Below, one piece after another: positions 1-64,000 of a stretch of DNA of 64,000 bases. Origin of the DNA: Campylobacterales bacterium (GTDB lineage Bacteria; Campylobacterota; Campylobacteria; Campylobacterales; Sulfurimonadaceae); NCBI GenBank assembly GCA_024280035.1, contig JAJRQV010000063.1, positions 1 to 64,000 on the forward strand, read 5' to 3'. Position 1 is the stretch's first letter. Every line of letters starts with the position of its first letter. The notes under the pieces are model-generated. The model worked only from the letters and a program-made list of their open reading frames with translations. It did not search any database and was not told the origin of the DNA. The position numbers were made by a program, and so were the translations under genes.

Positions 1-515
1 TCAACAGGACTTACTGTTTCATTTCCTACTGCAGTAGTAAAGATAGTATTTTGAGAAAGCCCTTCTTCTAAAGGATCATATCTATTCACCCTGCTAATTC
101 TTACATTTTCACTTCCTAAGCCTTTAGCAAAAGCATTCCCATGATCCTCACCACTTCCAATATAAGCATCTCCAATATTTTCTGAAGTTCCTACTATATT
201 ATCCCCTGCTTCAGTATCATCTAATTTAGAAATATCTCCATCTTCAACAGCATTAACATCTTTAACACTCACATCATCTGCATCAAAGGCTTTTTTCTCA
301 TATATTGTCTCATCTATCATTACCGTACGTTGCCCATCTATCATAACAACATTACCATTACTCATAACAATCTCTAATTGTGCCCCATCAGAACTCTCGA
401 TTAAATCATTCTTATCAATTTGTGAAAATATCCCCAACTCAACTACTTCACCATTAATCTTAGTTAAAGTCGCATTCCCCGTTTGTTTTGAAATATATCC
501 AATTACATTTGACAT
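1..515 (-). CDS. Retention-module adhesin, N-terminal fragment (LapA/BapA-like)
   Basis: The minus frame opens at ATG 513-515 behind an AAGGA ribosome site and runs off the left edge, giving about 171 residues. Residues 15-75 resemble the retention module of giant type I-secreted adhesins: a small beta-rich domain (GEVVELG, DGAQLEIVMSNG, TVMIDET) that plugs the outer-membrane exporter and keeps the adhesin on the surface. No signal peptide is visible, as expected for type I secretion. Residues 101-104 are TEAG, at the distance from the N-terminus where LapG substrates usually carry TAAG. An acidic Asp/Glu/Gly-rich linker follows. The divergent neighbours are LapG- and LapD-like genes, which supports a regulated surface adhesin. 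The repeat region and secretion genes lie outside the window. The family call is firm from context and pattern; total size is unknown. Confidence 0.75.
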   Translation of the reverse strand, partial: MSNVIGYISKQTGNATLTKINGEVVELGIFSQIDKNDLIESSDGAQLEIVMSNGNVVMIDGQRTVMIDETIYEKKAFDADDVSVKDVNAVEDGDISKLDDTEAGDNIVGTSENIGDAYIGSGEDHGNAFAKGLGSENVRISRVNRYDPLEEGLSQNTIFTTAVGNETVSPV

Positions 516-593
516 TAAAAGTCCTTATTAAACTCTCACTCACTTAAAACCCTCTTTGATGAAGATTTTATTAATATGAGCTAAGCTTTTTAT

Positions 594-599
594 ATTATA
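594..599 (-). promoter_or_regulatory. Putative -10 element of the adhesin gene
   Basis: TATAAT on the minus strand, about 80 bases upstream of the adhesin start, in the AT-rich divergent gap 516-763. No clear -35 box is seen, which is usual for sigma-70 promoters in Campylobacterota. The rest of this gap holds no ORF that I can support. Confidence 0.4.
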
Positions 600-752
600 T
601 ATACACATTCTAACCTATTTACTATCTGTTTACTATTGTACCTTGGTACTAGACAAAGGCTAAATGTATCTATTTTTTATGACACATGTCACATAAAATT
701 CATAAATCATCAATTTAAGGGAAAGATAATTAACTTTTTTCAAGATTTTTGT

Positions 753-758
753 TAGAAT
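753..758 (+). promoter_or_regulatory. Putative -10 element (TAGAAT) just before the LapG-like gene
   Basis: TAGAAT ends five bases before the ATG at 764, and no Shine-Dalgarno-like sequence lies between them. If this is the real -10, transcription would begin at or within a base or two of the start codon, giving a leaderless mRNA. This is inference from spacing only; an upstream promoter is equally possible. Confidence 0.25.
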
Positions 759-763
759 AGAAC

Positions 764-1381
764 ATGTACTTATTAAGATTAATAATTCTAATACTTTTTG
801 CTACACATATATCTGCTTTTAATGGGGGTCCTATTCCTGAAAAAGTAATGAAAAAAGCTGAACGAAAGTATGGTGGTCTCGTTGTTAGCCGCTTTCTTGA
901 ATATAATACACTACTAGAAAATTCTAAACACTTTTCTCTGCATCAAAAACTTCAAAGTGTTAATAATTTTTTCAATAAAATTCCTTTTAAAAGCGATGTT
1001 AAAAATTGGAAAACAGATGATTATTGGGCAACACCCCTAGAATTTTTAGCACGCTACAAAGGTGACAGCGAAGATTATGTTATTGCAAAGTATTTTGCTT
1101 TAAAAACAATGGGAGTAGATACACAAAAACTCTATTTTACTTATGTAAACTCTAAAAAATTCAAACGCCCCCATATGGTATTAAGCTATTTTATAACAGT
1201 AGATTCAGATCCCTTTATCTTAGACAATATTAATCCTGAAATATTACCCGCATCTCAAAGGGATGATTTAACCCCTATTTATAACTTCAATCCAACCATA
1301 AACACACAAGATGAATCGCAAGCAACAACCCATAAAAATTGGAAAAAACTCTATAAACGTGTTAAAAGGAATAAATTATGA
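764..1381 (+). CDS. lapG: LapG-family periplasmic cysteine-protease homologue, catalytic Cys replaced by Ser
   Basis: This 205-residue protein has a signal peptide (residues 1-18) and the bacterial transglutaminase-like fold of the LapG (peptidase C93) family. In the family, LapG cuts the retention module and releases the adhesin when c-di-GMP is low. DYWATPLEFL (86-95), KYFALKTMGV (109-118), HMVLSYF (137-143) and LDNINPEILPASQR (153-166) match well. The motif normally written GDCEDY reads GDSEDY here, so the nucleophile position is Ser102 (codon AGC), while His137 and Asp154 are kept. The neighbouring acidic residues Asp101, Glu103 and Asp104, in the calcium-binding area of the family, are also present. 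The stop overlaps the LapD-like start by four bases (ATGA), so the two are co-translated. Family membership is sure; protease activity is doubtful unless Ser can serve or the base is wrong. Confidence 0.85.
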   Translation: MYLLRLIILILFATHISAFNGGPIPEKVMKKAERKYGGLVVSRFLEYNTLLENSKHFSLHQKLQSVNNFFNKIPFKSDVKNWKTDDYWATPLEFLARYKGDSEDYVIAKYFALKTMGVDTQKLYFTYVNSKKFKRPHMVLSYFITVDSDPFILDNINPEILPASQRDDLTPIYNFNPTINTQDESQATTHKNWKKLYKRVKRNKL

Positions 1382-3288
1382 ACTTATATAAACAGATATC
1401 ACTTATCATGTCACTTTTTTTACTTTTTGTTCTTGTCTCAGTAATGAGCTATAACTTTCAATCCGCTAAAAAATATGCTCAAGAAGAGTTAGCTAACTCT
1501 ACACAAAATACAGCAACGTATTTGAGTATCTCCTTAGGTAAAACAGGGGCTGAAACTTCTGAAATGTCAACCATGATTAATGCTGTTTTTGATAGTGGAA
1601 ATTTTCAAGAAATACGTCTTTTAGATACCCATAAAAAAGTGATTTTTCAACGTAATAATTCTGAAGATCATATCAAAGTACCCCAATGGTTTACCTCTAT
1701 GTATGAACTTAAAACACCCCATTCAACGGCAACTATCTCTTCAGGTTGGAAACTGGTGGGAACAGTGACTGTTGTACCCATGCTGGACAATACCCATCTA
1801 AAGCTTTATAACAATTTTCTTTCACTTTTAGAAAGTTTTTTCTTTTTCTCACTCATAGCATTTACACTTTTATTCTTTTTATTAAGACTTTTGTTGGCTT
1901 CTTTAAGAAAAATGACGGAACAAGCTGAGGCTGTGAGTAATAATAATTTTATTATTAACCAAGACATACCTTCTACTACAGAGTTTAAAGAGGTAACACT
2001 TGCTATGAACAAGATGGTAACAAAGGTTAAAAATATTTTTGAAAAAGAGGCTAATTCTGCTAAAGAGTATCATAAACTACTCTATACTGATGCGCTCACA
2101 GGCTTAGGCAATAGAAACTATTTCGAATTAAAACTCAATGAGTTTATTATCTCTGAAGAGATAGAATCTAAGGGTGTTATTTTAAATATATTTTTAGAAG
2201 GTATCTCCTATGCTAATAAAAGTATTGGTCACGAAAAAGTAGATGCTCTTTTATACGAACTTTGCTCTGTTATAAAACAACAGGTTCAAAAAGAGGAAAA
2301 TACTGTTATTGCGCGTTTAGATGGAACAAAAACATCTATTATATTTACAAATAGACAAAAAGAAGATATTGAAGAGATTTCAAAAGAGATTTTAACACAG
2401 GCTATTGTTTTACTTGAAAAACTAAATCTGAATGCAGACAAATGTTGTATTAAAATCACACAACTAAGATATGGTTCAAATGATAATGTTTCATCTCTTT
2501 TAAACCAGATAGAAAAATCTTTTTCACTCACTAAGAAAAACACTATCTTTTTTATAAACAGTAATACTGAAACAAGCATTAATATCGGTACAGAACTTAT
2601 TAAGAGCAGACTAAATGCCCATGCAGTTTCTCTAGCGATGCAAGATGTTTATGATATTCATCAAAATATTTTACATGCTGAAGCCTATGTAAGACTTTAT
2701 GATGAAAATAAAAATCTATTTGAAGCCAGAGACTTTCTTCCCATTATACAAGCACATAATCTAGGTGTTCAACTTGATAAAAATGTTATCAATCATGCCT
2801 TAAAAATATCTGCTTCAAGCAGCTCAGAAATAGCCATTAACCTCTCTCTTGATTTTCTTCAAGACGCCTCTGCCATACAGTGGTTAAAAGAGAGACTACG
2901 CACCCAAGGCAGAACAAAAGTCTTTAACTTTGAGGTTTCTAATCATGTCCTTTTACATTCAATTGCACAAGCAAACTATCTCTCGACTATGCTTCGTGAG
3001 ATGGGTCATAATTTTGCTATAGATAGGTTTAGTATTGATGAAAACAGTAATCTCAATTATCTTCAAATGATTCAACCTGCGTATTTAAAGATAGACAGTT
3101 GTTATCTGCGTGATATGTTAAAAGATGAAAATGGTGTAACCAATCCTGCCTTACAAATTATTACAGAAAGTATTGATGCTAAAATCATTGCAACCAATAT
3201 TGAAAATAGTGAAATGAAAGGATTTTTACAAAAGGCAGGAATTAAGTATTTTCAAGGAAGTTATTTAGGAGAAGTACGCCTAGTTTAA
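1378..3288 (+). CDS. lapD: LapD-like inner-membrane c-di-GMP receptor (degenerate GGDEF-EAL)
   Basis: This 636-residue protein has a TM helix at 8-24, a periplasmic domain at about 25-148, a second TM at about 150-174, a HAMP-like segment, a GGDEF domain (from YTDALTGLGNRNYF at 236) and an EAL domain from about 410. Both catalytic motifs are degenerate: LDGTK (314-318) stands where GGDEF would be, and EAYVRL (435-440) replaces EALLR. It should therefore bind c-di-GMP rather than make or break it. The periplasmic part contains GW (Trp124) in a context like the LapD tryptophan that docks LapG. In the known system, c-di-GMP-bound LapD holds LapG away from the adhesin. Position directly behind the LapG-like gene and opposite the adhesin supports this role. 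Confidence 0.85.
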   Translation: MNLYKQISLIMSLFLLFVLVSVMSYNFQSAKKYAQEELANSTQNTATYLSISLGKTGAETSEMSTMINAVFDSGNFQEIRLLDTHKKVIFQRNNSEDHIKVPQWFTSMYELKTPHSTATISSGWKLVGTVTVVPMLDNTHLKLYNNFLSLLESFFFFSLIAFTLLFFLLRLLLASLRKMTEQAEAVSNNNFIINQDIPSTTEFKEVTLAMNKMVTKVKNIFEKEANSAKEYHKLLYTDALTGLGNRNYFELKLNEFIISEEIESKGVILNIFLEGISYANKSIGHEKVDALLYELCSVIKQQVQKEENTVIARLDGTKTSIIFTNRQKEDIEEISKEILTQAIVLLEKLNLNADKCCIKITQLRYGSNDNVSSLLNQIEKSFSLTKKNTIFFINSNTETSINIGTELIKSRLNAHAVSLAMQDVYDIHQNILHAEAYVRLYDENKNLFEARDFLPIIQAHNLGVQLDKNVINHALKISASSSSEIAINLSLDFLQDASAIQWLKERLRTQGRTKVFNFEVSNHVLLHSIAQANYLSTMLREMGHNFAIDRFSIDENSNLNYLQMIQPAYLKIDSCYLRDMLKDENGVTNPALQIITESIDAKIIATNIENSEMKGFLQKAGIKYFQGSYLGEVRLV

Positions 3289-3298
3289 GCCCTCTTCT

Positions 3299-3961
3299 TT
3301 AAATTTTTGCATTCCAACCATGCCCTTGAATCACATCTTGTTTATCAATTTTAAGCGATAAATCAGGATTCATATTCATATGAAAAATTCTATCTTGCCA
3401 GTTTCCATCTTGAAGATAGTACCGCATATCACTCACTTCCATTAACTTTGCAGGGTTCCACTGTTTATCTGTTTTTACAACATAAGTTACTGTATTAAAA
3501 AAGTCCTGACTCTCCTCATCCAGTTGATATTTAAGCTTAATATGAATATCAGAATATATATTTTTATCAGTGTTGTACTGGGCTTGAATAAGACAGTTTT
3601 TTGATTTATGTGTACAATAGCGCTGAATTTTTCTACGCTCTTTCTCATATCTATTTTCAAGACTTAGCATTTGTGCAGAAATTTCTTCAGGTGATTTATC
3701 TTGAATAAAAAGAAAACGTTCTCTAACTACTTTATCTTGTCCAATCATGGTAGTAATAATATCTGTGTACATTACTTTAATACGCTCATCTAGAAGATAT
3801 TTAGCTCTTTTATCTGCTTGCTCTAACAAATTTTCCTTTTTAACAACAGCCTTTTTATTAGTATTCATAATGTCAAGAAAGGCGAGATTCCCATTTATAT
3901 ATAAAACACTGACACCTATTATAATTACACCCAAGAGTGTTCCTAAAATTGCTTTTATCAT
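3299..3961 (-). CDS. Hypothetical membrane-anchored protein
   Basis: I do not recognise this 220-residue protein. An N-terminal hydrophobic helix (residues 4-22) looks like an uncleaved anchor. Residues 35-125 are charged and helical (EKERRKIQRYC). The C-terminal third appears beta-rich and contains a YxVKTDKQWNP stretch that looks like a SnoaL/NTF2-type or Tim44-like fold, but this is a guess. Cys117 and Cys124 could form a disulfide if the domain is periplasmic. It is convergent with the LapD-like gene, ten bases away, and separated from serA by a 138-base gap with a terminator, so it is probably its own unit. Confidence 0.6.
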   Translation of the reverse strand: MIKAILGTLLGVIIIGVSVLYINGNLAFLDIMNTNKKAVVKKENLLEQADKRAKYLLDERIKVMYTDIITTMIGQDKVVRERFLFIQDKSPEEISAQMLSLENRYEKERRKIQRYCTHKSKNCLIQAQYNTDKNIYSDIHIKLKYQLDEESQDFFNTVTYVVKTDKQWNPAKLMEVSDMRYYLQDGNWQDRIFHMNMNPDLSLKIDKQDVIQGHGWNAKI

Positions 3962-4074
3962 ATCTTCCCTTTTGTAAAACAGACGCTATTTATAAAAAAG
4001 ATTATAGACAAGTTATATTAACAAAAATTATACAGATGAAAAAAAAGAAGTAATATTGAAAAATTACAGAAGAG

Positions 4075-4096
4075 CTTTTGCCCAGAAGGGCAAAAG
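4075..4096 (-). terminator. Intrinsic terminator after serA
   Basis: A perfect 9-bp stem, CTTTTGCCC (4075-4083) with GGGCAAAAG (4088-4096) and a four-base loop, lies three bases past the serA stop. The minus-strand transcript continues into a pyrimidine-rich stretch. It probably ends the rpsA-serA transcript. Confidence 0.75.
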
Positions 4097-4099
4097 AAG

Positions 4100-5683
4100 T
4101 TAGATTTGTGCGTAATCTACGCTAATGCATGCCTCAAGCTCAGAAAGCTCTTTTAAAGTAGTTTTAGAGACAGTAGAGTCCGTAATAATCACTGCTAAGG
4201 CTTGGTCTGCATTTCGTCCAAGACGGAAATCAGAAATATTTACATCATGTTTTGCTAAGGTTGTTCCCACATGCCCAATTACACCCGGTACATCTGTATT
4301 TTTGAAAATAATAAGATTACCTTTTGGTTCAATATCTAAATCAAAACCATTAATATCAACAATACGTTGAACATCTTCAGCAAAAATAGTTGAACAGATA
4401 GAGGTCGCACCTTTTTCTGTTGTTACTTTTATAGTAATTTTGTTTTTATAAATACTTTTGTTTGCCTCTTCTTCAAAATCAAGAAGAACACCACGATCCT
4501 TAGCTGCATATTCTGCATTTACGTAGTTGATTTTATCGCCTAAAGATTCTGTTAATGCACCTACCGTTACAAATGTCATTAAAGATTTTAAGTAGGCTGC
4601 AATCTCACCTTGAGCAGTTACTTTAATAGACTTAATAGGAGCCTTATTAATCTGTGCTGCTAAAAAAGCTGTTTTTTGAGAAAGCTCTAAAAATGGTTTC
4701 ACAAAGGCAGGAATCTTATTTTCATCAATAGGAAGATTAAAGGCATTTTTAAACTCAATGCCTTTAGCTGCATTCAGTGCTTGTTCTGCTGCTTGCGTAC
4801 CAATATTGTACTGAGATTCAAAAGTATTTGCACCTAAGTGGGGTGAAACAACAATATTGTCTAAGTCAAGAAGTTTGTGCTCAATTGCGGGTTCTTTATT
4901 AAAAACATCAATCCCTGCAAAACGAATTTTTCCAGACTTTAAGTTATCATACAGAGCATCTTCATTATAAAGCCCACCACGAGCACAGTTAATTAAAACA
5001 ATGCCATCTTTCATCTTAGCCATCTCATCAACGTCTAACATGTTAAGTGTCTCTTTATTCTTAGGTGTATGAATAGTAATAATGTCACAATCTAAGATAT
5101 CTTGGAAGTTAGTTGTGTACTCCATTCCAAGATCTGTTGCCTTAGATGATGGAACATAAGGGTCATAAGCAACCACGTCCATTTCAAAAGCTTTTGCACG
5201 AATAGCAATACGTGAACCAATGTTACCAAAACCAATAACACCTAGTTTTTTACCCTTAAGCTCATAACCGTACCATTTTTCACGCTTCCAGATTCTCTGA
5301 TTTTTAAGATGGTCATGAGAGTAAGGAAACATTCTCATACATGAAAGCATGTGTGCCATAGTTAGCTCAACTGCCGCAATAGTATTTGCTGTAGGTACAT
5401 TCATAACAATAATACCTTCTTTAGAACAGCCATCAATGTCTACATTATCAACACCTACACCTGCACGAACAATAGCTTTCATCTGCTTTGCAGCATTAAT
5501 AAATTTTTCATCTACATCTGTTGAAGAGCGAGTAATAGCAACGTCTGCATCTTTAATCACATCTAAAAGTGCTGTTTTGTCAATATCTGCAGCAAATACA
5601 AACTCAATTTGCTCATCATTTTTAAGCATATCCAGACCCGCTTGGTGAATGTGGTCACACACTACTACTTTAGGCTTACTCAT
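4100..5683 (-). CDS. serA: D-3-phosphoglycerate dehydrogenase
   Basis: It catalyses the first step of serine synthesis, NAD-dependent oxidation of 3-phosphoglycerate in the cytoplasm. The 527-residue length fits the long form with an intervening domain and a C-terminal ACT domain. Visible marks are RAGVGVDNVD (73-82), the NAD-binding GVIGFGNIGSRIA, the INCARGG segment with the catalytic Arg region, and PHLGANT with the catalytic His. The ACT domain (GNLIIFKNTDVPGVIGHVG onward) suggests serine feedback. The start follows an AAGGA site. It follows the 160-residue protein in the same direction, the order found in Campylobacter. It is uninterrupted, unlike several neighbours. Confidence 0.97.
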   Translation of the reverse strand: MSKPKVVVCDHIHQAGLDMLKNDEQIEFVFAADIDKTALLDVIKDADVAITRSSTDVDEKFINAAKQMKAIVRAGVGVDNVDIDGCSKEGIIVMNVPTANTIAAVELTMAHMLSCMRMFPYSHDHLKNQRIWKREKWYGYELKGKKLGVIGFGNIGSRIAIRAKAFEMDVVAYDPYVPSSKATDLGMEYTTNFQDILDCDIITIHTPKNKETLNMLDVDEMAKMKDGIVLINCARGGLYNEDALYDNLKSGKIRFAGIDVFNKEPAIEHKLLDLDNIVVSPHLGANTFESQYNIGTQAAEQALNAAKGIEFKNAFNLPIDENKIPAFVKPFLELSQKTAFLAAQINKAPIKSIKVTAQGEIAAYLKSLMTFVTVGALTESLGDKINYVNAEYAAKDRGVLLDFEEEANKSIYKNKITIKVTTEKGATSICSTIFAEDVQRIVDINGFDLDIEPKGNLIIFKNTDVPGVIGHVGTTLAKHDVNISDFRLGRNADQALAVIITDSTVSKTTLKELSELEACISVDYAQI

Positions 5684-5741
5684 AGTTATATTCCTTAATA
5701 AATAATATTAAAATTGCTTCTAAAAGCATTTTGAATAACAC

Positions 5742-6224
5742 TTATCTAACGATCTTAATTATTTGTGCATTTATAGCATAATTTTTTAGTGTTTTTACTA
5801 TATTTTCGAGTTGTTTTACATTTTGTGAGTAGATTACAAGCTTCATATCATCACGTTGTTGTTCAAACATATATTTTGTTTTATATTGGTGTAAAACTTC
5901 TTTTAAACAGTAGAGCTGATAAGGGTCGAGATCACCGGCTTTTAATTGATAAATCGTTGTTTTCTTTGGAGGATCTTTCAAGTCTACTTCAACAAAGATT
6001 TCAGTTACAGGATAAAAATAACCCTCTTGTTCATGTTTAGAAAAACGTTCTATCCATTTCTCTTTACTTACAATTGAGGGAATATTTTGGGCTTTGGGGA
6101 TATCTGCCTTATCGGCATAAATACTTGCATCACTTCGGTTAACTTGAACCAAAAAGATAACCAAAAAGATGGCAACTCCACCTGCAATTGCAGGGAAAAG
6201 CCATTTTGCAAGCATCGTGTGCAT
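5742..6224 (-). CDS. Membrane-anchored periplasmic protein between rpsA and serA
   Basis: This 160-residue protein of unknown function begins with a hydrophobic helix (residues 8-27) and then a soluble domain, probably periplasmic. Residues 95-160 alternate beta and helix (LYCLKEVLHQYK, MKLVIYSQNVKQLENIVKTLKNY), somewhat like a SPOR-type repeat fold, though I cannot confirm that. The gene lies nine bases after rpsA and 58 before serA, and a similar small periplasmic protein occupies this slot in Campylobacter. Either ATG (residue 1 or 4) could be the start; no strong ribosome site decides it. Confidence 0.75.
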   Translation of the reverse strand: MHTMLAKWLFPAIAGGVAIFLVIFLVQVNRSDASIYADKADIPKAQNIPSIVSKEKWIERFSKHEQEGYFYPVTEIFVEVDLKDPPKKTTIYQLKAGDLDPYQLYCLKEVLHQYKTKYMFEQQRDDMKLVIYSQNVKQLENIVKTLKNYAINAQIIKIVR

Positions 6225-6233
6225 TTTAAAGGA

Positions 6234-7895
6234 TTACTTTAATTGGTCTTTTATAAGATCACCTAAAGAGTTTCCACCATCATCATTTTGTGCATTAACT
6301 GCATCTAAAGCAACCTTGTCTTCAAGACGTTGAAGCTTTTTAACAGAAAGACGAATACGATCACGTTTTGTGTCAATTACAGCAATTGCTGCTTTAATTT
6401 CATCACCAGCATTTAACTCTTCAGCTACTAAAGGCTCAAGGTCTTCGTTACGAATAAGTGCGTCCATATCACCTTCAAGTGAAACAAATACACCGAAGTC
6501 TTTAACATCACGTACCTTACCAGTAACAATTTCGTTAACTGAGTGTTCTTTAGCAAATTTATCAACAGGAGACTCAAGAAGTGCCTTACGATTAAGAGAA
6601 ATTTTCTCTTCTTCGAAGTTAATTTTAACAATCTTAACTTCTACTTCGTCACCCACTTTATAAATTTCTTTTGCTTTTGAAGACTTGTCCCAAGTACAGT
6701 CTTGATTATGTAAAAGACCTTCAACCGAACCGATACGTACAAATGCACCAAAATCAGTCAGTGTTGTTACTATACCTGTAACAATATCACCCTCACGTGA
6801 AGTTTTGATAAATTCATCAAAAGGTTTAGCAAGAAGACGTTTAAGAGATACACGTAATTTGTGTTTTTTAGGATCAATTTCGATTACTTCAACATCAATT
6901 TCTTGACCAACTTCTAGGTAATCTTTTGGAGATTTAATGTTTTTGTCCCAAGTGATCTCAGAAACATGTAAGAAACCTTCAATATCATTTCCTAAGTCAA
7001 CAAATACACCATAAGGTTCAACATTAGAAACAGTTACAGTAATGGTATCGCCTTCATCTAATTCAGACTCAACTTCTTCCCATGGATCAGACATAACAGC
7101 CTTGATTGAAAGAGAAAGGTGACGTTTGTCTTTATCATAAGAGATAGCCTTACATGCAACTGTATCGCCTTCTTTATAATATTTAGAAGGGTTAACAGGA
7201 CCCTTGTAAGAAATTTCATTGTAGTGAACAAGGCCATCAACACCACCAACATCTACGAACATACCGTATGAAGTGATTTTTTTGATAGTACCTTCAACAA
7301 CAACATCTTCTTCCATAAGAGCATCAATGATCTGTTTACGTTTTTTACGATCTTCATTAAGAAGTTTACGACGTGAAAGAACGATTGAAGAATCACCCTC
7401 TTCAATTTTAATTACAGCAGCTTTAACCTTACGACCGATAACATTATCATCATCTTTAAGTGCTGCAAGTGACTTAGGCATAAAGAAAGATACACCATCA
7501 AGTTCTAATACATATCCACCACGGTTTTTCTTTGTTACCGTTGCTTCAACGATTAACTCTTCATAATCATCTTTATGCGCTTTAATAAACTCTAAAGTTT
7601 TAAGTTGTTCAATAACTTTTTTATGAGAGATCTTCGGACGTTCGTCACGGTGACCTGTAATCATTACCTGAATAGTGTCATTTACACTATATTTCATCTC
7701 ACCGTTTTCATCTTGAAGTTCATTAAGGTATAAAATACCCTCTTTTTTCTCACCCACATCTACGAGTGCTCTGTCTTCTTGAATTTCTACGATTACACCA
7801 TCAGTAATACGATTCGTCTCTTCAGAACGTTTTTCTGATGCTTCAAACATCGCTGCAAAGTTTTCTTATTCCATTGGTTCGAGCTCTTGAGCCAT
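6234..7895 (-). CDS. rpsA: 30S ribosomal protein S1, interrupted by an in-frame TAA at codon 10
   Basis: S1 helps load mRNA on the 30S subunit. Several S1/OB RNA-binding repeats are visible (GMFVDVGGVDGLVHYNEIS, GVFVDLGNDIEGFLHVSEI, GAFVRIGSVEGLLHNQD, GVFVSLEGDMDALIRNED). The longest uninterrupted ORF starts at 7850, but that ATG has no ribosome site. The ATG at 7893-7895 has AAGGG upstream, and its frame reads MAQELEPME, then TAA (7866-7868), then ENFAAMFEAS. I therefore take 7895 as the true start and the TAA as a lesion, most simply a CAA or GAA change. Total is about 553 codons. S1 should be essential, so a real stop here is unlikely. Confidence 0.93.
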
Positions 7896-7914
7896 ACAAA
7901 TATCCCTTGTTTGC

Positions 7915-7933
7915 GGAGGTTTTTAAGACCTCC
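7915..7933 (-). promoter_or_regulatory. Hairpin in the rpsA leader
   Basis: GGAGGT and ACCTCC pair across a seven-base loop, 20 bases upstream of the rpsA start and inside the inferred leader. The minus-strand RNA exposes an SD-like GGAGGU in the stem. S1 represses its own translation in other bacteria, so this may be a regulatory leader; it could also be simple decoration. Confidence 0.4.
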
Positions 7934-7951
7934 AAATATAAAAATTTGCAA

Positions 7952-7957
7952 ATTATA
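7952..7957 (-). promoter_or_regulatory. Putative -10 element of rpsA
   Basis: TATAAT on the minus strand (context GCTATAATTTG) about 57 bases before the proposed rpsA start. It implies a leader of roughly 50 bases containing the hairpin at 7915-7933. No -35 match is obvious. Confidence 0.5.
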
Positions 7958-8122
7958 GCTAAAAGTACCTTGGTCTATCTTTATAATTTGTAAAATTTAT
8001 GTAAGTTATAAGGAGTAAATTCAGAATTGTCTAAAATTTTATACAATTTTTAACCGTATTAGTTAAGCTTTGTTTTTATTTTCATAAGATAATATAAAGC
8101 AACTCAATTATAAAGGTAAATT

Positions 8123-9229
8123 ATGCTGAGTGTGAAAGATTTACATAAATTTTCAAAAGAACTTAATGTTTTATATGTTGAAGATGATGACAATTTAAGA
8201 GAAGAGACCCAATCTCTTCTTATCACTCTTTTTCAAAGTATCACTACGGCAATAGATGGAGAGCATGGTCTACAGGAGTATAATCAAAACTTTTACGATC
8301 TTGTTATTAGTGATGTAAATATGCCCCGTATGAATGGTATTGAGATGTGTAAAAGTATTAAGGAGATTAATCCTGAACAAAAAATTCTTATTGTTTCGGC
8401 ACATGATGAGTCAGAAATATTAATGAGCCTTATTAAAACAGGAGCAAGTGGTTTTATCTTAAAACCCATGACCTTAGATAATTTAGTTATCTCTCTTTAT
8501 CCTGTTTGTCGAGATGCTCAAACTCAAAAAATGAATATTCAACTGGTTAATGAACTTAATGAAAAAAACAGACTTTTAGAAAAACAGAATCATGAGTTAA
8601 GAGCACTGAGTAATACCATTGAAACGAAACACTTCCAGTTGGCACAAGTTTTAAAAGAGTGTGAACCTGAAGAAGAAACACCTACACAAAACACCAATAA
8701 AGAAGAACCACTTCCTTCAACAGACAATACTCTTTTAAATGATTATTTTGAAAATGATACCGATGAGGGAGAAGAAAATATTCTTCTTTTAAGTGAACAT
8801 TGTGAAGATCTGAGTGAGATTTTTTCTGATATACCAGAAATTATTGCCCGTTATATTAATCACCCCAATAAGCATGAGATAGAACTTATTACAAAAAACC
8901 TTTCAAGAGCAGCCTCTGTTCTTGTTTTTTATACACCCTACCTTGATATTATCGCCTCTAGTTTTTCAGAACTAGCCACAGCAATGACGGAAAACACAGA
9001 CGAATTTATTGAACTGATGACACGTGATCCACAAAGTATTCTTATGCTTTTTGATGCGGTAAGTTCTGATATAGAAAGGTATATTGAAAGGTTTTCTGTT
9101 GAATCATTAGCAATGAAGAATATTCATCATATTCATGAACCCACTGCCTTAAGTATTCAACAAATTATTACACTTTTTGTTCCCCAAGAAGAGAGTGAAG
9201 TCGAAACCGACGATATTTTTGATTTTTGA
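8123..9229 (+). CDS. Response regulator with receiver domain and unassigned C-terminal domain
   Basis: Residues 14-125 form a CheY-like receiver: acidic pocket VEDDD (19-23), phosphoacceptor Asp64 in SDVNMPRMNG, Ser92 and Lys114 (LKPM). A helical, coiled-coil-like linker (128-160) and a very acidic stretch follow. Residues 210-340 are helical and match no output domain I recognise; there is no helix-turn-helix, GGDEF, EAL, HD-GYP or kinase motif. It may act through protein contacts. No histidine kinase is adjacent. It is a plus-strand gene inside an otherwise minus-strand housekeeping run, which suggests later insertion or a private promoter. The downstream heptamer repeat marks the convergent junction with ispH. 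Confidence 0.8.
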   Translation: MLSVKDLHKFSKELNVLYVEDDDNLREETQSLLITLFQSITTAIDGEHGLQEYNQNFYDLVISDVNMPRMNGIEMCKSIKEINPEQKILIVSAHDESEILMSLIKTGASGFILKPMTLDNLVISLYPVCRDAQTQKMNIQLVNELNEKNRLLEKQNHELRALSNTIETKHFQLAQVLKECEPEEETPTQNTNKEEPLPSTDNTLLNDYFENDTDEGEENILLLSEHCEDLSEIFSDIPEIIARYINHPNKHEIELITKNLSRAASVLVFYTPYLDIIASSFSELATAMTENTDEFIELMTRDPQSILMLFDAVSSDIERYIERFSVESLAMKNIHHIHEPTALSIQQIITLFVPQEESEVETDDIFDF

Positions 9230-9230
9230 A

Positions 9231-9250
9231 AGAAGGTAGAAGGTAGAAGG
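9231..9250. repeat. Heptamer tandem repeat AGAAGGT, about three copies
   Basis: AGAAGGT occurs at 9231-9237 and 9238-9244, then AGAAGG at 9245-9250. It begins right after the response-regulator stop, in the convergent gap before ispH. Function unknown. A different heptamer repeat sits in another convergent gap at 60748. Confidence 0.8.
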
Positions 9251-9296
9251 ATGTCTCAAATATACTTCATTCCGTCTTCTTCTATTATTTTCTAGC

Positions 9297-10124
9297 CTAA
9301 CTTAAGGCTTTTATCTTGTCCATAACTTGTGTAATAATCCAGTCAGGTGTTGAAGCACCAGCAGAGATTCCGCAGTTCTTTTTATTAAAAAACCAAGATT
9401 CATCTAAATCATCAGGGCCTTCAACTAAATAAGAGTTTTCACAGTTCTCTTTTGAAATTGCATGTAACTGTTTGGTGTTTGAAGAGTTTTTACCCCCTAT
9501 AACAACCATAACATCTGAAACTTTTGAAAGTTTTCTAACCGCATCTTGGTTATCAAAGGTTGCATTACAAATCGTATTAAACACACGCACCTCTTTATGC
9601 GAACGCATTAAAAAGTTACACACCTTCATAAAGTCATCAACCTTACGTGTTGTTTGTGCCACCACGGCAATCTTCTCTTTAAAAACTTTACCCTTTAATT
9701 CCGCCACATCTTCAACTACTGTTGCACCCGTATCAGAGTAAGACATTACCCCCTTAATTTCAGGATGATTAACATCACCAAAAATGACAATATCATATCC
9801 ATCTTTAGACATCTCTTCACAAATTTGCTGGGGTTTTGTCACATAAGGGCAGGTAGCATCCGTAACTTCTACCTTTCTCTGTTTTAAAAAAGCTAATTCA
9901 CTTTTTGGAATACCATGGGTTCGAATAACTGCTTTGTCACCCGTGGTAAAAGAGTTAATATTTTCTATTAAAGAGACATCAAAATCTTCTTTAAGACGAT
10001 TAATCTCTTTTGAGTTATGAATAAGGGGTCCATATGTTGCTGAACCGACACTCTCTTCTGCGATTTTAATCGCACGTTTTACACCAAAACAAAAGCCATA
10101 ATTTTCAGCCAATTCAATTTTCAT
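9297..10124 (-). CDS. ispH: 4-hydroxy-3-methylbut-2-enyl diphosphate reductase
   Basis: This is the last enzyme of the MEP isoprenoid pathway, converting HMBPP to IPP and DMAPP with a [4Fe-4S] cluster. The 275-residue length is typical. The three cluster cysteines are visible in GFCFGVKRA (Cys12), DATCPYV (near 96) and NTICNATFDNQ (near 191). THGIPK carries a conserved substrate-pocket His. The start lies one base after the aroA stop, so the two are almost certainly co-transcribed. This aroA-ispH-rpsA order is a Campylobacterota hallmark. The IPP/DMAPP made would feed the polyprenyl synthase encoded at 26765-27661. Confidence 0.97.
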   Translation of the reverse strand: MKIELAENYGFCFGVKRAIKIAEESVGSATYGPLIHNSKEINRLKEDFDVSLIENINSFTTGDKAVIRTHGIPKSELAFLKQRKVEVTDATCPYVTKPQQICEEMSKDGYDIVIFGDVNHPEIKGVMSYSDTGATVVEDVAELKGKVFKEKIAVVAQTTRKVDDFMKVCNFLMRSHKEVRVFNTICNATFDNQDAVRKLSKVSDVMVVIGGKNSSNTKQLHAISKENCENSYLVEGPDDLDESWFFNKKNCGISAGASTPDWIITQVMDKIKALS

Positions 10125-10125
10125 C

Positions 10126-11406
10126 TTATAACTCCACCTTTGTAATTTGAGCTAAAATATCAAAGAAATTTGGAAATGAGGTCTGAATACAGTCAATATC
10201 TTCAATTTTCATTCCACATTTTAAACCACCAATAGCAAAACTCATTGCAATTCTATGATCACCAAAAGAGTTAATCAAAGCAGGTTGAAGAGTTCCCCCC
10301 GTTACGGTATAACCATCTTCAAATTCTGTTGTTTTAATATCACAATTTTTTAGATTATCAACAACAGTAGAAATTCTATCCGACTCTTTTACTCTTAACT
10401 CTTCAGCATTTTTAATAATACTTGTACCCTCTGCACATGCCATAGCAATAGACAAGGCAGGAAGTTCATCAATTAACCAAGAGATATTGTCTTCAATGGT
10501 AATTGCCTTTAAAGGGGCAGATTTTACATAAATATCACCAATAGGTTCATACTTTTCATTTTTTAATTCATAAGTGATTTTCGCACCCATTCGCTCTAGT
10601 GCCTTAAAGGCTTCAATACGAGTAGGATTAAAGGTAACCCCTTCAATAACAACTTCTGCATCTGGCGTAATCGCAGCAGCTACTGCAAAGAAAAAAGCAG
10701 ATGATGGGTCTGCTGGAACACGAATATGAAGAGGTTCAAGAAGCCCCTTTAAGGGTTTGATTTTTGTAACAAGCCCTTTAACTTCTAACTCTGCCCCCAT
10801 ACCTTTTAGCATTCTTTCAGTATGGTCACGAGAAAGTTCAGGTTCTTCATAAGAACATTCCCCATCAGCAGACAATGCAGCTAAAATCATTGCTGATTTC
10901 ACCTGAGCAGAAGCAATTTTCGACTTATACGTAAAGGCTTTTAAAGAACCTCCACGAATACTTAATGGAGCTAAATCACCCTCTTGTCTTCCATCTAAAA
11001 AAGCACCAATATCTTTTAAAGGAGTTGTTACACGTTTCATAGGACGACGTTTTAAATATTCATCACCTGTAAGAATGAAATGCCCCTTTGCAGAGGCTAA
11101 TAAACCACAAAAAAGACGCATACCTGTTCCTGAATTTCCACAATCTAAAATATCAAAAGATTCTTGAATACCCTGTGAACTAATACGAAGCACTTTTCCA
11201 TCATCTACCACTTTTGCACCTAAATCTTTTACAATCTGAAGGGTGTTCATTGTATCTTCTGCACGTAAAAAGTTTTCTACTACAGATTCACCCTTAGCTA
11301 AAAGAGAGAACATTGCAGATCGGTGTGAAATTGACTTATCCGGTGCAATTGCATCACACTTTAAACGAAAGCCTTGTGTTATTGAGTAGATGGTAGCTTT
11401 TTTCAT
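10126..11406 (-). CDS. aroA: 3-phosphoshikimate 1-carboxyvinyltransferase (EPSP synthase)
   Basis: The sixth shikimate-pathway step joins PEP to shikimate 3-phosphate. The 426-residue protein shows [11 protein letters not shown] (23-33, with the substrate-binding Lys and Ser-His-Arg), [10 protein letters not shown] with the PEP loop, LKRRPMKRV, and [10 protein letters not shown] near the C-terminus. The start overlaps the pheT stop by four bases (ATGA) and the gene ends one base before ispH, placing it inside a tight pheS-pheT-aroA-ispH transcript. Confidence 0.97.
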
Positions 11407-13733
11407 CGTAATGCAATCCCAAGTTCTTTATTTAAAGCACTAAGAATAGTGTCCATTGATGATGTAATATCTTCTTCTTCTAGGGTTTTTTCCTCAGACT
11501 GAAGCATAAAACGTAGGGTTAGACTCATATTATCACCCAATTCTTCACTCTCGTACGTATCTACAGGATAAAAACGAATCACTTCAGCACTCTGTACTTG
11601 AGTAATCACATCTTTTAAGTCTGCGTACTTCAAAGATTTAGGAATAACTACAGAAAGGTCTCTGTATGAAGCTTGAAACTTAGAAAAAGAGGAAAACACA
11701 TCAAGAGTAAACTTAAGTGTATCAAAATCAAGTTCACATAAATATGTACTTTCTAAGTCATATTTTTTAGCAACACTAGGATGAAGTTTAAACAGACTTC
11801 CTATAACTTCACCCTTAACAAGCATTTCGGCACTTTGGTAAGGGTGCGCTAAACCATGACTTAATTCAACTTCTCTTAGTTCAAAGTCACCAATAACATT
11901 AGAAATAATCTGTACAAATTTCTCAAAACCAATAGCATTTGGTTTACCATTATTACGTACACCTTCAACACTGTCTGCGCCTGAAAATGAAAAAGCCATT
12001 TTAATTGACTCATTACGCTGTGCATCAAAAACAGAACCAACTTCAAATAGTTTAACCTGTTTACGACCTACCTTTGTATTGGCAGAAGAGGCTTCAACTA
12101 GACCCAGTAAAAGTGTTGAACGAAGGGTGTCTAAGGTACCTGCTATTGGATTTAAAAGGTCAAGTTTCTCTTCAACTAGAGGAAAATCAAACTCTTGAAG
12201 AACAGCTCTTTCATTAAAAACAAATTGAACAGATTCAAAGAAACCACAGTCCGCAGCACGCTGACGATAGTGCTTACGTTTGGCAAAAAATACACTTGCA
12301 TCATTTTTATGCACTTTTTCAGTAAAAGAGTATGCCTGAGAAGGGATATTATCAATTCCAATAAGACGTACAATCTCTTCAACTATATCTTGATCATGAC
12401 TCACATCATGTCTGAATTGAGGTACAGAAATAACTATCTGCCCAGTTTGTGACTTAAGTACTCCAAAACCTAGATTTTTAAGCAGTTGAGTAATATATGT
12501 CTTATCTACATCCATACCAATGATATTATTAATATCTTTAATGCTCATATGCAACACCTTCTCTTCATACGAAGAGCGAAGTTCTAAGGTTCCCCCATAA
12601 ATCTCTGTTTGTGCATAAGTATTGAAAAGTTCTTGACAGTACTCTAAACCAAAATCTAAGTCTGGCTCAGAACCACGTGATGTGCGGTAAAAAAGAGGTC
12701 CATTTTCAATCTTTTTCTCTGCCATCTTTCGTGAAATAACATCGGGTTGAATATAAGAAGCCTCAATAATCATAATCTCGTCTTCATCTGTAACACGTGA
12801 AGAGTCATACTGAACAATACCCACTGTTGAAGCTTTTTCAAGCCCTTGAACAACAGCATAATCATCTTCATCCTGAGCTAAGGTAATCTGCGCTTTTTCT
12901 TGTTCTATTGGAAAAGCAGAGTAACCATAAGCACGTAAAATAACACCTGAAGAGTAGGTTGCATAAAATAAAAGGGCATCAATAGCAGACTGACATACCT
13001 CTTCCACCATAGACAGACGTAAACGAAGCAATAAAGGAAGGGTGAAATCACTCTTTTTAAGTGCCTTATACATTAGGTCAACATCTGCATTTTTGGAGTG
13101 GTTAAGATGTAAAATACGCCCTATTCCCACCTGTTTCTCTTCAATTTGAGCCTTTGGACGCTCTTTAATCTCAATATCAAATGCTGCTGAAAGATCACGA
13201 GCAACCCCATTAATACTTAAACAATCACCACGGTTAGCTGTTAACTCTAATTCAATTAAGTCATCATTGAAATAAGGGTTTTGACTTAACTCAGAACCTA
13301 ATTTTAAACTACCAATACTCTCATCAAGAACCATAATTCCATCTTCAAGTTTAGGCAGACCCAGTTCTGTTGATGAACAGATCATTCCTACAGACTCAAT
13401 CCCACGAAGTTCAACAGGTTTAATCTTAAGACCACCAGGCATAACTGCACCAATAGTCGCTACAGCAACATAAATATCTGCACGAACATTTGAAGCACCA
13501 CAAACAATCTGACGAACTGAGGTTCCAATATCTACCTTACAAACATTTAATTTATCAGCATCAGGGTGTTCTTCACACTCAAGTACCTTACCAATTACAA
13601 TCTTTTTAGGAACACTATAAACTTCATGTCTATCAACTTCTAAACCAATAGAGTTAAATGTTTTACACAGTTCAGCACCGCTTTTGCCCTTAATATCAAT
13701 CCACTCGTTTAACCAGCTTTTTGTAATAATCAT
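11403..13733 (-). CDS. pheT: Phenylalanyl-tRNA synthetase beta subunit
   Basis: It forms the alpha2-beta2 enzyme with PheS that charges tRNA-Phe. The 776-residue length is standard. The order is an OB-fold tRNA-binding domain ([20 protein letters not shown], 47-66), B3/B4 editing region, B5 domain, catalytic-like core with [17 protein letters not shown], and a C-terminal ferredoxin-like anticodon-binding domain (FPKFQ-type motif [14 protein letters not shown], about 680). Four-base overlaps with both pheS and aroA indicate translational coupling. No lesion was seen. Confidence 0.97.
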
Positions 13734-14722
13734 CTAAATTGCTCCAATAGTCTTACATCACCTTCAAATAGGCTTCTTAAATCAGGGATTTGGTGAATAA
13801 GCATTGCAAAACGCTCAATTCCTAAACCAAAGGCATATCCACTTACCTCTTTATAACCCACAGCCTTAAATACATTAGGATCAACAATTCTACAACCAAG
13901 GACTTCTAACCAACCTGTTTTTGAACAGACACGACAGCCATCACCCTTACAAAAGATACATGAGATATCTACTTCAGCAGAAGGTTCTGTAAAAGGAAAG
14001 AATGAAGGACGAAAACGTACTTCCACATCACCAAACATATAATGAAGAAAACCTTCTAAAATACACTTCAAGTTAGCAAAAGAGACCTTTCCTTTATCAT
14101 CAACTAAAAGCCCTTCAATTTGATGAAACATTGGTGTATGTGTAATATCGAAGTCACGTCTAAATACAGAACCTGGAGCAATCATACGAATAGGTGGTTG
14201 AGTATTCATCATTGTTCTAATTTGAACAGGAGAGGTATGCGTACGTAAGAGGGTTTCATCTTTGAAGTAAAAAGTATCTTGCATATCACGTGCAGGATGG
14301 TACTTTGGAAGATTAAGTGCTTCAAAATTATGAAAATCATCTTCAACCATAGGTCCTGTTTCAACAGAAAAATTAAGGTTTGTAAAGTACTCAATAACTC
14401 TATCCATTGTATCCATAACAGGATGCGTAGCCCCACGCTCACAAAGAGGTGAAAATAAAGATACATCAATACCTTCTGCCTTCATCGCTTCTTTTAATGC
14501 TTGAGTTTCAAGAATAACTTTTTTTTCATTCAAAGCACTATTGAGTTTCGCTTTCATTTCATTAAGTTCTTTAGCAATCTTTGCTTTTTCTTCGTTTGGC
14601 GCACTTTTCATCTCGGCAAAGGCCTTAGCTAAAACACCTTTTTTACCAAAAACAGCAATACGAATCTCTTCTATTGCTGCTGTTGAGTCACAACTATCTA
14701 TTTTTTCTATCCACTCGGTCAA
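13730..14722 (-). CDS. pheS: Phenylalanyl-tRNA synthetase alpha subunit
   Basis: The 330-residue catalytic subunit has an N-terminal coiled coil (about 1-85) and class II synthetase motifs: [42 protein letters not shown] (motif 2) and [10 protein letters not shown] (motif 3). A CxxC pair cluster ([12 protein letters not shown]) occurs before motif 3, as in many bacterial PheS. The start codon is TTG with AAGGAA six bases upstream. It heads the pheS-pheT-aroA-ispH run and is probably driven by the -10 near 14795. Confidence 0.97.
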
Positions 14723-14794
14723 AGTAGTTCCTTTTATTACCGTATCTTCTTAAAACAAGATTCACGCATAAATATTTCATATTATATTCTCGCG

Positions 14795-14800
14795 ATTATA
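14795..14800 (-). promoter_or_regulatory. Putative -10 element of pheS
   Basis: TATAAT on the minus strand (context GTCTATAATCG) about 73 bases before the pheS start. A second TATAAT lies at 14781-14786. The 217-base divergent gap to the HIT gene holds no ORF that I can support. Confidence 0.4.
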
Positions 14801-14893
14801 GACAAAGTACCATTACAACCTGCTTTAATACTTCTAAGTTTTTAAAATCTTATCTTTAATTATACTTCTCTTAGGTATTTATCCCAATTAGGT

Positions 14894-14899
14894 TATAAT
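14894..14899 (+). promoter_or_regulatory. Putative -10 element of the HIT gene
   Basis: TATAAT in GGTTATAATATT, 40 bases before the HIT-family start, with an A/T-rich upstream region and an AAGGAA ribosome site at about 14930. Confidence 0.5.
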
Positions 14900-14939
14900 A
14901 TTTTTAATATCAATTAATTAATGTATTAAGGAAACTAAA

Positions 14940-15296
14940 ATGTGTCTATTTTGTAAAATTGTAAATAAAGAGATTCCCGCTAATTTAGTCAAAGAAAATG
15001 ATGATTTTTTAGCCTTTCATGATATCAATCCCAAAGCCCCTGTTCACGTTCTTGTTATCCCAAAAGTTCATGTTGACAGTTTCAATGACCTAAGCCCTGA
15101 AACTATGGCAGGTATGACAACTTTTATTCAAGAAGTAGCTAAAGATACAGGAGTTAAAGAAGCAGGTTATAGAGTCATTACAAATGTAGGTGATAATGGT
15201 GGTCAAGAGGTTAAGCATTTACATTGGCATGTGCTGGGTGGAGCTAAGTTAGCATGGGGTCATTTTGCAGATGCTGATTCTAAGAACTTCCTTTAA
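14940..15296 (+). CDS. HIT-family nucleotide-binding protein (HINT-like)
   Basis: This 118-residue protein has the histidine-triad motif HLHWHVLGG (about 98-106) and an N-terminal CLFCKIVNKEIPA segment typical of HinT purine-nucleoside phosphoramidases. It probably hydrolyses adenosine phosphoramidates in the cytoplasm; the physiological substrate is not settled for the family. It is divergent from pheS, the same arrangement as in Campylobacter. Own promoter and AAGGAA ribosome site. Confidence 0.93.
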   Translation: MCLFCKIVNKEIPANLVKENDDFLAFHDINPKAPVHVLVIPKVHVDSFNDLSPETMAGMTTFIQEVAKDTGVKEAGYRVITNVGDNGGQEVKHLHWHVLGGAKLAWGHFADADSKNFL

Positions 15297-15419
15297 TAAT
15301 TAGCTTTCTTTTTAAATAAGTTAGATTGAGATTACTTTATATGAGCATTGTACCTTCCCGCGATACGGAAACGTACTTACAATAAAAATAAAGTACTCTC
15401 AAGAAAAGCAAAAGAACTC

Positions 15420-15521
15420 CTAAGGATTCTCTCCCCACTCTCTTCCCTTTAAAACATCAATAAGCTCAGTAAGCAAAAACACACTAATTAAAGTTATTAT
15501 CGTATAGATAAAATAAGTCAT
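15420..15521 (-). CDS. Small single-helix membrane protein (33 residues)
   Basis: ATG at 15519-15521 follows an AAGGA ribosome site at good spacing. The frame encodes 33 residues: a hydrophobic helix (FIYTIITLISVFLL, residues 4-17), then a charged tail (ELIDVLKGREWGENP) and TAG. The well-placed ribosome site and the helix-plus-polar-tail layout argue for a real small membrane protein, but I do not recognise it and codon statistics cannot decide at this length. It lies alone in the 495-base gap between the HIT and OsmC genes; apart from it and the hairpin at 15739 I see nothing there. Confidence 0.45.
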   Translation of the reverse strand: MTYFIYTIITLISVFLLTELIDVLKGREWGENP

Positions 15522-15738
15522 TAAAATTCCTTAATTAAAAAGTAAACAGATTATAAACAATTTTTAATTTTATAGAAGAAAATATTGCAAATTAATAGAT
15601 TTTTTTTAGTAAAAGTATTCCTAAATATCACTATATAAAAGAAGTATAATTCTTATAATAGAGATTTTAGGGAGTCTGTATAAAAATTATAGATAAAAGT
15701 AATTTAAGCTAAAGAAGTCAAATCTGTTTTAAGACAGT

Positions 15739-15757
15739 GAAACACCAAAAGTGTTTC
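15739..15757. terminator. Possible intrinsic terminator between the small ORF and the OsmC gene
   Basis: GAAACAC (15739-15745) pairs with GTGTTTC (15751-15757) across a five-base CAAAA loop. It lies 35 bases beyond the end of the minus-strand OsmC gene. The T content after it is weak, so termination is uncertain. Confidence 0.4.
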
Positions 15758-15791
15758 TTCTAAGTATAAAACAGCTCTAAATACTCAAGAT

Positions 15792-16259
15792 TTAAGAGGG
15801 GCAACACCCATCAATAGCACCAAAGTCTGTAGATATAGGTTCACCTGAAATAATTTCTGCATTATCTTTAATTATAATATCATTATGAACTACTGAATAC
15901 GTAAGTTTTGTAACCCCACGAATAGTATTAAGTGTTGAACAGTAGGTCTCTATACTTGCCATTACCCAACGTGCAGCAAGCTCATCTTCAGCAGATGAAT
16001 TAAAACTGTACTCTAAATGCAAGGTATTAAATTTTCTTGGCATATCTTCATTTCTTACTACATCTCCACCGACTTCAAGATGAGTAACTTCATAACCTTG
16101 ATTTTTAGGGACTAAGATAAGGTCTGTTGCTGAACAGCTAATAATTCCTGCTAAAAAATATTCAACAGGAGAAATAACAGGACAGTCAATTATAAAAGAA
16201 GAGTTTTCCGTTTTTGCTTCAAACTTCATCCCTTCTTGATGGCTAATCTTTACTCTCAT
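15792..16259 (-). CDS. OsmC-family protein
   Basis: This 155-residue protein has the OsmC/Ohr fold. PVEYFLAGIISCSATDLI (32-49) carries one conserved Cys, and SIETYCSTLNTI (near 102-113) the second. In the family these two cysteines reduce organic hydroperoxides with thiols. The C-terminus ends in a DGCCPS tail with two adjacent cysteines that could bind metal or form a disulfide; this tail is unusual. It starts 11 bases after argH on the same strand, suggesting co-transcription. The precise substrate is unknown. Confidence 0.85.
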   Translation of the reverse strand: MRVKISHQEGMKFEAKTENSSFIIDCPVISPVEYFLAGIISCSATDLILVPKNQGYEVTHLEVGGDVVRNEDMPRKFNTLHLEYSFNSSAEDELAARWVMASIETYCSTLNTIRGVTKLTYSVVHNDIIIKDNAEIISGEPISTDFGAIDGCCPS

Positions 16260-16270
16260 CTTAGAACCTT

Positions 16271-17656
16271 TTATTTATTATTGTCTAACCAAGTGTTAAA
16301 TGCCGCTAACTGTTCTACGGTACGAACGGTTGATGTTCCACCCTCAGACGTTCGTGCATTCATAGAGTTTTTAATACTTAAAAATGGCATTACATTTTTT
16401 TCAATTCTTGCATCAATCGATTTTAACTCTTCAAAGCTAATATCACTAAGGTCAATATTTAATCCTTCTGACTTTGCAACAGCCTTTCCTGTAATGAAAT
16501 GCGCTTCTCTAAAGGGGATATTACAGTGAGATACAAGGTAATCAGCTAAGTCTGTTGCCGAAAGGTGCCCAACCTTACAAGCGGCTTGCATGTTATCTTC
16601 ATGAACCGTTAAAGTAAGCAGAGACTCTTTTAAAATTCTAAGTGAGATTTCAATTGTTTTTACACTATCAAAAACACCCTCTTTATCTTCTTGAGTATCT
16701 TTATTATAAGCTAAAGGTAGACCCTTCATTACCGTTAAAAGACTCATTAAATTTCCATATACACGTCCAGACTTTCCACGAAGAAGTTCTGCTGCATCAG
16801 GGTTTTTCTTTTGAGGCATAATTGAGCTACCTGTTGAATATGCATCTGAAAAAGTAATAAATTTAAACTCATAAGAAGACCATAAAATCATCTCTTCTGC
16901 AAGACGTGAAATATGCATCATTGACATAGAAATATTAAATAAAATTTCAATTGCAAAATCTCTATCACTTACGGTGTCTAAACAGTTTGTACTCACACTA
17001 TCAAAACCAAGAGCATCTGCTGTACTTTTACGGTTAATGTTATGTGGTGTTCCTGCTAAGGCGGCACAACCTAATGGTGAGATATTATTACGGCGATAAG
17101 AATCTTCAAAACGCTCAAAGTCTCTTTTAAACATTGAACCATACGCCATAAGATGAAAGGCAAAATTAGTAGGTTGTGCATGTTGCAAGTGTGTCATCCC
17201 TGGAATCATTGTTTCAGAGTGTTTTGATGCAACCGTATGAAAGGCTCTCATTACTTCATGAATTAAAGAAGCAATTTCTTTATTTTTACGAAGTACATAA
17301 CGTCTAAAATCAACTGCAACTTGGTCATTACGGCTACGTGCAGTATGCACTTTTTTACCTGCATCCCCAATAATAGAAGTTAAACGTTTTTCTATACCCA
17401 TATGAAGGTCTTCATCAGAAAGAACCCATTTAAACTCGCCCGATTCAATCTCTTCTTTAACCTGAGCCAAACCTTTTTTAATAAGTACTAACTCATCTTT
17501 TGTAAGAATTCCCTGCTCTTGTAGCATACTTGCATGAGCAATGGAACCTTCAATATCTTCAACATATAACTCTCTATCATACATAATAGAAGCATTAAAT
17601 TCATCTAAGAGTGATGATGCGCTTTCAGTGAAACGTCCTGACCACATTTTTTCCAT
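16271..17656 (-). CDS. argH: Argininosuccinate lyase
   Basis: The last step of arginine synthesis splits argininosuccinate to arginine and fumarate. The 461-residue length is normal. Visible marks are MWSGRFTES at the N-terminus, [21 protein letters not shown] (with a catalytic-region His) and the superfamily signature [12 protein letters not shown] with the flexible serine loop. It is intact. The upstream neighbour is the cysteine-rich lipoprotein 42 bases away, which is probably a separate unit functionally. Confidence 0.97.
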
Positions 17657-17698
17657 AATCGATTCTCCGATTTTTAAAGTGTGGTATTTTAGCGAAAA

Positions 17699-19654
17699 TC
17701 AATAAAAATGAGCTTGTCTAGAAAAAGCTATCGCCTTTTTCTCTAATGTTGGAAAGAGTAAAATATCTGAACCAAGTTTAACAGGGCTTATTATAAAAGA
17801 GAGTTTTTCTTCTTCAAAAGGAAGTTCTATCTCTGCTAACATAGGATTAAGTTTATAAGGAATCTCTCTTTGTTCTAAAAGTTCTTCTGCAGATATAGGC
17901 TTCATAGGCATCCCTTGATAGGTACACTTTAAGGAAAAATCTTTGTTTTTTATCAGTGCTTCATAAGGTGAATTTTTTAGTTTTGTACTTCTAAAACTTG
18001 GTTTACTTACCGCACTTAAAACAAGACTACCGTCTGAAAGACTTTCGGTAATTAAAGGAAGGGTTCGTTTTTGATCAACATGATCAAACTCAGAATGTAT
18101 TAATTGCTCTTGATCAATTCCAAAAGAGCAGTTAATGTCCGCATAATGACTGTACTGCATCAATAAAGATATTTTTGACTCCATACTCAGATGAATGTTT
18201 CGTGTGACCTCTATTGTACTTAAAGACGCATCAAAAGAGATACGTCGAAGTCGTTGAACAGCATAAGACGAAGGAATAGAATAATTCATACTTAAGCGTG
18301 CTAAGACAATCTCATCATTAATAAATTCAAGTTCCTCTTTTTTCTCTCTACAGACCGAAAACTTTTCTAAGTTTTGAATTTCACATATCTTTTCAATTTC
18401 TGTATTGGCTGCAACACATAAGTTTTCTTTTTTATGACAATTGTACAGAAGTTTCTCTTGCGTTGAGCGACACCCTTCTACCTTACTTAAACATCGAACC
18501 TTTTCAAAAGGATTGTTAATTTTTTCACAAGAGCTACAGTTTTGAATACCGTACTTCATAGGACAATGTTTATTGCAATCTTTTAATTTCTCTTTACAGT
18601 CAATTTTTACACCCTCACATGAAGGTAAATTGTTTTTATCAAAGAAATATATGTTTTTTGAAATATTTTGATCTTGTTCATCTATTTTCATAAAAAACTT
18701 ATTAATGACACGCATATCAATATAATCAAATGCCTTACTCATCTGTTGCGCAATGTATTTTTTAGATACATAATAAGAAGAGTATTTTTGTACCTGTTCT
18801 AAAGAGGTTCCCATGTCTCTGTGAAGATCATTATCAATAAGATTCCTTAAGATGCTGGGTAGTTTTTTCACATCATTATTAAGATTTATCTCTTGGTTCT
18901 TCTCATTTGAAGAACCTAACAGCAACAGACCCTCTTTAGAAAAGTAAGGAACAAAAACCTTCATCTTTGTTTTAAGATTAATGGCTTGAACCCGATGCAT
19001 GGAGTAGTCATCTGCTTCAAAAATATTATTCTCATTTATTCCAGAAAGAACATTCATATCAACCCCAATACTTAAGGGTTTATTAATAATTGCAATATTT
19101 AACGTATGTACAAAATCCTTAACTGCCTCACTGATAACTTTGGCATTTTTATCATCATCATTTTCTATGGCTTAACCATCAACCTTATCTAAAATAATTT
19201 CTTTAAACTTAGTTTCTAATATAAATTCATCACTTCCCACTTTAATATGATGATGAGCATGAATATGCCCAAATAGTTTCTGCTTATTATCATTAAATTC
19301 AAAAGAGAACTTAAGTTCAGAACGTAGACTTTGTTATGAAATATTAAAGTGCATTTTCTCAAAACTTACTTTTGAAAATTGACTTTCATTCGTGTCAGAA
19401 AACTCTTTAATAAAATCTTTAAAAGAGTGGTTAATTAAAAGAGTTAAATCCTGCTGTTTTAAGAAAACAGATACATCAATATTTTCAAGTTTATGATACG
19501 CACGATACAGGTTTTTTAAGTCTTTAATATCTCTACTCTCAAGATTAACAAGTTCTATATCTTGAGACTTATACATTTTAGGAGTACATGCCGTGAATAC
19601 TAAGAGTATAAAAGAGAAAAAGAGGACATAAAAAGAGGAATATTGATGTTTCAT
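17699..19654 (-). CDS. Large cysteine-rich lipoprotein, interrupted by two in-frame TAA codons
   Basis: Two ORFs (19334-19654 and 17699-19057) and the sequence between them lie in one frame, broken only by TAA at 19334-19336 and 19172-19174. Read through, they form one protein of about 650 residues. It begins with a lipoprotein signal (LLVFTAC, Cys about 23), so it is likely membrane-anchored in the periplasm or outer membrane. The N-terminal third is alternating beta/helix and includes HAHHH; the phrase INKPLSIGVDMNVL recalls lipid-binding TULIP/YceB-type lipoproteins, but only weakly. The middle carries a dense block of about 16 cysteines (from CEGVKIDCKEKLKDC to ICEIQ and SVCREKKE). The C-terminal part is beta-rich. 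I do not recognise the family. The lesions match others in this window, so I treat the gene as probably intact in the cell. Confidence 0.7.
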
Positions 19655-19689
19655 AAAGATGAATCTACCGAAAAGCTTCGGCAGAGGAT

Positions 19690-20031
19690 TTAGTTACAAG
19701 CAGGTACGTTACCGCTGTCTTTTGCATATTCAACCATAAAGTCTTTAAGGTGACGGGCACGTTTTCTATACTTTTTACTGTCAAAATATCTCCAAGATTT
19801 TTTAGCTTTTTTACTATCTAAGTGAAGTTGAGCAAGTTTAATACCCTTATTCTTTTTATTAAGAAGTTTCTTCCACTCTGTCATACGTTTACTAGCAGCA
19901 ACTTTAAGTCCACCACCATGACACTTACGACACTTTTTAACATATACCTTTTGACCCTTATAAACTGCCGCATCAAGAGCAGGGACTGCAAGTAGAAAAA
20001 AAGTAAACATTAAGGCAAAAGAAAATTTCAT
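19690..20031 (-). CDS. Small periplasmic c-type cytochrome
   Basis: A signal peptide (cleavage after about residue 20) is followed by one haem-c site, CRKCH (about 36-40 from the alternative GTG start). The rest is Lys-rich and short. The axial sixth ligand is not obvious. I place the start at ATG 20031 rather than GTG 20037 because GGAG lies seven bases upstream of it. It probably carries electrons in the periplasm; partner unknown. It lies between the lipoprotein and the ubiD cluster on the same strand, with 173 bases of upstream gap that contain only a weak inverted repeat (20100-20123). Confidence 0.85.
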   Translation of the reverse strand: MKFSFALMFTFFLLAVPALDAAVYKGQKVYVKKCRKCHGGGLKVAASKRMTEWKKLLNKKNKGIKLAQLHLDSKKAKKSWRYFDSKKYRKRARHLKDFMVEYAKDSGNVPACN

Positions 20032-20210
20032 AAACACACTCCGTAAGGCGAGAAAAAGAAACTTGGTTGATAAGCTTTCTTAATCTATTCTAATTAATTG
20101 TCTTTATTCTAGTCACTAAAGACTTAAACATTACCAATTATGGTTAATGAATCTTCTCTTCAATAAAAATCAATCAAAAACTTATCACAATTGAGTGAAA
20201 ATGAAACATT

Positions 20211-22022
20211 TTATAATTGAAACTTATGTTCCACAGCATCGTTTTTTTCTATTATTCCCCGTTTATAGAGTGATTTGAGCACAGACTGTGTACATTCTAC
20301 ATCACCTGGCCACTCACGTTCATAAGCATCAAAACTGTTCTTATTGGTACCATCAATTCCAATAACACTATCGGTAACATAAATATCACGAAGGGCATCA
20401 ATATTATTGACAACACGCCATACTAACATGTATGCATTGTCTAAATCATTTTTTTCTTCATCCACAAAAACAAGCAGACGCATATCAGCATCAATATCTT
20501 TAACATTCTCAAAAACTGCCTTCATAGAAGACTTTTTATTGACACTAACAACAATTACAGGATTACGAGTATGACGCATATATTGACGTACTCCCCTAAT
20601 CGAATCATCTTCTGTTTGAAGAAGCGTTAAAAGCGCATCATCATTAATAACAACAGGGGCTTCTGTCATCGGTTTACCCGTACAATCTAAGCCCATTTTT
20701 CCACCTACTAAGGCTTCTGGGCTCGAGTGGTCAAGCGCATCCGTAATACCTTCCGTAATTAAAAGACGAGAAGGATGAAAACGATCTAAAATATAAGGAA
20801 CTATTGAGTTGTAATTATTGAGTTTAGGTGCTTCTTCACCCACAAAAATTGCATGTTTTACAAAACTCATCTGCCCTGCACCCCAAAATGCATGCATAAA
20901 CTGTTTTGCATGGCCCTTATACATTACCTTCATTTTAGCCGTAATAAGATTATGAAAAACTCCATTTTCAGGCATATGATAATCAATTAAATCTGAAGCC
21001 GTTGTCTTAAGAAGAGGTAAAAAGATACGCTCAGTTGGCCATCCCATGTATTTATCTTCTAAGGGTGGTTTTCCTACTACTGTGGCTAAAAATACAGGAC
21101 GTTTTTTATGTGTAATAGCAGAAACTTTTAAAACAGGATAAGGTTCTTCAAGTGTGTAATAACCCGTATGATCACCAAAAGGTCCTTCTATCTTCACCTC
21201 AGACGGGTCTAACCAACCTTCAATTACATAATCAACATCTTCAGGGATATATAAGGATGTTGTTAACGATTTTACTAAACGTGCAGGTTTTTTTGTAATT
21301 AAACCGTATAAAAGAAGCTCATTCACTCCATAAGGAAGAGGCGCTGTTGCTGCCCAGGTGTAAAGAGGATTTCCACCAATAGCAATAGAAACGGGCATTT
21401 TTTTACCCTCTCTTTGATATTGATCAAAAAAGTGCGAAGCATCTTTGTGAATCTGCCAGTGCATTCCAAGATGTTGCTTATCATACATCTGAAGTCGGTA
21501 CATGCCAAGATTTTGAAGTTCACCATCAAGACTTTGCGTATACACTTGACCCATAGTAATAAAAGGTCCACCATCTTCTTCCCAGGTAGTAAGAATTGGT
21601 AATGTACTTAGGTCAACATCATCTTCAAGAAATTTAACTTCTTGACAAGCACCCTCGCCTTTGAGGCGTTTAGGAAATATATTTTTTAAGTTAAAGAGTT
21701 CACCCAACATAGAAAACTTCTATTTTAAACCACTTGGTGGTTTCATGTGAAGAAGGCCCTCAATCTCATCAGCAATACCTTCAATTGAACGTCCAAAAAG
21801 AAGTTCAGTAGCTTCATAAGAGCCATAAACATTCATTAAAACAGGTTCATCAAACTTTATGCCCTCTTTTTTATTCACAACATTAGTAAAAAGAAGGGCT
21901 TTTGCCTTCTCTTTTTTAATCTCTATATAAGCGATATGGGGAATTTCTAAGTAGATATCTAACTCATCATGAATCTCAGTAAGAAGTCCATGCGAGCGAA
22001 GAAGATTAATAGTATTTTGCAT
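20211..22022 (-). CDS. ubiD: UbiD-family decarboxylase, interrupted by an in-frame TAG
   Basis: Two ORFs join in one frame across TAG 21720-21722 (PPSGLK, stop, KFSMLGELFNLK), giving about 604 codons, the usual size of the long UbiD form. UbiD enzymes use prenylated FMN to decarboxylate aromatic acids; in Campylobacterota this homologue is generally assigned to quinone synthesis, here probably futalosine-pathway menaquinone because no ubiquinone genes are seen. Marks: HIAYIEIKKE near the N-terminus, GSYEATELLFGR, LHMKPPSGLK, and EGPFGDHTGYY with the conserved acidic/Arg active-site region. It lies two bases after hemC in the same transcript. The stop is likely an error or a mutated CAG, GAG or AAG codon. 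Confidence 0.9.
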
Positions 22023-22023
22023 T

Positions 22024-22956
22024 TTAATCCATTTTATCAGCGCGAGCTAGAAGTTCAACAGCACCCTTATCAATTACAATCTGTGCCAACGCTTTACCTA
22101 AGGTCTCAAAATCAGCTTCAGAGCCTATTATAGACTCTGCAAGCACTTCAGAAGCATCTGGTAAACCAAGAGTACACATCGCTTTTATACTACCGTCTTC
22201 ATTAAAAGAAGCGTTCACCCCAATAGGAACATGACAGCCCCCTTCTAAAATATCAACAAAGGCACGTTCTACTGTTACTTCAATCTCTGTAGGTCGGTGG
22301 TTTAACTCATGAACAAGGTCAAAAATTTCTTTATCATCAATCGTTTGAAGACCCAGAGCCCCCTGACCCATAGAAGAGACCATCTCATCTTGAGAAATAT
22401 TATACACATGATTTACAAGTGTTGTAAAACCTAAACGGTTAATCCCCGCAGAGGCTAAAATAATAGCATCAAACTCACCCTCTTTTAGTTTACGAATACG
22501 AGTATCTACATTTCCACGTAAATCTTTAATCACTAAATCAGGGCGTATCATCAATAACTGCATCTTACGGCGTAAAGAAGAAGTCCCCACTGTTGCACCT
22601 TGAGGAAGGGCTTTTAAAGAGTCATATTTTTGAGACAGTAGAGCATCTCTACAATCTTCTCTTTGTGTAATCGCTGCAAGAGGAAGCCCTTCTGGCATCA
22701 CTGTTGGAACATCTTTTAAAGAGTGAACTGCCATCTGGGCTTCACCTCTTAACATTGCCTCTTCAAGCTCTTTTAAAAACAGACCTTTTCCACCAATTTT
22801 AGACAATGAAACATCTTGTATTCTATCCCCTGAGGTGACAATGATTTTAAGTTATACTTCTAGACCAGGACGAAGTTCTTCTAAACGGGCTTTAATATGT
22901 TCTGACTGCCATAATGCCAGTTTACTGCCACGAGTTGCGATTACTAATTTTTTCAC
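22024..22956 (-). CDS. hemC: Porphobilinogen deaminase, interrupted by an in-frame TAA
   Basis: The enzyme joins four porphobilinogens into hydroxymethylbilane in haem synthesis. The frame starts at GTG 22954-22956 behind AGGAAG, reads [20 protein letters not shown], and meets TAA at 22852-22854 (LEV, stop, LKIIVTSGD) before continuing through [14 protein letters not shown] to the end, about 310 residues. Other homologues have Glu here (VEL), so GAA or CAA to TAA is the likely change. The cofactor-attachment Cys is in EGGCHVPIG and the catalytic Asp region in KDVPTVMP. The downstream ORF from 22806 alone would lack the first 50 residues and could not function. Confidence 0.93.
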
Positions 22957-22965
22957 TATTTCTTC

Positions 22966-23811
22966 CTATTTTACGAGTTTTACTTTTTTATACAGTAGTT
23001 TAGAATTATCTTTTTTACCATCTAAGAACATCGTTGGTGTTCCATTTACAAGATGTTCTTGGGCTACTTTCATATCATGTTTAATATGCTCTTCAACGGC
23101 TTTCGTAGAGATATCAGAAAGCGTAATTTTTGTATTTTGCACCTTATTAAAAGCATCTAAGATTTTTTGTTGATTAGATTCACGTCCATTAACTTTTACC
23201 TTATACAGACCCGAAACAATATTTTTACGCCCTTGCATCTCTGCTGCAGTGGCTGCTTTGACTAAAGTAACTGCTGCAGGATGAAGTGATTGAAGTGGAA
23301 AATGGTAATAATAAACATTATATGTCTTAGGGTATTTTTTCATAAACACCAGTGCTTCAGGTACAAAGGTACGACAAAATGGGCATAAAGGATCAGAAAA
23401 AATAACGACCTTATGTGCCGCATCTTTATTTCCAAAAATATGGTGCGCTTCATCATAATATTTTTTATCAAATTCAGGTGCAATAGCTGCTGCTAATTTT
23501 GTTCCTGTGGTAATGTTATACAGTTCTGAAGTGACCACACCATCTGAACTTGCGAAATAGATAGAACGTTGGGAAATATCCTGAGCTTTTCCATCTCGTC
23601 CTTTTGCTTTTCCATTAAGTTGTACAATATATGCTTCCCATCCCTTTGGCTTATCTAAAGGAATTGTTTTCACTACTTCTATATCTAAAGAGATAATATT
23701 TGGGTTTTGCCCTATCCCTTTTTGTAAAAATTCTATGACCTGATCTTCATCTGCTTGTAAAAAACTACTTAAGGTGAGTATCGTTATTAATAATTTCAAC
23801 ATCAATGACAT
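22966..23811 (-). CDS. Periplasmic thiol:disulfide interchange protein (DsbC/DsbG-like)
   Basis: A signal peptide (MSLMLKLLITILTLSSFLQA) is followed by an N-terminal region of about 90 residues and a thioredoxin-fold domain with the redox site CPFC in SDPLCPFCRTF. A cis-Pro follows near GTPTMFLDG. The layout of a dimerisation-type N-domain plus thioredoxin domain resembles DsbC/DsbG isomerases. I choose ATG 23811 because GGAG lies six bases upstream; an ORF start at 23871 would only add out-of-place residues inside fxsA. It overlaps fxsA by about 47 bases. The partner could be periplasmic cytochromes or the Cys-rich lipoprotein at 17699, which is speculative. Confidence 0.88.
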   Translation of the reverse strand: MSLMLKLLITILTLSSFLQADEDQVIEFLQKGIGQNPNIISLDIEVVKTIPLDKPKGWEAYIVQLNGKAKGRDGKAQDISQRSIYFASSDGVVTSELYNITTGTKLAAAIAPEFDKKYYDEAHHIFGNKDAAHKVVIFSDPLCPFCRTFVPEALVFMKKYPKTYNVYYYHFPLQSLHPAAVTLVKAATAAEMQGRKNIVSGLYKVKVNGRESNQQKILDAFNKVQNTKITLSDISTKAVEEHIKHDMKVAQEHLVNGTPTMFLDGKKDNSKLLYKKVKLVK

Positions 23812-24202
23812 TGTCATCTCCTTTATTTGAATTAAAATTTTGCGTTTCATGTGGGGTCTCACATCGACCATGACTCTTATTATAGCGACTAATGATTAAT
23901 CCTGTAAATACAGAAAACTGCATGAAAAGACCAATCATATCTGATAATATGCCTGGTAAAATTAAAAAGATTGCACCCAGAAGAGCAAAAATATTTAATT
24001 CTTGAAACTGTTGCATATTGATACAGTTATTTGACATTGCTTTTAATGATTCAACCATAGTTGTTTTTACATTAAGGAGCAGTGCTACACCTAATAGCCC
24101 CGAGACCATTATCTCTAAAAATGTCCCTACCCCACCTAAGATTCCGACGACTTGAACAGAAACCATCACTTCTAGAAAAAGGTAAAGAAAAAAGTATATC
24201 AT
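23765..24202 (-). CDS. fxsA: FxsA-family inner-membrane protein
   Basis: This 145-residue protein has an N-terminal pair of hydrophobic helices ([20 protein letters not shown]), then FALLGAIFLILPGILSDMIGL, which matches the FxsA signature around LLLIPGFLTD. In E. coli FxsA eases exclusion of phage T7 by F; its normal role is unknown. The acidic C-terminal tail (NKGDDNVIDVEIINND) is typical. The start overlaps the reconstructed proS stop by four bases, which itself supports the proS readthrough model. Confidence 0.88.
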   Translation of the reverse strand: MIYFFLYLFLEVMVSVQVVGILGGVGTFLEIMVSGLLGVALLLNVKTTMVESLKAMSNNCINMQQFQELNIFALLGAIFLILPGILSDMIGLFMQFSVFTGLIISRYNKSHGRCETPHETQNFNSNKGDDNVIDVEIINNDTHLK

Positions 24203-25506
24203 CCCATCATCTCCATTAGATTACTTAACAAGTCATCCTTAGGTATTTCAATCTTATCGCCTAATCGTGGAGCAATTTGTACCATGTCATTAACAAGGTT
24301 TTTTCCTACAATAACAGTATACGGAAAACCAATAAGTTAAGCATCTTTCATTTTAAAACCAAAACGTTCTTTTCTATCATCTATAATAACTTCAATACCC
24401 TTAGCATTAAGTTCTTTATAAAGGTTTTCACCATAAGCTAATTGCGCTTCATCTTTAATATTAGAAATTAAGATGTTCACCTTATAGGGTGTTGTTGCAT
24501 CTGTCCAGATACACCCTTTTTCATCATTATGTTGTTCAATTACAGCTGCCATAATACGTGAAACACCCATTCCATATGTACCCATTATCATGTCTTGGCT
24601 CTTACCATTTTCATCAAGATAAGTACACCCAAGAGGTTTCGAGTACGTCGTTCCTAATTTAAAAATATGCCCGACTTCAATTCCCTTAGTTAGTGAAAGT
24701 TTACCTGAACATTGGGGACAGTTATCATCACCTTTAAGTTCTTTAATATCTGTGTATTCTACAACTTCAGCCTCATCATTTTCATCATCTAAGTTCATAT
24801 AAACTTCAATATTAGCCCCATATTCACAGCTATCACACACCGCTAAGGTATCTTCACCACTGTCTGCAATAACCATAAGTTCTTTTGAACCCGAACCCCC
24901 AATAGCACCTGAGTCCGCTTCTACTACTCTAAAGTCAAGCCCTAAACGCGTTAAAATCGTTTTATATGCCACTTCCATTGTGTTGAATTCTCGGTCTAAG
25001 TCTTCTTCACTTGCATGAAAACTATAAGCATCTTTCATTAAAAATTCACGCCCACGCATCACACCAAAACGAGGTCGTGCCTCATCACGGAACTTAATTT
25101 TCATTTGATAAAGATTAAGCGGAAGCTGTTTATATGAGGTCACCTTTTTTCTAACAATGTTTACCATCATCTCTTCATGTGTTGGTCCTAAAACAAAACT
25201 GTTGTCTTTTCTGTCTTTAACACGTAAAAGTTCTTTTCCAAACTTGTCTGCACGTCCACTCTCTTCCCACAACTCAATAGGTGTAACAAAAGAGAGTTCA
25301 ACTTCTTGAGCATACACCTTTGCCATCTCTTCATTAATAATAGTCTCAATCTTTTTAAGAACACGTTTTCCTAAGGGTAAGTAATTATATAAACCACTCG
25401 CAACCTGAGCAATACAACCGGCACGAGAAAGGTAGATATGACTCGCTAGTACAGCGCCTTGAGGTGCCTCTTTAGTGGTGGGTGCATATAATCTTGTAAA
25501 TCTCAT
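24199..25506 (-). CDS. proS: Prolyl-tRNA synthetase, compact form, interrupted by an in-frame TAA
   Basis: It charges tRNA-Pro. Class II motifs are clear: [36 protein letters not shown] and [14 protein letters not shown]. The TAA at 24337-24339 follows FGFKMKDA; the same frame then gives [12 protein letters not shown] and ends in TGA 24199-24201 overlapping fxsA, for about 435 residues. Homologues usually have Glu at the stop position (DAELIG). The protein lacks the roughly 180-residue editing insertion between motifs 2 and 3 that longer bacterial and Campylobacter ProS enzymes carry; only a short CxxC-containing segment (CDSCEYG to CPQCSGK) is present. Proofreading against Ala-tRNA-Pro may depend on a free-standing factor. 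Confidence 0.93.
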
Positions 25507-26765
25507 TTCTCTTCTTTCGTATTATTATTTTCACATAAATATTTCATTGACTCAATAATAGTATCAAAGTCATTATCACTCGAAGCAAGACGGATACGTT
25601 TTGTAACATCATGTAAAAAACGTTTTAACACTTGTTCATTCATTTTCTGCATTTGTGTCGCATACTCTTTAGGAATATAACCCTTAGAAACAACACGCTG
25701 TGTCTCATTTTTAGCACAGCTGTTCGCACGCTCATAAATATCTTTAATTAAAGGCTCAATCGAGAGGGTTTGAAGCAGTTCAAAAAACTCAATCGTATGT
25801 TTACCTACAATGGAGTAACAGAGTTTTGCCTCATCTTCTCGAAGTGCCATATTTTCATTCACAATGTTTTTTAAATCATCAATACGATGAATGGTAAGCC
25901 CACTCATAGAACTATCATCAATATCTCTAGGAATAGCCATATCAAACCAGTGTCTCTCAAACGAAGTGGATTCAATCATAGAATCTGTAATAATAGCGTG
26001 AGGTGCTCCTGTTGCAGTAAAGACTAAGTCACACTCATTAATTTGTTCTTTTAAAGCAGAATAATCATCCACACAGACTAAGGTTCCACACTCATCTGCA
26101 ATAAGTTGCGCCTTTTGACGTGTACGATTCATAATCACACAATGACAACCTGCTGTTGAGAGATGTTGTGCACATAAACGACTCATCTCCCCTGCACCAA
26201 TAATTAAGGCTTTTTTTCCTTCAATACTTGGAAATTGTGCCTTAGCTTTATTAACCGCAACACTGGCAATAGAGACTGGTTTTGAAGAGATAGAAGAGCT
26301 GTTTCTTACTTCAGCCGCACATTTAAAAGCGGAGTGCATCGCACGAGAAAGTTTATGAGAACAGAAATCATGCTCAAGTGAAAATTTATAAGCATCTTTT
26401 AACTGTTTAACAATTTATGTTTCACCAATAACCATAGAGTCTAAAGAAGAGGTTACATTAAAAAGGTGATGCATCGCCCCTTGGTCTTCATACACATCTG
26501 CTCTACCTTCAAGTTCTTCAATACTAAGACCTGCATTTTTACTTAAAATCTCAAAAATATAAGCACTAGCTTCTAAAACATTATCAACAGAGGCAATCAC
26601 TTCTAAACGATTACATGTAGATACAATAATGCCCTCATTAATAGCATCATGCTGCATCATTTTCCCTAAACATAGGTTTAGTTCTGCATCACTGTTTAGG
26701 GCTAGTTTTTCACGAATCTCTAAGGTAGAGTTATGATGAGAAAAACTGATTAAGAGGTAGTGCAT
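25503..26765 (-). CDS. hemA: Glutamyl-tRNA reductase, interrupted by an in-frame TAA
   Basis: It reduces Glu-tRNA to glutamate semialdehyde, the first step of C5 haem synthesis. The catalytic Cys51 is in STCNRLE, and the NADPH-binding region is [20 protein letters not shown]. Two ORFs are joined across TAA 26415-26417. The broken site reads VIGET, stop, IVKQLKDAY; the family has an almost invariant GETQI here, so the codon should be CAA (Gln), a C-to-T change. Total is about 420 residues, the family norm. The start abuts the polyprenyl synthase stop and the end overlaps proS, so it sits in a single run of co-transcribed genes. Confidence 0.95.
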
Positions 26766-27661
26766 TAAAACTCTCTCTTCATCATCTCTTCTAAAATACT
26801 CATTAACTCTTTTTCATCATGTTTATGCATAATTTTTATGGCATCATCACTGAGTTTTTGTGCTAATACATAAGAGCGCTCAACAGACTTAAGCTCTTTC
26901 ATTTTAAGTTTAATCCATGCTGATTCATCTGCATCAAGTGTTTGTAAGTGCGCTGCTTTTAGACGTTTTTTATCTTCATCATTTAATGCCTTATACAGAT
27001 ACATATAGGGTAAGGTTGTTTTTCCCTCTTTAAAATCATTAAGAGCAGGTTTTCCTAAGGTTTTTTCATCCGAAACAATATCTAAAATATCATCAATAAT
27101 CTGAAATGAAAGCCCTAGGTTTTTACCATAAAGTTTGTAATCTTCTTCATCTTTATTCACAAGAACTGCTGCACAATACGCAGTTGCTTCAATTAAAGAA
27201 GCTGTTTTTTTATAAATCATCTCAAGATAAGCATTTTCATCTTCATTAAAAGATTCACCCATCTTAACATCATCATATTCGCCAATAGACAGTACCGTAA
27301 CTGCTTGGGCTACCGCACGTGCAATACGTTCATCAAAACAGACAAGTTCTGTATATGCCTTTGAATAAAGGATATCTCCCATCATTACTGCTACTTTTGA
27401 GCCATCACTGGCATTAACTGATTCTACCCCACGACGTGTAGACGCTTCATCAATAACATCATCATGTAAAAGACTTGCTGCGTGAATAAGCTCTATAATT
27501 GCTGCTAAAGTCACTGCTTCTTTGGTTTCACCTGCAATTTTAAGTACTAGTTTTGCACGTAAACGTTTTCCCTTAGGAAGTTTTATAAACAGTTTATTAA
27601 TTTCATCACTACCTAAGTCGGTAACCCATTTGAGCATACACTCTTCAACAGCTTGCAACAT
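26765..27661 (-). CDS. ispB: Polyprenyl (octaprenyl-type) diphosphate synthase
   Basis: This 298-residue trans-prenyltransferase shows the first Asp-rich motif in LLHDDVIDEASTRRG and the second in QIIDDILDIVSD, with GKRLRAKLVL at the N-terminus. It extends IPP onto allylic diphosphates, most likely for the menaquinone side chain. Product length cannot be read from the sequence with confidence, so ispB is a family-level symbol. It overlaps hemA by one base and follows the small secreted protein by five. Confidence 0.92.
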   Translation of the reverse strand: MLQAVEECMLKWVTDLGSDEINKLFIKLPKGKRLRAKLVLKIAGETKEAVTLAAIIELIHAASLLHDDVIDEASTRRGVESVNASDGSKVAVMMGDILYSKAYTELVCFDERIARAVAQAVTVLSIGEYDDVKMGESFNEDENAYLEMIYKKTASLIEATAYCAAVLVNKDEEDYKLYGKNLGLSFQIIDDILDIVSDEKTLGKPALNDFKEGKTTLPYMYLYKALNDEDKKRLKAAHLQTLDADESAWIKLKMKELKSVERSYVLAQKLSDDAIKIMHKHDEKELMSILEEMMKREF

Positions 27662-27666
27662 TTACT

Positions 27667-28074
27667 CTACTTACTCTCTTTCATCTCTATTATTGCCCGT
27701 TTATACGGATTATCAACAAAAATATTAAAATATGCTTTTTTCTCTTTATAATCAAACTTATTAAAAACCAAGTATAAAAAAGAGACTCGTTGTGACGTGG
27801 ACCTCTTTGGAAGAAGAACTACCTTAAAAGTATCTTTTTTATACTGTTTATATAAAATAAATTGAGAAGCATTGTCATTATAATTTAGATGCATCACTAA
27901 ACCATCACCCGCATAAAGTGTCCATCTAAACTGTAAGACACGCATCAGTGCATCTTCTCGAACTATTACCGTTTGGAGTTGATCTTTTTCCAAACTTATC
28001 TGTTTTATTAATTTCCATTCTGCCTCAAGAAAAGAGACAGAAATAAAAAGAAGTAACACAGCAATTTTTTTCAT
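27667..28074 (-). CDS. Small secreted hypothetical protein
   Basis: This 135-residue protein has a signal peptide (MKKIAVLLLFISVSFLEA) and a compact beta-rich mature part (VIVREDALMRVLQFRWTLYAGDGLVMHLNY). No cysteine or known motif is present in the mature region. It lies between DUF2018 and the polyprenyl synthase, a slot filled by a similar exported protein in Campylobacter, so it is a conserved but uncharacterised member of this cluster. Confidence 0.78.
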   Translation of the reverse strand: MKKIAVLLLFISVSFLEAEWKLIKQISLEKDQLQTVIVREDALMRVLQFRWTLYAGDGLVMHLNYNDNASQFILYKQYKKDTFKVVLLPKRSTSQRVSFLYLVFNKFDYKEKKAYFNIFVDNPYKRAIIEMKESK

Positions 28075-28371
28075 CTACTCGCTTTTAGAAAGAATGGCAC
28101 CCATGTAATAAATATAAGTATTTTTTGCATGGCCTTCAATTTCTTGTGCTCTTGAATACTTATATTCTTTAATTTTATCTTCAATCTCTTCAAGAGAACC
28201 TATCTTCTCTTCAAGTAGAAGCTCCATTGTCGCCATTCTATCAATCATACCTTCGAGTTCATAACGTGCCACATCATTGTTAGCATTAAATACAACATCA
28301 AAGAATTTACTCTTTGGTGAACCTAAAAAAATATCATCTTCATCTTCAAAAAGTGCGGAATATTTACTCAT
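28075..28371 (-). CDS. DUF2018-family protein
   Basis: This 98-residue cytoplasmic protein has an N-terminal stretch (YSALFEDEDDIFLGSPKSKFFDVV) and a helical C-terminus (MATMELLLEEKIGSLEEIEDK) characteristic of DUF2018, a family I know only from Campylobacterota. Function unknown. It probably heads the transcript running through the polyprenyl synthase, hemA, proS, fxsA, the Dsb-like gene, hemC and ubiD. Confidence 0.85.
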   Translation of the reverse strand: MSKYSALFEDEDDIFLGSPKSKFFDVVFNANNDVARYELEGMIDRMATMELLLEEKIGSLEEIEDKIKEYKYSRAQEIEGHAKNTYIYYMGAILSKSE

Positions 28372-28455
28372 GTTGTTTATCTCTTTATTTATAAAATTTT
28401 CAGATTATAGCATAGCAAACTTAGTGCTTACCTTATCAATGCTCAATCTAAGTAT

Positions 28456-28555
28456 GGCACTTTGCCTAAAAAGGTCTTGTAGGCACTTTTACAAGTCTAT
28501 CTACAAATTTTATATAAAGAAAATTTAATCTAAGACCTAATGCTTTAAAAGTGCC
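28456..28555. repeat. GGCACTTT repeats in the gap upstream of DUF2018
   Basis: GGCACTTT occurs directly at 28456-28463 and as GGCACTTTT at 28482-28490, and inverted as AAAAGTGCC at 28547-28555. The 190-base gap lies between the thioesterase stop and the DUF2018 start, both on the minus strand, so the element may end one transcript or control the next. No ORF here that I can support. Confidence 0.45.
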
Positions 28556-28561
28556 TCTTTA

Positions 28562-28969
28562 TTAAAGTTTTTGTACAAACCATGTAAAAGTAGCCAGCGT
28601 ACATAAAAGTTCATTACTATCTTTTACCTCAACATAAATTTCAAGCGAAGCTCGTCCTTTTTTTTCAAGTTGAAGTCTAAAATTTTCGACAGATTCTTCT
28701 TCACTACGAGCATAAGCCACAATAGTTTTTGCTGCAGGTTTTTTGTATTTAACCTCTGCCCCACGTAAAAGAGGAATAACCCTACCCTCAAGTTCAGGAA
28801 AAAGTGATTGCAAATGTAAACCACTTTTTGTTTCTGCAAGTGTAAACTGCGCACCTGCATGAATAGTTTTAATATGATTTAAAACATTTTCACTACACTC
28901 TAAAGAGAGTTCATTTTCACTCTCGTGTATTCCAATATGTTTGACAAAAGGTATATCTAAAGCTTTCAT
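28562..28969 (-). CDS. Hotdog-fold thioesterase (DUF4442-like)
   Basis: This 135-residue protein has the hotdog layout: LNHIKTIHAGAQFTLAETKSGLHL matches the central helix region with a His, followed by VKYKKPAAKTIVAYA and a LCTLATFTWFV strand. It probably hydrolyses an acyl-CoA or acyl-ACP in the cytoplasm; substrate unknown. The ATG overlaps the RND pump stop by one base (TAATG), indicating coupling to the pump gene. That pairing is unusual and may hint at lipid-linked cargo. Confidence 0.78.
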   Translation of the reverse strand: MKALDIPFVKHIGIHESENELSLECSENVLNHIKTIHAGAQFTLAETKSGLHLQSLFPELEGRVIPLLRGAEVKYKKPAAKTIVAYARSEEESVENFRLQLEKKGRASLEIYVEVKDSNELLCTLATFTWFVQKL

Positions 28970-31900
28970 TATTCTTCTTTAATTTTTATGTTTTTCACCT
29001 TATAAACTACACTATATAAAAGGGGTACAAAGATAAGATTAAGTACAGTTGCCCAAGCAATTCCAAAACCTAAAGAAATTGCCATAGGCTGTAAAATCAT
29101 TGCCTGCCCTGAGGCAAAAAAGATCAGAGTGGAAAGTCCTAAAACAGTTGTAATTGAGGTTAAAACAATAGGTCGTAAACGGGTTCTTGCCTTATGTACA
29201 AGCTCATCTATATTTTTAGCGTCTTGTATAAAAAGTACCATTAACAGACCATCATTAACCACAACGCCCGCAAGACCAATAGCTCCAATGAGACTTGGCA
29301 TGGTAAGATTCATACCCATAATAAGATGCCCAAGTAAAACACCAAACCAGACTAAAAATACAACATTAGATAAAACAATAAGGGGTTTAACTAAGGAGTC
29401 AAATAACCAAACTAAGGTAATAAAAATTAAAAACAGTGCCACTAAAGCAGCTTGTGAAAGTTCACGTTTTGTTTTATTGTTTTCTTCTTGTTCCCCTTTT
29501 ATATCCACCCCATAACCATCATCTTTTAGTTCTTGCATTAAAGGGGCTAAAAATTCTGTAATCTCACCTGCTGTCACCTTCTCTTTGTTTAAACTGGCAA
29601 AAATCGAACGGATACGTTTACCATCTGACTTATCAATACTCACATATGCCGTTTGTAAAATAAAATCAGCTATCTCTTTTAAACGCACACGTTTTTGTGT
29701 ACTAGTAATATTAATCTCCAAATTATACAGATCAGCATAAGAGTCTTTCTGACTACTTTCAACACGAATACGGACTAAACCGGATTCATTAAACATCTTT
29801 CCATACTCACCCTTAAGGTAATAAGCACGCAGTTCACGGTTAAGTACCTCTTCCGTAAAACCAAGTTTTTGACCATAAGCATTGATTTTAAGTTTAAGCT
29901 CTTTCTCTCCTTCATTCGCATCATTAGCAATATTAAAAACACCCTCTTTTTCTCGCATTTTATCTTCAATACGGTGAAGCCCTTCTAAGAGCTGAGCATC
30001 ATTTTTTCCGGACAAGGCAATTTCTACATCATTTTTAACAATACCCGTACCTGGTGTAGTCACACGAATCTCATCAAAGACCTTAACCCCATTAACTTCT
30101 TGTTCTTCAAAAGGTTTAATCAGTTTTTTAATATCTTCAGCAATCAAAACGGCATCTCTCTCACGTGTTAAAAGGCTTGCATTATATTCTAAAGAGATAT
30201 ACGGATTAATATAACGTTCAAAAAAGTTTGTAGGAGCATGTTCATTTAAATCAATAAAAATATGAAAAAGATTTTCCCCCACTTCTGCATGGTTTTTAGC
30301 GTCAACACGCATACCTACCGTAGAAGTAACTGAGATCATCTCACCTTCTTTACGGTAATTCATAATAACCTTTTCTATCTCAGAAATCACCTTTTCAGAA
30401 TCTTCCAAATCATGATTAATCTCTAATTTACCCGTAATATAAACCTGTGTTACATCAAAACTTGGGAAAAGTTGAAAACGTGTTTGTGAAGCTAAGAGAA
30501 CGGTTCCTGCAATAATAACAATCAACATAAGCGCTAAGGCACTCTTTTTTGCTTTCATTAAAAAATATAATGTTTTTTCGTAATTCGTATAAAGTTTATC
30601 CCACATGTCATGACTCATATGGTCTTCATGACGAACAGTTAAAAAGTCTTTTGCATGAAGAGGTAAAAAGTAGAAGGCTTCAAAAAGAGAACTTAGAAGT
30701 AAAACAGAGATCATAATTGGTAAAATTCGAATAAAGGCACCCATTTCTCCTGTCATCATTAACAAAGGTAAAAAAGCAAAAACAGTGGTTAAGGTTGCCG
30801 CAAGTACCGCTGGAAACATCTCTATCGTTCCTTCAACAACAGCCGTACGTCTGTCTTCTCCCATCTCTAAGTGTCGGTAAATATTTTCAGCAACAACAAT
30901 AGCCTCATCCACAAGCATTCCAAGGGCGATTAATCCCCCTAATAAAGAGAGCATATTTAAAGAAAAACCTATCTTTTCCGTCACAATAAGCCCTATCATA
31001 AAAGACAAGGGAATTCCAATAGCAACCACAAAGGCTATCCCTCTGTTGACACTTAGCATCATTGCAACAAAAACAAGAAAAAGCCCAAATAAGATATTTG
31101 AGAATACTACATTTAAACGGTTTTTAATCCAAACAGAAGTATCTGAATACACATCAAACTTATAAGCAGGATATTTAACTTGGTACTCTTTTAAGAGGGA
31201 ACGAATCTGTTTAACTAAAACAATAGCAGAACCTGAACGTGATTTTGTAATATTAATGCTAATGGTAGGCAGACCATTAAAATGCGAAATCTCACTCTGT
31301 TCGGAAATAGTAAATTCTATATCTGCCACATCAATAAGACGCACTTTTTTACCAGAGATGTTCAGACGCATATCTTTTAATTTGGCAAGTTCTGTTTCAC
31401 CATTACTCGTACTAATATACAGATGCCGTCCACTTTGTTTAATGGTTCCAATAGGAAAGATGGAACTAATAGAAGCCAATGCTTTAACAACCGCGTCACT
31501 TTGAAGCCCATAAGCTTTAATTTTTGAAAGGTTAATGCGTATAAGAAGTTCTTCATCCGCATCTCCACGAATAGTTATCTCATTTAAATCTTTAAATAAA
31601 GAAACATCTGCTTTAAGTATATCTGCCATCTCTAAAAGTTTAGACGTAGGCATATCCCCAGAAATTGAGATTTGAACCAGAGGAATAGACTCTTCATGCA
31701 AACGGGCAATTGGTTCATCCATATCGGCAGGAAGGTCTCTTTTTATCTTAGCAATTACATCTTTTACATCATTGAGTGCTGAAATATTATCTGAGCCAGG
31801 TTTGATATCTGCCACAATAGCAAAACTACCATTTTTAACTAAGGTATCAATACCATCTAATACGTTAATGTTTTTAAGTTCATCTTCAATACTTTTGACT

Positions 31901-32094
31901 GCCATCTTATCCATAATATCAGCACTTGTTCCAGGATAAGCCCCATTAATAAGCACCTTATCCATCTGAACAGGAGGAAAAATCTCTTTAGGAATATTAA
32001 TATAGGCTAAGACTGAAAGTAAAAATATAAAAGCAAGAAAGATATGATTTAAAAGAGGCTTATCAATAGCAAATTCAATAAATTTTCGTAACAC
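28969..32094 (-). CDS. RND-superfamily efflux transporter (AcrB/CusA-like inner-membrane pump)
   Basis: The 1041-residue protein has the RND topology: one N-terminal TM, a large periplasmic porter loop (about 33-335), five or six TMs, a second loop (about 555-855) and five more TMs. GGLIALGMLVDEAIVVAENIYRHL includes the TM4 acidic residue of proton-coupled pumps, and IGAIGLAGVVVNDGLLMV is the matching second-half segment. No membrane-fusion protein or TolC-like gene is beside it; adaptors would have to come from elsewhere. It is coupled to the thioesterase. Substrate cannot be told: the sequence lacks the Met clusters typical of CusA and the long Phe-rich drug pocket cannot be judged by eye. 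Confidence 0.92.
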   Translation of the reverse strand: MLRKFIEFAIDKPLLNHIFLAFIFLLSVLAYINIPKEIFPPVQMDKVLINGAYPGTSADIMDKMAVKSIEDELKNINVLDGIDTLVKNGSFAIVADIKPGSDNISALNDVKDVIAKIKRDLPADMDEPIARLHEESIPLVQISISGDMPTSKLLEMADILKADVSLFKDLNEITIRGDADEELLIRINLSKIKAYGLQSDAVVKALASISSIFPIGTIKQSGRHLYISTSNGETELAKLKDMRLNISGKKVRLIDVADIEFTISEQSEISHFNGLPTISINITKSRSGSAIVLVKQIRSLLKEYQVKYPAYKFDVYSDTSVWIKNRLNVVFSNILFGLFLVFVAMMLSVNRGIAFVVAIGIPLSFMIGLIVTEKIGFSLNMLSLLGGLIALGMLVDEAIVVAENIYRHLEMGEDRRTAVVEGTIEMFPAVLAATLTTVFAFLPLLMMTGEMGAFIRILPIMISVLLLSSLFEAFYFLPLHAKDFLTVRHEDHMSHDMWDKLYTNYEKTLYFLMKAKKSALALMLIVIIAGTVLLASQTRFQLFPSFDVTQVYITGKLEINHDLEDSEKVISEIEKVIMNYRKEGEMISVTSTVGMRVDAKNHAEVGENLFHIFIDLNEHAPTNFFERYINPYISLEYNASLLTRERDAVLIAEDIKKLIKPFEEQEVNGVKVFDEIRVTTPGTGIVKNDVEIALSGKNDAQLLEGLHRIEDKMREKEGVFNIANDANEGEKELKLKINAYGQKLGFTEEVLNRELRAYYLKGEYGKMFNESGLVRIRVESSQKDSYADLYNLEINITSTQKRVRLKEIADFILQTAYVSIDKSDGKRIRSIFASLNKEKVTAGEITEFLAPLMQELKDDGYGVDIKGEQEENNKTKRELSQAALVALFLIFITLVWLFDSLVKPLIVLSNVVFLVWFGVLLGHLIMGMNLTMPSLIGAIGLAGVVVNDGLLMVLFIQDAKNIDELVHKARTRLRPIVLTSITTVLGLSTLIFFASGQAMILQPMAISLGFGIAWATVLNLIFVPLLYSVVYKVKNIKIKEE

Positions 32095-32196
32095 TTGTAT
32101 TCCTTAACATCAAATGAGTACATACCCATTTTATTACATTTAACACTCTGTTTTTTTAGTACTTATCTGCAGTTTAACTGCATTTTCTTTTATCCC

Positions 32197-32481
32197 TCAA
32201 AACAGTGTATCTAAGATTTGATTTTTAAATTTTTTCTGTTCAACCTCAGAAGAGATGATTTTACGTTCTTCTTTAAGACTTTTATATTCACGTTCTAGCC
32301 CTGAAATACTTCGACTTTTATAATAAATACTGCTTTGTAAAAAAATCTTAGGAAAAGCCAGTAATAAAACAATCATTATCATTAATAAAACCGTAAAAAG
32401 GTAGTGAACACTTAACTCTTTTTGTTCACCCAGAACCGTCTCAATCTCATCTAGGATTTCGTGTTTATCATTCAAACTCAA
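32197..32481 (-). CDS. FtsL-like small membrane protein next to rsmH
   Basis: This 94-residue protein has a short cytoplasmic N-terminus, one TM helix (about 25-47) and a C-terminal coiled-coil-like segment (SGLEREYKSLKEERKIISSEVEQ). That is the FtsL/FtsB divisome layout. The start overlaps the rsmH stop by 14 bases; in many bacteria ftsL follows rsmH (mraW) directly. FtsL is hard to find by sequence, so location and topology are the main support. A 102-base gap to the RND gene follows; it holds a short palindrome (32168-32182) and no gene I can support. Confidence 0.6.
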   Translation of the reverse strand: MSLNDKHEILDEIETVLGEQKELSVHYLFTVLLMIMIVLLLAFPKIFLQSSIYYKSRSISGLEREYKSLKEERKIISSEVEQKKFKNQILDTLF

Positions 32482-33382
32482 AAACCCTCATCTTTGCAGA
32501 ACGTGAACGTACATTCTCTTTTACCTCATCGGCTTTTGCCTCATAAGGTTTACGTGTTATAAGCTTACCTAAAGAGTGATTGTTTCCACATTCACATCGC
32601 ATTGCTTCAGGGGGGCAGATACACTTTAATGACCATTTTTTAAACCTCTGTTTGACAATACGGTCTTCTAAAGAGTGAAACGAGATAATAGCAACCTTAG
32701 CCTTATGTAAACCTGCTTTTTCAATGGCATCTAAAAGTCTTGTTAATTCACCCAATTCATCATTAACTTCAATACGAATGGCTTGAAAGACTAAGGTTGA
32801 AGGGTGAATTTTTTTACCCCGTGGCGCAAAAGGACGAATCACTGCAGAGAGCTCTTTAGCCGAATGTAAAGGACGTGATTTTATAATCTCAGAAGCAACA
32901 TGTTTAGCATTACGAACCTCACCATACTCAAATAAAATACGCTCTAACTCTTTTTGAGAATAGGTATTTACCACGTCTAAGGCAGAAAAGTCACGGGTAG
33001 AATCCATACGCATATCTAAGTTTTCAGAGTCAAAACCAAAACCACGTGTTTTTTCATCTAACTGCAAAGAAGAGACACCAATGTCAGCTAAGAGCCCACG
33101 GATAGTGCTATTTTCTTGAAATATTTCTTCTGAGATCTCAGAAAATCTACCTTTTTTTATCTGCACACGCTCTTTAAAAGAGTCCAGTCGTTTCCTTGAA
33201 AAGTCAATCGCTGTTTGATCTTGGTCAATGCCAATAAGACTAATATTTTTATTTGTTTCCAAGATTAACGAGCTGTGTCCAGCATATCCCATGGTACAGT
33301 CAATTACAATGCCCTCTTGTATATCAGAAAAAGTCTTTTCAACTTCTCTATATAAAACAGGGATATGGGGAATATTTTCCAA
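32468..33382 (-). CDS. rsmH: 16S rRNA (cytosine1402-N4)-methyltransferase
   Basis: RsmH methylates C1402 in the 16S P-site region with SAM. Marks are HIPVLYREV near the start, DCTMGYAGHSSLIL (SAM loop), GLLADIGVSSLQLDEKTRGFGF, RMD, and ISFHSLEDRIVKQRF near the C-terminus. The ORF extends to 33466, but homologues begin just before HIPVL. TTG 33380-33382 has GAGG about eight bases upstream, so I prefer it (304 residues). The 3' end overlaps the FtsL-like gene by 14 bases. Confidence 0.94.
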   Translation of the reverse strand: MENIPHIPVLYREVEKTFSDIQEGIVIDCTMGYAGHSSLILETNKNISLIGIDQDQTAIDFSRKRLDSFKERVQIKKGRFSEISEEIFQENSTIRGLLADIGVSSLQLDEKTRGFGFDSENLDMRMDSTRDFSALDVVNTYSQKELERILFEYGEVRNAKHVASEIIKSRPLHSAKELSAVIRPFAPRGKKIHPSTLVFQAIRIEVNDELGELTRLLDAIEKAGLHKAKVAIISFHSLEDRIVKQRFKKWSLKCICPPEAMRCECGNNHSLGKLITRKPYEAKADEVKENVRSRSAKMRVFEFE

Positions 33383-33552
33383 ACAGCTAACCTCAGATAT
33401 TAAGTTGAACCCCCTTGATACAGATATAATCTTCTTTTTACCTTCAAAAAGGGTTTTCAAAAACATTATATCTGTTCACAGGGTTTAATCGCTCTAATAA
33501 TAGCGAAAACACGCTTATGTTATACTACCTGCATATTTAAACAAGGTATTTT

Positions 33553-34140
33553 ATGCTCGATTACTTAAAACCTGAACTCGCATCCCTCTCTCGCTCTATG
33601 TTTCAAAAAGACTTTTTTGGACTCTATCACGGTTCAATTTCTGCTAAAACAGACTCAAATCGTTTTATTATTAATAGAAAAGATACTATTTTTCATAATA
33701 TGAACGAAGATAATTTACTTGAGCTAGGGCATAATCGCGACTACCGATGGAAAGAAGCCAGTATTGATGCAGCCATTCATGCTGAGATTTATTCACAAAT
33801 TTCAGATGCTAAGTTCATCAGTTTTTCAATGCCTCCGTATGCAACGGCATACAGTTTTAATCATTTAGTTATTTCACCTCAAGATTATTTTGGGCATTTA
33901 GACTTAAAATCCATTACAATTTATGATCCAAAATGTTTTGAAGATTGGTACGACAGAGCCAGTTCTGAAATACCCCAACATTTTCTAAAAAATGGTACTA
34001 ATATTATGGTAATTAAGGGATATGGCGTTTATGCGTACTCAAGAGACCTGCACTCCATGACCAAGGCATTAGCTATCTTAGAAAAGTCATGTCGTCTGCT
34101 TATGCTTGGGTATGTTACTAAGGATCAAATCCTAGAGTAA
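33553..34140 (+). CDS. Class II aldolase/adducin-fold protein lacking the metal-binding histidines
   Basis: This 195-residue protein follows the class II aldolase (FucA/AraD) pattern: LYHGSISAK, SIDAAIHAEIY, MPPYATAYS, ISPQDYFG and KGYGVYAYSRDL. The features that make these enzymes zinc aldolases are missing. The family's acidic nucleophile is Asp72 rather than Glu. The HxH in the HTHPPYATA motif reads FSM (Phe91, Met93), and the third His, in HGVYA, is Tyr157. So it is probably not a zinc aldolase and may bind a ligand or another protein. The surrounding fold motifs remain well conserved, so it does not look like a decaying gene. It is divergent from rsmH and convergent with bioA. Confidence 0.8.
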   Translation: MLDYLKPELASLSRSMFQKDFFGLYHGSISAKTDSNRFIINRKDTIFHNMNEDNLLELGHNRDYRWKEASIDAAIHAEIYSQISDAKFISFSMPPYATAYSFNHLVISPQDYFGHLDLKSITIYDPKCFEDWYDRASSEIPQHFLKNGTNIMVIKGYGVYAYSRDLHSMTKALAILEKSCRLLMLGYVTKDQILE

Positions 34141-34243
34141 TGAGGTAATGAGAGCATTACGGCTTTGAACTAAAACCGTTCTTAACGTGTTTATCTTAAT
34201 GCGTGAAACGAATGCCTCATCGCTTCCTTACGCCTTTACCCAA

Positions 34244-35542
34244 TTAAGGCAAAGACGTAATCGCATCATAAGCGGTGTTAAACATTAAATCCATTTCATC
34301 TTCAGTAATAATATACGGTGGCATAAAATAAACAATATGCCCTAAAGGACGTAAAAGAACCCCTTTTTCTAAACCATATTGATACACTTTTAGACCTATT
34401 CTCTCTTCACTCTTGTAACCTTGAAGTTCAACAGCAATAATCATCCCCGTTTGACGAACTTCTTTAACATTTTTTAAATCTTTAAAACGTTCCGTAGATT
34501 TTCTCATATAATCCGCAACTTTTCTGTTTTTTTCAATAATGTTTTCATTTTCAAAAATATCCAGTGTAGCATTAGCTGCAGCACAGGCTAAGGCATTTCC
34601 CGTATACGAATGGGAGTGTAAAAAAGCTTTATTTAAAGAGTAGTCACGATAAAAAGATTGATAAATTTCATCTGAGGTTAACACCACAGAAAGAGGCAGG
34701 TACCCTCCCGTAAGCCCCTTAGAAAGAACAATAAAATCAGGGCTAATATTAGCCGATTCACAGGCAAAAAGTGTCCCTGTTCGACCAAAACCAACCATCA
34801 CTTCATCTGCAATAAGATGCACATTATATTTTGTACAGAGTTCACGTGCAAGACTAAGATATAAAGGATTATACATATGCATTGAACCTGCTCCTTGAAC
34901 CAGAGGTTCTACAATCAAAGCGGCAATTTCATCTGCCTTAGTTGCAAAAAGTTCCTCTAAGGAGTCAGCTGCTTTTTGTGCCGCTTCTTCACTCATATCA
35001 ACAGGTACAGGTGTCTGTTCACATGGAATCAAGAGCGGTTCATACGTGTCTTTATAGAGTTGCACATCTCCAACAGACAAGGCACCTAAGGTCTCTCCAT
35101 GGTAGGAGTTACTTAATGAAACAAAGAGTGATTTTTCCAAACCTCTGTTTTTGTGCGTATGATACGAAAGTTTTAAGGCAACTTCTACTGCTGAAGATCC
35201 ATTATCTGCATAAAAACACTTATCTAAACCCTTTGGTGTTAATGTAACCAGACGTTCCGAAAGCCTAACAATGCCTTCATGCGTAAATCCAGCCAATATA
35301 ACATGTTCTAAAGTGTCTAATTGTTCTTTAACCTTAGCATTAATATAGGGGTTAACATGACCTAACATATTAACCCACCACGAGCTAATTGCATCGATAT
35401 ACTTATTCCCATCGAAGTCTTTAAGCCAAACACCTTCAGCAGATTGGATTGGAATCATTGGTAAAAACTCATGGTCTTTCATCTGTGTACATGGATGCCA
35501 TATAACACTTAAGTCACGTTGTGCAATCTCTTTGTTAGTCAT
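34244..35542 (-). CDS. bioA: Adenosylmethionine-8-amino-7-oxononanoate aminotransferase
   Basis: This PLP enzyme makes 7,8-diaminopelargonate in biotin synthesis using SAM as amino donor. The 432-residue protein shows WHPCTQMKDHE at the N-terminus (a BioA hallmark), YADNGSSAVEVALKL, IADEVMVGFGRTGTLFAC, and the PLP lysine in LSKGLTGGYLPLS. The C-terminal LRPLGHIVYFMPPY is also typical. No other biotin gene lies within the window. It is convergent with the aldolase-like gene over 103 bases and divergent from the ppiD-like gene over 154 bases. Confidence 0.95.
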   Translation of the reverse strand: MTNKEIAQRDLSVIWHPCTQMKDHEFLPMIPIQSAEGVWLKDFDGNKYIDAISSWWVNMLGHVNPYINAKVKEQLDTLEHVILAGFTHEGIVRLSERLVTLTPKGLDKCFYADNGSSAVEVALKLSYHTHKNRGLEKSLFVSLSNSYHGETLGALSVGDVQLYKDTYEPLLIPCEQTPVPVDMSEEAAQKAADSLEELFATKADEIAALIVEPLVQGAGSMHMYNPLYLSLARELCTKYNVHLIADEVMVGFGRTGTLFACESANISPDFIVLSKGLTGGYLPLSVVLTSDEIYQSFYRDYSLNKAFLHSHSYTGNALACAAANATLDIFENENIIEKNRKVADYMRKSTERFKDLKNVKEVRQTGMIIAVELQGYKSEERIGLKVYQYGLEKGVLLRPLGHIVYFMPPYIITEDEMDLMFNTAYDAITSLP

Positions 35543-35696
35543 GTTATAGCCTTTTCTTGTATAAAAGTGATAAAATTGTACTAAAAATGCCCTTTAATGT
35601 TACATATTAATTTATTCGTATAAGTATATGCAATATTTATCCAAATTTAATAGCTAATTCACTAAAATAAGCATAATTTAAACAAGGGTTCTTTCT

Positions 35697-37169
35697 ATGA
35701 TCACATGGATGCAAAAACATCGTAAATATTTAATTGTAACTTTATGGATTAGTGGTGGTGCATTTATTGCAGCCGGTCCAATGTTCGCTATCGGAAGCGG
35801 AAGCTTCTCAGGTCGTAGTGCCGACTCGGTTGCTAAGGTAGGTGAAGTCGAAGTCAGTGTTCATCAACTTAATGCAGCTTATTCTCAACTTTTTTCTCAA
35901 TACAACCAGATGTTTCAAGGAAAATTTGACGAATCTCAAGCCAAGGCCTTTGGTCTTCAACAGCAGGCACTTCGTCAATTAACCAATGAAGCACTCTTGC
36001 TAAACCTTGCTAAAGAGTTCTCTTTGAGTGTTTCTGATCAAGAAGTTAGTGACAACCTTAGAGAAACACCTGCTTTTCAGCAAAACAATAGTTTTCACAA
36101 AGAGACCTATATTAAAGTCCTTAAACAAAACCATTTAACACCAAAACTTTATGAAGCTGATGTTAAACGTCGTCTTAAACTTAATAAACTTATGAAAATT
36201 CTTGAACCACGTGCCCTGCCTCTTGAGAATGAAGCCGTTGCAACCGCCTTATATATTAATGATAAGATTTCATACAAGGTTCTAGATGCCTCAATGATTA
36301 AGGTAGATACTTCAGAAGATAAGCTCAAGGCTTACTGGGAAGAAAATAAAATGGCATATATGAATGAGCCATCGTTTCAACTTGAAGCCATTGAACAAGT
36401 CGCTGTAAAAGGGAACTATACAGAAGATGAAATCAAAGAAACTTATGAAAAAGATAAACATACTTTTACAAAGGTTTCAGGTGAGATAAAAAGTTTAGAA
36501 GAGGCTCAAGAAGATATTATTTCAGCACTTAATATAAAAGCTACTAATAAAGAAGCACTTCGTACCTATATTGCTTACAAAAAAGACAAACTTACTGATG
36601 ATGTACACAAACAACTTTTTACCATTACACAAAGTTCAAACCCTTTTGGTTCAGAAGTTTATAAGAAAATTTCTAAACTAAATTTAGACAAGCCTCACCT
36701 GAAACCTCAAGAGATTAATGGTAAGTTCTTTATCTTTAAACTTCTAAAGTCAAAACCAAGTGAGCCTAAAACATATGAACAAGCAGCCGCTGCAGTTAAA
36801 ACAGACTTCCTAACAAGCCAAACAGAAATACAATTAGATGAACTGGCTAAAAACTCAGTAGCAACCTTTACTGGAAAAACCTCACCTTTTTTAACACGTG
36901 AAAGTATTAATAAGCTTGCACCCCTTGGAGAGTACGAAGCAGCCGAGTTTCTTGAGCAACTCTTTGCCCAACACGAAAAACGGGGATATATAAAACTTAA
37001 AGATAAAAAAATCGTATTATTTAATATTTTGGAACAGCAATTGCTTAAAAAAGAGAATAACAATCAAGAGAAAAATGTGTTACGTCTTAAAACATCTCTC
37101 TTGAATGATGGTTTACTTAAACAATTAGAAGCGCATTACCCTGTGACTTCATATTTAGAAGGAAAATAA
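35697..37169 (+). CDS. Membrane-anchored SurA/PpiD-like periplasmic chaperone
   Basis: This 490-residue protein starts with a short cytoplasmic tail, a TM (about 12-31) and a SurA_N-like helical region (VAKVGEVEVSVHQLNAAYSQL onward, with LRQLTNEALLLNLAKEFSLSVSDQEV). This is the PpiD design for helping proteins leave the Sec channel and fold in the periplasm. A canonical parvulin PPIase motif is not evident; the central part is diverged. It lies three bases before ftsA, and the same pairing occurs in Campylobacter, so division genes may depend on its transcription. Confidence 0.85.
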   Translation: MITWMQKHRKYLIVTLWISGGAFIAAGPMFAIGSGSFSGRSADSVAKVGEVEVSVHQLNAAYSQLFSQYNQMFQGKFDESQAKAFGLQQQALRQLTNEALLLNLAKEFSLSVSDQEVSDNLRETPAFQQNNSFHKETYIKVLKQNHLTPKLYEADVKRRLKLNKLMKILEPRALPLENEAVATALYINDKISYKVLDASMIKVDTSEDKLKAYWEENKMAYMNEPSFQLEAIEQVAVKGNYTEDEIKETYEKDKHTFTKVSGEIKSLEEAQEDIISALNIKATNKEALRTYIAYKKDKLTDDVHKQLFTITQSSNPFGSEVYKKISKLNLDKPHLKPQEINGKFFIFKLLKSKPSEPKTYEQAAAAVKTDFLTSQTEIQLDELAKNSVATFTGKTSPFLTRESINKLAPLGEYEAAEFLEQLFAQHEKRGYIKLKDKKIVLFNILEQQLLKKENNNQEKNVLRLKTSLLNDGLLKQLEAHYPVTSYLEGK

Positions 37170-37171
37170 TC

Positions 37172-38537
37172 TTGGAAAGAACAGTACTTGCCATTGACAT
37201 CGGCTCGACTAAGATTTGTGCAATTATCTCTACCATTAATGAAGATGGAAATATTCAGATTCTAGGCGCAGGTATCTCTAAGGCGATGGGCTTAAAAAAG
37301 GTAGTATTACTAATATTGAGTTGGCTTCTAAGTCAATAAAAAATGCCTTAAGTGATGCTAAAAGAGTAGCTGGTACAGAATTTGTAAGTGCTATTGTTTC
37401 TATTTCAGGTGCATATACAAAATCTTTAAACTCAAGTGGTATTGTAAACATTCCTAATAAAGAGGTTGGTCTTAAAGAGATTAACCGTGTTATGCAAACC
37501 TCTTTATATAATGCAAACATTCCTAATGAGTATGAGGTTCTTCATACCCTTCCTTATAATTTTAAAGTAGATGACCAAGACTTTATAGAAGACCCTCTGG
37601 GCATGAATGCCGCTAGACTTGAGGTTGAGACGCATATTATTACAACACAAAAGTCAAACCTTAATAATCTTCGTAAGGCAGTCAAAGCAGCCGGCGTAGA
37701 TGTAGATAATATTGTACTCAGTGGTTATGCTTCTGCTATTGCAACACTAAACTCAGATGAGAAAGAGTTAGGCGCAGCTGTTGTTGATATGGGAGGTTCA
37801 ACTTGTAACCTCGTAATTCATTCAGGTAACTCTGTTCGTTATAATGACTTTTAGGTGTCGGTTCTAACCATATTACTAACGACCTTTCCATGGTACTGCA
37901 CACACCACTGAATACCGCAGATAATGTGAAAATGACTTATGGAAGCCTCCATACACCTTCAAATGACCTGATTGAACTTCCTGTTATTGGAGATGAAGAC
38001 ACTACCCATGAAGTCTCTTTAGAAGTCGTGTACAACGTTATTTATGCACGGGTTGAAGAGACCTTAATGATAGTTGCTCAATCTATCGAAAAGTCAGGAC
38101 TAAGAGATTCGCTGGGTGCAGGAATTGTGCTTACGGGTGGATTTACTAAAATGGAGGGTATACGTGAATTAGCCGTTGCTATTTTTGACAACCTTCCTGT
38201 TCGTCTTGCTAAACCAAATGAGATGGAAGGGCTTTTTGACACCTTAAGAGACCCTGCTTATTCAAGTGCCATTGGTCTACTTAAATATGCTGCTGGTGGT
38301 TATTCACCGTACGAGATTGATGTTAACAAACATATGCGTCATTCAAATGAAGAGTATTAACACAGAGAGACTCCAAATATTGCTAATATTGCAGGCATTG
38401 AAGATGAAGAGTTAAGCTTAGACAATACAAACACAGATATCAAACAAGAATTGGGCATTATTGCTCCAGGACGTATAAAAAATGATGAGCCAAGCATTTT
38501 TAGTAAGTTCTGGCAATGGGCTACTCAGTTATTTTAA
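37172..38537 (+). CDS. ftsA: Cell-division protein FtsA, broken by two frameshifts and an in-frame TAA
   Basis: FtsA is the actin-like membrane tether of FtsZ. The frame starts at TTG 37172 behind AGAAGGA and reads VLAIDIGSTKICAII. At the A-run 37294-37299 one A is missing (GLKK to GSITNIELASKS needs seven). At the T-run 37849-37852 one T is missing (VRYNDF to LGVGSNHITND). TAA at 38358-38360 then interrupts EEY and HRETPNIANIAG. With these repaired, ATPase landmarks DIGST, GAAVVDMGGSTCNLV and GIVLTGGFTKMEG align and the C-terminal amphipathic helix FSKFWQWATQLF reaches TAA at 38537. ftsZ starts 15 bases later. Three lesions in one essential gene point to sequence error. Confidence 0.93.
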
Positions 38538-38552
38538 TTAAGGAGAGAAGAG

Positions 38553-39689
38553 ATGGAAGCATTTAGTGTAGAAGAGACTACAAACGTTACTGGCGCAAAA
38601 ATTATTGTTGTTGGTGTTGGTGGCGGTGGTGGCAACATGATTGGTCACATGATTAATGAGGGTATTGAAGGCATTGAGATGATCATTGCTAATACTGATG
38701 CACAAGTTTTAGATACACAAAATCGTTGTACTAAGATTCAATTGGGTGCAAAATTAACAAAAGGTCTTGGTGCAGGAATGAAACCTGATGTTGGTCGTGA
38801 GTCTGCTATTGAATCTTATGATGATATTAGAATGGCACTGGAAGGTGCTGATATTGTTTTTGTTGCTGCTGGACTTGGTGGTGGTACAGGAACAGGTGCA
38901 GCTCCCGTAATTGCTAAGATTGCTAAAGAGGTTGGTGCCTTAACTATCTATGTCGTGACTAAACCCTTTATGTTTGAACAACGTAAACGTATGAAAACAG
39001 CGATGGCAGGGCTTGAAGAACTTAAAAAAGAGTCTGACTCTATCGTGGTTATTCCTAATGACAAACTTCTTTCTATTGTAGATAGAAACATGGGAATTAA
39101 AGACAGCTTCCGTCTTGTTGATTCAGTACTTGCTCAAGCTGTTGCAGGGACTTCAGGTGTTATTCTTGCCTCAGGTGAAAATGATATCAATCTTGACTTT
39201 GCTGACCTTCAAACTGTAATGTCTCATCGTGGTATGGCACTTATGGGTGTTGGTACACATACTGGTGAGAATGCTGCGTATGAAGCAATTAAATCGGCTA
39301 TTGAGTCTCCTCTTCTTGATAACATGTCAATTAATGGTGCCATGGGTGTTTTAGTACACTTCCATATGCACCCTGACTTTCCTCTTTTAGAGATGAATGA
39401 GGCGATGCAAGTGGTTGAAGAATCTGCTGATGAAGATGCTGATGTTATCTTAGGTACAACAACAGATGCTACCCTTGATGTCGATTACATTCGTGTAACA
39501 CTTGTAGCAACAGGTTTTGAAAAAGAGTTAAGTAATGCAGGTTCAAATAACCCTGATTTTGACACACCTGCTGAACCTAAAATGGTTCATATTCAACGTC
39601 CAATTCTGAAGGTTGTTGGTGGTGAAAATTTTGATGGAAACCCTGAGTTTCTTGATGTACCTACCTATATGCGTCAACAAAAAGACTAG
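38553..39689 (+). CDS. ftsZ: Cell-division protein FtsZ
   Basis: This tubulin-like GTPase polymerises into the division ring. The 378-residue protein has [10 protein letters not shown] near the N-terminus, the GTP-binding [10 protein letters not shown] signature, the T7-type synergy loop region ([11 protein letters not shown]) and a C-terminal peptide [10 protein letters not shown] that matches the FtsA/ZipA-binding tail. A strong AAGGAGAG site precedes the ATG. It is intact and directly follows ftsA. Confidence 0.98.
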
Positions 39690-39699
39690 TTTGTCTTTT
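39680..39699 (+). terminator. Possible ftsZ terminator
   Basis: AAAAGAC (39680-39686) pairs with GTCTTTT (39693-39699) around a six-base loop that contains the ftsZ stop codon. The stem is AT-rich and ends in U residues on the plus strand; moderate support. Confidence 0.45.
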
Positions 39700-39742
39700 A
39701 TGCCTCTAGGTATAAAATCCCTTAAAGCGAATAACTAAATTT

Positions 39743-40048
39743 ATGACCTCTTTAGAAACACTCCTTAAGGCTAAGACTCTCCTTGGCCTCTCTGATAAAG
39801 AGACTCTCTCTCAAGTTAAACAACGTTACAAGAACCTTATGAAAAAATGGCATCCTGATAAGAATCCTGATGATCTTATTACAGCGCAAAAAATGAGTGC
39901 AAAGATTAATGACGCCTATAAGGTTTTATTAGAATATTGTAAACATTATGAGTACTCATTTAAAGAAGAAGATATACGTGAAAAAAATATTAATCCCCAT
40001 GAGTGGTGGGAATCACGGTTTGGAGATGTCAACCGCCCCAAGAAATAA
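39743..40048 (+). CDS. Small J-domain protein
   Basis: This 101-residue protein is almost only a J domain: KAKTLLGLSDKETLSQVKQRYKNLMKKWHPDKNPDD contains the diagnostic HPD in the loop between helices II and III. J domains stimulate DnaK-type chaperones. There is no Gly/Phe region, zinc finger or C-terminal substrate domain, so it is a minimal co-chaperone. The last ten codons lie in a 29-base sequence that is repeated 114 bases downstream; an alternative, longer C-terminus ending YSTES is encoded by the second copy, suggesting the present stop arose by duplication or insertion. Confidence 0.85.
   Translation: MTSLETLLKAKTLLGLSDKETLSQVKQRYKNLMKKWHPDKNPDDLITAQKMSAKINDAYKVLLEYCKHYEYSFKEEDIREKNINPHEWWESRFGDVNRPKK
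40019..40047. repeat. 29-base direct repeat, copy 1 (3' end of the J-domain gene)
   Basis: Identical to 40133-40161. Copy 1 covers the last codons and most of the stop of the J-domain gene. Both copies are preceded by CACGGTT, in copy 2 with four extra bases, so the shared segment is about 36 bases with a small gap. Confidence 0.9.
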
Positions 40049-40132
40049 ACCATTATTATCTTATTCAAACTCAATAATAATAACTCCATTATAAAGAAAC
40101 TTTTTTACTTCGTAAAAACCACCACGGTTAGT

Positions 40133-40161
40133 TTTGGAGATGTCAACCGCCCCAAGAAATA
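40133..40161. repeat. 29-base direct repeat, copy 2
   Basis: Second exact copy of 40019-40047, in the convergent gap before the DUF4149 gene. The 85 bases between the copies are AT-rich, carry no ORF and show no clear terminal inverted repeats. Local duplication, a small insertion with a long target repeat, or misassembly are all possible. Confidence 0.9.
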
Positions 40162-40173
40162 TAGCACAGAGTC

Positions 40174-40668
40174 TTAAGCTGTTCTGCCTTTTAAAAGAAC
40201 ATATAAACGTCTAAACATTAAAACAATTAATGCCAGTACTAAAATTTTAAAGTCCAGTTCTGAGCCTAAGTGAAGGTTTTGAAAAGCAACACTTTCTGAT
40301 GCTGCCTCACTTTGAGCCTGCATCGCTAAGATTTTTGGTGTGTACACCCCTATAAAAAGAGCTATTGTGGATAAGCTTATAAAGGTAGCTACCATAACAG
40401 TATTATCACGCTGAAGAATTTTATAAGAGTACATCTCATAAGCAGCAATAACCACTGCCATAAAACCTAAGAAATAGGAGAATTTATTAAAACCCTGAGC
40501 CATAATCTGACCCTCTTGGTAGTGGGAAAGAAGTGGACCAATATAGAGTTCAGAATTAAAAATAGTTGAAGTCATAATAATCCCAAGGGTTAAAATTCCA
40601 CCAATACTAGCTCCTAATAAAATAAGGTACATAACATCTATTACTCTTTTAATATCACGACTTGTCAT
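40174..40668 (-). CDS. DUF4149-type integral membrane protein
   Basis: This 164-residue protein has four predicted TM helices (about 12-33, 62-82, 90-110 and 138-158). The pattern VMYLILLGASIGGILTLGIIMTSTIFN with a long loop between TM1 and TM2 resembles DUF4149. Function unknown. It lies 30 bases after prmC on the same strand and is likely co-transcribed with it and the M48 protease. Confidence 0.7.
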   Translation of the reverse strand: MTSRDIKRVIDVMYLILLGASIGGILTLGIIMTSTIFNSELYIGPLLSHYQEGQIMAQGFNKFSYFLGFMAVVIAAYEMYSYKILQRDNTVMVATFISLSTIALFIGVYTPKILAMQAQSEAASESVAFQNLHLGSELDFKILVLALIVLMFRRLYVLLKGRTA

Positions 40669-40698
40669 TGAATGACTCCTTGCCTTGTAATTTATTAT

Positions 40699-41526
40699 TT
40701 ATCGTCTTAACTCCAATATAAAACCACGATCAAATCCCGCATAATCTTTGTAAAATGCTAAAGATAAAAAGGTTTTAGCTTCGAGATAGGATTCTATCTT
40801 TGATTTTTGATCATAACCCATCTCACAGGCTAATATACGTACATCACGCTCAAAAGCTTCATCAATAAGGCGTCTTAGTATCTCATCACCAACACTCCCC
40901 CCATACAGAGCATTTTGAGGTTCAAAAGAGAGGTTCTGCTCTAAAACAATGCCATCTTCTATATAAGGAGGATTAGAAACTAAGATATCAATTTTCTCTT
41001 GTATCCCCTCAAGTAAGTCTGTATGTACAATTTTAATACGTTTCATCATCTCTTTACGCATAAGATTTATTTTTGCAATTTTAATAGCATCCAAACTAAT
41101 ATCAGACGCGATAAAACTAGCTTCGAGAAGATGTTGCGCAAGAACAATAGAGATAACACCTGAGCCTATCCCGACTTCTACAATCTGTTCTTGACTTGAT
41201 TTATCTACTTTTTCCAGTAATTTTTCTATTAAAATTTCTGTTTCAGGTCGAGGAATTAAAGCACCCGAAGCAATAAAAAAGTCTTGTGAAAAAAAGGAAA
41301 CACTTGAGGTTATATATTCTATGGGTTCATGACTATTTCGACGCATCAGTAACTGATCAAAATCAGGCGCATAAACCATTTCATCATTATGGGTAATAAG
41401 ATAGAGTCTGTCTTTGTTTAAAATACAAGACAGAAGAATCTCTGCTTCACGTCGTGGACGTTCTGCTGTTTTATTTAAGGCTCTTTCACCCAGCGTTAGC
41501 CAATCTTCTATTGAATACTTGGACAT
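40699..41526 (-). CDS. prmC: Peptide chain release factor N5-glutamine methyltransferase
   Basis: PrmC methylates the GGQ glutamine of release factors RF1 and RF2 with SAM. The 275-residue protein shows the SAM loop VGIGSGVISIVLAQ and the catalytic VSNPPYIEDG, plus the N-terminal helical domain (RRNSHEPIEYITS). The start overlaps the M48 gene stop by 19 bases. The gene is intact; this matters because termination efficiency bears on the unusual stop codons seen elsewhere here. Confidence 0.95.
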   Translation of the reverse strand: MSKYSIEDWLTLGERALNKTAERPRREAEILLSCILNKDRLYLITHNDEMVYAPDFDQLLMRRNSHEPIEYITSSVSFFSQDFFIASGALIPRPETEILIEKLLEKVDKSSQEQIVEVGIGSGVISIVLAQHLLEASFIASDISLDAIKIAKINLMRKEMMKRIKIVHTDLLEGIQEKIDILVSNPPYIEDGIVLEQNLSFEPQNALYGGSVGDEILRRLIDEAFERDVRILACEMGYDQKSKIESYLEAKTFLSLAFYKDYAGFDRGFILELRR

Positions 41527-42755
41527 TCGCCTTGCCTTGCATCTTCATTAATATTTTCTGCAGCAACGCCCAACTCTTTAAGACGTTCCATTACAGGAGG
41601 ATGCGTATAATGAAAAAAGATATACAAAGGGTGTGAAAGAGGAAAACTTTTATTCTCTGTTACCAGTTTTTGAAGTGCTGAAGCCAAATGTTCACCACCA
41701 CCAAGTTCTGCACCTGTTTTATCTGCTTCAAACTCATTATGGCGACTTACCATTACCATTAAAGGCATCATTATAAAACCAAGAACAGGTAAAAAGAGTA
41801 AGAACAGAACCATAATTACACCCGGAGTTTCTGCTACACCTAATTCTAAAAATAGCGTTTCATTTAAATTTCCAAAGATAAAAAACATTAAAAAAAGTAA
41901 AAGCCCCATAAGACCCATATTTTTATAAATATCACCATGAGCAAAATGCCCTAATTCATGTCCTAAAACAGCAAGAAGTTCTTTAGCTGTTAATTTTTCA
42001 ATTAAGGTATCAAAAAGAACAACACGTTTGGTCTTACCAAAACCACCAAAATAAGCATTAAGACGAGCATCACGTTTAGAAGCATCTGAAACAAAAACAC
42101 CCGAACTTACAAAACCTGTCTTATCCATCATTACTTCAATAGACTCTTTTAATTCACCATCTTCTAAAGGGGTAACCTTATCAAAGAAAAGGGCACGTAC
42201 CGTAGGAAAAAGCATATTAATAAGCATAATCACAGCAAAAATAAATAAGAAACTGTATAACCACCACATCTCAAAACTTATCATAATTGAGCCCACGCCC
42301 CAGATAACAAGCCCACCAAGAACAAGTGTCATTACGGTGGTAATCAATAAATCTTTAATATAAAGCCCTACTGTTGACTTATTAAATCCATATTTCTCAT
42401 CTAAAACAAACTTTTGATACAGCTCAAAAGGTAAAGATATAATAGAACCGATAATAATAAAACCTAAAACAAATGCAACCATATGCACGCTAGGAGAAAG
42501 CTCTAAAAACAGACCGTCTAACCATTGAATTCCCTGACTCATCCAAAAGATAAAAACACAATATTCTACAAGGGTAGAGAGTAGACCTATGCGCTCTTTT
42601 GCAATAGCATAATTGCCTGCTTCTATAAATTCTTTAGGTTTCAAGAGTACCGCAGATTGATTTTTTGCCTTAGCAAGATAACCAATTTGCATAACAGAAA
42701 CATAAATATGGACTAGGATATAAAGTGTATAAATAGTAATGGCTGTTGTAAGCAC
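41508..42755 (-). CDS. M48-family (Ste24/HtpX-like) membrane metalloprotease
   Basis: This 415-residue protein has several TM helices in the N-terminal half (about 1-20, 63-84, 92-112, 140-160 and 175-195) and the zinc site HELGHFAHGD with a downstream Glu in NEFEADKTGAEL. This is the CAAX-type Ste24 architecture used in bacteria for membrane protein quality control. It overlaps prmC by 19 bases. The exact substrate is unknown. Confidence 0.92.
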   Translation of the reverse strand: MLTTAITIYTLYILVHIYVSVMQIGYLAKAKNQSAVLLKPKEFIEAGNYAIAKERIGLLSTLVEYCVFIFWMSQGIQWLDGLFLELSPSVHMVAFVLGFIIIGSIISLPFELYQKFVLDEKYGFNKSTVGLYIKDLLITTVMTLVLGGLVIWGVGSIMISFEMWWLYSFLFIFAVIMLINMLFPTVRALFFDKVTPLEDGELKESIEVMMDKTGFVSSGVFVSDASKRDARLNAYFGGFGKTKRVVLFDTLIEKLTAKELLAVLGHELGHFAHGDIYKNMGLMGLLLFLMFFIFGNLNETLFLELGVAETPGVIMVLFLLFLPVLGFIMMPLMVMVSRHNEFEADKTGAELGGGEHLASALQKLVTENKSFPLSHPLYIFFHYTHPPVMERLKELGVAAENINEDARQGECPSIQ

Positions 42756-42820
42756 ATTAATCCTTTTAATTTTTTACGAATTTTAACATCTTTGGCTTAA
42801 TAAAAATAGGCTAATTCAAC

Positions 42821-43015
42821 TTACTTTTGAAAAGTGGGTACCTTAACAGCATCTTGTGTTGGAATTTCATCACTTACATGAGTGTTTTGATCATATAAGA
42901 TTGCATACAATAGTCCAATAGCTAGGGTCATTGTTACCACCGCATATACAACTTTCTTTTTATTTCCTTTCAGTCCATTATAATCGGTACTGGCTTCTAA
43001 TCTTGGTTCTGACAT
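42821..43015 (-). CDS. Small single-TM hypothetical protein
   Basis: This 64-residue protein has a polar N-terminus, one TM (about 23-43: VVYAVVTMTLAIGLLYAILY) and a polar tail ending VKVPTFQK. Its layout suggests an inner-membrane protein with a periplasmic tail, but I recognise no family. It is in line with the MATE gene upstream (32-base gap) and the M48 gene downstream (65 bases). Confidence 0.6.
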   Translation of the reverse strand: MSEPRLEASTDYNGLKGNKKKVVYAVVTMTLAIGLLYAILYDQNTHVSDEIPTQDAVKVPTFQK

Positions 43016-43047
43016 ATTTTTTCCTTTTTTGTTAATTTATTAGTAAA

Positions 43048-44403
43048 TCATTTAGAATAATAACCATTATTAATTACATTATTATCAACTTCTTTAAGCT
43101 TTTTAATACTATATCTCCATGTTATTACAGCAGATAAGCTTACGATTACTGCAATACCTAACCATATCCACAATAAACCTAAACCTAAATAAGAAAAAAG
43201 ACTTAAGAGTAAAATAGGAGCAACAATCTGTCTAAAGATAGAAATATAAAAGATAAAAGCAGGTTTTTGCAGACCCTGAAGCAAGGCTAAATAAACAAAA
43301 ATCAGCACAAAACTAAAGATTATAAAGGCTTCTACACGTAAGTAAATGACACCTTCATAAATAACCTTTACATCATTAGTAAAAAAGTGCATCATATCTT
43401 GAGCAAATAGAAGCAGTAAAACAAGACCAAGAAAAGAGAGGGATGCCCCATAAAAAAGAGATACCTTTATCGTTTGTCTAATACGTTCATAATTTTTGGC
43501 TCCATAATTTTGTGAAACAATAGCAAGAACAGCGACATTTAAACCAATAGTTGGCATTAAAACAATCTGTTCTATACGCATGCCTATTCCAAAGGCAGCA
43601 ACCACTTCTTTGCCAAAAGGAGTAATAAAATAGGTCATAATAAAAATTCCACTTGCCATCATAATCATATTGATACTTGGAGGAAAACCCTGATATAAAA
43701 GTGCCTTAAACACCTTAATATCAAAAACAAATTTCCCCTTTAAAAGAGGTGTTTTTCTAAGTTTATAAAAAAGATAAAGTGCTGTTAAAAACTCTGTTAA
43801 AACCGTAGCTATAGAGATACCTTTAATACCTAAGGCTTCTAAGCCTAAACCACCTAAAACAAACCAGTAGTCTAAAAAAATATTTAAAAATGAAGAAAAA
43901 ATAAGAATATTTCTAAAAGAGACCGTATCGCCTACTGCGTTAAGTAAGGCATTAAGAAAAAAACTAAAAACAAAAAATAGTGAGCCGTACAAAATAATAT
44001 TGATATATTCTAATGAAAGGCTTAGATATTCACCCTCCGCGCCTAAGATTGAGATTAAAAAAGGTGTTGATAAGATGCCAATGAAACTCAAAATAAAAGA
44101 GAGCACTAAAGCAAAAGCCAGTGAGTTTAAAGCAATATGCACGGCACTCTCCTTCTTTTTTTCACCCAAGGCATTACCCACCAAAGCTGTTGCTGCCTCA
44201 CTCATGCCTCCCGCAAGTGCAATCATCATAAAAAATATAGAAAAAGAGAGGGTTAAGGCAGAAAGAGCGTCAGTTGAGATAAGCCCTGCGAAATAAGTGT
44301 CTGTTACATTATAAATAGTGTGAAAAAAGAAACCAATACTTGAGGGAATCGCAAGTTTTTTAATCAAAGAGGCAATATCACCTTGGGTTAAATCTAAATT
44401 CAT
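43048..44403 (-). CDS. MATE-family multidrug efflux transporter
   Basis: The 451-residue protein has twelve predicted TM helices in two six-helix halves. N-terminal PSSIGFFFHTIYNVTDTYFAG and the second-half GIGMRIEQIVLMPTIGLNVAVLAIVSQNYGAKNYER match MATE (NorM/DinF-like) antiporters, which export organic cations with Na+ or H+. No regulator is adjacent. It is divergent from the small protein at 44416 over 12 bases, so promoters must overlap. Confidence 0.92.
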   Translation of the reverse strand: MNLDLTQGDIASLIKKLAIPSSIGFFFHTIYNVTDTYFAGLISTDALSALTLSFSIFFMMIALAGGMSEAATALVGNALGEKKKESAVHIALNSLAFALVLSFILSFIGILSTPFLISILGAEGEYLSLSLEYINIILYGSLFFVFSFFLNALLNAVGDTVSFRNILIFSSFLNIFLDYWFVLGGLGLEALGIKGISIATVLTEFLTALYLFYKLRKTPLLKGKFVFDIKVFKALLYQGFPPSINMIMMASGIFIMTYFITPFGKEVVAAFGIGMRIEQIVLMPTIGLNVAVLAIVSQNYGAKNYERIRQTIKVSLFYGASLSFLGLVLLLLFAQDMMHFFTNDVKVIYEGVIYLRVEAFIIFSFVLIFVYLALLQGLQKPAFIFYISIFRQIVAPILLLSLFSYLGLGLLWIWLGIAVIVSLSAVITWRYSIKKLKEVDNNVINNGYYSK

Positions 44404-44415
44404 TATACTTCTTAA

Positions 44416-44697
44416 ATGGATTTATATACACAAACACCAACACCTCCAAATAAAAAGTGTAAACTCTTACATCTTTTACTTTCTGGTTTTTTATCATTTG
44501 GAACTTATTTTATTACGGCTGCTGTGTGGTTGTATTATAATTGGTATTATGCCCTCTCTGCCTTGTTATTAGCCTTTATTTTAATTGGTATCATTCGCTC
44601 TAAACTTCTTCACAGCTCTGTTCCAAACACACAACAAGAGTTTTCTTATTCAGATAAAGATATTGTGGCTTGGTATCTACATCTTTACCTCTGTTAA
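44416..44697 (+). CDS. Small two-TM hypothetical protein
   Basis: This 93-residue protein has hydrophobic segments at about 19-40 and 46-63, an N-terminal Cys/Lys-rich stretch, and a short tail ending WYLHLYLC. I recognise no family. The gene sits between the MATE start and the ABC-F gene and is followed by 45 bases to the latter, so it may be the first gene of that transcript. The abrupt hydrophobic C-terminus could mean a truncation, but no continuing frame is convincing. Confidence 0.5.
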   Translation: MDLYTQTPTPPNKKCKLLHLLLSGFLSFGTYFITAAVWLYYNWYYALSALLLAFILIGIIRSKLLHSSVPNTQQEFSYSDKDIVAWYLHLYLC

Positions 44698-44742
44698 GCC
44701 TCTTTAGATATAATTTTAAAAAAATAATACTAAAGACTTTTT

Positions 44743-46698
44743 ATGGCACTTATCGACCTTCTTGGCATTCACAAACACTACTCAGCACAAAAAATTTTAG
44801 TTAACACTAACTTTCATCTTGAAGAGGGAGAACGTGTTGTTATTGTTGGAAAAAATGGTTCAGGTAAATCAACCTTAATGAAAATTGTTGCAGGAAGCTT
44901 AGATCAAGATGAGGGTGATAGAATCACACGTCAAAGTCTGCAAATTAAAATGTTAGATCAGGTACCAAAGTTTAGAGTTGGTGCCAGTGTAAGAGAGGCG
45001 GTTGAAGATGGTTTGGGCGAGCTTAAAACTGCGCTAAATCGTTTTGATGAGATCTCCTTACAGATTGCAGAAGATTTTGAGAATGAAGAGCTTATGAATG
45101 AGCATGCTGAACTCTCATCTTACCTTGACCATCATGCTGCATGGAATTTAGATGATAAGATTGAAAGAATTTTAGAGCATTTCAAACTCAAAGAGTATGA
45201 GTCAAAAAACATTGATCTCTTAAGTGGTGGAGAACAACGTCGTGTTGCCTTAGCAGGGTTGCTTCTTCTTAAGCCTGATGTTCTTCTTTTAGATGAACCT
45301 ACCAATCACCTTGATGTATATATGGTAGAGTTTTTAGAAGAGCTTATTTTACGAGAGAAATTCACCCTTCTTTTTATCTCCCATGATCGTTATTTTATTG
45401 ATCAAATTGCGACACGTACGGTTGAAGTTGAAAATGGTCAGCTTCGTGGTTTTAGTGGTGGGTATTCTGATTACCTCACACAAAAAGAGGAGATTATGCG
45501 AACCATGCAAAAACAGCATGATAATCTTCTTAAAAACTTACGTGCAGAAAATGCTTGGTATGCTAGGGGTGTACGCGCCCGTCTTAAAAGAAATGAGGGA
45601 AGAAAAGCCCGTCTGATGGATTTAAGAAAAGCAGCAAAATACAACCCTGCTCAAATTCGTAAAATGAAGGTCGAGCTTGAACGTGAACAAAAAAACTTCC
45701 AAAGAGATAAGTCTGTTAATAAACAAAAAATGCTTTTTGAAGTTAAAGACCTTACCTATAGCATTGGAGACAAGCTTTTAATTAAAGACTTTTCTGTACG
45801 GATCTTACAAAAAGATGTTATTGCGATTGTTGGACCTAATGGTTCAGGAAAATCAACACTTTTAAAACTTCTTCTTGGACGTATTGAACCTAAGATTGGA
45901 AAGATTGATAGGGGTGAGTTAAAAGTAGGCTATTTCGACCAACACCGAGAGATGCTTGATGATAATAAAAATCTAATTGAGACCTTCTGCCCTGATGGAG
46001 GAGATAGAGTTGATGTTCAAGGTTCAAATCTACATGTGTATGGTTACTTAAAAAACTTTTTATTTCCACGTGAATACCTTGAGAAGAAAATTGGTATTCT
46101 TAGTGGTGGAGAAAAAAATCGAATTGCCCTCGCCCTACTCTTTACTAAAAATGTAGATATTATGATTTTGGATGAACCTACTAATGATTTGGATATTCCA
46201 ACCATTAATATCTTAGAAGAGAAACTTCAACACTTTCCGGGTGCGGTTATTATTGTTTCTCATGATAGATACTTTGTTGATAAGATTGCTAAAAAATTAC
46301 TTATCTTTAAAGGTATTAATGGACAGATAGAAGAGTCTTTCCAAGAATATTCTGAGTACTTAAATATAGAAAAAGCCCTTGAATCTTTAGCTGACTTAGA
46401 AAATTCTCCTGAACGTAAGACTGAAGTGATTAAAGAGATGCCTAAAGAACTTAAAAAAGAGGTATTTAAACTCTCTTTTAAAGAGAAAGAGGCACTTAAG
46501 GTATTACCCACAAAAATTGAGACTTTAGAAAAAGAGATTGAATCTATTAATAACTGTTTAGCAGACCCTGTATGTTATCAAGACAAGGGTCTTTCAAAAC
46601 TGGGTGAAGAGCTAGAAGCGAAAGAGCATGATTATGAAGCACTTATTGAAGAGTTACTTCGTATTGAAGAGAAGGTAGAGATTATTGAAAATAACTAA
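44743..46698 (+). CDS. ABC-F family ATPase (Uup/YdiF-like)
   Basis: This 651-residue protein has two ABC ATPase domains without membrane segments: Walker A GKNGSGKST and GPNGSGKST, signatures LSGGEQRRVAL and LSGGEKNRIAL, Walker B LLLDEPTNHLD and MILDEPTNDLD. A linker of about 80 residues carries charged coiled helices (P-site tRNA interaction motif region), and a C-terminal coiled coil (about 560-645) is Uup-like. ABC-F proteins act on ribosomes to relieve stalls, and Uup also touches branched DNA. The stop overlaps the next gene by 14 bases. Confidence 0.93.
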   Translation: MALIDLLGIHKHYSAQKILVNTNFHLEEGERVVIVGKNGSGKSTLMKIVAGSLDQDEGDRITRQSLQIKMLDQVPKFRVGASVREAVEDGLGELKTALNRFDEISLQIAEDFENEELMNEHAELSSYLDHHAAWNLDDKIERILEHFKLKEYESKNIDLLSGGEQRRVALAGLLLLKPDVLLLDEPTNHLDVYMVEFLEELILREKFTLLFISHDRYFIDQIATRTVEVENGQLRGFSGGYSDYLTQKEEIMRTMQKQHDNLLKNLRAENAWYARGVRARLKRNEGRKARLMDLRKAAKYNPAQIRKMKVELEREQKNFQRDKSVNKQKMLFEVKDLTYSIGDKLLIKDFSVRILQKDVIAIVGPNGSGKSTLLKLLLGRIEPKIGKIDRGELKVGYFDQHREMLDDNKNLIETFCPDGGDRVDVQGSNLHVYGYLKNFLFPREYLEKKIGILSGGEKNRIALALLFTKNVDIMILDEPTNDLDIPTINILEEKLQHFPGAVIIVSHDRYFVDKIAKKLLIFKGINGQIEESFQEYSEYLNIEKALESLADLENSPERKTEVIKEMPKELKKEVFKLSFKEKEALKVLPTKIETLEKEIESINNCLADPVCYQDKGLSKLGEELEAKEHDYEALIEELLRIEEKVEIIENN

Positions 46699-47194
46699 AG
46701 AGAGACTAAAACACTGGTCTAAAGAGATTCTCACGACTCTCTTGATGGTTTTTATTATTGCCAATGCCATCAGTTTTTTTCGCTCTCCAGACCTAAAAGA
46801 CAAGAAGCTTCCTGAAATCACTACCCTACTAACAAATCAAGAACTTTTTTATACTGAAGATTATAAGGGAAAACCTGTACTCATTCATTTTTGGGCAACC
46901 TGGTGTCCCACCTGTAAACTTGAGGCAGGAAATATCCAAAGCTTATCTGAATCTTATAATGTTATTACTATTGCAGTAAAGTCAAAAACAGATGAAGATA
47001 TTAATGCCTATTTAAAAGAGCATCAACTAGATTTCAAAGTCATTAATGATTCTGAAGGTGTTCTTGCTCAAGAATTTTTAGTACCCGCTTACCCCACAAG
47101 TTTTATCTATAACAAAGAGGGGAAATTAACTTTTTCAGAGGTAGGTTACACCTCTAGCTTAGGATTAATTTTAAGAATGTGGTGGGCTTCTTAA
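46685..47194 (+). CDS. Thioredoxin-like membrane-anchored disulfide oxidoreductase (ScsD/TlpA-like)
   Basis: The gene starts at TTG 46685, overlapping the ABC-F end. The 169-residue protein has an N-terminal anchor (about 13-29, TTLLMVFIIANAISFF), then a periplasmic thioredoxin fold with the redox site WCPTC in FWATWCPTCKLE and a cis-Pro in VPAYPTSFIY. This arrangement is that of ScsD/TlpA-type proteins, which reduce or oxidise cysteines, for example in cytochrome maturation. The target is unknown. Confidence 0.88.
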   Translation: MKITKERLKHWSKEILTTLLMVFIIANAISFFRSPDLKDKKLPEITTLLTNQELFYTEDYKGKPVLIHFWATWCPTCKLEAGNIQSLSESYNVITIAVKSKTDEDINAYLKEHQLDFKVINDSEGVLAQEFLVPAYPTSFIYNKEGKLTFSEVGYTSSLGLILRMWWAS

Positions 47195-47491
47195 AGCTTA
47201 ATTTATACAATATCACTTACAAACTTAACAGTTTTAAATCTTATTATTTTACTTTAAAAAAACTAATACAAACATATAAGAATATCTTTCAAATATTATC
47301 TACTAAACTGTCATTATTACTAAGTTAATTTTAACAATAAAAGTCTTATCATTACTTATAATACATCCTTAAATAATGAACTTCAATTACAAAAAGATGA
47401 GAACAGAGAATTAGAAGAACAGATAAAAAAACTTCGAGAAGAAAATATTGAGCTTGAAAAAAAAGTACATTATTCTGATTCAAATCAAGTA

Positions 47492-48460
47492 ATGAATGAG
47501 CTCATTAAGTCATTAACACAAGGGCTTACAGATGGTTGTGATAGAGACCTTAAGATTATTCAAAATGACTTAAGTAACAATCTGGAATCACTTGAAGATA
47601 TTGACAAACGTAATCATACAAATATTCAACACACTCAGTCTTCACTCTCAGAGATAAGTGTTTTATCAGATACTATGCATTCTTTACTTGAATATATCTC
47701 AAATACCTATGAGCAAGTCAATACCTTAAATTCAAGTGTAGATAGTATTTCTAATGTTATTACACTTATTAAAGACATCTCTGATCAAACCAATCTACTC
47801 GCTCTAAATGCAGCTATTGAGGCAGCTCGGGCAGGTGAACATGGTCGTGGTTTTGCAGTTGTTGCAGATGAGGTAAGAAAACTCGCTGAGCGTACACAAA
47901 AAGCGACCAGTGAAGTAGAAATCTCTGTGTCTTCATTAAAACAAAATACACAAGAGGTACATGAGCTTTCACAATCAATGGAAAAACTCTCACAAAGTTC
48001 ACATCAACAGATGGATGTCTTTCAAGAAAAAATGAAGAACTTATCTGAAAATACAGAGATTATTTCAATTGAAAACACAGATGTAACACATGCAATATTT
48101 ATGGTTTTAAGTAAACTTGATCATCTGCTGTTTAAAGCGAATGGATATAAAACTGTTTTTACAGAAGAAGCCACAGAACATTTTGCTTCGGATCATGAGT
48201 GTAGACTTGGGCAATGGTACTTAGAAGGTAAGGGTAAACAAGAGTTTAGTAAATGTCCAAGTTATGCAAAAATGGAAACTCCACATAAAGAAGTTCATAA
48301 CAATATCAAAAAAGCAGTAGACTGTGTTAAAAATGGAACATGTACTCAAGAGTCACAAAATGTTATGACCTATTTTAATGCAGCAGAAGAGGCTTCTATC
48401 AAAGTTATACAACACCTTAATAGTATGCTTCAAGAGAAAAAAGCACAAAACCATAAATAG
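47492..48460 (+). CDS. Soluble CZB-type methyl-accepting chemotaxis protein
   Basis: No TM helix is present. The signalling tip is textbook ([22 protein letters not shown] and [15 protein letters not shown]). The C-terminus is a CZB zinc-binding domain: [15 protein letters not shown] followed by two spaced His (PHKEVH), a sensor used for zinc and hypochlorite in other bacteria. The coding frame extends upstream of the first ATG as a coiled coil ([21 protein letters not shown]) with no start. If one A is missing in the run 47391-47395, ATG at 47376 would join it, so the gene probably starts there. The 180-odd bases before that are AT-rich and hold no gene I can support. Confidence 0.88.
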
Positions 48461-48486
48461 GGGTTTAATCTATATTAACCTCTACT
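48459..48486. terminator. Bidirectional terminator-like hairpin between convergent genes
   Basis: AGGGGTTTAAT and ATTAACCTCT form an imperfect stem over a four-base loop, overlapping the chemoreceptor stop on one strand and the lipoprotein stop on the other, with a T-run (ACTTTTT) after it on the plus strand. Well placed to end both transcripts. Confidence 0.55.
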
Positions 48487-49186
48487 TTTTCTCTTCGTAT
48501 TTAATCACATCTTTGCGTATAAGTACTAAATTCTGTGTTGAACGTTTTAACCATGCATCAATAGCATGTTTAATATCTTGAAAACTTAGCGTGTTTTCTT
48601 GTACATTTACTTCTTCACCCTTTTGCAAGGTAAGTGTACGTAAAAGAACTTTTTTATTAGAGGCATCAACTAAACGACTCTCCCCTAAAATTCTCACCGA
48701 ACCGTACAAGTACGTAGCAATAGAACGTCCTGTTAAACCAAGTTCAATAGGTGAAAGTTGATACCAAGAGATATCATCAAAATGAACTTCAACTGCTGAA
48801 AGAGCAATCTCTAAACTCACTGTCTTATCTTTTTTTTCATCTTCAACAAGTGTATAAATTCCATTATCATGAATCTCTTTTTTATACCCTTCTCTTACAT
48901 AATCAGCAATCTCTTGATATAGTTTTTTCTGTTCAGGCGTAATTTGAGATGGTGAAACACCCGAAATAACTATTACAGGAGCAACATAAATATTTTCATA
49001 ATGTGAGAACTCTGCATCATAAGAGATATCTACAAGACTCTTTTCAAACTTTCCATTAGCTCCATCTAAGCCTTCATAACTCTTAAAAAAACCAGAATTC
49101 TTTGGAGCAACGGTTTTACTCATACATCCCGTCATTAGAATTAAACTACCTAAAAGAGCCATTGATAATACAGAAGAAAATTTCAT
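48482..49186 (-). CDS. DUF3313-like lipoprotein
   Basis: I choose ATG 49186 (behind AAGGA) rather than the ORF start at 49225. The signal MKFSSVLSMALLGSLILMTGC has a lipobox with the acyl-Cys at about residue 21. The mature protein (SGFFKSYEGLDG, YENIYVAPVIV, LYQEIADYVREGYKKEI, and LRILGESRLVDA-like) matches the DUF3313 pattern of periplasmic or outer-membrane lipoproteins. Function unknown. It is convergent with the chemoreceptor. Confidence 0.8.
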   Translation of the reverse strand: MKFSSVLSMALLGSLILMTGCMSKTVAPKNSGFFKSYEGLDGANGKFEKSLVDISYDAEFSHYENIYVAPVIVISGVSPSQITPEQKKLYQEIADYVREGYKKEIHDNGIYTLVEDEKKDKTVSLEIALSAVEVHFDDISWYQLSPIELGLTGRSIATYLYGSVRILGESRLVDASNKKVLLRTLTLQKGEEVNVQENTLSFQDIKHAIDAWLKRSTQNLVLIRKDVIKYEEKK

Positions 49187-49248
49187 ATATATATTCCTTA
49201 TTACATTTCTAATTATTATAGCCAAACTTAATAGATAATTATCAATAA

Positions 49249-49803
49249 TTAGAGTTTCTTAAGGTAACAGCTTAGAAGTACAATTTTTGTTCCGTTTACT
49301 CTACCTTCAATTTGGTCTGACTTGCCGGGAACTAAATGAATATTTTTGACCGTAGTTCCTTGTTTTGCTGTAAAACCAGCACCCTTAACCACAAGGTCCT
49401 TAATAACAGAAACCGAATCACCTGCTTCTAAAATAGTTCTATTAGAGTCACGTGTAGGTTCTTGATTTTCAGCAGTCAAACCTGTTTCCGCCCATGCTTT
49501 TTCACTCTCTTCTAGATAAATCATATCTAGCATCTCTTGATTTTTAAGACGAGAAAACATTCTATAAGCAAGTACTTTTACTGCGGTCTCTTCACTCCAC
49601 ATACTATCATTAAGACAGTGCCAGTGATTTTCATCCATCTTATCTTTATCTTCAATCTGTTCTTTACATACAGCACATATACAAACACTCTGGTCAATAC
49701 TTCCATCTGAAGGCTCTACTGCAAATGCAGATAAATTTTCAGTTGAAGAACATAACTCACATTGATTATTACTACGTGCCAATAAATCTGTTTCTAGACT
49801 CAT
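49249..49803 (-). CDS. PhnA/YjdM-family protein
   Basis: This 184-residue protein has an N-terminal zinc-ribbon-like pair (CELCSSTENL and CICAVCKEQI) and a C-terminal domain with DSNRTILEAGDSVSVIKDLVVKGAG and GTTVKNIHLVPG, the PhnA (YjdM) signature. Despite the name, these are not tied to phosphonate breakdown; function is unknown. No phn genes lie nearby. It stands alone on the minus strand between two lipoprotein/membrane genes. Confidence 0.88.
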   Translation of the reverse strand: MSLETDLLARSNNQCELCSSTENLSAFAVEPSDGSIDQSVCICAVCKEQIEDKDKMDENHWHCLNDSMWSEETAVKVLAYRMFSRLKNQEMLDMIYLEESEKAWAETGLTAENQEPTRDSNRTILEAGDSVSVIKDLVVKGAGFTAKQGTTVKNIHLVPGKSDQIEGRVNGTKIVLLSCYLKKL

Positions 49804-49892
49804 AAAATTTCCTAATATTTAAGTTGTGGTATTATAACAAAGAGAAGTTTGAAGTTTGGTAAAATCCCTCTAAGTAGAGGGAAGAAAAGATA

Positions 49893-50906
49893 TTAAATAA
49901 AAAGGTGGATACTATAATTTTGACCCGACTCTTTTAAGGCAAGATAAGCTCTAAACTTAAGCATATCATCTGCAGGTACAGATTCTAAGAACTCTTTAGC
50001 TTGTTCAATCATTTCTAAATCAAGAAGTGTGTAAAGGAAAGCATCTTGAGCCTCTTCTAACTGCTCTGAAAGAGTTTCAAAAAGTTTCATTCTCTGTTCA
50101 GGGACCATATGAATACTTAACTCTTTAGAGATTGATAAGAAGTCTTCTCTTGTTAATACAAGTCTATTAATAAGACCAAGAAGGGCTTCATTTGATACCT
50201 CTAATGTATTTTCATCACTGTTTACACGAGCAATAATAATAAACAGGGCATCTTTAGTTATATAGTCTTGATATTTTTCAAGAGCATACATAGGGGCTGT
50301 TGCAGCGTAGTCTGCGTATGCCTTTTCTAAAATTTCAGTAGAATACTTATCACTCTTCGCTAAAATGGCTTCTGCACTTAAATCAGCATTAAGCATACGA
50401 TTTTTCTGATTTTGAAGAACAAGACTGTTGTCTGAAGCAAGATTGAACTTTTTAAGATCAACTACCTTACCTTCTTTAATCTCATTTAGCATTTTCATAA
50501 TATTATTAACTTTTTCATTATCTGTTAATTCAATATTATCATCAATACTCATGGTTGTATTTTCAAGTACCTTGGCTAAAAGTTTATAAGGTTCTGTCTT
50601 GAAATTATAATGATGACTTTTATTTAAAAGCTCGTCCATAATCATATCCACAAGCATACTATAATCTTTTTGGTAATTACGAAGTTTAAAATAACTTTTT
50701 ACTGAGTAGTAGGTCATATGAAGTACTGACATAAGGTACAAAATTACAACAGGAATAAGCACTAAAACGGCTACAGGCAAATAAGGAAGAGGCAGACCAA
50801 AGAGTGAGATTGATTCTGTTTGAGAAAATCCTAAAAACTGACTAATATACCAGCCAATAAACAGCATAAATATTACACTTCCAATTGTATATCTTTTTAA
50901 ATACAT
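49893..50906 (-). CDS. Hypothetical two-TM membrane protein
   Basis: This 337-residue protein has two hydrophobic helices (about 8-27 and 45-66) and a long, all-helical cytoplasmic part (DYSMLVDMIMDELLNKSHHYNFK onward) with repeated LEKAYADY- and LEEAQDAF-type segments, resembling TPR-like helical arrays, though no clear TPR consensus repeats. I do not recognise the family. It is 26 bases after the DksA-like gene on the same strand. Confidence 0.65.
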   Translation of the reverse strand: MYLKRYTIGSVIFMLFIGWYISQFLGFSQTESISLFGLPLPYLPVAVLVLIPVVILYLMSVLHMTYYSVKSYFKLRNYQKDYSMLVDMIMDELLNKSHHYNFKTEPYKLLAKVLENTTMSIDDNIELTDNEKVNNIMKMLNEIKEGKVVDLKKFNLASDNSLVLQNQKNRMLNADLSAEAILAKSDKYSTEILEKAYADYAATAPMYALEKYQDYITKDALFIIIARVNSDENTLEVSNEALLGLINRLVLTREDFLSISKELSIHMVPEQRMKLFETLSEQLEEAQDAFLYTLLDLEMIEQAKEFLESVPADDMLKFRAYLALKESGQNYSIHLFI

Positions 50907-50932
50907 TCTATCTTTTCCTTAATTAACTAAAT

Positions 50933-51295
50933 TTACCCTGCATTTTTCTCCGCGATTTCTCTACAGTCAATACAGTATTTAGCATGTGGTTTTACTTTTA
51001 AACGGTGAACACCAACACAGTCATCACACATTTCACAGATACCAAAAGTACCCGTCTTTATTTTACCTAATGCAATATCAATTTCTAATAATTCAAGCTC
51101 TTGTTGGTTACCAATAGCATTTTCAACCATATTATCGTTACTTACTGAAGCATAATCGCCTTCATCATTGAGTTCAAGCTCACGAAGTTCATCCATCTCT
51201 TTTTCAACACCAGCAATATTTTTCTCAATTTGCTTTTTTCGAGATACCAAAGTATCTTGAAAAAACTCTATTTCTCTATTGTGCATTTCTCTCAT
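50933..51295 (-). CDS. DksA/TraR C4 zinc-finger protein
   Basis: This 120-residue protein has a long N-terminal coiled coil (FQDTLVSRKKQIEKNIAGVEKEMDE), a short tip, and a C4 zinc finger CEMCDDCVGVHRLKVKPHAKYCIDC. DksA-like factors bind RNA polymerase through the secondary channel and adjust transcription with ppGpp. The coiled coil is shorter than in E. coli DksA, and the tip acidic pair is not obvious, so regulatory equivalence is inferred. The following gene on this strand is the two-TM protein; the preceding one is rlmH. Confidence 0.88.
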   Translation of the reverse strand: MREMHNREIEFFQDTLVSRKKQIEKNIAGVEKEMDELRELELNDEGDYASVSNDNMVENAIGNQQELELLEIDIALGKIKTGTFGICEMCDDCVGVHRLKVKPHAKYCIDCREIAEKNAG

Positions 51296-51332
51296 GTATG
51301 TTTTCCCTATCTGTCAATATGATCTAAATTTT

Positions 51333-51791
51333 CTACTTATGATACGGGTGGTTATTTAAGATAGTAAAACCTCGAAACACTTGCTCAAGTAAAACAAGCT
51401 TTGCAATCTTATGGCTCATCGTCAATTCCCCGAGACTAATTACCTGATCACACTGTTTTAAAAACTTATCTTCAAAACCATAAGCGCCGCCTATGTAAAA
51501 ATTTACCGATATTTTATCAGCTAGAAGCTTGGAAAACTTAAAACTATCAACTAATTTTCCATTTGGATGTAGGACTATGTTATAAGATTTACTTAAAAAA
51601 GGTTCAAATACCTCTGTGTACGAAGCTTGTGCCTTGACTTCACTCTCAACTTGAGCTGCATGAATCTTTTTATTAAATATTTCAACATCTTCAAGCTTTG
51701 CAAACTTAGAGGTCATCTTTCCTAGCTCCTTATACAAGGGGCTATAAAGAGATTTTTCAGGTTTAGAAATAGAAAGAATCTTAACTTTCAT
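51333..51791 (-). CDS. rlmH: 23S rRNA (pseudouridine1915-N3)-methyltransferase
   Basis: RlmH is a SPOUT methyltransferase of the 23S rRNA helix 69. The C-terminal knot is clear: [55 protein letters not shown], with the hallmark ending NHPYHK. The real start is probably ATG 51791 ([10 protein letters not shown]), inside the thiE stop region, rather than 51806. Length about 152 residues. It follows thiE by overlap and precedes the DksA-like gene. Confidence 0.95.
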
Positions 51792-52346
51792 ACAGACCTG
51801 AACCAATGACTAAATAGCTTACATTCTTAAACTTATCATCTAACTTTACCCCACCAATTGCAGCCACTTTATGCTTAGATTCAGCCGCCAATTCATCTAA
51901 AGTATCACCGAGTAGATTCGTAACATCTTTTGTTGAAGTTTGTTTAAAAGCACCAAGACCAATATAATCAAGGTCCATCATATTAGCTCTTAATATCTCA
52001 GACTTATTATGTGTTGAGATACCAAGAAGCTTTTCTTTACCAATTTTTTCTCTAATTTTAATAACAGCGTACTCACTATCTTTATCAATCTTAGCTAAAT
52101 CTTCTTGTCCCATATGAACCCCATCACATAAATTTATTAGCTCAAGCTTATCATTAATAATTAAAAAACCATCCCATAACTTACGTAGTTCAATTAAAGA
52201 GGTTTTGATACTTTCAGTATTAGCATCTTTATTACGGTACTGAATAATTTCTGCATTATGTTTTTAGCGAGATTTACAAAGTCGTGAAGGGAGAGATTAC
52301 GAGCGTCCAAAGAGGACTGATCGCAAAGAGCATAGAGTTTATGCAT
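51781..52346 (-). CDS. thiE: Thiamine-phosphate synthase-like protein, broken by a one-base deletion
   Basis: The C-terminal part ([40 protein letters not shown] and VAAIGGV) matches ThiE, which joins the thiamine pyrimidine and thiazole phosphates. The true start is ATG 52344-52346; the frame then breaks at the T-run 52261-52265 (five T on this strand, six needed; A-run in the coding strand), restored as [16 protein letters not shown]. That adds about 75 residues lacking in the ORF from 52113, including [10 protein letters not shown] and [17 protein letters not shown], for about 188 in all. Compact ThiE forms like this are known in Campylobacterota. Probably functional in the cell. Confidence 0.85.
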
Positions 52347-52392
52347 TGTTCTAAGATGCCCAAGAGATTAAAGCACGGCTTACTATACCTAA

Positions 52393-52411
52393 GCTCTCTG
52401 CTGAAGAGAGC
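52393..52411. terminator. Strong hairpin between accD and thiE
   Basis: GCTCTCT (52393-52399) pairs with AGAGAGC (52405-52411) across GCTGA. It lies in the 111-base gap between the accD stop and the thiE start. No T-run follows on either strand within a few bases, so it may attenuate or stabilise RNA rather than terminate. The rest of the gap holds nothing I can support. Confidence 0.45.
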
Positions 52412-52457
52412 CCAGTGTTAATGTAATGAAATGGGCTTTTGCTCATTTTGCGTACCA

Positions 52458-53318
52458 TTATGAAGCCTGTATTTCTTTATCTTGAAACATACATAAAAGG
52501 TCTGAGATTGTTTTTTTCATTTCATTACGGTTAACTACCATGTCAACTGCACCATGTTCAAGTAAGAATTCTGCACGTTGAAACCCATCAGGTAAGTCTG
52601 AACCTATGGTTTGTTTAATTACACGTTGACCAGCAAATCCAATTAAAGCACCGGGTTCAGCGATAATAATATCACCTAAGGTTGCAAATGAAGCCGAAAC
52701 ACCACCCATAGTTGGATCAGTTAAAACGGAGATATAAGGAAGTTTATGTTTAGCTAATTTAGCAAGAGCTGCTGATGTTTTTGACATCTGTAAAAGTGAA
52801 AAAGAAGATTCTTGCATTCGTGCGCCACCTGAGGCAGAAACAATAATAACACCCTCTTTTTTATCAATAGCACGTTTTACTGCACGTACAATTTTTTCAC
52901 CTTCTACTGAACCTAAAGAGCCTCCCATAAAAGAGAAATCAAAGACTACGAGTTGTGTAGACACACCATTCATACTACATTCACCACTGACTACAGAAGA
53001 GGTTCTTCCTGTTTTAGCTTCTGCCTCTTCAATACGTTTTTTATAAGATTTTTTATCTACAAATTTCAAAGGATCTACGGGGCGAAGATTAGCATCCATC
53101 TCAACAAAAGAGCCCTCATCACATAAAAGTTCAATACGTTCTTTTACACCAATACGAAGATGAAAAGAACATTTTGGGCATACATAATGTTGTTTTTCAA
53201 CTTCTTTATAATACATAAGAGCTTGACATGATTTACACTTAATCTAGTGTGAAGGCGCTTCAGATTTTGAAGGTTGTGGCTTGCTCGGTTTAGAACTAAA
53301 AAAATCAAATAAACTCAT
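52458..53318 (-). CDS. accD: Acetyl-CoA carboxylase carboxyltransferase beta subunit, interrupted by an in-frame TAG
   Basis: AccD carries carboxyl from biotin to acetyl-CoA, starting fatty-acid synthesis, as a complex with AccA. The ATG at 53316-53318 follows AGGA. The N-terminus reads [10 protein letters not shown], then TAG at 53244-53246 in the segment SH, stop, IKCKSC, then CQALMYY and CPKC of the zinc ribbon. Homologues have Trp here (WxKC), so TGG to TAG, a G-to-A change, fits. The ORF from 53216 alone loses half the zinc ribbon and could not work. The catalytic core [28 protein letters not shown] and GGARMQE follow. About 286 residues. Confidence 0.95.
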
Positions 53319-53393
53319 GGTAGATTCCTATGTATGTTATTTTACTCAGAAAAAAAGTGAGATTTACTCACATTTTTTATATGAGGTATCAAA

Positions 53394-54110
53394 TTATTTT
53401 AAAATTATTGTCTTAATTTTCTCAAAAACATCTTTGTCTTTGGAAATTACTATATGTGTTTCATCTTTGTACATATACAAATCTTCACACATAAAAAGAC
53501 CTGCTTCTAAATCATATGACCGCATTTTACCTAAAAAAATCATATAGTTAGCATAATGTGCATACGCCAAAGATAAAGCAACTGCACCTGGCGCTCTATA
53601 TTTAAGATGATTATTGATTAACTCTGTTGTTAATTTAGGATGTAAAGCAGCTTTTTCAAAGATACCAATTTTAGAGGTATGGTGTTTAAGCACTGGTCTA
53701 AAATGTGCGCTATGAAGCTTCCCTTGGAGAAACTGATTTTTATCTTTAATAAAGATATCTCCATTAGCAAAGTTACATACTATACCAATAACAGGTTTAT
53801 CATCTACCCTATAAGCAATACTTGCTCCATAATAGGGGAAATGGGTTAACATATTGTCTGATCCATCAATAGGATCTAAAATTATTTTCGCTTCACCCGA
53901 GCCAATAATCCCACTCTCTTCAGAAGAGATTTCACCAAAACGCCCTAAACGTCTTATGAAAATTTCTTCTGCCATCAAATCTAAGCCTACACTTCTATCT
54001 CCACCAGCTCCAATATTTTGAGGAGCATAAGCTTCTATATTAGTAGTACGTTCAAGCATAATAACTATCTCTTGACAGGCTTTTATGGTTTCGCGGATAA
54101 AGGCTTGCAC
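53394..54110 (-). CDS. Inositol-monophosphatase-family (SuhB/CysQ-like) phosphatase
   Basis: This 238-residue protein has the metal site EESG, ILDPIDGSDN (LDPIDGTxN type) and YDLEAGLFMCED (WDxAA type), plus APGAVALSLAYAHYA. It removes phosphate from a small substrate, which may be inositol phosphate, fructose-1,6-bisphosphate or PAP; the sequence alone does not decide. It is between gltD and accD, the order known in Campylobacter, and lies five bases after gltD on the same strand. Confidence 0.9.
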   Translation of the reverse strand: MQAFIRETIKACQEIVIMLERTTNIEAYAPQNIGAGGDRSVGLDLMAEEIFIRRLGRFGEISSEESGIIGSGEAKIILDPIDGSDNMLTHFPYYGASIAYRVDDKPVIGIVCNFANGDIFIKDKNQFLQGKLHSAHFRPVLKHHTSKIGIFEKAALHPKLTTELINNHLKYRAPGAVALSLAYAHYANYMIFLGKMRSYDLEAGLFMCEDLYMYKDETHIVISKDKDVFEKIKTIILK

Positions 54111-54115
54111 AAAAA

Positions 54116-55495
54116 TTACTTAAATGACTTAATGATTGCGCGTGCTGCTTCACGTCCGTCAAAAGCAGCTCTAACAACTAAGTCAGCACCTCTATAGCAG
54201 TCACCACCAGAGTAAATTCCTGATGTTGATGTTTCAAAATTATCATTAAGTGTAATTCCACCCCATGAATTTGTTTCAACCCCATTGGCGGCTAAATACG
54301 ACGGATTTACAGGATCAAAACCAAGTGACATAATAATAACATCTGCATTCACTTTGAATTCAGAGTTTTTAACCTCTTCCATTCGTGCGCGTCCACTCTC
54401 ATCTTTTTGCCCCAGTGCTGTTTTAATCATTTCAATACCAACAACCTCACCGTTTTCATTTATTAACACTTTTTTAGGTGCTGCATACCAAGTAAAATCA
54501 ACACCCTCTTCTTTAGCATTTTTATACTCTTTTTGACTTCCTGGCATATTATGTGAATCACGACGGTAAAGACAGGTTACCGACTTTGCACCCTCACGTT
54601 TAGCCGTACGAACACAGTCCATCGCGGTATCACCACCACCAATGACTACAACATTTTGGTCTTTAAAGTTTAAATTCTTATCATACTCTTCACCAAAGTT
54701 TTTAGACTGAATTCCTGTAAGATACTCCATTGCAGCATAAACACCCTTAGCATTTTCATTTTCAAGCCCAGCGACCTTTGCCTTAGTTGCACCAATACCA
54801 ATAAAAATAGCATCACTTTTAGAAGTAATCTCTTCAAAACTCACATCTTTACCAATTTCACAATTAAGGGTAAGATTTAGACCGGCTTCAATCAGCCCAT
54901 TAACGCGACGTTCAATTACTTTTTTATCCAGTTTGAATCCTGGAATTCCATATGTCATTAACCCCCCTGCACGGCTGGCTTTTTCATACATATCTACACC
55001 TATTCCTGCACGTAAAAGATAAGTTGCCACAGAAAGCCCTGCTGGTCCTGAACCAATAACAGCAACACGTTTATCTGAGGTTACACCAGGAAACTTAGGT
55101 TTAAGACCTGCTTTAAATCCTTCTTCATTAATAAAGGTTTCAATAGAACCAATAGTAATCGCACCATGCCCATCATTAAGGGTACAGTCCCCTTCACACA
55201 GTCTATCATGAGGACAAATACGTCCCATTACTTCAGGGAAAGGAGAAGGTTCATTAGAGAGATTAAAAGCAAACTCTAAATCTTTCTCTGCAACCGCCTT
55301 AAGCCATTGTGGAACATAATTATGTAAAGGACATTTATTAAGACAAAATGGATCACCACATTGAATACAACGATCACTTTGTGAAGCTGCTTCTTTAGTT
55401 TCAAAAAATTCATATATTTCATTAAAATCTTTTACTCTCTCAACCACAAGACGTTTTTCCGGCTCAATTCTCTGAGTTTCTAAATATTCTCTCAT
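54116..55495 (-). CDS. gltD: Glutamate synthase small (beta) subunit
   Basis: GltD feeds electrons from NADPH to GltB. The 459-residue protein has N-terminal cysteine clusters for two [4Fe-4S] centres (CIQCGDPFCLNKCPLH and CPHDRLCEGDC), an FAD-binding GSGPAGLSVATYLL and an NADPH-binding VVIGGGDTAMDCVRTA. Start and length fit the family. It ends five bases before the phosphatase gene and lies one base after gltB, so gltB-gltD form one transcript. Confidence 0.96.
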   Translation of the reverse strand: MREYLETQRIEPEKRLVVERVKDFNEIYEFFETKEAASQSDRCIQCGDPFCLNKCPLHNYVPQWLKAVAEKDLEFAFNLSNEPSPFPEVMGRICPHDRLCEGDCTLNDGHGAITIGSIETFINEEGFKAGLKPKFPGVTSDKRVAVIGSGPAGLSVATYLLRAGIGVDMYEKASRAGGLMTYGIPGFKLDKKVIERRVNGLIEAGLNLTLNCEIGKDVSFEEITSKSDAIFIGIGATKAKVAGLENENAKGVYAAMEYLTGIQSKNFGEEYDKNLNFKDQNVVVIGGGDTAMDCVRTAKREGAKSVTCLYRRDSHNMPGSQKEYKNAKEEGVDFTWYAAPKKVLINENGEVVGIEMIKTALGQKDESGRARMEEVKNSEFKVNADVIIMSLGFDPVNPSYLAANGVETNSWGGITLNDNFETSTSGIYSGGDCYRGADLVVRAAFDGREAARAIIKSFK

Positions 55496-55496
55496 C

Positions 55497-58400
55497 TTAA
55501 TCTCCTTTCTCTAGGTTTAATGGTAATTTAGTCATCTCTTTTGGGCGAACTAACCAGAAATTTCTAATTTCTACACGGAAGTTTTCTAAGATCTCTTTTG
55601 CTCTTAACGAACCTGTCTCCGCAACATACTCAAGTAAAAGACGTTTCAGATAATGGCGTGCTTCATCCGCTTCTTCTGTATCAATACGTTCAACCTCAAT
55701 AAGCTCACGATTAATATTTTCAGAAAATTCATGCTGTTCATCATAAACAAAGGCAATACCACCTGTCATACCTGCACCAAAATTAATTCCTGTTTTTCCA
55801 AGAATAACCACAATACCACCGGTCATATATTCACAAGCATTATCTCCCGTACCTTCAACAATAGCTAAGGCACCTGAGTTACGAACACCAAATCTTTCAC
55901 CTACTACACCTGAGGCAAAAAGTTTACCTCCTGTTGCACCGTAAAGACAAGTATTTCCACCTACTGCAAAGTCAGGACCTTGTTTAGAAGAGGTAATAAT
56001 AATTTTACCCCCTAACATTCCCTTACCAATATAATCATTTGCCGCACCCTTAACATACAGTGAAACACCATTAATTAAAAACGCACCTAAAGATTGACCA
56101 GCAACCCCATCAAGATTAATTCTAATTGTATCTGAAGCCAGACCTGCATCACCATAATATTGAGCAATCTCACCTGAGATACGTGCACCAAACGAACGGT
56201 TGAGATTAGAAACCTTTCTATCAATCGTCACTTTTTGCTCAGGATGTTTAATCGTATTCATTGCTTCTTTAAGCACATCTTTTTCAAACTCATTTGGATC
56301 AAATGGGTCATTTGATTTCACCTGACAAGTATCCACACCTTCGGTATGATACATCACCTCAGACAGATCAAACTTATCAGCTAATTCACCCTCAATTTTT
56401 GACAGTAAGTCAGAACGTCCAATAATCTCTTGCATGGTTTTATAACCCATACCCGCAAGAATAGCGCGAATATCTTCTGCAAGCAGAGTAAAGTAGTTAA
56501 TAACGTGTTGCACACTACCTTTATAATGCTCAGATCTTAACTTCTCATTTTGTGTTGCAATACCTACTGAACATTTATTTACATGACAGATACGAAGCAT
56601 TTTACATCCAACAATAGTAAGAATACCTGTACCAAAGGCATAAGACTCAGCACCCAATAAGGCTGCTTTAACAACATCTAAACCTGTTTTAAGACCACCA
56701 TCAGTTTGAACATGAACTTGCCCACGAAGGTTATTTACCTTAAGAGCATTATGGGCTTCAGAAAGACCTAACTCAAAAGGATTACCTGCAAATTTGATTG
56801 AACTTAAAGGCGCAGCACCTGTTCCACCATCTCCACCAGAAATAATGATTTTATCTGCATAAGCTTTTGCAACACCCGCAGCAATGGTACCAACTCCTGC
56901 TGTTGAAACAAGTTTAACTGTGATTGTTGCAGAAGGGTTAACCTGTTTAAGGTCATAAATAAGCTGTGCTAAATCCTCAATTGAGTAGATATCATGATGA
57001 GGAGGAGGTGAAATTAGTGTTACCCCTGCCACGGTATGACGAAGTTTAGCAATCAGTGCGGTAACCTTATGCCCTGGAAGCTGACCACCCTCACCTGGTT
57101 TAGCTCCTTGGGCTACTTTAATCTGAATTTCTTCAGCTGAACGCAGGTAAGCAGGTGTTACACCAAAACGCCCTGAAGCCACCTGTTTAATCTTAGAGTT
57201 TCTAATAGTTCCAAAACGTTCACTGTCTTCACCACCCTCACCTGAATTTGACATACCACCCATGGTATTCATCGCTTCAGCGATACATTCATGGGCTTCA
57301 GGAGAGATAGAACCTAAAGACATTGCTGCAGAAGCAAGACGTTTAAAAATCTCTTCTTTAGGCTCAACATCTTTGATGTCAATGGCTTTTTTATCTGACT
57401 TAATGTCCATAAAGTCACGAATAAATTTCTGACCACGGTTGTTAATGAGACCTTTTAACTCTTCAAAGTCTTCTGTTTTACCTGATTCTACAGTTTTATG
57501 AATAGAGTGAATAACAGCAGGACCAAAGTCATGATATTCTCCACCATTGTAGAACTTATAAAAACCGCCAATAGTAAGAGGGAAGATTGATCTAAAACCA
57601 TCTTCGTTAAAGGCTTCTTTATGTGCAGTAAGAACACGTTGTTCAATATCATCATAACCAAGACCCGGAATTAAACACTGTGCATCGCTGAAACATTCAT
57701 CTGTAATCTCTTTACCTAAACCAAGGGTATCAAAAAGGCTTGAGTTTCTGTACGAAGCAATCGTAGCAATTCCCATCTTAGACATAATTTTTAAAAGACC
57801 ACCATTAAGTGCCGTATGAACCGCTTTCATCGCATCATGACAGTCCATATTCAGAGCAACACTCTGCTCTAAACGTGCTAAGGCTGTTGCAAAAAGAAGA
57901 TAAGGGAAAACAGCGGAAGCACCAAAGGCAATCATTGCTGCTGCGGAGTGAGAGTCCATCACCTCACCTGTTTGTGCCACAATAGAAACTAAGTGACGAT
58001 TCCCATTATGAAGTAAAGTTTGATTAAGACGACCTACTACCATAAGCATTGGAATAGTTGCCTTGTCTTTAGAAAATTCTTCATCTGAAAGAATAACAAT
58101 ACGTACACCATCATTACTTACTGAAGCTGAAATTTTCTTCACTAAATTGTCAAGAGAAACCTTCATATTACCTTCAATAGTTGTAGAAAAAACACCATTT
58201 TTATAACAGGCTTGATAACGTGCATTAGACACTTCGCCAAAAGATTTTAGTACAACAAGTTTCTCTTTTGTAATAATAGGTGAGATCGCCTTTAAGCGGT
58301 AAGCATGAGAAGAAGCATCATCTAAGATATTATGAACTTCACCAAAACCTGTATTAAGTGACATTACCACTTTTTCACGAATAGGATCAATGGGAGGATT

Positions 58401-59942
58401 AGTCACCTGAGCAAATTTTTGTTTAAAAAAGTCAGAAAAAGAGCGCTGTTTTTCTGAAAAAGCTGCCATAGGCGTATCATCACCCATAGAACCAACCGCT
58501 TCTTTACCATCTTTCATCATTGGCTCAATAACTTGTTCAATTACCTCTTGCGTAATATTACAAAAACGTTGACGAGGGACTAACTCATCTTTATCATAAT
58601 CACACATCTTTACATACTGAGCATCAACATGTTCTTGAAGGTAAATCATGTTCTCATTTAACCACTTCATATAAGGGTTTGTCCCTTTAAGGTAGTCATT
58701 AATATCAGAATCTTTAAGTACTTTTCCGTACTTAAGGTCAAGACCAATCATCTCACCTGATTGAAGACGATTACGCTCTAAAATGTTCTCTTCATCAATA
58801 TCTAAAACACCATACTCCGAAGAGATTAATAACATCCCATCTTTTGTAATAATGTATTTTGAAGGACGAAGCCCATTTCTATCTAGAACACAACCGATGT
58901 AACGACCGTCTGTTAATGAGAATGCTGCTGGGCCATCCCAGGCTTCAAATACAGTTGAGTTATACTCATAAAAAGCACGCAGTTCCGCATCCATATGAGG
59001 TGCATTTTGCCAGGGTGCAGGAATAACTGAACGAGCTGCCTTAAAAAAGTCCGTTCCATTAGCCAGTAAAAATTCAAAAAAGTTATCCGCAGAAGCTGAA
59101 TCTGAAGAGCCTTCTTGAAGGATGGGTAACATTCTTTTAATTTCATCATCTGAAAACACTTCAGACTTAATAGATTCTGATTTTACTTCAACATTAAAAC
59201 AGTTGGCCTCAACAGAGTTAATCTCACCATTATGTGCTACTGCTCTAAAAGGCTGTGCCAGTTTCCATTGAGGAAGGGTATTGGTTGAAAAACGTTGGTG
59301 AAAAAGAGAAAAAGAGATTTCAAAATCATCATCTTGAAGGTCAACATAAAACTGTTTAATCGTCGTAGGCATAACAAGACCCTTGTACGAAATAACACGA
59401 GAAGACATAGACGGGATATAAAAGTCTTTATCATCAATTAAAGCATGTTCACTCTCTTTACGTGTTAAGTACAAAAGCGCATCAAAACGTTTTGTAGACA
59501 TTAAAGAGTCTGCTTTAATAAAAACTTGGTAGATAAAAGGTAAAGATTCTAATGCCTGTTCCCCAAGTGCTTCAGTATCTACAGGAACTTCACGATTCCA
59601 AATTACTTTTAGGTCATTCTTTTCACACATAGACTCAATAAGGTCTAAATGTTTTTTATCTTTTGTAAAAACCATAGTAACAGCATATTGTTCAGGAAGT
59701 TCAATTCCCTCTTCTTCTGCTTTTTTCGTCATAAACTTTTTAGGCATAGACATTAAAAGCCCAGAACCATCACCTGTTTTACCATCTGCTGCAACAGCCC
59801 CACGGTGCATCATACGTTCAAGTGCGGTAATCGCATTTTCTAAATAAGTATGGGAAGGCGTATTATTAATACTCGCAACTAAACCAAATCCACAGTTATC
59901 TTTAAATGAAGTCAATCTGTTAATCAAATTAAACCCTTTCAA
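55497..59942 (-). CDS. gltB: Glutamate synthase large (alpha) subunit
   Basis: GltB makes two glutamates from glutamine and 2-oxoglutarate, the main ammonia-assimilation route with glutamine synthetase. The 1481-residue protein has a class II amidotransferase domain whose nucleophile Cys17 is in DNCGFGLVA, so a short 16-residue propeptide must be cleaved; other bacterial GltB proteins carry longer ones. It then has a central and FMN-binding synthase domain (GGDGGTGAAPLSSIKFAG), a [3Fe-4S] cluster region (CKMLRICHVNKCSVGIATQ) and a C-terminal beta-helix (GGTGDNACEYMTGG-type repeats). Intact, and the largest gene in the window. It is divergent from recO over 178 bases. Confidence 0.97.
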   Translation of the reverse strand: MKGFNLINRLTSFKDNCGFGLVASINNTPSHTYLENAITALERMMHRGAVAADGKTGDGSGLLMSMPKKFMTKKAEEEGIELPEQYAVTMVFTKDKKHLDLIESMCEKNDLKVIWNREVPVDTEALGEQALESLPFIYQVFIKADSLMSTKRFDALLYLTRKESEHALIDDKDFYIPSMSSRVISYKGLVMPTTIKQFYVDLQDDDFEISFSLFHQRFSTNTLPQWKLAQPFRAVAHNGEINSVEANCFNVEVKSESIKSEVFSDDEIKRMLPILQEGSSDSASADNFFEFLLANGTDFFKAARSVIPAPWQNAPHMDAELRAFYEYNSTVFEAWDGPAAFSLTDGRYIGCVLDRNGLRPSKYIITKDGMLLISSEYGVLDIDEENILERNRLQSGEMIGLDLKYGKVLKDSDINDYLKGTNPYMKWLNENMIYLQEHVDAQYVKMCDYDKDELVPRQRFCNITQEVIEQVIEPMMKDGKEAVGSMGDDTPMAAFSEKQRSFSDFFKQKFAQVTNPPIDPIREKVVMSLNTGFGEVHNILDDASSHAYRLKAISPIITKEKLVVLKSFGEVSNARYQACYKNGVFSTTIEGNMKVSLDNLVKKISASVSNDGVRIVILSDEEFSKDKATIPMLMVVGRLNQTLLHNGNRHLVSIVAQTGEVMDSHSAAAMIAFGASAVFPYLLFATALARLEQSVALNMDCHDAMKAVHTALNGGLLKIMSKMGIATIASYRNSSLFDTLGLGKEITDECFSDAQCLIPGLGYDDIEQRVLTAHKEAFNEDGFRSIFPLTIGGFYKFYNGGEYHDFGPAVIHSIHKTVESGKTEDFEELKGLINNRGQKFIRDFMDIKSDKKAIDIKDVEPKEEIFKRLASAAMSLGSISPEAHECIAEAMNTMGGMSNSGEGGEDSERFGTIRNSKIKQVASGRFGVTPAYLRSAEEIQIKVAQGAKPGEGGQLPGHKVTALIAKLRHTVAGVTLISPPPHHDIYSIEDLAQLIYDLKQVNPSATITVKLVSTAGVGTIAAGVAKAYADKIIISGGDGGTGAAPLSSIKFAGNPFELGLSEAHNALKVNNLRGQVHVQTDGGLKTGLDVVKAALLGAESYAFGTGILTIVGCKMLRICHVNKCSVGIATQNEKLRSEHYKGSVQHVINYFTLLAEDIRAILAGMGYKTMQEIIGRSDLLSKIEGELADKFDLSEVMYHTEGVDTCQVKSNDPFDPNEFEKDVLKEAMNTIKHPEQKVTIDRKVSNLNRSFGARISGEIAQYYGDAGLASDTIRINLDGVAGQSLGAFLINGVSLYVKGAANDYIGKGMLGGKIIITSSKQGPDFAVGGNTCLYGATGGKLFASGVVGERFGVRNSGALAIVEGTGDNACEYMTGGIVVILGKTGINFGAGMTGGIAFVYDEQHEFSENINRELIEVERIDTEEADEARHYLKRLLLEYVAETGSLRAKEILENFRVEIRNFWLVRPKEMTKLPLNLEKGD

Positions 59943-60120
59943 ATTTTATAATTTTTCATAAAATTAAGCTTGTATTAAACAAACTTATTCTATTTAAGAA
60001 AATAGGTCTTTCATTGTACAAAAGATCAAGTTAAAACTTATTTAAATTATAAGGCATTAAGGATAATTTCTACGGGAAGAGTGTAAAATCTGCTCAACTT
60101 AAGAGATAAAGCGAGTTTCA

Positions 60121-60738
60121 GTGCAAGGGTATATAATCAAAGTCACCCCGTCGCGTGATGAAGATGTCATAGTGACAATTTTAACACAGCATAACTTATA
60201 TACACTTTACCGTTTTTATGGAGCACGTCATGGACAGATAAATTTAGGTTTTAAGATTGACTTTGAAACAGAAGCCTCTGTGAAATCTTCTATTTCCCGA
60301 TTGCGTGATGTTATGCACTTGGGTTTCACTTGGATAAGTGAGCGTTCACGTCTTTTTATCTGGCAACAATTCACCGGTCTGTTTAGTAAACACCTCCAAG
60401 ATTCTGAAGAGCTTGATTCCTTTTATTTTAATCTGCTAGAAGAGGCATCTTCCATCTGGAAAACTCAAAATCCAAAACGTATTGCTATTGAATCTTATAT
60501 CAAATTACTTAAATTTGAAGGGCGCTTGCATGAAGAGATGGAATGTTTTTTTTGTGAAACACAAATCATTCAAGACATTACTCTTATTCGTGCCTTTTTA
60601 CCTGCGCATGCCCAGTGTATTCACGCCTTACCCATAAAAATTGAAGCCATTAAAGAGCTCTTTAAAACGGGTTCAAGTCTTTTTTTAAATGATAAAGAGA
60701 TAGAGATGATTTGGCATGTGTTATTGGAGGGGTTTTAG
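60121..60738 (+). CDS. recO: DNA repair protein RecO, short epsilonproteobacterial form
   Basis: RecO loads RecA on SSB-coated DNA and anneals strands. The start is GTG 60121. The 205-residue protein has an OB-like N-terminus (MQGYIIKVTPSRDEDVIVTILTQ), a helical middle and a CxxC (CFFCETQ) plus a downstream HAQC set that could bind zinc. It is shorter than E. coli RecO, as is usual in Campylobacterota. RecO in this clade is diverged, so I rate it a little below the other housekeeping calls. The divergent gap 59943-60120 should hold promoters for gltB and recO, but no clear -10 stands out. Confidence 0.85.
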   Translation: MQGYIIKVTPSRDEDVIVTILTQHNLYTLYRFYGARHGQINLGFKIDFETEASVKSSISRLRDVMHLGFTWISERSRLFIWQQFTGLFSKHLQDSEELDSFYFNLLEEASSIWKTQNPKRIAIESYIKLLKFEGRLHEEMECFFCETQIIQDITLIRAFLPAHAQCIHALPIKIEAIKELFKTGSSLFLNDKEIEMIWHVLLEGF

Positions 60739-60747
60739 GCTGAGGCA

Positions 60748-60768
60748 TGCTTGATGCTTGATGCTTGA
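60748..60768. repeat. Heptamer tandem repeat TGCTTGA, three copies
   Basis: Three perfect copies (60748-60754, 60755-60761 and 60762-60768) in the convergent gap after recO. The 149-base gap 60739-60887 has no ORF I can support. A different heptamer repeat lies in the convergent gap at 9231. Confidence 0.85.
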
Positions 60769-60887
60769 TAGAGTTTGTCAGTTTCAAACTAAACAGCACT
60801 TAAACTCTTACTCTTCCCTCTTAGCGAAGTGTCCCTTTTACCCTTCCCTGAGCCAAAGGCTTAATTCTCTTCCCCTAAACCTTTAGC

Positions 60888-61982
60888 TTATATATCCAAT
60901 GAGCGCAGTAGTTTTTCTACAACATGAATATCTTTAATTTTTAAAACATACGAATCATCCATAATACGTAAAACATGATACACCTCAGTTACAGAGATGC
61001 CATAAGGGTCTTTTTTAGCTACGCTTGCTTTTTCATTTTTTATAATGACATTATCCAGTTTTTTTCTAGAATGTTGCATAAAATATGTGAGTAGAAGAGC
61101 GCCTGTATGGTCTTTTTCAATAGAAACAACCACCTTATCAGTAACATTAGGCACATCAGGATACATTTTAGAAAATTCAGAACCATGTATATAACCAAGG
61201 TAAACCTTAGTAAAAAGATCCATATAACGGGTACACACTTCTGTCTTTAAAAAGCCCATATTTAAGACAGCCTTAGGTTTTGAACGCAAACGACGAAGCA
61301 TCCATGCTAAAGAGTTGTAATATTTAAAAGGAAAGACCTTCAATTTTGAATCACTCACAAGATTAGGTGCAACAGGGCGGATAAAAGGCTGACGTTTTCT
61401 TCGAGGGTGTGACTTTAACCAATTGTACACATCTTCGGCAATAAAAGGTTTAGTTAACCAAACAGTACAGTAATCAGGCAGTTGTTTACTTCCACTAACC
61501 CCTTCATTTAAGATAATTAAGGCTTCAATGGTATGCTTAGGAAAAAGTACTTCTAAAAGTGCTTTTTTCTTTCGCAAACGACGTTTTAAGTTGGTTACTG
61601 ACTTAATTAAGGTCATCTCTATAAAAATAATCTTCTTATCTGTAAAAAAGAGACCGTCAAACTCACCAATCTCAATGGAGCGGGTTTTATAGACTATCTG
61701 ACCTTTTCCATTAACATGAAGTGCATTTGAAAAGTTATTGGTTTTATGCGCATGCGGACATTTTAAAACAAAATCACCAATTTCAGGATGTGCTTTGGCA
61801 TAAATAAGGAGTTTTTCATAAAGATAATTCTCATAAACAGCCCCTTCAAAAGAGCGATATGAGCTTAGATATTCAGGAGATTCTTTATCTACACCCTTAG
61901 CATCAAGCTTTAACAGGTGCTTAATGCTGTAATCATAATAAAGAAGATTATCGCCAATGTCATCTGTATTTAGATTAGCCAT
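60888..61982 (-). CDS. Hypothetical protein with a PD-(D/E)XK-nuclease-like segment
   Basis: This 364-residue protein is not in a family I recognise. Residues about 104-128 read IEIGEFDGLFFTDKKIIFIEMTLIKS: an Asp in a turn, two beta strands and an ExT..K, which resembles the Asp...Glu-X-Lys core of restriction-like nucleases, but the Lys is two positions further on than usual. Next come Arg/Lys-rich helices (LKRRLRKKKALLE, HPRRKRQPF) that could bind nucleic acid. The C-terminal half contains beta strands and a VVSIEKDHTGALLLTYFMQHS segment. It may be a nuclease or a nucleic-acid-binding relative; this is inference. Convergent with recO. Confidence 0.6.
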   Translation of the reverse strand: MANLNTDDIGDNLLYYDYSIKHLLKLDAKGVDKESPEYLSSYRSFEGAVYENYLYEKLLIYAKAHPEIGDFVLKCPHAHKTNNFSNALHVNGKGQIVYKTRSIEIGEFDGLFFTDKKIIFIEMTLIKSVTNLKRRLRKKKALLEVLFPKHTIEALIILNEGVSGSKQLPDYCTVWLTKPFIAEDVYNWLKSHPRRKRQPFIRPVAPNLVSDSKLKVFPFKYYNSLAWMLRRLRSKPKAVLNMGFLKTEVCTRYMDLFTKVYLGYIHGSEFSKMYPDVPNVTDKVVVSIEKDHTGALLLTYFMQHSRKKLDNVIIKNEKASVAKKDPYGISVTEVYHVLRIMDDSYVLKIKDIHVVEKLLRSLDI

Positions 61983-62074
61983 GCTTTTAGGTAGTTTTAG
62001 AATCTTTTTGTCCTTCTAGACTTATTACTGAATATGTTTAAGTTTATAAGTATATCTTAAAGTTTTAAGATTTC

Positions 62075-62410
62075 TTATAAAAGTTTATTAATTAAAAGTT
62101 CTTCTTGTACTTCTGACTCAGGGTAAACCACCCCTTTAAGTATAAACTCATCACCATTTCTCTCAAAATATTTATCATCCACTTCATCCAATGAAAAACT
62201 TTGACACACTTTTTCTAGCTTGTATAAAACATCTTTATCCTTAGAAAAACCAAAACCTATTGCCTTAGCCTTACCAACACTTTTACCTGCAATTTCAGTC
62301 TCTTTTATTTCAGCAATAAACAGCTCATCAAGTGAAGCATCCTCCACCAGTGTAATCAAGGCAGTAAACTCTTCTTTTGTAGAAAAAAGACTGCACCATG
62401 AGTAAATCAT
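62075..62410 (-). CDS. Hypothetical small acidic protein next to the DEAD-box helicase
   Basis: About 111 residues from ATG 62410, which overlaps the helicase stop by four bases. It is acidic with alternating helix and strand (FTALITLVEDASLDELFIAEIKE, AKAIGFGFSKDKDVLYKLEKVCQSF). I recognise no family. Overlap implies it is translated with the helicase and might serve it. Confidence 0.6.
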   Translation of the reverse strand: MIYSWCSLFSTKEEFTALITLVEDASLDELFIAEIKETEIAGKSVGKAKAIGFGFSKDKDVLYKLEKVCQSFSLDEVDDKYFERNGDEFILKGVVYPESEVQEELLINKLL

Positions 62411-63729
62411 TTCTTCCAATTAGCTTTTCCACTCTTTTTATTTCTTGCATTTTCCGCGTCTTGCATAGAGCGTCCAGAGACACCCCTTTTACTTGTTTTT
62501 TTAGATTTAGCAGGTGCTTTTTTCTTTTTATGCCCAAAAGCACCTTTTATTTCCTCTTTTTTACCCTCAAAACGACGTTTCACAATGTCACGTTTTTCAG
62601 GCTCATAACCGCGAATTCTACGTTTAGGAATTTTAGTACGAAGAAGTTGCTCAATATTTTGCAACATACCCTCTTCATCAGGAGAAACAAAAGAGATGGC
62701 TAAACCTTTTTTACCTGCACGTCCTGTTCTTCCAACACGGTGAATATATTCAGATGAAAGCTTAGGCATATCATAATTAATCACATAAGGAAGATTTTCA
62801 ATATCTAGCCCTCGAGCAGCAATATCTGTTGCTACAAGCACTCTAAACTTACCCTCTTTAAAAGCATTCAGTGCCTTCGTTCGTGCACCCTGCTTCTTAT
62901 CTCCATGAATTGAACTTGCCGTAAGCCCTGATTCAATCATATCTTGTTCTATCTTTTGTGCTAAGACCTTAGTACGAGCGAAGACTAAGACCTGTTGCCA
63001 GTTTTGTGCCCCAATCATATACGAAAGAAGGTCTGACTTTTTCTCTTTATCCACATCATAAACAACCTGTTTAATCTCATCTGCAGTTGTTCCTAATCTG
63101 TCCACGGTAATATGTTCAGGTCTTCTAAGCAGTTGCTCACTCAGACGTTTTACAGTTGCAGGAAAGGTTGCTGAAAAAAGCATGGTCTGAAATTTTTCAG
63201 GAAGCAGATTTAAAATATTTTCTAAATCACGGATAAAACCCATATCAAAGATAGTATCTGCCTCATCAAGGACTAAAACTTGGACCTTTGCAAGGTTTAT
63301 CTTTTTAAGTTTATCAAGATCTAAAAGACGCCCTGGTGTTGCAATAATAACATCTACACCTTCTTGAACACGTTTGATTTGTGAAGGAATTTTTCCGCCT
63401 CCATCAAGAACAAAATGGCGAAGACCTGTATGTTTAGCATAAACCTCGAAACTCTCACCAATTTGACGAGCAAGTTCACGTGTAGGTGCGATTACTAAAC
63501 CACGAGGGTTAGGAAAATTTTATCCTGAACCTTGAAGAATAAGTTTTTCAATTATAGGTAATAAGAAACTTGCTGTTTTTCCTGTTCCTGTCTTAGCTGA
63601 AGCTAGGATATCCTTACCCTTTAAGGCTATGGGGATTGTTGCTTCTTGAACCGGTGTAGGCACTGTGTACCCTGCATCTTTAATACCTTCTAAAATGGTA
63701 TTACTTAAATTAAAATCATTAAATGTCAT
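62407..63729 (-). CDS. DEAD-box RNA helicase (RhlE-like), interrupted by an in-frame TAA
   Basis: The full frame runs from ATG 63729 to the stop at 62407, about 440 codons, with one TAA at 63520-63522 (ILQGSG, stop, [10 protein letters not shown]). Motifs in order: Q motif [19 protein letters not shown], Ia [49 protein letters not shown] and [12 protein letters not shown], then a Lys/Arg-rich tail with [15 protein letters not shown]. It unwinds RNA, probably in ribosome assembly or decay. The lesion falls between motif I and Ia, so the two fragments could not act alone. It overlaps the upstream partial gene by 11 bases. Confidence 0.93.
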
Positions 63730-64000
63730 TGTTTTCCTTGTGCTCTAGCACCTCTACTATTTCAGCATCATCTTCATAATCATGCTGGTCTTTGGCGAAA
63801 GCATTAATAAGCTTTTGCTCATTTTCTTGGCTTAAGTCTCCACCTTTTAAGGTATCTAAAATCTTATCGGCTATTTTGAGTCTTGCCTCATTTTCTCTAT
63901 GATAAAAATATTTTTTTAGATTATCTTCATAAGCACGTAATTCATTTTCTCTTTTTTTCTTAAAATAATAAAAAATAAAACCTGAAATTACAATAAGTAA
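63719..64000 (-). CDS. Membrane protein, C-terminal part (runs off the right edge)
   Basis: An open minus-strand frame enters from the right edge, begins in a TM segment ([10 protein letters not shown]), continues with a charged helical region ([30 protein letters not shown]) and ends at TAA 63719-63721, overlapping the helicase start. The visible 93 residues show no known motif. The N-terminus and start lie outside the window. Confidence 0.65.

Follow-up and report, generated by a model that had tools for sequence, protein, structure and literature searches.

The LapG-LapD pair is the standard model of c-di-GMP control of attachment, and LapG is treated in it as a cysteine protease by definition. 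What, then, is the role of a LapG homologue that carries a serine in place of its catalytic cysteine and is kept beside an intact LapD-like receptor? The question is raised by a contig (C66) of the 2.5 Mb draft genome of a Campylobacterales bacterium (G000), of which we analyzed a stretch of 64,000 nucleotides from the first base onward, called the window below. The genes and residues concerned are as follows.

764 to 1381, plus strand: Ser-type LapG homologue of 205 aa, matching PF06035 at 51.2 bits, with a predicted LapG fold and orthologues in four other species of the genus.
1067 to 1069, plus strand: codon 102, AGC (Ser) in the window sequence, at the nucleophile position.
1172 to 1174, plus strand: codon 137, CAT, the His of the triad, invariant in 77 aligned LapGs.
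1223 to 1225, plus strand: codon 154, GAC, the Asp of the triad, invariant in the same 77 LapGs.
1378 to 3288, plus strand: LapD-like c-di-GMP receptor of 636 aa, with LapD_MoxY_N (102.7 bits), EAL (108.6) and GGDEF (46.8), all above cut-off.

In a profile search, the product of the first of these genes matches the Peptidase_C93 family (PF06035) well above the cut-off of 27 bits. It misses the NCBIfam LapG equivalog (165 against a cut-off of 320), and so does the Cys paralogue (187). A sequence-only reading of this DNA had proposed that the GDCEDY motif is changed to GDSEDY through an AGC codon, that His137 and Asp154 are kept, and that the neighboring LapD-like receptor is intact. All three statements were confirmed, as was its remark that AGC is not explicable by C-to-T changes. 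GDSEDY occupies residues 100-105, and Ser102 replaces the Cys of the C-H-D triad, as it does in 5/5 orthologues. The acidic residues D101 and E103 beside the nucleophile are invariant in the 77 aligned sequences together with the triad His and Asp; they match by position D316 and E318 of DvhG, which are needed for calcium (PMC13090378). An AlphaFold2 model of the window LapG, built with 77 homologues, reached a pLDDT of 93.9 and a pTM of 0.87. Its best Foldseek match in the PDB is 4u65_E (E 3e-16), followed here by 4fgq (E 5e-14); 4u65 is P. fluorescens LapG bound to a LapD periplasmic domain, and 4fgo, 4fgp and 4fgq are Legionella LapG. A transglutaminase-like LapG fold is thus predicted from the model and from Foldseek.

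The start of lapD overlaps the stop of lapG (ATGA), and its product has the LapD architecture, a LapD_MoxY_N periplasmic domain with a GW loop followed by GGDEF-EAL. The LapG-binding GW loop is found at G123-W124 and is invariant in nine aligned LapDs, Ser- and Cys-paired, reading GWKL in the window LapD and GWNP in the other Ser-pair LapDs. A GWxQ loop has been reported for the P. fluorescens and Legionella receptors, the GW loop anchoring LapG (PMC4359373). The LapD of one relative (L145, G401:C67, 59-1315, minus strand) stops after ~405 aligned residues and has lost its EAL domain; its end lies within 60 bases of the contig end, which corresponds either to a true truncation or to a contig-end error.

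Orthologues of the Ser-LapG, with ~65% identity to the window protein, are present in four other species of the genus (G399-G402). Position 102 is Ser in all five sequences, encoded by AGC in the window genome and by TCA or TCT in G399-G402, and His and Asp are intact in each. All of the ~100 other LapG loci that were read with a GDxEDY motif have Cys. When 397 Campylobacterota genomes were scanned for the exact pattern GDSED[YF] in both Ser codon classes, and 228 genomes of the family in TCN codons, Ser turned up only in the genus and in one distant tandem copy (G375); such a scan detects close motif variants only, and non-Ser substitutions at position 102 would escape it. Sequencing or assembly error at codon 102 was ruled out, as Ser is common to five separate assemblies with differing codons, these separately assembled genomes standing in for raw reads. 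The doubt that the sequence-only reading had left over this codon was settled by the alignment with related Campylobacterota LapGs that it had called for, with Ser conserved in five species of the genus.

The distant copy belongs to an Arcobacter-like genome (L180, G375:C1:1505000-1523000), where tandem LapG genes (7817-8488 and 7134-7781, minus strand) stand beside LapD. One copy is Ser and decaying, the other is Cys, and the Ser copy lies between an MFS-like gene and the Cys-LapG/LapD pair. It is a second, independent Cys-to-Ser event. Another family genome (L005, G390:C26:104655-105682) also has two tandem LapG genes, both Cys.

The five Ser sequences group in a single clade (support 100/99) of a maximum-likelihood tree built from 103 LapGs. 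Cys-LapGs are its sisters and its topology is ((G402,G401),(G000,(G400,G399))), so that TCN codons flank the AGC-bearing window sequence on both sides. The codon history is either a Ser (TCT) ancestor with a later class switch in the window lineage, or a repeated origin of Ser from TGY. For the switch to AGC, two codon positions, the first and the second, would have to change, via a non-Ser intermediate or in tandem, and counting replacement changes fails to separate the single-ancestor history from the multiple-origin one. Both histories mean that position 102 was held at, or driven to, Ser.

This pattern bears on two readings of the gene. We favor a pseudoprotease that stays a ligand of LapD, yet a pure binder should allow Ala, Thr or Gly at position 102 and drift at the His, Asp and calcium-site residues, all of which are fixed, Ser being encoded by TCN and by AGC, across a synonymous divergence that is largely saturated. 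The main rival is a working serine peptidase or hydrolase under LapD control, in which Ser102 would act as the nucleophile of an otherwise intact triad and calcium site, on the same or a changed substrate. No residue other than Ser occurs at position 102 in the clade, and Ser has been maintained across both codon classes; D101 and E103 on either side of it are invariant, as are His137 and Asp154, and the calcium-site residues are intact, as expected of an active enzyme. We nevertheless consider a working enzyme unlikely, for reasons that come mainly from its relatives and from its possible substrates and are given below.

The same alignments speak to another possibility, that the gene is a functionless duplicate of a Cys-LapG, either in decay or inactivated recently. 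In its favor, a Cys-LapG occurs at another locus in some genomes, several orthologues are relaxed at G117, and the pair is missing from one member, G403, in which neither LapG nor LapD was found. However, dN/dS among the five Ser-LapGs is ~0.1-0.2 (Nei-Gojobori; a rough value, as synonymous sites are saturated or high in most pairs), no Ser orthologue contains a stop, and their tip branches are similar to those of Cys-LapGs. Invariant columns among the Ser-LapGs amount to 105/206 of the alignment. We further considered the 40 columns, position 102 excluded, with a conservation of 90% or more among Cys-LapGs: the window protein keeps 39/40 and the orthologues 38-39/40, the departures being conservative or located at G117. 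True decay is seen in the G375 Ser copy, which keeps 30/40 of these columns and whose branch measures 1.48, compared with 0.13 for the Cys copy beside it. The Ser-LapG clade is under purifying selection. Set against the G375 copy, the dN/dS and column conservation of the Ser-LapG of the genus thus ruled out pseudogene decay, and the functionless-duplicate reading, largely refuted, is most improbable. The catalytic residue is lost, with the predicted fold and selection retained, as in a pseudoprotease.

Whether the pair serves an adhesin system can be approached from its surroundings, for which three further features of the window are needed.

4100 to 7850, minus strand: synteny anchors serA (4100-5683), an ORF (5742-6224) and rpsA (6234-7850), a gene order also found next to the Ser lapG-lapD of G402.
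1 to 515, minus strand: a large retention-module adhesin, truncated where the contig begins so that its N-terminal 171 aa are present, identified by alignment with retention modules of long repeat adhesins.
204 to 215, minus strand: TEAG at the place where LapG substrates have a [T/A/P]AAG cleavage site, from the alignment of adhesins.

The Ser lapG-lapD pair occupies one conserved place, with efp and dnaE on one side and either serA-ORF-rpsA (G402, window) or htpG (G399, G400) on the other. The adhesin gene takes the place of the efp side in the window genome. A 220 aa ORF between lapD and serA (3299-3961, minus strand) is absent from the matching G402 locus. The adhesin scores 18.6 bits against NCBIfam retention_LapA, below the cut-off of 50, and its assignment rests on the alignment with other adhesins; a first iterated profile of the retention module had drifted into EF-P proteins and was not used further. 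The adhesin is divergent from the Ser pair in the window and is not beside it in G399, G401 and G402.

A second operon of the same genome (G000:C73; L139, 1477-11853) encodes an outer membrane factor, a LapB-type exporter (TIGR03375, 913 bits), a membrane fusion protein, a LuxR-type regulator, a Cys-LapG and a LapD. It faces the C-terminal part of an adhesin gene truncated at the contig end, in an orientation fitting the other end of the window adhesin that starts at 515. We looked for shared end sequence between the window contig start and the C73 adhesin end and found none, and the joining of the two adhesin parts is unproven. In this operon, the LuxR-type regulator is split into two overlapping ORFs of 116 and 91 aa (L139, ~6415-6990); its G400 counterpart is one intact ORF of 190 aa (L142, 12646-13218), and the split corresponds to a frameshift or an assembly error.

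Profile searches found Cys-LapG, LapB-type exporter and retention-module adhesin together in G000, G400 and G402, and none of the three in the draft genomes of G399 and G401 (100% and 99% complete; all relatives are draft genomes), which keep Ser-LapG with LapD. PF05860, a marker of type Vb, CdrA-like substrates, had no match in the Ser-only genomes and none in the controls either. Because G399 and G401 keep the pair without the adhesin system, the adhesin machinery appears to be patchy and the Ser pair the more constant element of the genus.

These distributions weigh against two proposals. A permanently retained adhesin, one of the three options of the sequence-only reading, is unlikely, given that the window genome has a canonical Cys-LapG and LapD in an operon with a type I exporter and that the Ser pair persists in G399 and G401, where neither a retention-module adhesin nor a LapB-type exporter could be detected. 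Alternatively, the Ser-LapG could act as a dominant negative solely on the cell's own canonical Lap system, titrating LapD or masking the adhesin site and thereby reducing cutting by Cys-LapG. The divergent arrangement with the adhesin in the window and the Cys-LapG/LapD/type I exporter operon on another contig agree with such a role, and a non-cutting LapG would presumably still be able to bind. This dedicated role is nonetheless very improbable, as no Cys-LapG, exporter or adhesin was found in two genomes that keep the pair, and the adhesin does not adjoin it in three. It fits less well than the pseudoprotease, as does decay.

The cleavage site of the adhesin could be expected to bear on the serine enzyme, since the adjacent adhesin has TEAG and not TAAG. 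TEAG is found in G000 and G400, and TAAG in G402. TAAG predominates in ~66 retention modules taken from other genera of the family, in which TEAG (in at least five adhesins), TSAG, TASG and TGAG also recur. Co-adaptation of Ser-LapG and TEAG was dropped: TEAG occurs in adhesins outside the genus and G402 has TAAG, and therefore no coupling to Ser-LapG is claimed. The cleavage motif is more variable than the published [T/A/P]AAG at several loci (L163, L164, L209, L215, L221 and others); in LapA, cleavage is blocked by changing both alanines to arginine (PMC3032545). Further against a working enzyme, no retention-module substrate was detected in two Ser-LapG genomes, the C192S variant of HvyA, a member of the same BTLCP family, is non-functional in vivo (PMC4241560), and the papain-like SERA5, whose active-site Cys is replaced by Ser, has a non-enzymatic role and no detectable activity (PMC4671257). 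The specific proposal that a C-H-D lineage turned S-H-D as an active serine peptidase under LapD/c-di-GMP control, forming a serine-nucleophile branch of the BTLCPs, is accordingly improbable in our estimation, although it belongs to the main rival reading.

We therefore return to the pseudoprotease. It is favored because HvyA C192S is non-functional, because Cys-to-Ala changes kill LapG (C135A; PMC3032545) and DvhG (C317A; PMC13090378), and because LapG activates LapD, whose full activation needs c-di-GMP and LapG together (PMC5231407). As LapG is an activating input of LapD, a LapG that binds and does not cut would keep that input. On the other side, loss of function by Cys-to-Ser is known from HvyA, which is only distantly related, and not from LapG itself. 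The analysis shows that Cys has given way to Ser, that this Ser is conserved, that the fold (as predicted) and the partner gene are intact, and that the pair persists in genomes in which no adhesin machinery was found; from this we infer loss of activity, LapD binding and a signaling role. The window gene is thus probably a pseudoprotease that stays a periplasmic ligand of LapD, the Cys-to-Ser change silencing peptide-bond cleavage; among the options of the sequence-only reading, this one is best supported and a working serine variant ranks lower.

According to this model, a folded, LapD-coupled LapG would have lost peptide-bond cutting through the Cys-to-Ser change. At high c-di-GMP, LapD would bind the Ser-LapG via the retained GW loop, and this binding would push LapD into an activated dimer-of-dimers. 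At low c-di-GMP, the Ser-LapG would be freed and could sit on LapG substrate sites without cutting. Where an adhesin and a Cys-LapG are also encoded, the Ser-LapG may rival the active protease in binding LapD or the adhesin; where they are lacking, its sole role would be that of LapD partner.

The closest known systems share part of these features. LapG of P. fluorescens and L. pneumophila resembles the window protein in fold (4u65, 4fgo), triad His and Asp, acidic flanks and operon with LapD, but Ser replaces Cys here and adhesin and exporter are undetected in 2/5 carriers. HvyA of Caulobacter offers the matching engineered change, but it requires its Cys and regulates capsulation, without being described as a partner of LapD (PMC4241560). 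In Desulfovibrio, DvhG/DvhD also couples a LapG-like protease to a membrane c-di-GMP receptor controlling adhesin release; however, DvhG keeps Cys317 and is active, and DvhD has PAS and HD-GYP domains (PMC13090378). SERA5 of Plasmodium, compared from the literature only, is a natural Cys-to-Ser case in a cysteine-protease fold with Cys-type paralogues, but belongs to another family, in a eukaryote, without a second-messenger receptor partner (PMC4671257, PMC5500368). The papers searched contain no mention of LapG together with pseudoprotease, or of BTLCP together with pseudoenzyme.

Here a genus has fixed a Cys-to-Ser change and kept nearly all else, the pair persisting even where no adhesin or exporter was found. 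One of two things would follow: LapG-like proteins also act, in a second role without proteolysis, as ligands of LapD, or the fold can work with serine.
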